The translations under genes and the position numbers were made by a program. Below, piece by piece: positions 1 through 37,141 of a stretch of DNA of 37,141 nucleotides. The stretch spans positions 1 through 37,141 of the forward strand of contig JAJYUA010000033.1 of NCBI GenBank assembly GCA_021792755.1, in the 5' to 3' direction. A model generated the notes under the pieces. That model was not told the origin of the DNA and did no database searches. It worked only from the letters and a program-made list of their open reading frames with translations. Position 1 is the first letter of the stretch, and the number at the start of each line of letters is the position of its first letter. The DNA is from Pseudomonadota bacterium (GTDB taxonomy: Bacteria > Pseudomonadota > Gammaproteobacteria > Steroidobacterales > Steroidobacteraceae).

Positions 1-250
1 GGCTGGCGAAACCCATCAGGGACAGTGAGCATTGCTCACACCAGAAGTCCGGATGTACGGGTGCAATCTTTACCTGTCCGCCAGAACAAGATGACCGCTT
101 GGCAAAGTGGGGGCGTCCATGTACGTGCTCCCGGTGCTCCGGCCGCGGTACCTCGGTCCTCGCCAGCAGCTCAGGGCCCGTAAGAGCGCTGAAGAAATCC
201 ACCGCATCGAGCCGGTGGGCCCGTTCGGGTGATCGCCTGCTCACAGCCAT
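1..250 (-). pseudogene. Probable IS4-type transposase N-terminal remnant
   Basis: Reading leftward from an ATG at 250, the first ~40 codons (residues such as SPERAHRLDAVDFF and LTGPELL, then PEHRE) resemble from memory the N-terminus of IS4-family transposases. After PEHREH the similarity stops: the frame stays open to the window edge but reads as non-family sequence, so this looks like a broken or recombined end rather than a working gene. No inverted terminal repeat was identified upstream of the ATG. Positions 251-458, between this fragment and the bphP stop, show nothing recognisable. The family call is from recollection of the motif and is the weak point; a short unrelated ORF is the alternative. 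Confidence 0.38.
25..39. repeat. 15-bp perfect palindrome
   Basis: GTGAGCA and TGCTCAC form a perfect 7-bp inverted repeat around a single T. It lies inside the open frame of the degenerate transposase fragment, just where its similarity to the family has been lost. It may be an operator or part of another mobile-element end; nothing nearby decides. Confidence 0.4.
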
Positions 251-458
251 CTTACCAGTCCCGGTCAGCCCTCCCCATATCATTCAACGTCTTCCCGTCA
301 GGCTCAGGCGCTCCCCGCGTTTGCCGGCGATTAAGTGCCATTGGTTCCAGGACAGGGTGGCGGTGCAATTCCGCTGGTCAACTCGACAAATACCGTGCGG
401 CACTCATTGAAAACCACTCGGCCTGGCACTCCTCACCCGAGGCACCGCCGAGCCCCAT

Positions 459-3248
459 CTAGGCTCCAGGCTGACTGCCGCCCCGTCTGCCGAGCCAGCT
501 CGCTGCATCGTAAGCGGTCAGCTCCCTGCTGATCCTGTAGCCCTGCAAGTATTCCATGCCAGACTCGATCGCCTTGCACTCTCTTGCCTCTGTATCGATC
601 TGACAGGCAACGATCGGCACTTTCAAAACCCTTCCCATCTGATGGACGATCGCTATGAGCGCGTCACTTCTGGTGCTGTCCCTCGCCGGCTCGAAGAACG
701 CGCCCGCCAATTTGAACTGATTGATCTTAACCTCACCGAGTCGATTCAACGGCACCAATCCCTGACCAAAATGATCAATGTTCACCAACACTCCGAGCGT
801 CGAGAGCGCCGCTATCTTGGCAGATACCCGCGAAAACTCAGACTGAAGAACGGCCTCATCCAGATCAAAACGCAGCCACTCGAGACTCATATCAAACTCC
901 CGCGATATCGTGCTGAGCAGGCTGCAAAGATCGAGGCTCAAGAATTGTTTGGACGCGAGATTCAGGCTGACCGGCACCAGCGGAAGCGCCCCGCGAAGCC
1001 ATGACCTGCATTGCTGGACCACCTGCCGAATTCCCCAGTGCGCGAACTGCGCAAGCAGTTGGCATTGTTCGATCGCCGGCAGGAAGTCGCGCGCCGAAAT
1101 TTGACCTTTCTCGGGATGCGCCCAGCGGGCAAAGCACTCAATGGATTGCAGCGCTCTTGTCTTCGAGTTAACGATGGGCTGATACACCATCGACATGCCT
1201 TCATTCTGCATCGCGTCAAGCAGCGACTGGCGGACCGACTGCCGCTGCTCACTCTCTGACAACATGTCGTTCGTGAAAGACTTGAAGGTGTTGCGACCGG
1301 AATTCTTTGCGCGGTACAGCGCAAGATCCGCGCCCTCCAGCAACTCGCCGCGTTCGATGGCGTGGTCCGGACACATTGATACGCCGATGCTCACGCCAAC
1401 CTCGACGCTGTGCTGCTGAATCCGAAATGGGCGGCGAATATCCCGAATGATTCGCTCCGCAGTACGGTCCGCATCCTCGGGCGTTTCCAGGTCATAAGCA
1501 ACGATACCGAATTCATCACCTCCCAGTCGGGCGACCGTGTCACGGGCACGCACCAGGCTGCGCAGCCGGCTCCCTACCTGAATCAGCAGTTCGTCACCGA
1601 CCGCATGACCCAGCGTGTCATTGATCGCCTTGAATTTGTCGAGGTCCAGCATGAACACGGCGGCCTGCGTGTTGCCATTGAGGGCCAGCCGTATGGCCTC
1701 GCTCAACGATCTGTCGAACATGGCTCGGTTAGCCAAACCGGTCAGCGGATCGCGCAGTGCCATATCCTCGAGCTGTTCCTTCTCTAGATATTCAATCAGC
1801 AGTTCGCGCGCATGTCCGGCCGACTCGACCTCGGCCTCATCCCAGGGTTCGGCGGAGCCCTTCACCGTCTCGGTCCAGGCTTGAAAGGACGCACGCGGCG
1901 TCAATTGGGGGAGTTCCTCCCCAGAATCCGCCTGGCTCTGAGGTCTACCGGCCCACCGCACGTTCTCGATTTGCTCGCGCCGTAGCAGCAATAGATAGTC
2001 TTGTCCGTTCAATGGCATGTATAGGCTACCGCTGGCGAACCGGACCAGCGCCGGGTACGTGGCGAGGAGCGGGCTCACCATGTTGCGTGCCGCGATTTCC
2101 GATTTATCGAGGGTTTCCAGGGAATTGGTGAGGGCGCTCAGGCTAATCTCATCGGGAATGCTGCCACTGTGAAAGTTCTGGTTGTCAAGGTGAGCGAAAA
2201 TACCATCGGCTCGATAAACTTTGGCGATCTGGCCGAGTTGTGACACCAGCGCGCGCTTGTCGCTGCCTTGTGCGCGCAAGGCACCCAGAATCCCGGCAAA
2301 GCTCTCGCGAAGAGCGGAACGGGATTGTTCAAGCCGAAGTGTCACCATGTCGGTCATGTGCAGGGCAGCGGTCCTCGAGAGTTCCTCGCACAGTTGCCGT
2401 TGGTTTAGGCTCAGTGATCTAGGCGCGAGATGGTGACAGGCTACCAGACCCCAGAGTTTTCCAGCCACGATGATCGACACGCTGAACGAAGCTTCAACTC
2501 CGAGGTTTCTCAGGTATTGAATGTGAACCGGATGAACCGCGCGGAATTGAGAGAAGGACAGGTCGAGCGCCGGGCAGTCGGGCGCGCTGATCACTGCGAC
2601 TGTGTCAGCGTGTACATCGGCGATGACCCTCTGCCAATTGAGCAGATAGAGGCGGCGCGCATTGGCCGGAATGTCCGTGGCCGGAAATCGCAGTCCAAGA
2701 TAGCCCTGTATGCCGGGCTTGAGGCGCTCGGCGATTACCTCACCATGCCAATCTTCCCGAAACTTGTAGAGCATCACGCGGTCGTAGCCGGTAATGTCCG
2801 CCATCGCCTCCATAATCCGCGCGGCGGCATGCTCGGCGGTGTCGGCCTGCGACAATCCGCGCAGATAGCTGACTCGATCGGCCAAAAGGTGCTGGCGGCC
2901 TTCGGGTCGCCACGCTTCGATCTCGGCGAATGCCACTTCGCCGGCAGCATATGTGGCGACCAGCAGTGAGCGGCCAGCCCATTCTGCTCTTTGAATTCGG
3001 GGCAGCTGTATATCTGGCGTATCCGCGGGCACGAACATATTGCCTAACTGGTCCGCGCGAAACAGCACGTCCCAGTGCCGCCCCAAAAGCTCCGCCGGGC
3101 CCTTCCCGGTAAATTCCGCGATATTGGCTGAACATGCACAAATCAGCTGCGTGCGCTTGTCGAAGGCGATCAGACTGCCCATCGCCTGCAGTTGATCGCC
3201 GCGCGAAAGATCGGCGGCCTTGCAGTCGCCAAAGGGAGCATTCGTCAT
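459..3248 (-). CDS. bphP: Bacteriophytochrome with GGDEF and degenerate EAL domains
   Basis: 929-residue red/far-red photoreceptor that should bind biliverdin and control c-di-GMP. Order: PAS (about 10-110) with candidate bilin-binding Cys9; GAF (130-300) with the PATDIP motif (189-194, Asp192), His242 and the CHH motif (271-273); PHY (300-470) with the tongue motif PRASF; GGDEF (490-655), with an intact GGDEF at 576-580 and an inhibitory site RxxD at 567-570. The EAL domain (675-925) is degenerate: EAL reads ECF (704-706), the ELTE motif reads DLDE, DDFG reads DHFG (825-828), KID reads KIN (841-843) and EGVE reads CQID. I infer a light-regulated diguanylate cyclase with a non-catalytic, possibly regulatory EAL. 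There is no histidine kinase module. I chose the ATG at 3248; a TTG two codons earlier is possible. It follows bphO after a 199-bp gap on the same strand. Confidence 0.93.
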   Translation of the reverse strand: MTNAPFGDCKAADLSRGDQLQAMGSLIAFDKRTQLICACSANIAEFTGKGPAELLGRHWDVLFRADQLGNMFVPADTPDIQLPRIQRAEWAGRSLLVATYAAGEVAFAEIEAWRPEGRQHLLADRVSYLRGLSQADTAEHAAARIMEAMADITGYDRVMLYKFREDWHGEVIAERLKPGIQGYLGLRFPATDIPANARRLYLLNWQRVIADVHADTVAVISAPDCPALDLSFSQFRAVHPVHIQYLRNLGVEASFSVSIIVAGKLWGLVACHHLAPRSLSLNQRQLCEELSRTAALHMTDMVTLRLEQSRSALRESFAGILGALRAQGSDKRALVSQLGQIAKVYRADGIFAHLDNQNFHSGSIPDEISLSALTNSLETLDKSEIAARNMVSPLLATYPALVRFASGSLYMPLNGQDYLLLLRREQIENVRWAGRPQSQADSGEELPQLTPRASFQAWTETVKGSAEPWDEAEVESAGHARELLIEYLEKEQLEDMALRDPLTGLANRAMFDRSLSEAIRLALNGNTQAAVFMLDLDKFKAINDTLGHAVGDELLIQVGSRLRSLVRARDTVARLGGDEFGIVAYDLETPEDADRTAERIIRDIRRPFRIQQHSVEVGVSIGVSMCPDHAIERGELLEGADLALYRAKNSGRNTFKSFTNDMLSESEQRQSVRQSLLDAMQNEGMSMVYQPIVNSKTRALQSIECFARWAHPEKGQISARDFLPAIEQCQLLAQFAHWGIRQVVQQCRSWLRGALPLVPVSLNLASKQFLSLDLCSLLSTISREFDMSLEWLRFDLDEAVLQSEFSRVSAKIAALSTLGVLVNIDHFGQGLVPLNRLGEVKINQFKLAGAFFEPARDSTRSDALIAIVHQMGRVLKVPIVACQIDTEARECKAIESGMEYLQGYRISRELTAYDAASWLGRRGGSQPGA

Positions 3249-3447
3249 GTTCAAGGTCCAGTAGTAATACGATAGAACGCAACCTCAGTATACGTGCGGC
3301 CGCGGGTCGTTATGAGAGCGAGTAACTCCGCCCGGCGTCTGTATGGGGAAGTACATCATGCAAAATGAAGCGCGAACACCTCGCTTCCAATCCTCACCGG
3401 TCAGTCACCGCAGCGGAGCGATCATGCCGACCACCGAAAGCTTCAGT

Positions 3448-4071
3448 TTACGGGTACGCGGCAGAACAGATGTCCGCGATCCGCTCGAAGCAACGGATCG
3501 CGGAACGTACGACCACTTCGGCTTGTCCAGGCGCGAGGATCAGGGCGTTCAGGTGCGCAGTGAACCCCTCCCAATGCCGCTGCGTATCGCCGCCGTAGCA
3601 GCCGATGGATGAGAGTTGCCCCTCGGGTATGCCCAGGCATTGCGCAAAGCTGCGCTTGAGCACAAGGCCGCCGCGCTGCGAGCCCTCCAGCACGTAGAGC
3701 GGGCCGATCAGACAGAGCGGATCGTCGCTCTCCGTGACGAGTTCATCGGCATAATCAAGCGCCTGTCGCAGTGCGGCCGGCACGCTCGGACGCCGTGGCG
3801 CCTCCAGGTGTTCGAGATCGCGTTCAAGCAGTGGCACTTTCGGCAGGTAGCCTCCGAGCAGCGTCTCTAATGACGGACTCCCTGAATCGGCGCAGCGTTG
3901 TTCGAACGCCCCATGAATGATGGCCAGAGCGTGTAGATAGCTGAGCGTGCTCGGTGTCGGCAGACGCGCAGCCCGCAGGGCTTCGAAGAACGGCAAATGC
4001 TCGAGCCATCTGTGGGCACTCGCCGTTTCGACTTTAAGTCGCTCGCTCAAGGTGGGCGAAGGAATTTCCAT
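3448..4071 (-). CDS. bphO: Heme oxygenase making biliverdin for the phytochrome
   Basis: 207-residue BphO-type heme oxygenase, which opens heme to biliverdin IXalpha, the chromophore of the phytochrome encoded next. The N-terminus has the family pattern L-x-x-x-T-x-x-x-H with His20 as likely proximal heme ligand, and residues 126-131 read YVLEGS followed by GG, the distal-helix signature. Length fits the family. Pairing with bphP is a common arrangement. The ATG lies three bases after the stop codon of the truncated integrase, with no convincing ribosome binding site there, so translation may be coupled to the integrase remnant, or the true start may be the TTG seven codons further in (LSERLK). 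No promoter was recognised between integrase and bphO. Confidence 0.9.
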   Translation of the reverse strand: MEIPSPTLSERLKVETASAHRWLEHLPFFEALRAARLPTPSTLSYLHALAIIHGAFEQRCADSGSPSLETLLGGYLPKVPLLERDLEHLEAPRRPSVPAALRQALDYADELVTESDDPLCLIGPLYVLEGSQRGGLVLKRSFAQCLGIPEGQLSSIGCYGGDTQRHWEGFTAHLNALILAPGQAEVVVRSAIRCFERIADICSAAYP

Positions 4072-4074
4072 CGT

Positions 4075-4977
4075 TTAGCGCGGAAAATGCACGAAGGGGT
4101 AAAAAAGGTCCCGATCCTCTGCGCACGGGCGATCGACGATGTCGAGATACCACCCGCGGGCTGGATCCTTGCGCAGGTCATCGAAAGCCAGCCCCGCGAA
4201 CTCCTCCGGACGCCCTCCAGTGTAGTACATGAGAGCCGGAATCCAGTAGCTCGCCTCGCCTGACTGCCCCGGTGAGCGATACCGGGCGTTAAACACCTCG
4301 CTCCAGCTGCTCTTGGCCGTGGCGCTCGGCGATAAGTGCGGGGCCACCATGTAGAGTGGATGCGTCCCGGGCGCCTCCGCAGGCGCCTCGACGGGGTCCC
4401 CACGATGGCGGGAAAGCTGCTCATCGAGCGTGCGCACCACGGCGCGAAGGAACGTCCCTGCGGCGTGCGCCGCCTCGTCCGGCTCTGGATTGAAGCGGAG
4501 CCCGCAGAGGTGCAGGAATGAGCGCAATGCGGGCAGGATGGGGGCTGTGCCTCCCTGGGCCAGCATCCCGGCAAGCTCCGCACGCTGAGCCTGAAGCTGG
4601 GAGCCCAGCTCTTCGAAATCTTCGTCATCGAGGCCCGCCTCGCGCCGGCGCTCATCGGCAAGGAGGACTTGGCGGGAGTAGAAATCCCCAATCCCGGCGA
4701 GCTGCTCGTCCGTGAGGCTTCGAACGCTCAAGGGATGCTCGGAGGCGCGGCTGACGTCGATCTCGGCGCGCTTGGCGGCGAACTCGCGCTCGATGGCCGC
4801 AAGCTCGAGGATCGCCTTCGAGCGCGCCGTGCGCGGATCGGCGGTGCCGAGACTGCGAACGATCTCGGTCTTGCCCTGCGGATACGCGGTGAGCAGGGGC
4901 TTGGGGATGCGCCGGCGCACGTAATACACGCCGCCCTTGCCGCGTTTAAATACGTTCCGGTCGTCGGTTGCTTTCAC
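4075..4977 (-). pseudogene. int: Decayed tyrosine recombinase (integrase)
   Basis: 300-residue remnant of a DUF6538-type phage/island integrase. The N-terminal region is intact (residues 8-75, with VYYVRRRIPKPLL). The middle runs from a 'WSEVF' segment (225-229) straight into the start of the catalytic domain (EASYWIPALMYYTGGRPEEF, Arg256), so the ~150-residue SAM-like core-binding domain found between these in full-length relatives is missing. The C-terminus ends soon after at 'FPR', without the H-x-x-R box or catalytic Tyr. Full-length family members are roughly 450-550 residues. Recombinase activity is therefore not expected. It starts with GTG at 4977, preceded by a G-rich ribosome binding site, 92 bp from tRNA-His and pointing away from the tRNAs. 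It marks an old integration into this tRNA locus. Confidence 0.85.
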
Positions 4978-4985
4978 GATCTGCC

Positions 4986-5023
4986 CCCACAGTTGTGGTA
5001 CAGACCGTGTAACAACCTAGGTT
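4986..5023 (-). promoter_or_regulatory. Inverted repeats upstream of the integrase start
   Basis: CCACA-gt-TGTGG (4986-4997) and the perfect palindrome AACCTAGGTT (5014-5023) lie just upstream of the integrase GTG. On the minus strand TATAAC, overlapping the palindrome, could serve as a -10 element, but no good -35 is present. These may be leftover operator or recombination-directionality sites of the lost element. Confidence 0.35.
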
Positions 5024-5068
5024 ATACAGGCGCCCTTTACGCGAGATAACAGGTACTCGAGTGGGGAT

Positions 5069-5145
5069 TGGGGTGGACGATGGGACTCGAACCCACGACA
5101 ACCGGGATCACAACCCGGGACTCTACCAGCTGAGCTACGTCCACC
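5069..5145 (-). tRNA. tRNA-His (GTG)
   Basis: The 77-nt minus-strand sequence folds as a cloverleaf: acceptor GTGGACG/CGTCCAC, anticodon stem CCGGG/CCCGG around a loop with anticodon GTG, and T-loop GTTCGAGTC. An encoded extra G at -1 pairs with C73, the hallmark of tRNA-His, and CCA is encoded. It lies 142 nt downstream of tRNA-Arg and is probably co-transcribed from the promoter at 5437-5466. Confidence 0.97.
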
Positions 5146-5220
5146 GTCGTCGTAACCATCACCCGGCGGCTCGCGCCGCCTTCCCGTACACGGGGTCCTC
5201 GCCCTGCCGCCTGCGCGACC

Positions 5221-5251
5221 GGCGTGCCCGGCAGGACTTGAACCTGCGACC
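5221..5251 (-). repeat. 31-bp duplicate of the tRNA-Arg 3' end (att-like)
   Basis: Positions 5221-5251 are identical to 5288-5318, which is the T arm, acceptor 3' strand, discriminator base and first two bases of CCA in tRNA-Arg. Identity ends at both edges (c versus t, c versus a). The two copies are 36 bp apart. A partial 3' tRNA copy downstream of the intact tRNA is what tyrosine recombinases leave at the far attachment site; with almost nothing between the copies, it reads as a scar after element loss or a nested second att site. Confidence 0.8.
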
Positions 5252-5286
5252 CATTTGCCGCCCCCAATCGAAGCCGCCATTGGTCG

Positions 5287-5363
5287 TGGCGTGCCCGGCA
5301 GGACTTGAACCTGCGACCACCGGCTTAGAAGGCCGGTGCTCTATCCAGCTGAGCTACGGGCAC
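5287..5363 (-). tRNA. tRNA-Arg (TCT)
   Basis: The 77-nt minus-strand cloverleaf has acceptor GTGCCCG/CGGGCAC, D arm GCTCAGCTGGATAGAGC, anticodon stem CCGGC/GCCGG with loop CTTCTAA (anticodon TCT), T-loop GTTCAAGTC and an encoded CCA. It is first in the Arg-His transcription unit. Its 3' 31 bp are duplicated just downstream, marking it as an integration target. Confidence 0.97.
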
Positions 5364-5436
5364 GCGGATGCATCGCCCAATCGCCCGCACACCGGCCTCC
5401 GTGCCCTGCCGACAGACCTACCGCACGGGGGGGCGC

Positions 5437-5466
5437 ATGATACGGAACCGGCGGTGCCAGCGTCAA
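5437..5466 (-). promoter_or_regulatory. Sigma-70 promoter of the tRNA-Arg/tRNA-His unit
   Basis: On the minus strand, TTGACG (5466-5461), an 18-bp spacer and TATCAT (5442-5437) give five of six matches to each consensus hexamer. The bases after the -10 are GCGCCCCCCC, a GC-rich discriminator typical of stable-RNA promoters under stringent (ppGpp/DksA) control. The predicted start is about 65 nt before mature tRNA-Arg. The stringent-control reading is inference from the discriminator. Confidence 0.75.
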
Positions 5467-5543
5467 TTTCTGATTCTACGCATGCCGCGGGCGTGCCGCA
5501 GAGGCGATGCTAGGCGCCAGTTTGCCACGGAGCGATTGCAGCC

Positions 5544-6233
5544 ATGCCTCCTGCAAAACAAGTCCCCTCGGCGCCCTCCGGCACCGAAACCCGTGAAATC
5601 GAATGGCAGCTCGCCGTCACCGACCTCGGCGTCGTCCGGCACTGGCTCGAGGAACACAAGAAGGTCGGCGCACTGCTCATCCAGCCTCGTCCCCGGCAAA
5701 TCTTGCGCGATACCTACCTGGATACAGGAGATTGGCGCATATTTCGTGCCGATTTCGCCCTGAGGCTCCGCGAGACCTCCGATGGCGCAGAGGCCACTCT
5801 CAAGAGCCTGCGCTCCGCGCAAGAGCGCCTTGCCGATCGGCAAGAGATCACCGAGCCTTTGCCTGAGCCGGACGATTGGCTGCGCAACGCGCACGGCCCT
5901 GTCGGAGCCCGGGTGCGTGAGATCGCAGACGGCGTGCCGCTCAAATCTCTCTTTACGGTCCACACCCGGCGGGAGCGATTTGCCGTCCACAATCCGCTGC
6001 ACCCGGCGGACATCGGGGAAATCGCCCTCGACGAGACGGAATTCCGCTCCGCCGCGAACGTGCCTCTGGGCCGCCTGCAGCGGGTCGAGGTCGAGGCGCT
6101 GGGGCCTCCGCTGGCTGCGCTTGAGCGCCTTGTCGCCACGCTTCAGGAGCAGTGTGGCCTCGAGCCGGCGCCGGAGAACAAATTCGTGGTGGGCCTGCGC
6201 CTGACGGGACTGCTACCTCCACCCCCGATGTAG
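5544..6233 (+). CDS. CYTH-domain triphosphate hydrolase family protein
   Basis: 229 residues, a single CYTH domain (about 15-215), the triphosphate tunnel metalloenzyme fold that hydrolyses inorganic triphosphate, thiamine triphosphate or similar, or makes cAMP in class IV cyclases. Seen: the opening acidic motif reads EIEWQ (18-22), so the ExExK lysine is replaced by Gln; RLR (74-76), TLK (85-87), EIALDETEF (159-167) and VEVEAL (181-186) match later tunnel strands. No C-terminal CHAD domain follows. A GGAG at 5529-5532 precedes the ATG. Inorganic triphosphatase is the most likely activity, but the altered first motif makes this uncertain. It diverges from the tRNA unit and converges on emrB, ending 17 bp from it. 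Confidence 0.82.
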   Translation: MPPAKQVPSAPSGTETREIEWQLAVTDLGVVRHWLEEHKKVGALLIQPRPRQILRDTYLDTGDWRIFRADFALRLRETSDGAEATLKSLRSAQERLADRQEITEPLPEPDDWLRNAHGPVGARVREIADGVPLKSLFTVHTRRERFAVHNPLHPADIGEIALDETEFRSAANVPLGRLQRVEVEALGPPLAALERLVATLQEQCGLEPAPENKFVVGLRLTGLLPPPPM

Positions 6234-6250
6234 GCGCTCCTTGGCGGCGC

Positions 6251-7855
6251 TCAGTGCGCCCCGGCGGAGATCGCAGCCGCGTCGGCGCCCGCCTTGACGG
6301 GCCGCGCGAACCAGATCAGAAACACCATCGCGACGAACAGGATCCCCGAGACGTAGAAGATATCGTCCGCCGACATCATGTAAGCCTGGTTGTCGACGAG
6401 GTGATTGAGGAGCCGCGCACCCTGCTGGCTCGAGAGTCCCTGAGCGTGCATCTGCGCCATGAACTGCCGCGCTTGCGGATTGGAGGTCAAGCTTGCAACC
6501 AACCGGTCATGGTGCAGCCTCGCGCGCCGCGACCAGAGCGTCGTCGTGATCGAGGTCGCGAATGAGCTGGCGGTGATGCGCGCGAAGTTGATCAGTCCCG
6601 AGGCGGATGCGATGCGCTCGGAATCCAGGCCGGAGAACGCCAGCGTCAGCAGCGGAATGAAGAAGGTGGCCAGCGCCGCGCCCTGAATCAGGGTCGGCAG
6701 CAGCATTACGTCGAAGCTCGTCTGCGTGGTGAAGTCCGCCCGCATGAACATGACGAGCGCGAAGATGAGGAAGGACACGGTGACGAACCAGCGTGGATCG
6801 ACGCGGTCGACCAGCCGTCCGACCACCGGCGTCAGCACAATCGCGAGCAGGCCCACCGGAGCGAGAACCCAGCCCGCGAGCGTCGCGGTGTAGCCCATGT
6901 ACTGCTGCAGCCACAGCGGCAGCAGGACCACGGTACCGAAGTACAGGCCGTAGCCGATGGACATCGCCACCGTGGCCACCAGGAAATTGCGGCCGGCGAA
7001 CAGGTGCAGGTCCACGACCGGGTGCTTGTCCGTCAGCTCCCACACGAGGAACACCGCGAAGGAAATCGCCGCCACGATGGCGAGCGTGACGATGAGCGCC
7101 GAACCGAACCAGTCGAGATCCTTGCCCTTGTCGAGCATGATCTGCAGCGAGCCCACCCACAGAACGAGCAGCCCCAGCCCCACCTTGTCGATGGGCAGGC
7201 GCGCGGTGGCCGTTTCCCGGCGCCGGTAGATGGACCAGGTGATGGCCGCGGCGACGATCCCGATCGGCACGTTGATGTAAAAGATCCACGGCCAGGAGAT
7301 GTTGTCCGTGATCCAACCGCCGAGCACCGGTCCGACCACCGGGGCCACCAGCGTGGTCATCGACCACACCCCAAGCGCCGCGCCGGCCCGGGACTTCGGG
7401 TAGCTCGAGAGCAGCAGCGCCTGCGACAGCGGAATCATGGGGCCGGCCACCAGTCCCTGCAGTGCGCGGAACAGCACGAGTGTGCTGAAGGTCGGGGCGA
7501 GTCCGCACAGCGCCGAGGTGATGACGAACAGCAGCGTCGATGCGGTGAACAGCCGCACCTGCCCGAGGCGGCGGGTCAGCCAGCCGGTGAGCGGCATGGA
7601 GATGGCGTTGGCCACCACGAACGAGGTGATCACCCACGTGCCCCGATCGGGCGAAACCCCGAGATCACCGGCAATTGCCGGGATCGACACGTTGGCGATG
7701 GACGTGTCGAGCACGTTCATGAACGTCGCGAGCGACAGGGCAAGCGTGCCGAGAACGACTGCCATGCCCTCGAGGGGCGGCAAAGCCGCCGGGGCCACCG
7801 CCCGAGGTGGTCCCGGCGGCGCCTGCCGCTGAGCCACTGACTGGTCCTGTGCCAC
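6251..7855 (-). CDS. emrB: EmrB-type MFS multidrug efflux transporter (DHA2)
   Basis: 534-residue inner-membrane proton/drug antiporter of the 14-helix DHA2 group. The first helix carries the DHA2 signature LDTSIANVSIPAIAGDL (near residues 49-65), motif A is GWLTRRLGQVRLF and motif C is GPVLGGWITD. Length matches E. coli EmrB. The gene begins 17 bp after emrA, so the two are surely co-transcribed. EmrB pumps need a periplasmic adaptor (emrA, next door) and an outer-membrane channel; no channel gene is in the window, so a TolC-like protein elsewhere is likely used. Substrates cannot be read from sequence. Confidence 0.93.
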   Translation of the reverse strand: MAQDQSVAQRQAPPGPPRAVAPAALPPLEGMAVVLGTLALSLATFMNVLDTSIANVSIPAIAGDLGVSPDRGTWVITSFVVANAISMPLTGWLTRRLGQVRLFTASTLLFVITSALCGLAPTFSTLVLFRALQGLVAGPMIPLSQALLLSSYPKSRAGAALGVWSMTTLVAPVVGPVLGGWITDNISWPWIFYINVPIGIVAAAITWSIYRRRETATARLPIDKVGLGLLVLWVGSLQIMLDKGKDLDWFGSALIVTLAIVAAISFAVFLVWELTDKHPVVDLHLFAGRNFLVATVAMSIGYGLYFGTVVLLPLWLQQYMGYTATLAGWVLAPVGLLAIVLTPVVGRLVDRVDPRWFVTVSFLIFALVMFMRADFTTQTSFDVMLLPTLIQGAALATFFIPLLTLAFSGLDSERIASASGLINFARITASSFATSITTTLWSRRARLHHDRLVASLTSNPQARQFMAQMHAQGLSSQQGARLLNHLVDNQAYMMSADDIFYVSGILFVAMVFLIWFARPVKAGADAAAISAGAH

Positions 7856-7872
7856 AGCCTGCGCTCCGCCGG

Positions 7873-9201
7873 TCAGTTCATCCAGCGACTGGCAGCGAGC
7901 ACCCGCGGCACGGCCCCCTGCGGTCCGGCGCCACTGTCGGCCACACGCAGCGTCCGGCCGATAGTCCCGGCCGCCTCCGCCGGAGAGACCGCGATCGCAT
8001 TTCTCGCACCCTCCGACCGCCCGCCGGCCAGGTGCGCGGCACCGGGGTCGTTGGCCGCGATGATCTCGCGCACCGCCCGCTCGGCTCGCGCGTCCGCCGT
8101 GCGGAAAACGCTCGTTGAGTCGTCAGGCCCGCTGTCCGCCACCTCCGGCAGCCTCGGGCTTCCGTCATGGCGTATATCGACATACGCCCTCATGGACAGC
8201 CCGATCTGCAGGGGATGCGCGGCAAGCTCCTTCGGGTCGAGCGCGATGCGCACCGGCACGCGTTGCACGATCTTGATCCAGTTGCCGGTGGCGTTCTGAG
8301 CCGGCAGCAACGCAAACGCGGCGCCGGTTCCGGCCCCGAATCCCACCACGCGGCCGTGGAACACCACACCGCTCCCATACAGATCGGAGGTGAGCTGCAC
8401 CGCCTGACCCACCCGCATGTCGGCCAGCTGCGATTCCTTGAAGTTGGCGTCGATCCAGACCTGGTTGAGCGGCACGACCGACATCAGTGGCGTCCCCGGC
8501 GCCACGTGCTCGCCGAGCTGCACGTTGCGCTTGGCGACGAAGCCTGACACGGGTGCCGGCAGCACCGTGCGCGCATAGGTCAGGTATGCGGCGTGCACCG
8601 CTGCGGCGGCGGCGCGCACCGCAGGATTGTCCGCGACCGTCGTGCCATCGACCCAGGCGCGGTTCGCCGCCAGCTGCTGCTGCGCGGCCACCAAGGCGGC
8701 CCGCGCGGCCAGCACCGCGTCCTCGGCGTGCTGCAGATCCTCGCGCGAGATCGCGCCGGTGCGCGCCAGGCGTGCACGGCGCTCGTAGTCGGACTGCACC
8801 TTGGCCAGCTCGGTCCGGCGCACTTGCACGTTTGCGCGCAGCGCATCGGTGGTCGCAAAGAGGTTGCGCACCTGCCGCACCGTGCGGGCAAGCCCGGCCT
8901 CTGCCCGCTGCAACGCCACCTCGGCGTCCGTCGGATCCAGGTGCACGAGGGGTTGTCCCGCCTCGACGTACTGTGTATTGTTGGCGTCGATCGACACCAC
9001 CGTGCCCGAGATGCGGGGCGTGATCTGCACAACGTTGCCGGCGACGTATGCGTCGTTCGTATACTCCACGTACCGCCCGTAGCGCATCCAATACACTCCG
9101 TATGCGGCACCGGCGAGCACAGAGACCGCAAAGATCACGGTAAGCCAACGTGCTCTGGGGGTCTTCCAGAACGCTCGCATATTCTCTTTGCTACTCGTCA
9201 T
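7873..9201 (-). CDS. emrA: EmrA/HlyD-family membrane fusion protein
   Basis: 442-residue periplasmic adaptor joining EmrB to an outer-membrane channel. Seen: a short cytoplasmic start, one transmembrane anchor (about 18-38, VIFAVSVLAGAAYGVYW), the EmrA motif YTNDAYVAGNVVQITPRISG, a lipoyl half (SIDANNTQYVEAGQPLVHLDP), an Ala/Gln/Arg-rich coiled-coil hairpin (about 95-190), the second lipoyl half (TVLPAPVSGFVAKRNVQLGEHV) and a beta-barrel. Residues after ~345 form an unusual low-complexity tail of about 95 residues, longer than in E. coli EmrA (390 residues). I chose the ATG at 9201, nine bases after a GGAG (9214-9211); a TTG at 9210 is the alternative. It belongs to the marR-emrA-emrB unit. 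Confidence 0.9.
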   Translation of the reverse strand: MTSSKENMRAFWKTPRARWLTVIFAVSVLAGAAYGVYWMRYGRYVEYTNDAYVAGNVVQITPRISGTVVSIDANNTQYVEAGQPLVHLDPTDAEVALQRAEAGLARTVRQVRNLFATTDALRANVQVRRTELAKVQSDYERRARLARTGAISREDLQHAEDAVLAARAALVAAQQQLAANRAWVDGTTVADNPAVRAAAAAVHAAYLTYARTVLPAPVSGFVAKRNVQLGEHVAPGTPLMSVVPLNQVWIDANFKESQLADMRVGQAVQLTSDLYGSGVVFHGRVVGFGAGTGAAFALLPAQNATGNWIKIVQRVPVRIALDPKELAAHPLQIGLSMRAYVDIRHDGSPRLPEVADSGPDDSTSVFRTADARAERAVREIIAANDPGAAHLAGGRSEGARNAIAVSPAEAAGTIGRTLRVADSGAGPQGAVPRVLAASRWMN

Positions 9202-9513
9202 GGCTTCCAACTCCCGGCGATAGCCGCCTCTCTCCCATTCCTCGTTGCCGTGGCCGAAGACTCCGCGGCAGACATTTGACGAAAAAACTTAGAACAGACA
9301 CCCTGGCGTTGCACATCGTGTGCTCGGGCACGGCCGCAGTGCCCAGGTTCTGTTCGCCATCCTTAGGCTTCGCGATCGCCCGCCGCAAACTCCCTGTCCG
9401 TGCGCTCCTCGCAGCGCGGCTCGCCCCGGCACACACGCCTGGCTCACGCGCCCCCTCCCGGACGTCGGCCCCGGCGCGCCCCTGCCGGGCAAGTCGTTCG
9501 CCGATTCCGCCGC
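9202..9513 (-). other. 312-bp leader between marR and emrA
   Basis: No convincing gene in either direction. It contains an inverted repeat GCACA-tcg-TGTGC at 9311-9323 and an A/T-rich patch at 9281-9296. These could be a second, MarR-type operator and promoter for emrA, but I find no well-spaced -35/-10 pair. An open frame on the minus strand here has no family features and looks like chance coding in GC-rich DNA. Confidence 0.4.
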
Positions 9514-9981
9514 TCACCCGGCGTTAACGAGCATGCGCGAGAGGAATTCTTTCAGCTGCTGCGCCTCGCTGCGGCTGAAGCCGCGCAGAAAACGATTCAG
9601 CACCCTCACCGAAAGCTCGATCATCTTCGGATAGGCCGACCGGCCCGCCTCGGTGAGCTCCAGATAGATCAGCCTGCGGTCCTTCACACAACGGACGCGG
9701 CGCACCAAACCCTTGCTCTGCAGCCGGTCGATCATCCGTGTCATCGCCCCGGCGTCGTACGAAAGCTCCTTGCACAAATCGGACGCCGACTTGTTGCTCT
9801 CGCAGCCCACGAGCCGCACGACCACCACGAATTGCGCGGCGGTGACCCCCAGGGAAGACAGATACGGATCGGCGGCCAGTGCACGGTCGAGCGCCGCGAG
9901 TATCTCCACCTTCACCCGCGTCATCAGATAACCGATGCTCTCCCGCGGCTCGTAGGTGTCGACGTCGTAGATATTCGCCAA
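9514..9981 (-). CDS. MarR-family repressor of the emrAB unit
   Basis: About 155-residue winged-helix regulator. Family features: VTAAQFVVVVRL, the recognition helix region SASDLCKELSYDAGAMTRMIDRLQSKGLVRR, then the wing RRLIYLELTEAG. MarR/EmrR proteins repress neighbouring efflux genes until a drug-like ligand binds. I place the start at the TTG at 9981, seven bases after a GGAG (9992-9989), giving MANIYDVDTYEPRES. The ATG at 10023 in the same frame overlaps the predicted -10 box, so it would not be transcribed from that promoter. It lies upstream of emrA and emrB on the same strand; autoregulation through the palindrome in its promoter is likely. Confidence 0.9.
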   Translation of the reverse strand: MANIYDVDTYEPRESIGYLMTRVKVEILAALDRALAADPYLSSLGVTAAQFVVVVRLVGCESNKSASDLCKELSYDAGAMTRMIDRLQSKGLVRRVRCVKDRRLIYLELTEAGRSAYPKMIELSVRVLNRFLRGFSRSEAQQLKEFLSRMLVNAG

Positions 9982-10021
9982 GGCCGCTCTCCAGACACAT
10001 CCCCCGTAAGAGATAGCGTGC

Positions 10022-10050
10022 ATATTAGTTGCCTAGGCTGCGATTGTAAA
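10022..10050 (-). promoter_or_regulatory. Promoter of marR-emrAB with palindromic operator candidate
   Basis: Minus strand: TTTACA (10050-10045), 17-bp spacer, TAATAT (10027-10022). The spacer holds the palindrome GCCTAGGC (flanked by partly matching bases at 10029-10042), placed where a bound repressor would block RNA polymerase. The hexamers match consensus five and four of six. Confidence 0.65.
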
Positions 10051-10200
10051 GGCAGAATTCATATCCCAAAAGACAGATGCGCCCGTCCCCATTTATCTGA
10101 AGGCCGTCCTGGTGCGCGCGGCTGCCCGGAGGCACAGCCGGTGTGTCTCGAGACTGTCACAGACAGCCGCCATCATGGGCGTCGTGACGGAGCTGCACAC

Positions 10201-10443
10201 ATGAGCAAAGAGACCATCCACAGCCGCTGGCAGGCAGCCGTGTCGGCCGCCGCCCGACAGGCGCTGTCGGTGCGCTGGCGCACCACCACGAACGCACTGA
10301 GAGCCGCGCAACTCGAGTACCGCTCGCTGTACTCGGCGGATGAAGTCGATATCCGCGCGCTGCGCAAAGCCGCGCAACGCATCGAGGAGCTCGAGCGGCT
10401 GCGCGACGCGCTCGAGCGCGATCCGGGCGCCAGCCACGCCTAG
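10201..10443 (+). CDS. Small helical protein of unknown function
   Basis: 80 residues, not recognised. It starts at an ATG nine bases after a GGAG and ends at a TAG. The sequence is rich in Ala, Arg and Glu, with a likely amphipathic or coiled-coil helix over residues 50-75 (ALRKAAQRIEELERLRDALE). No signal peptide, membrane segment or Cys is present, so it is probably cytoplasmic. It is alone between the divergent marR promoter and the convergent ggt gene. Codon use is GC-rich like the neighbours and the ribosome binding site supports a real gene. Confidence 0.55.
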   Translation: MSKETIHSRWQAAVSAAARQALSVRWRTTTNALRAAQLEYRSLYSADEVDIRALRKAAQRIEELERLRDALERDPGASHA

Positions 10444-10514
10444 TCCCGCCCCGGGGGCGGCCGGCTTACCGGGGCTGTCTCCGGCGGCGCATCGCAGCGG
10501 GCCGTGCCTCGGCC

Positions 10515-12293
10515 TCAATAGCCCGCGGCAAGCCCCTCTGGCCGGATCGGATAATCGTTTGCACCCTCCAGCAGATGGGTGCGCGGATTGACCAGGATCG
10601 CCTCATCGGCGCCCCAGAAATTGAACCTCTTGAACCGGTACCCCATCGCCTGCAGGCGCCGTTTGACCGCCGGTCGCATCAGTCCCGGCTGGACGAAGAC
10701 CACATCCGGATACCACTGCTGGTGCACGCGCGGCGCATCGACCGCCTGCTGCATGTTCATCCGGAAGTCAACGACGTTCAGGAAGCTCTCGAGCACGCTC
10801 GAGATGATCGTCGATCCGCCGGGGGCGCCCGTGACCATGAACAGCCGCTTGCCCTTGAGCACGATGGTCGGGGCCATCGAGCTCAGCGGCCGTTTTCCGG
10901 GCTCGATCTCATTCGCCTTGCCCTGCACCAGGCCGAAGGAGTTCGGCACGCCGGGCTTGGAGGTGAAGTCGTCCATCTCGTTGTTGAGGAAGAAACCGGT
11001 ATCGCCGGCGATCTGCCCAAGGCCGAAGAGGTAGTTGTCCGTATACGTGACTGCGACCGCGTTGCCGTGGCTGTCGACGATCGAGTAGTTGGTCGTATCA
11101 TCGCCCTCATACGGGCCCAGGCTCCCCCTGATCTCGGCCGACGGCGTGGCGGCATCGGGCCTGATGCTCGCCCGCAGCACTGCCGCATGGCGCGCCGAGA
11201 GCAACCGCCGGATCGGGTTGTGCACGAAGGCCGGATCGCCGAGGTAGGTGTTGCGGTCGGCGAAGGCGCGACGCTCGGCCTCGACCAGATAGTGTATGGA
11301 CCTCACCGAGCCGTAGCCCCACTTCGAGAACGGATACGGCTTGATGATCTGCAGAATCTCGCACATCGTCACGCCGCCGGAGCTCGGCGGCGGATCCGAC
11401 AGTACCGTGAAGCCGTGGTAGCGGCACTCGACGGGATTCGCCCACTGCACGGTGTAGTCGGCAAAATCCCTCATCGACAGGATCCCGCCATGCGCACGGC
11501 TTGCCGCGACGATCGCTCGGGCGATCGGTCCGCGATAGAACGCGCGGCTGCCCTCGCTCGAGATCAACTCCAGCGAGTGCGCAAGCTGCGGCTGGCGCAG
11601 CCGCTGTCCGGCCACATACGGTTTGCCGTGGTCGAGGAAGATCGCCGCGACGTTCTTGTGCCTGGCGAAGTCCTTGAGCCGCGTGTCGAGGATGTTGACA
11701 TCGCCCTGCTCGAGCACGTAGCCCTCGCGTGCCAGGCGGATCGCCGGGGCCATCACCTTCCGGCGGCTCATCGTGCCGTACTTGCGCAGCGCCGTATCGA
11801 GGCCGAGCACCGTCCCGGGTACGCCCACGGACAGATACGTCCGGGTGCTCAGGCCGGGCACGACCTGTCCCTTGGCGTTCTGATAGAGCGTAGGGGTCGC
11901 CTTCAACGGCGCCTTCTCGCGGAAGTCGAGAAAGACATCGTGGCCGCTCGCGAGATGGATCATCATGAAGCCCCCGCCGCCGATGTTGCCGCAGCACGGA
12001 TGCACCACCGCGAGCGCATAGCCCACTGCCACCGCCGCGTCCACCGCATTGCCGCCTTCCTTGAGGATCTTCAGCCCGACCTGCGTCGCCAGGTGCTGCG
12101 CGGTGACCACCATCGCATGCCGCCCGAGCACCGGCCGATCGTGCGCCAATGCGGCGATGGTGGCCGGCGGCGCCATCGAATCGAGCACGTGCTGCGCCAG
12201 CATGGCCCGGGCGGGGGCGGCGCCGGCGTGAGCCGATACCGCCGCGAGAACGGCCGCGGCCGTCCATGCCAGATGAGTGTTGCGCCTGTGCAT
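10515..12293 (-). CDS. ggt: Gamma-glutamyltransferase precursor
   Basis: 592-residue periplasmic N-terminal nucleophile hydrolase that cleaves or transfers the gamma-glutamyl group of glutathione and related peptides. A signal peptide covers residues 1-26 (cleavage near AGA-AP). DFREKAP (123-129) carries the substrate-binding Arg125. The self-processing site is DTTNYS, with Thr401 as the predicted nucleophile of the small subunit, and GAPGGS (489-494) forms the oxyanion/substrate loop. Length matches the E. coli enzyme (580). The only ATG consistent with the signal peptide is at 12293; the open frame extends upstream without features. It follows the TonB-dependent receptor by 53 bp, so the enzyme probably processes the receptor's substrate, or feeds on it. 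Confidence 0.94.
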   Translation of the reverse strand: MHRRNTHLAWTAAAVLAAVSAHAGAAPARAMLAQHVLDSMAPPATIAALAHDRPVLGRHAMVVTAQHLATQVGLKILKEGGNAVDAAVAVGYALAVVHPCCGNIGGGGFMMIHLASGHDVFLDFREKAPLKATPTLYQNAKGQVVPGLSTRTYLSVGVPGTVLGLDTALRKYGTMSRRKVMAPAIRLAREGYVLEQGDVNILDTRLKDFARHKNVAAIFLDHGKPYVAGQRLRQPQLAHSLELISSEGSRAFYRGPIARAIVAASRAHGGILSMRDFADYTVQWANPVECRYHGFTVLSDPPPSSGGVTMCEILQIIKPYPFSKWGYGSVRSIHYLVEAERRAFADRNTYLGDPAFVHNPIRRLLSARHAAVLRASIRPDAATPSAEIRGSLGPYEGDDTTNYSIVDSHGNAVAVTYTDNYLFGLGQIAGDTGFFLNNEMDDFTSKPGVPNSFGLVQGKANEIEPGKRPLSSMAPTIVLKGKRLFMVTGAPGGSTIISSVLESFLNVVDFRMNMQQAVDAPRVHQQWYPDVVFVQPGLMRPAVKRRLQAMGYRFKRFNFWGADEAILVNPRTHLLEGANDYPIRPEGLAAGY

Positions 12294-12346
12294 CGCTTTC
12301 AACCTTGCATCGTTCACGACTGGGTTAGTTTTGCAGATTACGGCCG

Positions 12347-15115
12347 TCAGTACCAGTGATACGCCACCGTGCCGTAATAGTACGCGCCGCTGAAGCCGAA
12401 CGGCGAGGAATTCGGATACGGGAACATGCCGAAGACGCTGTTGGCGCTGTCGTTCTGTTGCGGGTAGGTATTGCCGAGATCCTGCCCGCCCACCGTCAGC
12501 ACCAGGCGCGCCCGCCGGTAGCTGAGGCTCGCATCGAGCAGGTAGCGAGCGCCGTAGGACTGCACGTTTGCGGCGGTGGTGCCGAAATAGCTCCACTTGC
12601 CGTAGCGCGTGAGCTCGCCGCGCACCAGCCAGTGTCCGAGATACCAGTCCGCACCGATAGACCCTTTCGTCAGCGGCGCACTCACGGTGAGAAAGCCCCT
12701 CTCCTCCTGATCGACGATCGGCAGCACCAGTCCGTGCAGGCCATCCTGCGGCGGATTGGGCGCAACGGCGAGCAACTGGGTCTTGTTGTAGTTGAACCCG
12801 GCGCTGAGGGCCAGCCGCGAGCGGCCGAGCGGCAGCGTGTAGTGCGCCACCAGATCCGCGCCCCGCGTGCGCGTATCCACCCCGTTGTAGAAGAAGGCGC
12901 CGCCGTCCACGAACGGAATGCCCACCGAGGCGAGGTAGTCCTGCACGGCCGGACCGGTCAGGTTGCCGCTGAGGACGATGCGGTGCGCGATCGTGATCTG
13001 GTAGGCATCGAGCGTCGCATACAGGCCGTCATGCGGAGTGAGCACGAGCCCCACCGAGTAGCTGTGCGACTTCTCCGCCTTCAGCGGCTGGGAGCCGAGG
13101 GCCACCGCGGCCGGATTGCCCACCGGGAACTGGCGGATCGAATACGGCACGTTGTTGATGAACAGCAGCGATGTGCTCGAGTAGTACTCCTGCTGCAGAG
13201 TCGGCGCAAGAAAGCCGGCCGAGGCGGTGCCGCGCACGGCGAGCGCGTGATTGAATGCATAGCGGCCCGACAGATCGTACACCGTCGCCCCGCCGAAGTC
13301 GCTGTACTGCGTCCGGCGGAGCGCGAACTCCGATGACAGTCGCTTGCTCCAGTTGCTCTCGAGATCGAGGTATATGGCCCGGCTGTTGCGCGAGTGCGAG
13401 CCCGCATCCGCCGGTGTATAGCCCGGGAAGACCTGCGCCCCTTCGCCGGCATAGGATTGCGGCTCACCCTGGTACACGGTGAACTCATCGTAGCCGTAAT
13501 CGAGGCCCCAGGCGACCAGCAGGCCCTGCGCCGCCCAACCCGGATTGAAGAGGCGCTTGAAGTCGGCATTGATCATGCTCTGGCGGATCTTGGTCATGCC
13601 GATGTAGAAGTCCGTGGGCGAGGCGCTGCCGAGCGAGTAATTGAAGGTGTCCGCCGTGTTGAGCTTCCAGGCGTTGCCGCCGGTGTCGGCGCTGAAGTCG
13701 TAGTGCCAGCCCGCCAGCTTGCCGCGCACGCCGAGCACCTCCTGGTCGTCAAACAGGTTGCTGTCCTCAATCGGCAGGTAGCCGCGCGGATAGACCGCGG
13801 CCGCGGCGGGCGAGCTGCTTCGGTATTGCGCCAGCGAGCGGAAAAACCCGCTCGACCACACGTCGCGGTGGTTGATGACCGTAAAGCCGTACAGATGGAC
13901 CTCGGCAGAGAAGTCATACTGCATGTTGATCGAGCCCTGCAGGCTGTGCACTTCCGCAAGGCCATAGTGCATCGTCACCTTTCCGTACATCGGATCACCG
14001 GGAAACAGCAGCTCCGGGTTGGCGCGGTTCGTCGACCCCTGCCGGGTGCCGTCGAAGCTGAAGCGCACCCAGCCCTTCCTTCCCAACGGCACGCCCTCAT
14101 CGACGCCGCCGGTCACGGTTCTGCCGTCGCCTCTGAGGAATTGGCCGACCGTGAGATTCGCCGAGCCGCCCCTCGCGCCGCCTTTGAGAATGATGTTGAT
14201 GACGCCCGCGATGGCGCCGGAGCCGTACTGCGCGGCCGCGCCGTCGCGCAGCACCTCGATGTGGTCGATGGCGTTCATTGGAATGGCGCTGAGATCGACC
14301 GGCGAGGAGCCGCGCGCGAACGTGTCGTCGACGTTGGTGATCGAGGTGGTATGGACCCGCTTGCCGTCGATGAGCACCAGGGTCTCATTGGGAGACAGAC
14401 CGCGCAGCTGCGCCGGCTCCGAGGCGTCGGTCGCGTCGGTGACCGACGATTGCGGGAAATTGAACGAGGGCAGCAGCACGCTCAGTGCCGACGCCAGATT
14501 CGATGCGCCGGTTGCGGCCAGTTCGGCGGGGGTCACCACATCGATCGGGGAAAGCGAACTCGCCTCCGTCACGCCGACCGCGCGTGTGCCGGTCACCACC
14601 ACGGTGCGCAGCGCGGAATTCATACCCGAGGGCGCCGGGGGGGTCCGGTTGATCGCGGCGGGCGTCGCGAGCAGCGGCGGATCGGGCGGCGCCGGTGCGG
14701 ACGCCTCGGCGAGGGAAGACTGAGCCGACCTCTCGGCCGCCTTTCCCGCGGCCATCGACCGCGGACCGGCCCGTTGCGCTGCCGCGCCGGGCGGCGCGCC
14801 GGGCCGGCGTATTTCGATGATTTTCGGGCTCAGTCGGCGGTAGATGAGATTCGTGCCGCCGAGCAGCCGGCGCAGCGCGTAACCGAGGGTGAAGTTGCCC
14901 CGCACCGCGGGCGATTCGTGTCCGTCGGTGAGGCTCGAGAAAAAGATGATCTGAATGCCGCTCTGCCGTGCGAGCTCCTGCAGCGCCGCGGCCAGCGGCT
15001 GGCTGCTGATCGCCAGTTCAAAGGTCTTCGGCTCCGCGCCCGCCACCGCAGGAGCGCTGGCGAGCAGGCAGATGAGCGCGGCCAACATCGCAACCACGGA
15101 CCATCGACGATGCAT
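12347..15115 (-). CDS. TonB-dependent receptor with STN signalling domain
   Basis: 922-residue outer-membrane transducer. Signal peptide 1-26; STN domain (about 30-105: FELAISSQPLAAALQELARQ, then the RRLLGGTNLIYRR region), the part that talks to a FecR-type anti-sigma factor; a Pro/Ala-rich linker (105-165); a TonB-box-like TVVVTGT; the plug (175-310, with ETLVLIDGKRV and VLRDGAAAQYGSGAIAGVINI); and a 22-strand barrel ending in the aromatic pair WY. Only receptors with an STN domain signal through sigma/FecR pairs, and such a pair lies directly upstream. GGGGAG six bases before the ATG marks the start. The substrate is unknown; the downstream ggt suggests gamma-glutamyl or peptide-like ligands rather than only siderophores, which is inference. 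Confidence 0.93.
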   Translation of the reverse strand: MHRRWSVVAMLAALICLLASAPAVAGAEPKTFELAISSQPLAAALQELARQSGIQIIFFSSLTDGHESPAVRGNFTLGYALRRLLGGTNLIYRRLSPKIIEIRRPGAPPGAAAQRAGPRSMAAGKAAERSAQSSLAEASAPAPPDPPLLATPAAINRTPPAPSGMNSALRTVVVTGTRAVGVTEASSLSPIDVVTPAELAATGASNLASALSVLLPSFNFPQSSVTDATDASEPAQLRGLSPNETLVLIDGKRVHTTSITNVDDTFARGSSPVDLSAIPMNAIDHIEVLRDGAAAQYGSGAIAGVINIILKGGARGGSANLTVGQFLRGDGRTVTGGVDEGVPLGRKGWVRFSFDGTRQGSTNRANPELLFPGDPMYGKVTMHYGLAEVHSLQGSINMQYDFSAEVHLYGFTVINHRDVWSSGFFRSLAQYRSSSPAAAAVYPRGYLPIEDSNLFDDQEVLGVRGKLAGWHYDFSADTGGNAWKLNTADTFNYSLGSASPTDFYIGMTKIRQSMINADFKRLFNPGWAAQGLLVAWGLDYGYDEFTVYQGEPQSYAGEGAQVFPGYTPADAGSHSRNSRAIYLDLESNWSKRLSSEFALRRTQYSDFGGATVYDLSGRYAFNHALAVRGTASAGFLAPTLQQEYYSSTSLLFINNVPYSIRQFPVGNPAAVALGSQPLKAEKSHSYSVGLVLTPHDGLYATLDAYQITIAHRIVLSGNLTGPAVQDYLASVGIPFVDGGAFFYNGVDTRTRGADLVAHYTLPLGRSRLALSAGFNYNKTQLLAVAPNPPQDGLHGLVLPIVDQEERGFLTVSAPLTKGSIGADWYLGHWLVRGELTRYGKWSYFGTTAANVQSYGARYLLDASLSYRRARLVLTVGGQDLGNTYPQQNDSANSVFGMFPYPNSSPFGFSGAYYYGTVAYHWY

Positions 15116-15265
15116 AGCAGTCTCCCCGTTCGAAGATTCAGCCGTAATCGATGTTCTTTGTCTAACTTAGAGGCTGCGCGCGCCGACTTGGCCCCCTGTC
15201 GCGAGGAAATAATTGGTGCCGGCGCGCCTCGGCGGCGGCTCGTCGCGGCCGCGCGACAAGCGCGC

Positions 15266-16492
15266 TCACGGATGAGTTTGATTCACCGGGCGTTGAGCAT
15301 CGCTCACGTGCTCTGCGTCCCGCGGCCGTGCCCTCGAGAACGTCACAACGCTCGCGCCGTCGCCCGCGCGATGAATCTCGACGCCGGGCACGTCGCGAAG
15401 AAAGGCGAGCAGCGAGTCCGGATCGTCGATCTCGATCACCCCGGTGACCTTGCGGGCGCGCAGCGCGGCACTCGCGATCACGATGCGTCGGCCGCTCTCT
15501 CGATCGAGCTCATCGATCACCTCCCCGAGCGGGCGGTGCTCGAACACCAGCTGCTCGTGCGTCCAGGCGGTGGTCGCGGCCAGATCGCTCACCGGACGAG
15601 GAGTGCTCACGCCCCGCGGGGTGATGCGCACCTGCTGCGCGACACCCAGAATCAATGCGCCGGGCGGGGCCGGAAAGCGCTCGAGGGCCGGCCGCCTCCC
15701 CGGCGGCTCACCGCCCGGGGGCGCGAACCCTGCCCGGTTGACCGGCAGGCGGGCCTGCGCGGCGCTCATCACGGCCACCCGCCCCTGCAGTACGGTCACC
15801 GCCGCATAGCGCCGGAGCATCTCGACGTCGAACTCCGTACCGATCGCCCTCACCACCTCCCCGTCGGCATGCACGTCGAAGGGGCGGGACGGATCGTGAC
15901 TCACTTGAAACAGCGCCTCGCCGCGCAACAGATGCACGACACGGCGCCGCCGGCCGAGATCGACCACCACGCTCGAGGCGGAATTGAGCGTCAGGCGCGA
16001 GCCGTCCGCAAGCAGGATCGAGCGCTGCTCTCCGCTACGCGTCCGATAGATCCGAGCACCGCCGGGCAGCCACAGCCAGACTGCGATCGCCGCGGCGAGC
16101 CCGGCAAGCGCCGCGCCGGCCGCAACCCATCCGCTGCGCCGCGTGCGCCGCGCCCGATCGGCCGGGCGGCGAGCGGCGGCCTGCGGCGCGAGCGGCTGCG
16201 GCATGCCGGAACCGCCCACTGCGACGGGCGTCGGCTCGATGGAAGACCTGGCCTCGCGAATCAGTGTCTCGGCGGGAGTATCGGGCCAGCGCACCGTGTC
16301 GGCGCGCAGCACCGTCATCAGCCGCTCCATCGCGAGGTAGGCCTCGATCCGCTCCGGGGAGCGCGACACCCAGCAGAGGAACTCGCGCCGATCGGCGCCC
16401 GTTGCCCCCTCGCCATGCAGCAGCGTCCACCACTCGGCCGCCTCCTCACCCCAGAGCCGGCGGGAATCCGACGGGCGCGGCGCCTCACTCAT
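15266..16492 (-). CDS. FecR-family anti-sigma factor/signal transducer
   Basis: 408 residues. N-terminal DUF4880-like cytoplasmic part (about 10-55: EEAAEWWTLLHGE, then REFLCWVSRSPERIEAYLAM) that binds the ECF sigma factor; one transmembrane segment (about 125-148, WVAAGAALAGLAAAIAVWLWL); the FecR domain (155-260, YRTRSGEQRSILLADGSRLTLNSAS); and a C-terminal STN-like domain (about 320-390, VFEHRPLGEVIDELDRESGRRIVI) that meets the receptor. I chose the ATG at 16492, overlapping the sigma gene stop by eight bases, so the two are translationally coupled. A GTG three codons upstream is possible. It should hold the sigma factor inactive until the receptor binds its ligand. Confidence 0.92.
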   Translation of the reverse strand: MSEAPRPSDSRRLWGEEAAEWWTLLHGEGATGADRREFLCWVSRSPERIEAYLAMERLMTVLRADTVRWPDTPAETLIREARSSIEPTPVAVGGSGMPQPLAPQAAARRPADRARRTRRSGWVAAGAALAGLAAAIAVWLWLPGGARIYRTRSGEQRSILLADGSRLTLNSASSVVVDLGRRRRVVHLLRGEALFQVSHDPSRPFDVHADGEVVRAIGTEFDVEMLRRYAAVTVLQGRVAVMSAAQARLPVNRAGFAPPGGEPPGRRPALERFPAPPGALILGVAQQVRITPRGVSTPRPVSDLAATTAWTHEQLVFEHRPLGEVIDELDRESGRRIVIASAALRARKVTGVIEIDDPDSLLAFLRDVPGVEIHRAGDGASVVTFSRARPRDAEHVSDAQRPVNQTHP

Positions 16493-16988
16493 CGAGCGCA
16501 CCGCGCAATTGTTCGTAGGCGCGGGCCAGGTAGCGCCGCACCTGCCGCAGCGTCAGCCCGAGCTCCTGCGCGATCTGCTTGTACGAGTGCGCGTCCCGCA
16601 GCCGCAGCAGCACCGCCGCGCGCATCATCGGCGACATCTGCGCGAGCTGCCGATTCAACCGCTCCTCCGAGAGCTTGGCGTCGACGGCGAGCTCGGGCAG
16701 GCACTCATCGACCGGCGTGTCCGCCTCATCGAGGCCGAGCGCCTCCACCGGCGGGTATTCGCGCCGCCACTCGGCCACGACATGACCGGCCACGCGCAGC
16801 AGATAGGCCTGCGGGTTGCGCACCTGCAGCAGATCGGGCGCGCGCAGCAGACGCAGATAGATCTCCTGCGCCAAGTCCTCGATCTCGACCGTCGAGCGCA
16901 CACGCCGACCGAGGAATTGCAGCAGGCTGCGATTCCAGCGCCTGCGCCAGCCGAGCAGCACGGTCGCGTTCGTCACATTCGGTCCCAT
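16485..16988 (-). CDS. FecI-like ECF sigma factor
   Basis: 167-residue RNA polymerase sigma-70 ECF factor. Region 2 is at about 20-75 (VEIEDLAQEIYLRLLRAPD) and region 4 at 110-160 (MMRAAVLLRLRDAHSYKQIAQELGL, TLRQVRRYLARAYEQLR, a helix-turn-helix). Upstream in-frame sequence lacks features. The ATG at 16988 sits too close to an AGGGGA; the GTG four codons later, six bases after GGGA, is an equally good start. With the following FecR and STN receptor it forms a complete cell-surface signalling set, likely switching on the receptor-ggt genes and perhaps the divergent protease. Confidence 0.92.
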   Translation of the reverse strand: MGPNVTNATVLLGWRRRWNRSLLQFLGRRVRSTVEIEDLAQEIYLRLLRAPDLLQVRNPQAYLLRVAGHVVAEWRREYPPVEALGLDEADTPVDECLPELAVDAKLSEERLNRQLAQMSPMMRAAVLLRLRDAHSYKQIAQELGLTLRQVRRYLARAYEQLRGALDE

Positions 16989-17301
16989 TCCCCTGAGCTC
17001 GGGATCTGCATCACCAAATAGAGCGCACAATTGCCCAGGTAGCCCCCCCCTTGAGCGCCGGGATTTCCGAGGAAGGCGCGCTGCGCCCAACGTCGGAACA
17101 GTCCGCCCGGCGGGCGGCGCGCGCCGAAGCTGTTGCCGAGCGTCTGCGATGAGGCAGCGCAACCTCGCATCGGCCGGTCAAGCCCGCTCGCTTGCCATCC
17201 GCGGGGGCATGCGCGCAAAATCCCCCGCTTCATGAATTCCAATAATATGCCCCCTCCCTGGCGGCCGGGTACGTACTGGATTTGAAGCCGAGGATTGCCC
17301 A
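16989..17301. other. Divergent regulatory gap between sigma factor and protease
   Basis: No gene seen. It must carry promoters for both directions. It holds a perfect GC-rich inverted repeat, CCGCCCG-g-CGGGCGG (17103-17117), and an isolated TAATAT (17243-17248) that could be a -10 for the protease, without a recognisable -35. GAGGA at 17290-17294 is the ribosome binding site of the protease. Confidence 0.5.
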
Positions 17302-20300
17302 ATGAAGCTCAGGATTCTCGCGGGCGCGCTGTGCGCTGTGTGCTCCTTCGCGCTCGCCTCGCACCAGGCGCGTGCCCGCAGCGGCCCCGTCCAGGCGCTG
17401 ATCCGATTTCCGAGCATCCACGGCGACACCGTCGTGTTCGAAGCCGGCGGCTCGGTATGGAAGGTCGGCGTGCGCGGTGGGGAGGCCGTGCGTCTCACGG
17501 CGAGCTCCGGCTACGCCTCACATCCGCTGATTTCCCCCAATGGCCGGTGGGTCGCTTTCACCGGCTGGTATCGTGGCAACACCGACGTCTACGTCGTGTC
17601 GATCGACGGCGGACCGGTCAAGCAGCTCACTTGGCGCTCGATCAATCAGCCGACGAACGGCGGGATCGGAACGGTGACCGACAACATCGTCGCCGGCTGG
17701 ACCCCGAACAGCCGCGACGTCATCTTCCTGTCGCGCCGCGAAAGCTTCAATCCCCAGATCGAGCGCGCGTTCGAAGTACCGATCACGGGTGGCCTGCCCG
17801 TCGCGCTGCCCATGCCGTGGACCGGGCCGCTGTCGCTCAACCCCCGCGGCACCGTCGTCGCCTACGACAAGCTCTCCCGCGTCCTGCTGCTGCGCTCGTT
17901 CCGCCGCAAGCACTACTACGGCGGCATGGCCGAGGATATCTTTACCTACAATCTCGCCACCGGCGCCAGCCGCCGCTTGACCCACTGGAAGGGATCGGAC
18001 ATCTTCCCGATGTGGGTGGGTGACACGCTTTATTTCGCCTCCGACCGGGGCGCCGGCGGCGTGCTCAATATCTGGGCGAAGAATCTCGGCACGGGGGCGC
18101 TGCGCCAGGTGACGCACTTCCCGGTCTACGACGTCGATTGGCCGAGCGCCGGCAACACCGGCATCGCCATCTCCGACGGCGGCAGGCTCTACGTGTATTC
18201 CTTTGCGACACACAACGTGACGCAGGTGCCGGTCACGGTGCCGCTCACCGGCTCGCACACGCTGCCGTACGAGTACGCGGCAGCGAAGATGATCCGCGCA
18301 GTGGACGTCGCTCCGGACGGCAAGCTCGCGGTCTTCAGCGCGCGCGGCGCGCTGTTCACCGTGCCGGTCAAGTACGGCCATACCACCGACCTCAGCACTC
18401 GCGCCGCGAGCAACGACAAGGATCCGGCCTGGTCGCCGAACGGCAAGTGGATCGCGTACATCCGCGACGACGGCCGGGACAGTCAGGTCATGGTGCGCGC
18501 CGCCGACGGCAGCGGGGCCCCGCGGGCGTTGACGCCCGAAGGCGATCTCACCTACATGGGACGGCTGCTGTTCAGCCCGGACAGCCGGTGGTTGACCTAC
18601 AGCACCTCGCTGCAGCAATTGTGGCTGGTTGACGTCAAAACGGGCGTGCGCAAACTGGTGATCAGAGCGCCGCGCTCGGCCCCCGTTCACATATTCCAGG
18701 ATGTGGCGTTCTCGCCGGACAGCCGCTGGCTCGCCTTCTCCAAGCGCCTGGCGAACAATCTTCACGCGCTGTTCGTTTACGGCATCGACGACGGCGATCT
18801 GCATCAGATCAGCCGCGGCGATTTCGATGACGACAATCCGGTCTTCTCGCACGACGGCAAGTATCTGTTTTTCGTGTCCGCCCGCCTGGTCAACCCGGCG
18901 ATGTCGACATTCGGCTTCGGCGCCTCCAGCGTGGTCCCCGATGGCCTCTACGTGACCACGCTGCAGTCCACCACGCCCTCGCCGTTCGCGCCGCGCAGCC
19001 GGCAGCCGACGGCCTCGCACAGCCCCAAGGCGGGCAAGGGCAAGCCCAAGCACAACAAGGGCGGGAAGAAAGGCAAGTCGAAGGGCACCGGCAAACCGAG
19101 GCCGCCACGCGTCAAGATCGACTTTGCCGGGCTCATCGACCGCACCGTCCAGGTGCCGGTGCCCGCCGCGAACATCTCGAGCGTCGCCGAATTCAACGGC
19201 GTGGTGTACTACTCCACCGTACCCATCCCTACGATCGGCGGTACGATTCCGGGACAGGCGCCGCAATTGCGGGCCTACGACCTGAAAGAGCGCAAGGCAC
19301 TGACACTCGCGACAGGCATCGGCTCGAGCTTCGCGTTGTCGGCCGACGGCTCGACGCTCCTTTACAAGCAGCAAGGCAGGTGGACGCTGCGGCCCGCGAC
19401 ATTCGCCGCACAGGCCAAGACGAGGACGCTCGACACCTCGCACATGCAGATGCTGGTGGATCCGCGCGCCGAATGGAACGAGATCTTCAATGAAGCCTGG
19501 CGCAACGTGCGCGACTATTTCGTCAATCCGCAGCTGATCAAGGAGAAATGGGCGGCACTCGGCAAACGCTATCAGGCGCTGCTGCCGCTGGTACAGGACA
19601 GGGAGGATCTCAATTACGTCATCGGCAACATGATCGGCTCGCTGGGCGAGAGCCACATGTACATCATGGGCGGCGCCATGGGCTGGAAAACCCCGCCGCA
19701 GCCGACCGCGGGCCTGGGCGTGGAATTCGCGCTGAACGGCGCGGCGCGACGCTACTACCTGAAGCGCATCTTTCACGGCAACAATACCGTTCCGGGCTAT
19801 TACGCACCGCTCGCGCAGCCGGGCCTGAAGGTCAAGACCGGCGACTACGTTCTCGCGATCAACGGCAAGCCGCTCAAGGCCCCGACCAACCCCTATTCGC
19901 TCCTGCAGGGCACGCTGGGGCAGACCATAGCGCTGCGAATCGCCGCCACGCCGACCGGCAAGCCGTGGACCATACTGGTCAGGCCCGTCGTCAACAGCGG
20001 CAAGCTCCACCTGCTGCATTGGATCAACGGCAATCGGCGCGAGGTCGACAAGCTCTCCGGCGGCAAGATCGGCTATGTGTATCTGAACGACATGGAAGCG
20101 ACCGGCCTGCACGAATTCGTGCGCCAATTCTACGGCCAGATCACCAAGCCCGGGCTGATCATCGACGACCGCTGGAACCTCGGCGGCTTCATCGACACGA
20201 TCCTCTTCGACCGCCTCACCAAGAAGATGGTGGCCGGGTGGGTGAGGCGTGACGGCGTGCCGCAGCAGAGCCCGAGCGACGCCTATATCGGTCACCTCGC

Positions 20301-20718
20301 GGCGTTGATCAATCACGGCTCGGCCTCCGACGGAGACATCTTCGCCTACCGCTTCCAGAAGTATCATCTCGGTCCCACCATCGGCTCGCGCACCTGGGGC
20401 GGGGTTCGCGGCTATGACAACGTGTTCACGCTTCTCGATGGCGGAACGCAGGTCGTCTCTGAGGTCGCGATGTACGGAACGGACTCGAAGTGGGTCGTCG
20501 AGAACATCGGTGTCGTGCCCTCGATTCCGGTGCACGTGAACCCGGGACTGCTGGCCCGGCACCATGTCGATACGCAGATCGAGACCGCGGTGCGCGTGCT
20601 GCTGAAGCAGATCGCGCGCCATCCCGTGGCCGTGCCCCCGCCACCGCCGTGGATGCCGGCGTTCCCGAAGCAGCCGACCTATCCGCCCTGTCCGGTGAGC
20701 CACGGCACCTGCCAGTAG
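17302..20718 (+). CDS. Secreted tricorn protease homologue (S41 family)
   Basis: 1138 residues. A signal peptide (1-26, ending ARA) sends it to the periplasm or outside. Two WD40/PD40-type beta-propellers fill about 30-660 (repeats such as HPLISPNGRWVAFTG, PAWSPNGKWIAYI and VAFSPDSRWLAFS). Then come the C1 helical domain (about 725-790), PDZ (800-905) and S41 core (930-1085). Compared with archaeal tricorn, Ser784-His785 match the Ser/His pair, Ser1009 in GSASDGD the nucleophile, Asp1010 the specificity residue and Glu1067 in ENIGVVP the last tetrad member, so it should be active. A Lys/Gly-rich insert (about 575-605) is unusual. Tricorn enzymes trim oligopeptides. It diverges from the sigma/FecR/receptor/ggt set, fitting peptide breakdown. 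Confidence 0.93.
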   Translation: MKLRILAGALCAVCSFALASHQARARSGPVQALIRFPSIHGDTVVFEAGGSVWKVGVRGGEAVRLTASSGYASHPLISPNGRWVAFTGWYRGNTDVYVVSIDGGPVKQLTWRSINQPTNGGIGTVTDNIVAGWTPNSRDVIFLSRRESFNPQIERAFEVPITGGLPVALPMPWTGPLSLNPRGTVVAYDKLSRVLLLRSFRRKHYYGGMAEDIFTYNLATGASRRLTHWKGSDIFPMWVGDTLYFASDRGAGGVLNIWAKNLGTGALRQVTHFPVYDVDWPSAGNTGIAISDGGRLYVYSFATHNVTQVPVTVPLTGSHTLPYEYAAAKMIRAVDVAPDGKLAVFSARGALFTVPVKYGHTTDLSTRAASNDKDPAWSPNGKWIAYIRDDGRDSQVMVRAADGSGAPRALTPEGDLTYMGRLLFSPDSRWLTYSTSLQQLWLVDVKTGVRKLVIRAPRSAPVHIFQDVAFSPDSRWLAFSKRLANNLHALFVYGIDDGDLHQISRGDFDDDNPVFSHDGKYLFFVSARLVNPAMSTFGFGASSVVPDGLYVTTLQSTTPSPFAPRSRQPTASHSPKAGKGKPKHNKGGKKGKSKGTGKPRPPRVKIDFAGLIDRTVQVPVPAANISSVAEFNGVVYYSTVPIPTIGGTIPGQAPQLRAYDLKERKALTLATGIGSSFALSADGSTLLYKQQGRWTLRPATFAAQAKTRTLDTSHMQMLVDPRAEWNEIFNEAWRNVRDYFVNPQLIKEKWAALGKRYQALLPLVQDREDLNYVIGNMIGSLGESHMYIMGGAMGWKTPPQPTAGLGVEFALNGAARRYYLKRIFHGNNTVPGYYAPLAQPGLKVKTGDYVLAINGKPLKAPTNPYSLLQGTLGQTIALRIAATPTGKPWTILVRPVVNSGKLHLLHWINGNRREVDKLSGGKIGYVYLNDMEATGLHEFVRQFYGQITKPGLIIDDRWNLGGFIDTILFDRLTKKMVAGWVRRDGVPQQSPSDAYIGHLAALINHGSASDGDIFAYRFQKYHLGPTIGSRTWGGVRGYDNVFTLLDGGTQVVSEVAMYGTDSKWVVENIGVVPSIPVHVNPGLLARHHVDTQIETAVRVLLKQIARHPVAVPPPPPWMPAFPKQPTYPPCPVSHGTCQ

Positions 20719-20865
20719 GCCGCCGGGAGCAAGACGGTCCGCGCTGCGAACCGGCCGGCGGCCGCGGCTCGCGGCGCGACCGATGGGACCCGCTGCCGGC
20801 AGCGCTCGGGCGGGCGGCCGGGCTGTCGTTTTCCCGCGCTCTCGGGGTGTGAAAGAATACCCGTC

Positions 20866-21468
20866 ATGGAGAAGGTATTCATTTCCGCCGGCGAGCTGCT
20901 GCGGGACTCACTCGAGCTTGCCCGGCGTGTCGTTGTGAGCGGCATGCGCCCGAGTTTCCTCGTGGCCATGTGGCGCGGCGGCGCACCGATCGGCATCACG
21001 GTGCAGGAAGTGCTCGAGTACCACTCCATTCACGCCGACCACATCGCGATCCGCACCTCCTCCTACGAGGGCATCGACCGGCAGCACCGGACCGTGAGGG
21101 TGCATGCCACCGACTACCTGGTGTCGCGTCTCTCGGCCGAGGACGAGCTGCTGATCGTCGATGACGTGTTTGACTCCGGCCGCAGCCTCGAGGCGGTCAT
21201 CGAGGAGCTGAGGCGGCGCTGCCGGCGCAATCTGCCGCAGAAGATCCGCATCGCCACCGTGTACTACAAGCCCGGGCGGCGGCGCAGCGTCCTCGTGCCC
21301 GACGTCTTCGTGCACCAGACTTCCGACTGGCTGGTCTTTCCGCACGAGATCCAGGGACTGACGCGCGAGGAGATCCTGACACACAAACCCGTCGGAACGA
21401 ACTTCCTCGATCCTCTTCCTCCCGAGGCGCCCGCCGCGCCCGGGACAGCGGGCGCGCGCAGCAAATGA
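20866..21468 (+). CDS. Phosphoribosyltransferase, purine-salvage type
   Basis: 200 residues, type I phosphoribosyltransferase fold. The PRPP-binding motif LLIVDDVFDSGRSLEAV lies at about 92-108, and a preceding hood region has FLVAMWRGGAPIGI. HPRT/XGPRT-like proteins transfer phosphoribose from PRPP to purine bases such as hypoxanthine or guanine; the TSDWLVFPHEIQ stretch near residue 150 is typical of this branch. The last ~20 residues are a Pro/Ala-rich tail. It stands alone on the plus strand, 147 bp after the protease. The exact base is not decidable by eye. Confidence 0.82.
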   Translation: MEKVFISAGELLRDSLELARRVVVSGMRPSFLVAMWRGGAPIGITVQEVLEYHSIHADHIAIRTSSYEGIDRQHRTVRVHATDYLVSRLSAEDELLIVDDVFDSGRSLEAVIEELRRRCRRNLPQKIRIATVYYKPGRRRSVLVPDVFVHQTSDWLVFPHEIQGLTREEILTHKPVGTNFLDPLPPEAPAAPGTAGARSK

Positions 21469-21980
21469 AGCGGTGAGCGCGCACCAGGGGCGCAAGAGGC
21501 GGATCGGCGCGCTTGCGCCCCGCACCCATGGGCAGCCCTCCCCACCCGCCCTTGCCGAAGTGCCCCCGATCGGTCGCGAGCAGACCGGCCGCCATCGGCC
21601 CGGCACTCGGGCGCGGCGCACGTTCCGCCGTGGCGCGCCCGGGCGCAAGGCGGCAGGGTCGGTCTGCGCCCCTCGGGCCGGCGGTGCGCGGACAATGGCA
21701 TAATTGTGCGATACGGGTCACGATAGGCCTGCGCCCGGTGTCGGGGCGGGTGCGGGGGCCCGCGCTGGCGAGTGGTAAACATGATACCGGGCGCACAATC
21801 CTGGGGTACGCGACGTGGCAGTCTTTCGTGGTGAATGATCTGTCGGTGCTGCCGTGACGTAAATGCCGATGACCGCGAACTTTTCCGGTACCGCCGCTGC
21901 GTGCGCCGAGCCGATGTCCCGTGGGCGGATACGCGGCGGCGAGGCCGACCACCGCCGGGCCCCGCCCGAAAAGAATCGTC
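21469..21980 (+). other. 512-bp gap before the hemerythrin/globin sensor gene
   Basis: Short open frames here have no family features. A CATAAT (21699-21704) within the inverted repeat ACAAT-N6-ATTGT (21692-21707) could be a -10 region for the downstream gene, but no -35 matches. No terminator hairpin with a T run is seen after the phosphoribosyltransferase. Confidence 0.4.
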
Positions 21981-24900
21981 ATGCCTGATTCGGTGCGACC
22001 GCTGCTGTGGACCGAGGCCATGGCGACGGGCATCGCCATGGTCGATGAGCAGCACCAGCGCCTGCTTGAGATCTTCAATCGCCTGGCGCTCGCCCAGGCA
22101 GAGGATGCCGCGCGCGAGACCGTGCTCGCGAGCCTCGATGAACTGCTCGACTACACCCACTACCACTTCCGCGAGGAGGAGCTGCTCATCTGCCATTCGC
22201 GGCTCGACTCCCGGCACCGGGCGATGCATCTGCAGGCCCATGAGAGCTTCTGCGAATTCCTGCGACAAGCTCGGGCATTCACCGCGGAGCAAGCGCCGGA
22301 GATATCCGTCGAGCTGTTGGCGTTTCTCGCGCAATGGCTGCTGCACCACATCATGGAGGTCGACAGGCAGATGGCGCGCAACGTGCATTCGCTGCGCACC
22401 GGCGAGGCGCCGGGCGATGCCGCGCCCGACCCCGGGCGTGACACCAGGGACGACGTCGCACAAACCATAAGCCAGCTCACCGATCACCTGGGAAAGCGGA
22501 CGTTCGCCCTGCTCGGGCAGCGCCAGCAGCTCATGAACCTGCAGGCCCTGTACCGGGCGCTGCTGCATTGCGCCGACGTGCTGATTCATAGCCGCGAAGA
22601 ACAGGAAATGCTCGACAGCCTCTGCACCAAGCTGGTGCGCGGCACCATGTTCAACACCGCGTGGATCGTCAAGCCCGGACAAACGAACGTATGCGACGTG
22701 CTGGCGCTTGCCGGCGAGGGCGCGGACCAGGCGCGCATTGCATCGCCGGAATTGACGGCTCAGGAAAGCGCATCCGTCATCGTCAAGGCGTGGAACAGGC
22801 AACAGGCGGTCGTCTGCAACGATACCCTGACCGATCCGGCGTTGCGGCCGTGGCACGCAGACTTCGCCGGGCATCGCTGGCGCAGTATGCTCGCCATTCC
22901 CGTCATGCGGGCTGGCCAGACGTGGGCGGTCCTGGCACTGGCCTCGCCGCTGCGCGGCTGCTTCGATGACCCCACGGTCGAGGTGTGCTCACGGATCGTG
23001 GCTCTGCTCGGGCATGGAATCGATGAGCTCGATGCCAAGAGCCGCGTCCAGGCGCGGCAGCTGCAGGAAGCGCAGATAGCGCGCACCGACATGCTCACCG
23101 GACTGCCGAACCGGCTGGCACTCAAGGAGTACCTGCCGCAAGCGATCGCCCGGGCCCGCCGCCGCGGCACCTCACTGGCGGTGGGCGTGATCGATCTAGA
23201 CGATTTCAAGCCCGTCAATGACCAGCTGGGGCACGAAGCCGGAGACAAGCTGCTGCAGTGCATTTCGCGCGGCCTGCTCGAGTGGATGAGAGTCTCCGAC
23301 TTCATTGCTCGCCTGGGGGGAGATGAGTTCGTGGTGGTCCTGGAGGACCTCGAGCCGACCCAGGCCGCGCCCCAGCTCGGGGCAGCACTGCAGCATCTGC
23401 ACAGGGCGGTGGAGGGAACCTTCCAGTTGAGCGTTGGAAAAACCGTGTCCATCGACATGACCATGGGCGTGGCCCTGTATCCGGCGGACGGACACGAGCC
23501 GGAGCTGCTGCTTCGCCAGGCCGACGCGGCGATGTACCAGGCCAAGCAGACCAAGAGGGAACGAGCGCAGTGGTGGCGGCTCGGCGCGGCCGCCGCGCCC
23601 GAGCAGCTCGCGGAAATATCGTTCGACGCCTTCGGTCCGGAGGCGCGGGACTCCATGAGGCGGCTGGCGCCGCATCTGCAGGCGGTGTCGGACAAGTTCT
23701 CGGCGGCGTTCTATCGGGAATTGCGCTCGCACCCCGAGACCTCCTCGGTCCTCGCCTGCCTCACCGCGGCGGAGTTTCAGGCGCTCACGCGCAACCAGGC
23801 CGGCCATCTGCGCTTTCTGCTCGATGCTCCAACCACGGAGGAGACGCTCGCGCGGACCGCTGAGCGGGTGGGCACGGTCCACGCCCTCGTCGGCGTCTCG
23901 GGTGCATGGATGACCAGGGCCACGGGAATGTATCGCGACTTGTTGCGCGCCCATCTCGACGCGGCGCTGCTCACCGCACGCACACGCTACCGCACTTTGC
24001 GCGCCGCCGACACCAGGCTGCAATTGGACATCGAGATTCAGCTGCAAGCCATGCAATCGGTTCTCGACCGGTACCAGATGCTGCTTGCGCGCCCGATGGG
24101 CAGCGGGACCTCGCCGGCGGATTGGACTCAGACCGAGCTGGCCGCGCTGGCGGCACTCCCGGGCATGCGCTTCGCTGTGCTGATCCGTCCGGACGTGCAA
24201 AACCGCCTGATCATCGAGCGGGCGGCCGGTGAAGGCTCGGATGCGTTCATCGAGGCGCATCGCGCGCGCGATCTTTACCCGGCGCTCGACCCCAGGGACG
24301 TGCGCGGCCGCGGCCTGGCGGCGCGCACCTGGATGACCGACTCGCAGCAGGAGACGGCCGCCTTCTGGCTCGACGGTCGCTCGCAGCCCTGGCAGGCGTT
24401 GATGCAGGAGTTCGGCATACGCAGCGCGGTGACGTTGCCCGTCCATCGGCACAATGCCATCCATGCCGTGCTGATGCTCTTTGGCGAGTACCCGCACCAG
24501 TTCGCCTGCGGCTGGATGCGCACCTGGCGCCTGTCGCTGCAGAACCGCTGGAATCTGATGACGGTGATGTCGCACGGCAGCTGGCATGCGATCGACTCCG
24601 GCCAGGCTGCGCAGATCCGCTCGCTCCTCTACGGCGGCGGCGTCGAGATGTTCGTGCAGCCGGTCGTCAACCTCGCGGATGGCGCGCTGGTGAAGGTCGA
24701 GGCGCTGGCGCGGCTGCGCACGCCCGAGGGCGCCATCCTGACTCCGCCGAAGTTCCTGCCGGCTCTCGGAGAAACCGACCTCGACTCGCTCTTCCGCCAG
24801 TGCCTGGCGCAGGGGCTGGATCATTTGCGCCGCTGGCGCGACGGGAAGCTCGACATCCGGCTGTCGATCAATCTCGCCCCGAGCTCTCTGGTGCACCCGG

Positions 24901-25619
24901 ACTGCGCGCGCTGGATCGAAGAGGCGCTGCGCGAGGCGCAGATAGCCCCGCAGCACCTGACCCTGGAGCTGCTGGAGAGCCAGGCGTTGGAGGCGGGCAA
25001 GGTCGATGAGGCCATCACCCGTGTGGCTTCGATGGGCGTGAAAATCGCCCTGGATGACCTCGGAGCGGGATTCAGCAACCTCAAGCGCCTCGCGGAGCTT
25101 CCCTTCGATGTGATCAAGATAGACCAGAACATCATCAAGGATCTCGCCTGCGATCCGATCAAGGCGCTGTGCCTCATCCGGACCGTCGTGCAGATCGGCC
25201 ATGATCTGGAGCGCGAAGTGGTGGCCGAGGGCTTGGAGAATGACGGGGTCATCGAGGCGGCAAGACAGCTGGGCTGCCGTTACGGACAGGGCTACGGGCT
25301 GGCGCAGCCGATGCCGGCGGCGGCTCTCGCGGACTGGGTCGAGGCGCGACCGTTTCGCGACAGCCGCAGAAACGGCCTGCGCAGCTGGATCGGGGCTCTC
25401 GCCTACAAGTGGATGGTGATGCACGATGCGCTCAGCCTGCGTCTTCCGGGCGAGCTGCAATCCTGTCCGCTCACCGAGTTCTTCACGGCGCAGGCGATAC
25501 ACGATCCGCAGATACTGCAGTGGCATCGGCAGATCCATGAAGATCCGGCCGAATCGGCGCGCCTGCAGGCCATGCGGCACATGCTGCACTGGATGACGCT
25601 CAAGGCGCGGGAAACGTGA
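21981..25619 (+). CDS. Hemerythrin-GAF-GGDEF-globin-GAF-EAL oxygen/c-di-GMP sensor
   Basis: 1212 residues, no membrane segments. Bacteriohemerythrin (10-135) with ligand positions in HQRL, YHFREEE, HRAMH, HESF and HHIMEVD; GAF (190-345); GGDEF (365-525), with GGDEF at 446-450 and an intact RxxD inhibitory site at 437-440; globin-coupled-sensor-type globin (545-705), with proximal His634 in VGTVHALVG and distal Tyr578; a probable second GAF (715-850); EAL (880-1125) with all main residues kept (EAL 907-909, Asn964, Glu996, Asp1025/1026, Lys1046, Glu1083, Gln1103); and an unknown helical tail (1130-1212). It can be expected to make and break c-di-GMP under two different O2-binding cofactors, di-iron and heme. 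The ATG at 21981 begins the conserved part. It has no obvious operon partners. Confidence 0.9.
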   Translation: MPDSVRPLLWTEAMATGIAMVDEQHQRLLEIFNRLALAQAEDAARETVLASLDELLDYTHYHFREEELLICHSRLDSRHRAMHLQAHESFCEFLRQARAFTAEQAPEISVELLAFLAQWLLHHIMEVDRQMARNVHSLRTGEAPGDAAPDPGRDTRDDVAQTISQLTDHLGKRTFALLGQRQQLMNLQALYRALLHCADVLIHSREEQEMLDSLCTKLVRGTMFNTAWIVKPGQTNVCDVLALAGEGADQARIASPELTAQESASVIVKAWNRQQAVVCNDTLTDPALRPWHADFAGHRWRSMLAIPVMRAGQTWAVLALASPLRGCFDDPTVEVCSRIVALLGHGIDELDAKSRVQARQLQEAQIARTDMLTGLPNRLALKEYLPQAIARARRRGTSLAVGVIDLDDFKPVNDQLGHEAGDKLLQCISRGLLEWMRVSDFIARLGGDEFVVVLEDLEPTQAAPQLGAALQHLHRAVEGTFQLSVGKTVSIDMTMGVALYPADGHEPELLLRQADAAMYQAKQTKRERAQWWRLGAAAAPEQLAEISFDAFGPEARDSMRRLAPHLQAVSDKFSAAFYRELRSHPETSSVLACLTAAEFQALTRNQAGHLRFLLDAPTTEETLARTAERVGTVHALVGVSGAWMTRATGMYRDLLRAHLDAALLTARTRYRTLRAADTRLQLDIEIQLQAMQSVLDRYQMLLARPMGSGTSPADWTQTELAALAALPGMRFAVLIRPDVQNRLIIERAAGEGSDAFIEAHRARDLYPALDPRDVRGRGLAARTWMTDSQQETAAFWLDGRSQPWQALMQEFGIRSAVTLPVHRHNAIHAVLMLFGEYPHQFACGWMRTWRLSLQNRWNLMTVMSHGSWHAIDSGQAAQIRSLLYGGGVEMFVQPVVNLADGALVKVEALARLRTPEGAILTPPKFLPALGETDLDSLFRQCLAQGLDHLRRWRDGKLDIRLSINLAPSSLVHPDCARWIEEALREAQIAPQHLTLELLESQALEAGKVDEAITRVASMGVKIALDDLGAGFSNLKRLAELPFDVIKIDQNIIKDLACDPIKALCLIRTVVQIGHDLEREVVAEGLENDGVIEAARQLGCRYGQGYGLAQPMPAAALADWVEARPFRDSRRNGLRSWIGALAYKWMVMHDALSLRLPGELQSCPLTEFFTAQAIHDPQILQWHRQIHEDPAESARLQAMRHMLHWMTLKARET

Positions 25620-26070
25620 ACGGTCGAGGCGCGGCTCGATCGGTCGCTCGACGGCCTGCCGTCCGAATCCAGCGCCACGACGACAATGGCGCCCCGGCCG
25701 GCGCAGCAACTCGCGCGCCCGTACCGGCACCACGACGGTCATCTGAGTTCTCCTGAGCTGCGACCTGAGCGAGTTCGGCTGCCGAGACCCTCATCGTCGC
25801 CTACCCATTCGGCCGGCCGCTTCGCCGGCCGCTGCGAAGTCCGCGCCGGACAGCCGAGCAGACCTCGAGCGCAGCGGTCCGTGCGGGAGCGTGCAGAGGC
25901 GCCACGCACGCAGCGCGTGGACAGCGGACGCATGCATCGGGTGCTGCGAAGCTTCGGCGCCATCACAACCAGAGCTCGCCGTCGGTCCCGAACACGCAGG
26001 CCGGCCGTCCCGTAGCGTCCGGCGTAACGAGCGCGCATACTTATTCAATCTCGAACAGGGACAACGGATC
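25620..26070 (+). other. 451-bp gap with no supported gene
   Basis: Several overlapping frames are open on both strands, as is common in GC-rich DNA, but their translations are Arg/Ser/Ala-rich without family features. AGGGA at 26057-26061 is the ribosome binding site of the next gene. No promoter stands out. Confidence 0.45.
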
Positions 26071-26529
26071 ATGAAGAAATACGCTGCCGGCGTTTGGATC
26101 GATCATCGCAAAGCTCTGATGGTGTTTGTCACCCCCGCCGGCGAACGCTCGGCGCACATCGTCTCAAAGGTAGAAAGACAGCTGCGGCGCGCGGGGGACT
26201 CGCCGATGAAGGGACGCTATGCGGCGGATCAGGTGCCGGCGGACGATAGTCGGCAGAAGGCGCTCACGGGAGAGCTCAACATCTACTACGATGCGGTTGT
26301 CGCGGCGCTTCGCAATGCCGCGTCGGTGGTCATTTTCGGTCCGGGCGAGGCCAAGGGCGAGCTGAAGAAACGACTCGTCAAGAACAAGCTCGGAGAGCGA
26401 GTATGCGCCATCGAGGTCGCCGACAAGATGTCCGATAGACAGCTTGCCGCGAAGGTTCGCGAGTATTTCTCGACCTCGCGAGCGCACAAGGGTAAGCGAC
26501 ACGTTGCACGCCCCCGCAACGGCACCTGA
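26071..26529 (+). CDS. Bacterial eRF1-like (baeRF) 'translational machinery' protein
   Basis: 152 residues. The opening YAAGVWIDHRKALMVFVT and the later pattern YYDAVVAALRNAASVVIFGPGEAKGELKKRLV match small bacterial proteins related to the archaeo-eukaryotic release factor fold, annotated as translational machinery proteins. Members are poorly characterised and often sit with stress and ribosome-hibernation genes. There is no GGQ peptide-release motif, so peptide release is not expected. The C-terminus is basic (SRAHKGKRHVARPRNGT), fitting RNA or ribosome binding. The start follows an AGGGA by nine bases. Recognition is by motif, so the family is likely but the function is open. Confidence 0.65.
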   Translation: MKKYAAGVWIDHRKALMVFVTPAGERSAHIVSKVERQLRRAGDSPMKGRYAADQVPADDSRQKALTGELNIYYDAVVAALRNAASVVIFGPGEAKGELKKRLVKNKLGERVCAIEVADKMSDRQLAAKVREYFSTSRAHKGKRHVARPRNGT

Positions 26530-26609
26530 ACTGCCGCCGGCCGGCCTCGGCAGGCTCGGCCCGGCCACCGGACGGCCTTGCTTCTCGCCTCGACAAGGGT
26601 CCGAGACCG

Positions 26610-26897
26610 TCAGTGCCACCCTGCTCTGCTCTTCGGCGCGTGGCGGAACTGCCGCAGCAGCTCGACACCGACCAAGGACACAATCGCGCCGAGTGAGGCG
26701 AGCGAGGCGCTGACGGTGAGATTCAGTTGCGCGGATTCCCCGACGATCCGGACGACGAGCCATTCACTGACCAGTGCGCCGATGGTGCCGATGAGGATAT
26801 TGCTCGCGAGCGGCAGACGCCCAACGCGGCTGCAGGCCCTCGGGCCCAGCTTCCACCCGATGTATCCGCCCAATACGGCGAACAAGAGGAGGGTCAT
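26610..26897 (-). CDS. GlsB/YeaQ/YmgE-family small membrane protein
   Basis: 95 residues with about three hydrophobic helices (1-18, 30-52, 62-82), including ASNILIGTIGALVSEWLVVRIVG, which matches the Gly-rich repeat of the GlsB/YeaQ ('transglycosylase-associated') family of inner-membrane stress proteins. The ATG at 26897 is preceded by GAGGAG. Members are commonly induced in stationary phase or envelope stress; biochemical function is unknown. It is transcribed towards the eRF1-like gene and diverges from zwf. Confidence 0.72.
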   Translation of the reverse strand: MTLLLFAVLGGYIGWKLGPRACSRVGRLPLASNILIGTIGALVSEWLVVRIVGESAQLNLTVSASLASLGAIVSLVGVELLRQFRHAPKSRAGWH

Positions 26898-27259
26898 GGT
26901 CGAGCTCCTCGGCAGTGTGCCAGTGCGATGCGCCGCCGCGACCCCGGGGCGCCTCGAATCAGCATGCACCGTACTATTGCTGTTTTCGGTGCTCTGGCGT
27001 ACACAGGTCACCGTGGCCCATCGCAGGGAACTGGGGGCATCGCGCGCGGTGCAGACTTGGCGTTCAGAGATCGGCGCACGGTACTGCGCCCCCGCAGACG
27101 CCCTCTCACGCGGCATCCCGCCACCCGTTGCTCGCGCCGGGAGGTTGGTCTTGCGGGTATTGCGGCCGGATCAGCTCGACCCAGCGAGTGCCGGCAGGCC
27201 TCGCGGCGGTGGCTTCGCGACGGCGCATGGTGAATTCGGCCACAACGGAGGATGAGGTG
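26898..27259. other. 362-bp divergent gap between the GlsB-like gene and zwf
   Basis: No family features in any frame. It should carry the promoters of both flanking genes. A TACTAT near 26973 could be a -10 on the plus strand but lacks a matching -35. GGAGGATGAGG just before 27260 is a strong ribosome binding site for zwf. Confidence 0.45.
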
Positions 27260-28672
27260 ATGGCAGAGCAATCTTCGGATGCATTGGTCTTTTTCGGCGC
27301 GACCGGAGATCTCGCCTTCAAGCAGATATTTCCCGCGCTGCGGGGCTTGATCCGCGACGAGGGATTCGACGTCCCGATCATTGGTGTGGCGAGGGCCGGC
27401 TGGCAACTCGAGCAATTCAGGGCACGCGCCAGGGACAGCCTCGATCACCACGGCGGGGCCGATCCGGATACGTTGCGCAAACTGCTGGGTCTGCTGCGCT
27501 ATGTGGACGGGGATTACGCGGACCCGGCGACCTTTGCGCGCCTGCGCCAAGAGCTGGGCGCGGCGCAGCGGCCGCTGCACTACCTTGCCATTCCGCCCGC
27601 TCTGTTTGCGACGGTGGTCGAGGGACTCGCCGCGAGCGGCTGCGCCGCCAACGGTCGGGTGGTGGTCGAGAAGCCGTTCGGCCATGACTTGGCCTCCGCC
27701 GTCGAACTGAACGCGATCCTGCATCGGTGCTTTCCGGAGCAAGCCATCTTTCGCATCGATCATTACCTCGGCAAGGAACCGGTGCAGAACATTCTCTACA
27801 CCCGCTTCAGCAATCCCATGTTCGAGCCGATCTGGAATCGCACCTACGTGCGCAGCATCCAGATCACCATGGCCGAAGGCAGCGGAGTGCAGGACCGCGG
27901 CCAGTTCTACGACGGAACCGGCGCGGTGCGCGACGTGGTTCAAAACCATCTGTTGCAGGTTCTCGCGATACTCACCATGGATCCGCCGACGGGTGAGCAA
28001 TTCGAGGCGGTACGAGACGAGAAGGTCCGGCTGCTGAAGGCGGTGCGTCCGATTGCGATCGAAGACATCGTGCGCGGCCAGTACGCCGGCTATCGCTCGG
28101 TGCCCGGCGTGCGCCCCGGCTCGACGACCGAGACCTTCGTCGCAGTCCGCCTCCATATCGACACTTGGCGGTGGGCCGATGTGCCGGTCTACCTGCGTGC
28201 CGGCAAGAAGATGCCGCTCACCGCCACCGAGGTGTGGGTCGAGTTCGGCAGACCGCCGCGAGAGACCTTCGCAGAGCACGTGAGCCCGGTTTCCAGCCAC
28301 ATGCGCATGCGCATCAGTCCCGACATCGACATCGGCCTCGGCTTGCGTGTGAAGCAACCGGGCGAGCGCATGGTGGGAAAGGACGTCGAGCTGACTCTCA
28401 CGCGTGGCGGCGCGGCCAATCTGCCGCCCTACCAGCGTTTGCTGGGCGACGCGCTGCGCGGCATAGGCCAACTCTTCGCACGCGAGGACTTCGTGGAGGC
28501 GCAGTGGCGCGTGGTCGAGCCGATCCTCGGCGACCAGGCGCCGCTGTATCCGTACGAAGCGGACACATGGGGACCGCAGGAGGCCGCGCGGCTCGTAGGC
28601 CCTGACGGGCTCTGGCTGAATCCGGCACCGCCGCCTGCAGGGCACGCTCAGGACACCGCGAACGTCCAGTAG
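27260..28672 (+). CDS. zwf: Glucose-6-phosphate dehydrogenase
   Basis: 470-residue cytoplasmic enzyme oxidising glucose-6-phosphate to 6-phosphogluconolactone with NADP(+) or NAD(+), the entry to the pentose phosphate and Entner-Doudoroff routes. The N-terminal nucleotide motif is GATGDLAFKQIFPAL (13-27), slightly off the usual GASGDLTxRKLxPAL. The active-site signature RIDHYLGKE (near 162-170) contains the catalytic His. VRAGKxMPLT in the C-terminal domain appears as LRAGKKMPLT. Start ATG 27260 after GGAGG. The usual partners pgl, edd or gnd are not adjacent; it sits among stress-type genes, so it may be a second, condition-specific copy supplying NADPH. That last point is inference. Confidence 0.95.
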   Translation: MAEQSSDALVFFGATGDLAFKQIFPALRGLIRDEGFDVPIIGVARAGWQLEQFRARARDSLDHHGGADPDTLRKLLGLLRYVDGDYADPATFARLRQELGAAQRPLHYLAIPPALFATVVEGLAASGCAANGRVVVEKPFGHDLASAVELNAILHRCFPEQAIFRIDHYLGKEPVQNILYTRFSNPMFEPIWNRTYVRSIQITMAEGSGVQDRGQFYDGTGAVRDVVQNHLLQVLAILTMDPPTGEQFEAVRDEKVRLLKAVRPIAIEDIVRGQYAGYRSVPGVRPGSTTETFVAVRLHIDTWRWADVPVYLRAGKKMPLTATEVWVEFGRPPRETFAEHVSPVSSHMRMRISPDIDIGLGLRVKQPGERMVGKDVELTLTRGGAANLPPYQRLLGDALRGIGQLFAREDFVEAQWRVVEPILGDQAPLYPYEADTWGPQEAARLVGPDGLWLNPAPPPAGHAQDTANVQ

Positions 28673-28699
28673 GCCCGTGCGGGGCGCGGGCGTGCGCGC

Positions 28700-29305
28700 T
28701 CAGATGTCGATCGTGCGCGCGGCCCGGTAGCCGCGCACCCCGCCGTGTCCGCTGCGCGCCAGGGCGGTTCGCAAGACACGGTCCCAGAACGTGCACGTCA
28801 CGCCGTAATATCCGGGCCGTCCGGTGTCATCGAGAGGACAGGCGTGATGCAGTCCGTGCCAGTGCTTGCGCCGCCCGAGCCAGCGGCCTCCGGCACCCCA
28901 GTGGTGCACCGCGTGGTGGGTGACCGAGTAGGCGAAATCGCCGGCCGTCACCCCGAACGTGAGCGCGCAAGCCGGCCACGGACCGAGAACAAGCCACGTG
29001 GGCAGATAGATCAACACCGCGATAGAAGCGACGCTGACGACCGTGGGCGAGTAGATCCGCGCCGCAGGCCGCCGGTGATGCTCCGCGTGCCACGTGCTGA
29101 ACGGCTTCACGCCGTGCAGAAGGAACCGATGCAAGCCGTACTCGATGAAGGTCCAGCCGGCAAGCCCGAGTGCGGCATACGCGACATTCTCGATCAACCG
29201 TGCGTCCGGGGCCATCAGCAGCAACGCCGCAAGACCGACGGAAGCGCCGCCCAGGACTGCGAAGTCCACTCGGTATGCGGCCTTGCTGTGCTCCAACGTG
29301 AACAA
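28700..29305 (-). CDS. Fatty acid hydroxylase/sterol desaturase family protein
   Basis: 201-residue integral membrane di-iron oxygenase. Four hydrophobic helices (about 14-32, 40-56, 90-108, 112-128) surround the family's histidine clusters: HRFLLH (59-64), WHAEHH (72-77), HHAVHH and HGLHH. These bind two irons that hydroxylate or desaturate lipids. Substrate could be a fatty acyl chain, carotenoid or sterol-like lipid; sequence alone does not decide. Start is a TTG at 29305 behind GAGGAG. It converges on zwf. Confidence 0.88.
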   Translation of the reverse strand: MFTLEHSKAAYRVDFAVLGGASVGLAALLLMAPDARLIENVAYAALGLAGWTFIEYGLHRFLLHGVKPFSTWHAEHHRRPAARIYSPTVVSVASIAVLIYLPTWLVLGPWPACALTFGVTAGDFAYSVTHHAVHHWGAGGRWLGRRKHWHGLHHACPLDDTGRPGYYGVTCTFWDRVLRTALARSGHGGVRGYRAARTIDI

Positions 29306-29509
29306 TGGCGTGCCACTCCTCGATCGGATCGCGCCGGTATCCGGCGCTCATCGCTCGTATCCCCGCAAGCATTATAGACGCCCGATCGTCTGCACTCTGT
29401 GCGCCTGCGCACCGACACGGCCGGGATGCGCAGGCAGGCTGTCAATGCACTCGAGAGATGCGTGCCGCTGCGTGACCTTCACCCGGCCGCCTCACAGCCG
29501 GAGTTCCTC

Positions 29510-29670
29510 ATGCCACTGCTGCCGTGGATCCTGCCGGGGCTCATTGCCGGCGTGATCGCCGGCGAAAGCGTCAAGCCGGCCGAGATGGCTGCCTCATCGG
29601 CATTCTTCCGGGGATCACCGGCGGGAGGTTATTGCGCTTGTTCGGTTCCGGCTTCGTCAACCAGGAGACC
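29510..29670 (+). pseudogene. Frameshifted GlsB/YeaQ-family gene
   Basis: An ATG at 29510 behind a CCGGAG starts MPLLPWILPGLIAGVIAG, the typical GlsB/YeaQ opening. At about residue 27 (near 29588) the family sequence jumps to another frame, where it continues as CLIGILPGITGGRLLRLFGSG, matching the second Gly-rich helix; the third helix is missing. The original frame runs on into non-family sequence. The remnant ends at the start of the isomerase-like gene. One indel plus a 3' loss would explain it; a sequencing error cannot be excluded. Confidence 0.6.
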
Positions 29671-29673
29671 CCC

Positions 29674-30633
29674 ATGGCGGTCGAACAGGCCCGCATTCAC
29701 ATCATACCCAAGCCCTGGGGCCGCACCGACCTGAGGCCGTGGAACGTCTATCACGACCCACAGGCTGCGATCGGGGAAGCCTGGTTCGAGCGCGCCGATC
29801 CGTCGGCACCCGCGCCGACGCTGCTGCTGAAACTGATTTTCACCGACGAGCCGCTGTCGATTCAGGTGCATCCGGATGAGGCGCTCGCGCGCACGATCGG
29901 GCTGGTGCACGGCAAGTACGAGGCGTGGTACGTCCTCTCCGCCACCGCGGATGCCCGCGTAGCCGTGGGATTGAAGCAACAGCTGAGCTCCGCTCAGCTG
30001 CGGGCATGCATCCGCGACGGCACGATCGCCGAGTGCGTTCAATGGCACCCGGTGCGGGCCGGGGACTGCACGTTCGTGCCTCCGGGCACGATCCACGCCA
30101 TCGGGGCGGGGCTGGTCATCGTCGAGATCCAGCAAAGAACTGACGCGACGTTCCGGCTCTTCGACTACGGCAGGCGGCGCGAGCTTCACATCGATATGGC
30201 AGTGGCGGCTGCGAGCGCCCGTCAGTGCGAGCGGCACACCTGCCCGCGCAAGCTGACCGCGTCCAGAACATTGCTCGTCGCCAGTCCGCATTTCGTGCTC
30301 GAGCGCATGACGCTCGCGCCCGGGGTGGTGCGGGAACTGAGCGCTGCCGCGGAGACCTGGCTGTTCATTCTCGCCGGCGCGGCGCGGGTGGACTCGATCG
30401 AGGCCGAAGCGGGCAATGCCGTCTTTCTCGAGAGCGAGCCGGCCCGCATCGAAGTTGGAGCGAACCGCCTTCAGTGCCTCGTCGCGTATGCTCGTTCCGC
30501 TCCGGCGCCGTATCTGCTCCGGCGCATGAACGGCATGCGCGTGCCTGATCCGGCCGGCGGCGCGTCCCGGATCCCCGTGCCAATCGGGTCGGCGCCCGTC
30601 AGTCACGCCGTCCGCGCCGAGGAGACACCGTGA
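29674..30633 (+). CDS. Class I mannose-6-phosphate isomerase-like protein
   Basis: 319-residue cupin-fold enzyme interconverting mannose-6-phosphate and fructose-6-phosphate. Seen: KPWG (12-15), LSIQVHPDE (near 67-75) and YEAWYVL with the Glu/His zinc ligands, PPGTIHAIGAGLVIVEIQQRTD with the later His and Glu, and FDYGRRRELH at the substrate end. A second cupin half with degraded motifs follows (210-300). It is a short type I enzyme, as in Bacillus, rather than the 390-residue E. coli form. AGGAG precedes the ATG. The stop overlaps the GTG start of the glycosyltransferase, so the three genes 29674-34255 form one unit; it probably supplies mannose phosphate for glycan building. Confidence 0.87.
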   Translation: MAVEQARIHIIPKPWGRTDLRPWNVYHDPQAAIGEAWFERADPSAPAPTLLLKLIFTDEPLSIQVHPDEALARTIGLVHGKYEAWYVLSATADARVAVGLKQQLSSAQLRACIRDGTIAECVQWHPVRAGDCTFVPPGTIHAIGAGLVIVEIQQRTDATFRLFDYGRRRELHIDMAVAAASARQCERHTCPRKLTASRTLLVASPHFVLERMTLAPGVVRELSAAAETWLFILAGAARVDSIEAEAGNAVFLESEPARIEVGANRLQCLVAYARSAPAPYLLRRMNGMRVPDPAGGASRIPVPIGSAPVSHAVRAEETP

Positions 30634-32933
30634 GCCCCCTCGGGCGATTTGCCCTGGTTGGCAATTCTCTGCCGCGCCGCTGCGGCATTGCCACCTTCAC
30701 GACCGACTTGCAGCAGTCCCTCGAGAAGTTGCCGCCGCACGAGCGATGCGGCATCGTCGCCATGACCGACCACGGGCACGCCTACGACTACCCGCCCGCC
30801 GTGTGCTTTCAGATCAATGATCGGCGGATCGAGGACTACAAGGTCGCAGCCGACATCCTGAACCGCGCGCGCTGCGAAATCGTGTCTCTGCAGCACGAAT
30901 TCGGCATCTTCGGCGGCGAGGCGGGCGGGTACATCACGGCGCTGACCGCGCGGCTGACGATGCCGCTCGTCACCACATTCCATACCGTGCTCGAGCGGCC
31001 GACGCCGGCGCAGCGGCGCGTCCTCGGCGAGATTGTCGAGGCTTCCGCGCGGGTCATCGTCATGGCCGAGAAGGGCCGGGATTTGCTGCGCGGCGTATAC
31101 GAAATCGCGGCCGGGAAGATCGAGGTCATTCCGCACGGCACTCCGGATGGCGCGTTCGTCGAGCCCGATGAGGCGAAGTGCGCGCTCGGCTTCACAGGCC
31201 ATCCGGTCATCCTCACTTTCGGCCTGCTCTCGCCCAGCAAGGGTGTCGAGGTGATGATCGACGCGATGCCCGAAGTCTTGAGGAGTTGCGCCGCGGCGGT
31301 GTACGTCGTGCTCGGCGCGACGCATCCGAATCTGGTGCGTGATCAAGGCGAGGCCTATCGGAACAGTCTCGTGGCGCGGGTGCGCGAGCTTGGAATCGAG
31401 AGCCATGTCGTGTTTCTCGATCGATTCGTCGATCAGGCGACGCTGCTGAGGTTCATCTCGATGTGCGACGTCTACGCCACTCCGTATCTCAACGAGGCGC
31501 AGATGACATCCGGAACCCTGGCCTACAGCTTCGGCCTGGGCAAGGCGGTCGTCTCGACGCCCTATTGGCACGCGCGCGAGCTGCTAAGAGACGGGCGCGG
31601 CGTGCTGGTCCCCTTTGGCGATGTCGCCGCGCTCGGCCGCGAGACTGCCGCATTGCTGAGCGACGGGCCCAGGCGACTCGCCATGCGCCGGCGCGCCTAT
31701 GCGGAAGGCAGATCGACGATATGGCCGAGAATCGCCGAGCGCTACCGCGCGCTGTTCGAGAGTACCGGCCGCAGCACGGGGGGGCGCCGCGCTCCACGCA
31801 AGAACCAGGAGGCCAGCGCCGATCGTCGCGCCGCTCGGGCTGTCCGGGTCGCGCCGATCGGCCATCTGCTGTCCCTGTGCGATGACACCGGGCTGCTTCA
31901 GCATGCGGTGCATTCCGTGGCGGATCGAGCGCACGGCTATTGCACCGACGACAATGCGCGCGCCCTGCTGCTCGCCTGCGCCCTCGAGCGGGCCGGGGAG
32001 TCGCCCCTGCCGGAAGCCTTGACGAGTCGGTTCGCCGCATTCGTGCAACATGCCTGGAATCCCGCCACCAAGCGCTTTCGCAATTTCATGGGCTTCGATC
32101 GGCGCTGGCACGGCGGGCCGGGGTCCGAGGACAGTCACGGCCGTGCGCTGTGGGCCCTCGGGGAGTGCGCCCGCGCCGATCCCGGGGAAGCGCGGCGGCG
32201 CTGGGCCGCGGCCTTGTTCGCCGAGGCGCTGCCGATCGTGGAGACCTTTCTCTCGCCGCGCGCCTGGAGTTTCGCGCTGCTCGGCCTGGACGGGTACTGC
32301 GCCGCAGTCGCGCGGCACGCCGATATGCTGGACATGCGGGAGTTGCTCGCCAACCGACTGCTCGCGCTCATGGAGACGGTCGAGAGCGCCGACTGGCAGT
32401 GGTTCGAGGAAGGGCTCGCTTATGACAACGCGCGCCTGCCGCAGGCGCTGATCGTGACCGGATACGCGATCGGCATGCCGCACCACCTGCGCGCAGGCCT
32501 GCGCTCCCTGCGCTGGCTCATGAGCCTGCAGACGGCGGCCGCAGGCTGCTTCAGGCCCGTCGGCTCGATGAGCTTCGGCGCCAAGCGAGCGGTGCCGCTC
32601 ACCTTCGACCAGCAGCCCTTGGAAGCCGCGGCCTCGATCTCCGCGTGCCTCGCTGCGTGGCGAGCCGACGGCGATGAGGCCTGGCGGGCGCACGCGGAGC
32701 GTGCGCTCGCATGGTTCTTCGGCGACAACGATCTGTCATTGCCGCTGGTCGACCCGGACACCGGCAGCTGCCGCGACGGCCTGCATCCGGATCGCCCCAA
32801 CGAGAACCGCGGAGGCGAATCCGTCGTCTCGTATCTTCTCAGTCTTGCCGATATGCGCCAGCTCGACCGCTCGAGCGCGGCCCGCCCGATCCACCCGCCG
32901 CAGCTCACTGCCAACGCCGATGGCTTCGCGTGA
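30630..32933 (+). CDS. GT4 glycosyltransferase with C-terminal helical toroid-like domain
   Basis: 767 residues. The N-terminal half (1-390) is a GT-B fold, GT4 family: acceptor side GNSLPRRCGIATFTTDL, then the donor side VIPHGTPDGAF, ILTFGLLSPSKGVE and the E-x7-E-like stretch YLNEAQMTSGTLAYSFGLGKAVVSTPY (near 287-313). The C-terminal half (about 405-750) is all-helical with repeating motifs such as HGYCTDDNARALLLAC and FEEGLAYDNARLPQALI, like an (alpha/alpha)6 glycosidase-type toroid; whether it is catalytic is unknown. A basic linker (385-405) joins them. It starts with a GTG overlapping the isomerase stop. The donor is plausibly GDP-mannose, inferred from neighbours only. Confidence 0.85.
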   Translation: MSPLGRFALVGNSLPRRCGIATFTTDLQQSLEKLPPHERCGIVAMTDHGHAYDYPPAVCFQINDRRIEDYKVAADILNRARCEIVSLQHEFGIFGGEAGGYITALTARLTMPLVTTFHTVLERPTPAQRRVLGEIVEASARVIVMAEKGRDLLRGVYEIAAGKIEVIPHGTPDGAFVEPDEAKCALGFTGHPVILTFGLLSPSKGVEVMIDAMPEVLRSCAAAVYVVLGATHPNLVRDQGEAYRNSLVARVRELGIESHVVFLDRFVDQATLLRFISMCDVYATPYLNEAQMTSGTLAYSFGLGKAVVSTPYWHARELLRDGRGVLVPFGDVAALGRETAALLSDGPRRLAMRRRAYAEGRSTIWPRIAERYRALFESTGRSTGGRRAPRKNQEASADRRAARAVRVAPIGHLLSLCDDTGLLQHAVHSVADRAHGYCTDDNARALLLACALERAGESPLPEALTSRFAAFVQHAWNPATKRFRNFMGFDRRWHGGPGSEDSHGRALWALGECARADPGEARRRWAAALFAEALPIVETFLSPRAWSFALLGLDGYCAAVARHADMLDMRELLANRLLALMETVESADWQWFEEGLAYDNARLPQALIVTGYAIGMPHHLRAGLRSLRWLMSLQTAAAGCFRPVGSMSFGAKRAVPLTFDQQPLEAAASISACLAAWRADGDEAWRAHAERALAWFFGDNDLSLPLVDPDTGSCRDGLHPDRPNENRGGESVVSYLLSLADMRQLDRSSAARPIHPPQLTANADGFA

Positions 32934-32956
32934 CGGCCGAGCGATACGGAGACACC

Positions 32957-34255
32957 TTGACATCCCCCACGCTAGTGAACCGCCAGACGCTGCGCCTGAG
33001 CCCCGACCCGACGCGGGTTGTGATGCGCCATTTCAAGCCGAGCACCGAGCCCCGCAACCTCACTCCGACGGACACCAAGCGAGTGACGCACATCGTCGAT
33101 CGGGTCCTCGCTCTCGATCCCGACACCGCCTTCCGGCAGCTGATGGAGGTGCTGGAGAACTTCGAGGGCCGTCACCGCCGGCTGCTCGCGACGTTCGAGA
33201 CGCGTGCCGACGCCATGGAAGTCGTTCACTCCGTGCACAGCCCCCTCACGCAGGTGCAACGCCAACTCGTGGGCGCCTACTTCCTGCACGAGTATTCCTT
33301 CGAGGCGGCGGCGCTGTTCAATCCGAGCATCGTCGCGCATCCGAACCAGTCCGGGGTGGCGAGCGGCGAGCGCCGCTTCATCCTCAGCCTGCGGGCCGTC
33401 GGGGAAGGCCATGTGTCCTCACTCACCTTCCGATCGGGAATGCTCGCCGCCGACGGTACCGTGACCGTAGACCCCACCGCGCGCCTGGCGTCGATTCCCC
33501 ACCTGCAGCGGGTACTCCCCGGCATGCGCAGCGACTGCATCGAGGTGGTATTCCAGCCCGACGGCGACATCAGCGAGCGTGTCATCTTCCCGGTGACCGA
33601 GGCCCAGTCGAACGGCATCGAGGATGCCCGCTTCGTCGAGTTCGACGACGGCGGCCGGAAGACTTTCTACGCGACCTACACCGCCTACAACGGCAGGTCG
33701 ATCCGCTCCGAGCTGCTCGAGACCAGCGATTTCGAGCGCTTCAGCATGACGGGCCTGACCGGTGCGGCTGCGCGCAACAAGGGCATGGCCCTGTTCCCGA
33801 GAAAGATCAACGGCCATTACGCCATGATCGGGCGGCAGGACAACGAGAACCTCTACCTCATCTACTCAGATGACCTGTACTCCTGGGAGGAGGGTTTTGC
33901 GCTGCTCGAGCCGCGACTCCCCTGGGAATTCGTCCAGATCGGCAATTGCGGATCGCCGATCGAACTCGAGGAGGGCTGGCTGCTGCTCACTCACGGCGTC
34001 GGGCCGATGAGACGATATTGCATCGGAGCGGTACTGCTCGACAAACAGGACCCCGCGAAGGTGCTCGCCCGCCTGCCCGAGCCGCTGCTGCGACCAGAGC
34101 GATCGGCCCGCGAGGGCTACGTCCCGAACGTCGTGTACACGTGCGGCGCCATGCGCCAGGGAGGCCGCATCATCCTGCCCTACGCGGTCTGCGACACGTT
34201 CTCGAACTTCGCGACGATCGAGATCCCCACGCTGATCCATGCGATGGCGCCCTGA
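32957..34255 (+). CDS. GH130-family beta-mannoside phosphorylase/mannosidase
   Basis: About 432 residues, five-bladed propeller of glycoside hydrolase family 130. LRLSPDPTRVVMRHF is the family's opening, GIEDARFVEF contains the conserved Asp-x-Arg of the active site, and NKGMALFPRKINGHYAMIGRQDNEN and YTCGAMRQGGRIILPYAVCDT are typical blade motifs. GH130 enzymes phosphorolyse or hydrolyse beta-mannosides, and the related GT108 family builds beta-1,2-mannans. Start: I favour the TTG at 32957, five bases after GGAG; a GTG at 32930 overlapping the upstream stop is the alternative. A helical N-terminal extension (about 30-110) resembles that of the manno-oligosaccharide phosphorylase subgroup. It is last in the isomerase-GT4-GH130 unit. 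Confidence 0.88.
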   Translation: MTSPTLVNRQTLRLSPDPTRVVMRHFKPSTEPRNLTPTDTKRVTHIVDRVLALDPDTAFRQLMEVLENFEGRHRRLLATFETRADAMEVVHSVHSPLTQVQRQLVGAYFLHEYSFEAAALFNPSIVAHPNQSGVASGERRFILSLRAVGEGHVSSLTFRSGMLAADGTVTVDPTARLASIPHLQRVLPGMRSDCIEVVFQPDGDISERVIFPVTEAQSNGIEDARFVEFDDGGRKTFYATYTAYNGRSIRSELLETSDFERFSMTGLTGAAARNKGMALFPRKINGHYAMIGRQDNENLYLIYSDDLYSWEEGFALLEPRLPWEFVQIGNCGSPIELEEGWLLLTHGVGPMRRYCIGAVLLDKQDPAKVLARLPEPLLRPERSAREGYVPNVVYTCGAMRQGGRIILPYAVCDTFSNFATIEIPTLIHAMAP

Positions 34256-34300
34256 GCAGACCGGCGTGCCCGATGCCCTGCGCCGCCCCGGCTGCGCCCC

Positions 34301-35071
34301 TCACGGGCTCGACTGCGCGCCGGGGGTCTGGCGCTCCCCGCGGCGGGTGTTGATCGGGGCCCGATGCGGCGGCAGCAGCCGATCGGTCTCCTTCTTGACC
34401 ACGGCGTAGCACTCGCAGCACAGCTCCTCCAGGCGCGGCCGGTCGAGCACCGTGATGCGGCCGCGGGCATACTGGATGACGCCGAGCTTCTGCAGCTTGC
34501 CGGCGGCCTCGGTGACGCCCTCGCGGCGAACGCCGAGCATGTTCGCGATGAGCTCCTGGGTCATGGCCAGCTGATTGCTGGGCAGCCGGTCGAGAGACAA
34601 CAGCAGCCAGCGACACAGTTGCTGGTCGACGGAGTGGTGCCGGTTGCAGACTGCAGTCTGAGCCATCTGAGTCAGCAACGCTTGCGTGTAGCGCAGCAGC
34701 AGCAGCTGCAGCTCGCCGTTGCGGTGGAACTCATCCTTGAGCCGCTGCCCGGCCAACCGGTACGCGTACCCGGCGCTCTGCACGATGGCCCGGCTCGGAG
34801 TCGTCTCGCCGCCCATGAACAGCGCCACCCCGATCAGGCCCTCGTTGCCCACCACCGAGATCTCCGCCGAGGCACCGTCCTCCATCACGTACAGCAGCGA
34901 AACGATGGAGTCGAGCGGAAAATAAACATGACGCAGCACATCCCCGGACTCGTACAGGACCTCGCCGAGCGGCATCGGAATCAATTCCAGCAGCGGATAG
35001 AGTCGTGCGCACTCGTCCGGCGACAGCGCAGCCAGAAGATGATTCTCAGAATAGCGGCGGGGGTCGGTCAT
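34301..35071 (-). CDS. Crp/Fnr-family transcription regulator
   Basis: About 256 residues. Cyclic-nucleotide-binding-like beta-roll (about 15-130: MPLGEVLYESGDVLRHVYFPLDSIVSLL), a dimer helix, and a C-terminal winged helix (165-225: LAMTQELIANMLGVRREGVTEAAGKLQKLGVI). It lacks the four Fnr cysteines, and the residues that bind cAMP in Crp are not conserved (no RExSA-like phosphate loop), so the ligand is unknown and may be none. The last 30 residues are Pro/Arg-rich. The ATG at 35071 precedes MTDPRRYSEN; a TTG at 35092 is an alternative. It converges on GH130 with 45 bp between, so it is not in that operon. The family's members often answer to oxygen, redox or starvation signals. Confidence 0.85.
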   Translation of the reverse strand: MTDPRRYSENHLLAALSPDECARLYPLLELIPMPLGEVLYESGDVLRHVYFPLDSIVSLLYVMEDGASAEISVVGNEGLIGVALFMGGETTPSRAIVQSAGYAYRLAGQRLKDEFHRNGELQLLLLRYTQALLTQMAQTAVCNRHHSVDQQLCRWLLLSLDRLPSNQLAMTQELIANMLGVRREGVTEAAGKLQKLGVIQYARGRITVLDRPRLEELCCECYAVVKKETDRLLPPHRAPINTRRGERQTPGAQSSP

Positions 35072-35127
35072 GCAAATCGCCAGCCTTGTCAAACCTAGGG
35101 GTGTTCCGCGTCTCTATGGACAACGGC

Positions 35128-35161
35128 TATCCGTACGAAGCCTCCGCGTATGGATATTATA
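35128..35161 (-). promoter_or_regulatory. -10 box and downstream inverted repeat of the Crp/Fnr gene
   Basis: On the minus strand TATAAT (35161-35156) is a perfect -10; the best -35 at suitable spacing matches only about half of TTGACA, which suggests activator dependence. Just downstream, around the transcription start and leader, lies an inverted repeat of TATCCGTACG (35128-35137) and CGTATGGATA (35147-35156), nine of ten pairs, with a 9-bp loop. It could be an operator or an RNA hairpin. Confidence 0.6.
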
Positions 35162-35179
35162 CTCAAAATGGCACGGCCT

Positions 35180-35199
35180 TATGTACGGTACCGCACATA
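35180..35199. promoter_or_regulatory. 20-bp operator-like palindrome over the -35 region
   Basis: Half-sites TATGTACGGT and ACCGCACATA are inverted copies differing at one pair. The site sits where the -35 box of the Crp/Fnr gene should be (18 bp upstream of its -10). The length and symmetry fit a dimeric regulator, possibly the Crp/Fnr protein itself. It is not the Crp or Fnr consensus. Confidence 0.6.
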
Positions 35200-35234
35200 C
35201 GGGCGGATGCGCACCGCGCAGCCGCCCCCGGCCC

Positions 35235-36155
35235 TCATGCCGGCGGCCGCACGGGAAATTGCGTTCCCGCCAGCGCCGCCGGCTGCGCCGGTTCGACCGC
35301 GCCGTTTTGCTTCAGCGCATCATTTCCGGCCATCGCCAAGCCCAGGATACGGCTTGACGGATTCAGGCTGTCGACCATCGAGCTCGGCAGCAGGATGGTC
35401 GCGCCGCGCTCCAGGGTGGTCTCGTAGATGATGTTCATCGCTCGCAGCTGAAGCGCCATCGGATGGCCGGCGTACGTGTCTCCCGCGGCGACGAAGCTGT
35501 CCGCGATTGCCGCTTCCGCCGATCCGAGGATCACCCGTGCCTGCTTCTCGCGCTCGGCCTGTGCCTGCCGAGACATTGCGTCCTGCAGGCCCGATGGAAT
35601 GGCAACGTCCCGGATATCCACCGAGCTCACCGATATGCCCCAGGGAGCGGTCTTCTCCGCGATCTCGATCTTCAGCTGCTCGTCGGCCTGCTTGCGATCC
35701 GACAGCAGACTGGCGAGCACCGAGGAGCCGATCATCTCGCGAAGCGAAGTCTGCGCTACCCGGTCGAGGGCTTGCCGGTAATCGGTGATGGCGAGCGCGG
35801 CCCGTTCCGCATCGTGCACGTGCCAGAAAACGATGGCATCGACGTTCACCGGTACGGTGTCTCGCGTCAGCGCCTGCTCGGCATTGAAAGCCGTGGTCTG
35901 AATGCGCGTGTCGATGATCGCAACCACCGAGTCGATCACCGGGAAGATTGCGAACAGTCCCGCACCTCTGACGCTCTGCAGCTTGCCGAACCGCAGGATA
36001 ACGAACTTCTGCCAGACGTTGGCCATTTTGAGCGAGGCGGCGATCAGGATGCCCACAGCGAGGAGTGCGAGCCCGAGATACAGATCGACGAAGTAGCCCG
36101 CGGTGAGCGCCGCGGCAACAAAGACAAATACCAGAAACGACGTGATCTGATTCAT
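35235..36155 (-). CDS. SPFH/band 7 (stomatin-like) membrane protein
   Basis: 306 residues. An N-terminal hydrophobic hairpin (about 5-42) anchors it in the inner membrane. Then the SPFH domain (45-205: VWQKFVILRFGKLQSVRGAGLFAIFPVIDSVVAIIDTR, VPVNVDAIVFWHV), and an Ala/Glu-rich coiled coil (195-240: MSRQAQAEREKQARVILGSAEAAIADSF), giving homo-oligomers. This is the slipin branch, usually paired with an NfeD membrane protease partner; none is adjacent here. A GGGAG precedes the ATG. Roles in the family include membrane microdomain organisation and protease control. Confidence 0.9.
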   Translation of the reverse strand: MNQITSFLVFVFVAAALTAGYFVDLYLGLALLAVGILIAASLKMANVWQKFVILRFGKLQSVRGAGLFAIFPVIDSVVAIIDTRIQTTAFNAEQALTRDTVPVNVDAIVFWHVHDAERAALAITDYRQALDRVAQTSLREMIGSSVLASLLSDRKQADEQLKIEIAEKTAPWGISVSSVDIRDVAIPSGLQDAMSRQAQAEREKQARVILGSAEAAIADSFVAAGDTYAGHPMALQLRAMNIIYETTLERGATILLPSSMVDSLNPSSRILGLAMAGNDALKQNGAVEPAQPAALAGTQFPVRPPA

Positions 36156-36193
36156 CTGACTCGACTCCCGCGCCTGCCTGCCATCCCGCTACG

Positions 36194-36457
36194 CTACGCG
36201 GCTCTGCACCTCTCGTCGGTGCGCCGACGCACCGACTGTCGAGCCGCATCTGCACTTGACGGCACCCGATGCGCGACCGCCTCGGTCAGCCGCGCCTTCG
36301 CCTGCCCCACCGCCTTGGCGCTCGCGCGCCTCTCGCCGGGCAGCCGGGCGAACAAGGAGCGGCCGTGCTGATCGCCTTCGAGCGCGGCCATCGCGGCCCG
36401 CATGACGCGCGCCTCGGTCTTCGGCGCAACGGCGCCGGACTTGGCCGGAGCGGTCAC
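36194..36457 (-). CDS. Hypothetical Ala/Arg-rich protein
   Basis: 87 residues, not recognised. A GTG start at 36457 overlaps the stop of the preceding frame (GTGA), a sign of translational coupling. The sequence is rich in Ala, Arg and Lys and probably helical, without membrane segments or Cys. It lies 38 bp upstream of the SPFH gene on the same strand. Coding is supported only by the overlap and codon use. Confidence 0.45.
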   Translation of the reverse strand: MTAPAKSGAVAPKTEARVMRAAMAALEGDQHGRSLFARLPGERRASAKAVGQAKARLTEAVAHRVPSSADAARQSVRRRTDERCRAA

Positions 36458-37007
36458 GGCCGCGCCTCAAGCGCCCGGAGTCGCGCCACGCGATCCAGCG
36501 CCTGATGGAGTGCATGCGCCTCGCGCACCGCGAGTGTGGTGACGCCGTTGTCCTCCGTGGTCGGATCGCGTTCGATGGTCGCAAGCAGGTCCTGCAGGTC
36601 CTGCGGCTCCCGGGCGCGGTCCTGCTGAAAGGATGGGTACTCTGTGCCACGGCCCCGGGCAGCTCGGCGCTCCACGTTGCGTGCGCGTCGGTCGCGCCCG
36701 CGTAGCGGGCCTCACGATCGGCGTTGCTGGGCCACTCTTGTAGGCGGTTGTGGAGCCCAGCGAGATTCTCGACTGCGTCGTGAAGGACGATACCAGCGCC
36801 CCGCAGCGGCTCGGGGACGACCTGAAGCTCGTACAGCACCCCATCGGCGCACCTCAGGTGGCTGACAAGATTGAGCAGCGTCTCGAGCAGCTCGTCGAAC
36901 TCAAGGAAGACGGGAGGGGACGGCGCCTCGGCGGCGGCGCGAATGATGGACTCGGGAACGGCGGGAGAGTGTGCGCCGGCGGGCGCGGTATTCTCAGCGG
37001 TAGCCAT
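36454..37007 (-). pseudogene. Hypothetical protein gene, probably frameshifted
   Basis: From the ATG at 37007 the first ~110 residues read as a plausible helical protein (FLEFDELLETLLNLVSHL, GIVLHDAVENLAGLHNRLQEW). Between about 36740 and 36650 the good coding shifts to another frame, where it continues as PQDLQDLLATIERDPTTEDN, then VREAHALHQALDRVARL, to a stop at 36454 that overlaps the next gene. The original frame becomes Arg/Cys-rich nonsense. One indel would give a single protein of about 184 residues. Two separate short genes are the alternative. Not recognised as a family. Confidence 0.45.
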
Positions 37008-37033
37008 GTGACACCCCTCGACGCTCATTAGAA

Positions 37034-37064
37034 CTGACCCGGTTCCGCTCAAAATTCCTGACCC
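37034..37064. repeat. Paired CTGACCC repeats, possible mobile-element end
   Basis: CTGACCC occurs at 37034-37040 and again at 37058-37064, with the AT-rich AAAATTC just before the second copy. Read leftward this is GGGTCAG-N17-GGGTCAG, a layout like the multiple transposase-binding repeats at ends of IS21-type elements. The rest of any element would lie beyond the window, so this is only a suspicion. Confidence 0.25.
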
Positions 37065-37141
37065 ACTGAGTGCGCGGAGGCTTGCACAGCGCAGCGCAGT
37101 GAGCCTGCCGTGGATTGGTTCCTGGACTCTGGGTCTTCGAT

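Follow-up and report, generated by a model that had tools for sequence, protein, structure and literature searches.

A reading frame in the window (the whole 37,141-nucleotide stretch of DNA analysed here) raises the question of what a single bacterial protein could do with two oxygen-binding sensors, a di-iron hemerythrin and a haem globin, joined to both the cyclase (GGDEF) and the phosphodiesterase (EAL) of c-di-GMP. The first-pass annotation had placed this 1212-aa frame at positions 21981 to 25619, with hemerythrin before GGDEF and globin between GGDEF and EAL; the coordinates proved correct and the order was confirmed by Pfam matches. The ATG start at 21981 corresponds to the start of the closest relative, P0002, and the stop codon ends at 25619. 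An alternative longer GTG start at 21921 is used in database entry P0001 (1232 aa). That annotation had overlooked both GAF domains, the paralogues of the protein and a C-terminal domain that is helical and has a C...HxxxH pattern. Its features are listed below.

21981..25619, + strand: 1212-aa protein, hemerythrin-GAF-GGDEF-globin-GAF-EAL-C-terminal domain, stop codon included
22026..22373, + strand: bacteriohemerythrin domain (residues 16-131), presumed ligands H25, H62, E66, H79, H83, H123 and D128
22431..22589, + strand: predicted long helix from hemerythrin to the first GAF domain (residues 151-203; AlphaFold2 model)
22593..23021, + strand: GAF domain 1 (residues 205-347; Pfam; AlphaFold2 model of residues 1-545)
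23082..23564, + strand: GGDEF domain (residues 368-528), GGDEF motif at 446-450, I-site R437xxD440
23622..24065, + strand: protoglobin / globin-coupled-sensor globin with Y578 and H634, all-helical in the predicted structure
24123..24560, + strand: GAF domain 2 (about residues 715-860), second GAF_2 stretch, alpha/beta fold in the model
24615..25310, + strand: EAL phosphodiesterase domain (residues 879-1110), full catalytic residue set
25338..25616, + strand: helical C-terminal domain (residues 1120-1212), conserved C1162, H1182 and H1186, possibly CZB-like

The presence of two O2/redox-type sensor domains with GGDEF and EAL in one chain is borne out by Pfam and NCBIfam matches above the curated cut-offs. 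The Pfam bit scores are 189.8 for EAL, 144.6 for GGDEF, 70.1 for GAF_2 (two stretches), 50.5 for Protoglobin (cut-off 25) and 47.5 for Hemerythrin (cut-off 25.3), and the profile matches agree with the ranges first proposed for hemerythrin (10-135) and globin (545-705). The hemerythrin domain also scores 87.8 with NCBIfam bact_hemeryth NF033749 (cut-off 84) and 85.9 with TIGR02481 (cut-off 51.75), and phmmer matched it to bacteriohemerythrin 4xpx (1.9e-9) and DcrH 2avk (2.5e-9) in PDB. When the single globin sequence was searched against PDB, no globin was found and the matches were chance-like only. A family globin profile, whose search returned 10 rows to E 1, some of them chance-like, matched 8h17 (1.3e-4), 1or4 (0.0046) and 2w31 (0.014) with His634 on their His, and the H634 and Y578 assignments match the profile alignment to HemAT. 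The second GAF domain lies where the standalone globin-GAF-EAL protein L042 has a GAF match. In globin-coupled sensors such as DcpG (discussed below), the globin is generally N-terminal and precedes the transmitter. L042 likewise has it close to the N-terminus, but in the window protein it is internal, after GGDEF.

Key residues, which we take to be iron ligands and catalytic positions, had been noted as kept, and this is true of the window copy. The di-iron set is complete (7/7), the globin has both proximal haem His634 and distal Tyr578, the cyclase domain has its motif, I-site and all metal/guanine residues, and the EAL domain has E907, L909, R911, N964, E996, D1025, D1026, K1046, E1083, E1086 and Q1103. 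Judged from these residues, cyclase and phosphodiesterase sites both appear canonical. AlphaFold2 models were obtained for residues 1-545 (pLDDT 86.6, pTM 0.64) and 531-1212 (pLDDT 87.7, pTM 0.54); whole-model fold searches led from the N-terminal half to GGDEF-bearing chains and from the C-terminal half to EAL chains, and bear on those domains only. The modelled long helix is perhaps a coiled coil. Since the highest 19-residue mean hydropathy is only 1.34, a membrane segment is unlikely and the protein is probably soluble; a membrane receptor was rejected on this ground.

The C-terminal domain may be related to CZB domains, whose zinc ligands are one Cys and three His. In the family it has a conserved C...HxxxH (C1162/H1182/H1186 in the window protein), and hhalign aligned the Cys and HxxxH with those of true CZBs at E 0.0093, yet with a probability of only 4.4%. 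The candidate first CZB His is Lys in the window protein, and the H1143 position is His in 12 of 61 hemerythrin-bearing members. The Pfam CZB model PF13682 had no match in the window's genome at E<=10 and matched one of 14 family C-terminal tails (0.004); the C-terminal profile found no match in PDB at E<=10. The domain is possibly CZB-like.

The E. coli proteins DgcO and PdeO, also known as DosC and DosP, provide a first comparison. According to the available part of the literature on them, they are likewise an O2-controlled cyclase and phosphodiesterase acting together, but as two proteins, with globin on one and a haem PAS on the other, rather than as a single chain. Vibrio cholerae Bhr-DGC has, like the window protein, an N-terminal hemerythrin before GGDEF; unlike in the window protein, only these two domains, without globin or EAL, are named in the accessible portion of the source (PMC9388753). 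The same portion describes Bhr-HD-GYP of Ferrovum, an iron oxidiser, as a hemerythrin on a c-di-GMP phosphodiesterase, with HD-GYP in place of EAL and with no globin or GGDEF named (PMC9388753). DcpG of Paenibacillus dendritiformis shares the globin-coupled sensor, GGDEF and EAL and is phosphodiesterase-active in its O2 form, and the extract available (PMC10882959) does not mention hemerythrin. An architecture in PMC6416229, reported as domain annotation only, shares globin, GGDEF and EAL and ends in a zinc domain, to which the C-terminal domain of the window protein may correspond; no hemerythrin is listed in the text available. Core proteins of Ferrovum, Thiomonas and Acidihalobacter (P0065, P0107 and P0110), which are uncharacterised, have the same GAF-GGDEF-globin-GAF-EAL core, with 37-45% identity to the window protein over aligned columns, but are without hemerythrin; the protoglobin match of P0107 is just below the Pfam cut-off (24.4 vs 25). 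The hemerythrin-GGDEF-EAL combination was counted once in a 2008 survey, as far as its available part shows.

Each ingredient is already known; what distinguishes the window protein is that di-iron and haem sensors share a single chain with both c-di-GMP enzymes. The literature searched, with subscription journals lying mostly outside it, yielded no account of a protein that combines hemerythrin with globin. The window protein would also be a phosphodiesterase of the hemerythrin-EAL type, which had not been discovered according to the passages available of a 2022 review (PMC9388753). Its pairing of sensors would allow a direct test of redox/O2 integration and of how futile make-and-break is avoided in cells, for which relatives with modules apart, together or with altered cyclase sites form a ready set of natural variants.

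Because relatives of each module occur apart, and because the halves of one family member, P0086, have different nearest kin, the data support a fusion of hemerythrin-GAF-GGDEF and globin-GAF-EAL modules in the window protein, as judged from sequence. L042 represents the second module alone, and L048 and L050 are hemerythrin-GAF-GGDEF-EAL proteins with no globin match; as both also carry EAL, hemerythrin was not seen with GGDEF alone in the set examined. In FastTree trees of 127 rows, which gave long-branch warnings, the GAF1+GGDEF part of P0086 pairs with L048 (100), with L050 outside this grouping, and its globin+GAF2+EAL part is placed together with four rows that lack hemerythrin, making five in all, of which P0103 and P0107 are nearest to it (98). 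P0086 is a single cluster on a 6.8-kb contig, where a chimeric assembly is possible. Before the trees were built, seven of 130 rows (P0001, P0050, P0053, P0055, P0084, P0108 and P0128) were removed because they were duplicates or fragments; rows for C47, C24, L048 and L050 were added. P0048 and P0049, listed without hemerythrin, are cut inside the hemerythrin domain; they may be incomplete, and the number of label changes in the trees, 5 to 7, may be too high on their account.

By analogy with characterised enzymes, we tentatively propose, at just short of an even chance, that the fused modules form a soluble c-di-GMP switch in which air lowers c-di-GMP through both. By sequence, module 1 comprises hemerythrin, long helix, GAF and GGDEF, and module 2 globin, GAF, EAL and the C-terminal domain with its conserved Cys/His. 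With little O2, reduced (diferrous) hemerythrin would keep the cyclase on and ligand-free globin would leave the phosphodiesterase off, so that c-di-GMP rises; with O2 present, oxidised hemerythrin would turn the cyclase down and O2-bound globin would turn the phosphodiesterase up, so that it falls. Both sensors would then act in one direction on the messenger, limiting futile cycling. In the source parts available, this polarity is favoured by V. cholerae Bhr-DGC, 10 times more active when diferrous than when diferric (PMC9388753), by the protoglobin phosphodiesterase Chp1, listed as O2(+) in a review table, and by DcpG, whose Fe(II)-O2 form is phosphodiesterase-active (PMC10882959). Against it, the same partial sources report that Ferrovum Bhr-HD-GYP, the one characterised hemerythrin phosphodiesterase, is active when reduced (PMC9388753), so that any effect of hemerythrin on EAL might run in the reverse direction; that protoglobin-O2 raises cyclase activity in DgcO; and that one globin drives both enzymes in DcpG, with different gases (PMC10882959). 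The window globin comes directly after a GGDEF, which adds to the objection from DgcO. The broader claim that such a one-chain, two-input/two-output O2 switch, with di-iron throttling synthesis and haem driving degradation, arose on more than one occasion among bacteria is somewhat unlikely. It would require ready-made hemerythrin-GAF-GGDEF and globin-GAF-EAL modules to have been joined, with opposite effects on the enzymes and the same effect on the messenger.

A possible, somewhat less probable alternative is that both sensors act on EAL, with GGDEF mainly a GTP-binding, dimerising relay that is sometimes still a cyclase. Among the 64 hemerythrin-bearing members (the window's own cluster included), the seven iron ligands are kept in 58, H634 in all 64, and the EAL catalytic set in all 61 covered, whereas the GGDEF motif is kept in 52 and the cyclase site is non-canonical in 19. 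These 19, which are scattered over at least two clades in the tree, keep the seven ligands in 17, H634 in 19 and EAL in 18 of 18 fully covered. Because the ligands persist in 17 of them, it is probable that the cyclase is not all that hemerythrin serves. Thus the earlier proposal that each sensor gates a different enzyme is favoured by the modularity but weakened by these 17 members; different O2 levels for the two sensors, which it also put forward, would be a further possibility. Within the window's own genome, which has three copies of the protein, the two paralogues have altered cyclase sites (DGDEF in C47; K410A and loss of the I-site arginine in C24) and keep hemerythrin, globin and EAL. 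Both copies in genome G014 are likewise non-canonical, but G006 and G042 each have two copies with the canonical set (this comparison has 19 rows; a crude ORF pick on eight further loci gave none for L027, L032, L037, L038 and L039). The phosphodiesterase site is always retained where covered, and the cyclase site varies among paralogues. The two-enzyme switch is favoured in turn by the canonical cyclase set of the window copy and of 45 of the 64 members, by the motif kept in 62 of 63 covered hemerythrin-less relatives, and by the dN/dS of GGDEF, 0.09, the lowest of eight segments (0.09-0.31; EAL 0.10, hemerythrin 0.17, globin 0.24) against one closest orthologue.

That the sensors report unlike signals, hemerythrin cytosolic redox or iron and globin NO or CO, appears quite unlikely. 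DcpG tells O2 apart from NO, according to the available part of PMC10882959, and Tyr578 is absent in 5 of 64 hemerythrin-bearing members and 9 of 65 others; however, the window protein has both Tyr578 and His634, and the protoglobin entries DgcO, Chp1, BpeGReg and AvGReg in the part of the review table available are all O2(+).

Of the 129 proteins listed for the family, 59 carry both sensor Pfams, the window protein being one of these, and the pairing recurs in uncultured relatives. In a class-drawn sample, 13 of 369 genomes, among them the window's own, gave a match at 1e-60; in a phylum-drawn sample one of 398 did, again the window's own. At most two candidates per genome were scored, so these counts are no measure of rarity. 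None of the best 5000 plasmid records covers 80% of the query. An assembly chimera or a decaying, functionless fusion is highly improbable: the sources are metagenome-assembled and in G026, a genome of the same genus, the copy is broken across two reading frames, but against this reading stand the own-genome paralogues, matches starting at residue 4 or earlier in 17 of 57 other same-genus genomes, the occurrence in several separate assemblies, open frames and dN/dS well below 1. Gene context yields no function, because among 17 loci, a count that takes in the two paralogues from the window's genome and duplicate contigs from genomes already represented, only L009 has the same tricorn-like and phosphoribosyltransferase neighbours, and several loci have little flank. 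Globin loss, suggested by Pfam lists for three family members, was rejected: P0051 and P0052 have sub-threshold protoglobin matches (0.0049 and 0.003), and P0059, with no such match at E<=1, yet keeps the proximal His, as do the other two.

The ORF at 21981-25619 on the forward strand is open for 1212 codons from its ATG. All domains listed here except the C-terminal one are hmmscan matches over the Pfam cut-offs.

Domains of the window protein (residues; forward strand)
16-131, Hemerythrin
205-347, GAF_2, plus a second GAF_2 stretch
368-528, GGDEF
550-694, Protoglobin
879-1110, EAL
1120-1212, C-terminal domain with C1162, H1182, and H1186

These matches bear out the first-pass annotation, which had placed hemerythrin and globin in one chain with GGDEF and EAL. 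The key residues also lie where it had put them (seven di-iron ligands, Tyr578, His634, RxxD I-site, GGDEF, and EAL catalytic residues), and both GAF domains and the C-terminal end were absent from its list. In the AlphaFold2 models, residues 1-545 form a bundle of helices at the N-terminus, then a helix of 53 residues, GAF, and GGDEF. The model of residues 531-1212 starts with a globin-like region made wholly of helices and continues with a GAF-like alpha/beta domain, EAL, and a helical C-terminus. The order is therefore hemerythrin-GAF-GGDEF-globin-GAF-EAL-C-terminal domain; domain arrangement in the models is untrustworthy because of pTM values of 0.64 and 0.54, respectively.

A Protoglobin Pfam score of 50.5 bits supports a real globin. 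No globin was found in PDB using the single globin sequence as query. A 12-sequence family profile did find Tlr1989 (1.3e-4), HemAT (0.0046), and the GsGCS-type 2w31 (0.014) among 10 rows reaching E 1, of which the weakest look like chance. In the profile alignment, His634 aligns with the His of all three, and Tyr578 with the FY of HemAT. Among the matches listed, His634 is retained in 64/64 hemerythrin-bearing and 64/65 other relatives, and Tyr578 in 59/64 and 56/65, respectively.

All the separate parts are known domains; the novelty lies in how they are paired and ordered. In the portions of the literature available, the tally of a 2008 in silico survey includes one hemerythrin-GGDEF-EAL combination, and a 2022 paper described an EAL phosphodiesterase with hemerythrin as not yet discovered (PMC9388753). 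This literature, in which subscription journals were thinly covered, yielded no protein described as having hemerythrin and globin in the same chain.

One family search gave 588 matches, of which 120 were listed. Hemerythrin Pfam matches occur in 64 of 129 listed proteins, 59 of the 64 also having a protoglobin match (the window's own cluster included). Among these listed hemerythrin-bearing members, all seven hemerythrin ligands are present in 58/64; the six incomplete sets comprise two starts cut before H25 (P0008 and P0086), H25N in P0013, H83R in P0043, and H79Q in P0056 and P0057. The EAL catalytic set is kept in 61/61 covered members (P0050, P0055, and P0128 lack some positions), and the GGDEF motif in 52/64. 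By a stricter cyclase set, 45 are canonical and 19 non-canonical. The latter retain His634 (19/19) and the EAL set (18/18 fully covered), and since hemerythrin ligands are complete in 17/19 of them versus 41/45 canonical members, these sequences give no sign that cyclase and hemerythrin alterations go together. SGDEF and similar variants can be active in some enzymes, so a non-canonical cyclase site does not equal a dead one. dN/dS against the closest orthologue (L025, 85%; one pair) was 0.17 for hemerythrin, 0.24 for the linker, 0.30 for the first GAF, 0.09 for GGDEF, 0.24 for globin, 0.11 for the second GAF, 0.10 for EAL, and 0.31 for the C-terminal domain.

Our best explanation, a tentative one with a little under even chances, is that hemerythrin governs the GGDEF cyclase and globin the EAL phosphodiesterase. 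According to the source text available, the diferrous form of Vibrio cholerae Bhr-DGC has tenfold higher activity (PMC9388753), the protoglobin phosphodiesterase Chp1 is O2(+) (PMC8846402), and DcpG is phosphodiesterase-active as Fe(II)-O2 and cyclase-active in the NO form (PMC10882959). Taken with the module order, these polarities predict that air would lower c-di-GMP via both arms. Members with altered cyclase sites mostly keep their hemerythrin ligands, an argument for an influence of hemerythrin on EAL too, perhaps via the GGDEF dimer. This also keeps in contention a somewhat less probable rival, a single-output enzyme in which both sensors act on EAL. If hemerythrin does act on EAL, Ferrovum Bhr-HD-GYP, described in the available text as active when reduced (PMC9388753), is a precedent of opposite polarity.

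The pieces also occur apart: same-genus locus L042 is a stand-alone globin-GAF-EAL, and loci L048 and L050 are hemerythrin-GAF-GGDEF-EAL with no globin match. The hemerythrin label needs five changes on the first GAF+GGDEF+EAL tree and seven on the globin+second GAF+EAL tree; both trees were built with FastTree and contain some long branches, changes may include losses as well as gains, and two entries truncated inside hemerythrin (P0048 and P0049) may add one. The halves of P0086 differ in kin: its first GAF+GGDEF pairs with L048 (100), and its globin+second GAF+EAL groups with four rows lacking hemerythrin to make a set of five, P0103 and P0107 being the nearest (98). For these reasons, the fusion may be read as two ready-made modules joined repeatedly at the GGDEF-globin border.

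The C-terminal domain appears CZB-like at best and is a possible third metal site. Among the matches listed, C1162/H1182/H1186 are jointly retained in 61/61 hemerythrin members and 56/63 others. The available part of one source annotates Acidithiobacillus proteins with a comparable layout as Protoglobin-GGDEF-EAL-CZB (PMC6416229). A Pfam CZB match was obtained in 1/14 family tails (0.004), and none at E≤10 in the window's genome. hhalign against ten true CZBs placed C on C and HxxxH on HxxxH (E 0.0093, probability just 4.4%; globin-alignment control, 0.33), and the window protein has Lys at the position of the candidate first CZB His.

The window's genome holds three copies (contigs C54, C47, and C24), the latter two 71-72% identical to the window copy, which alone among them has both the canonical cyclase set and the I-site. 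The C47 paralogue has DGDEF, and the C24 paralogue K410A and a glycine at the I-site. Elsewhere, both copies are altered in genome G014 and canonical in G006 and G042. In 98 other relatives searched, a match starting at residue ≤4 was present in 17/57 same-genus genomes and 0/41 outside the genus. A same-genus copy (L041, G026:C62) is split into two matches, residues 2-951 in one frame and 909-1211 in another. The window's genome also has a separate small hemerythrin-like ORF (L007 and L008, G000:C22:64127-64534, reverse strand; two overlapping same-frame matches) and another GGDEF match at a contig end (L044, G000:C47:5-352), which shares the strand of the C47 paralogue and lies some 1.4 kb away from it. 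Its c-di-GMP domain matches number 14 EAL and 21 GGDEF, and its respiratory oxidases are two COX1-family and one cytochrome bd. From the few source names at hand, the both-sensor architecture comes from MAGs titled Proteobacteria or Gammaproteobacteria bacterium and one partial Steroidobacteraceae entry (P0050). Relatives without hemerythrin, among the matches listed, come from Ferrovum, Thiomonas, Acidihalobacter, and a mine drainage metagenome; these names make an acid, iron-rich habitat plausible for the organism of the window.

On the window's contig, a PAS-GAF-PHY-GGDEF-EAL bacteriophytochrome (459-4071, reverse strand) adjoins a heme oxygenase gene, so the contig also carries a likely light-linked c-di-GMP enzyme. 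Upstream of the window protein lies a Tricorn-like gene (17302-20718, forward strand; PD40 repeats, Tricorn C1 and PDZ, peptidase S41), which, with a phosphoribosyltransferase gene (20866-21468), also adjoins the closest orthologue, in locus L009.
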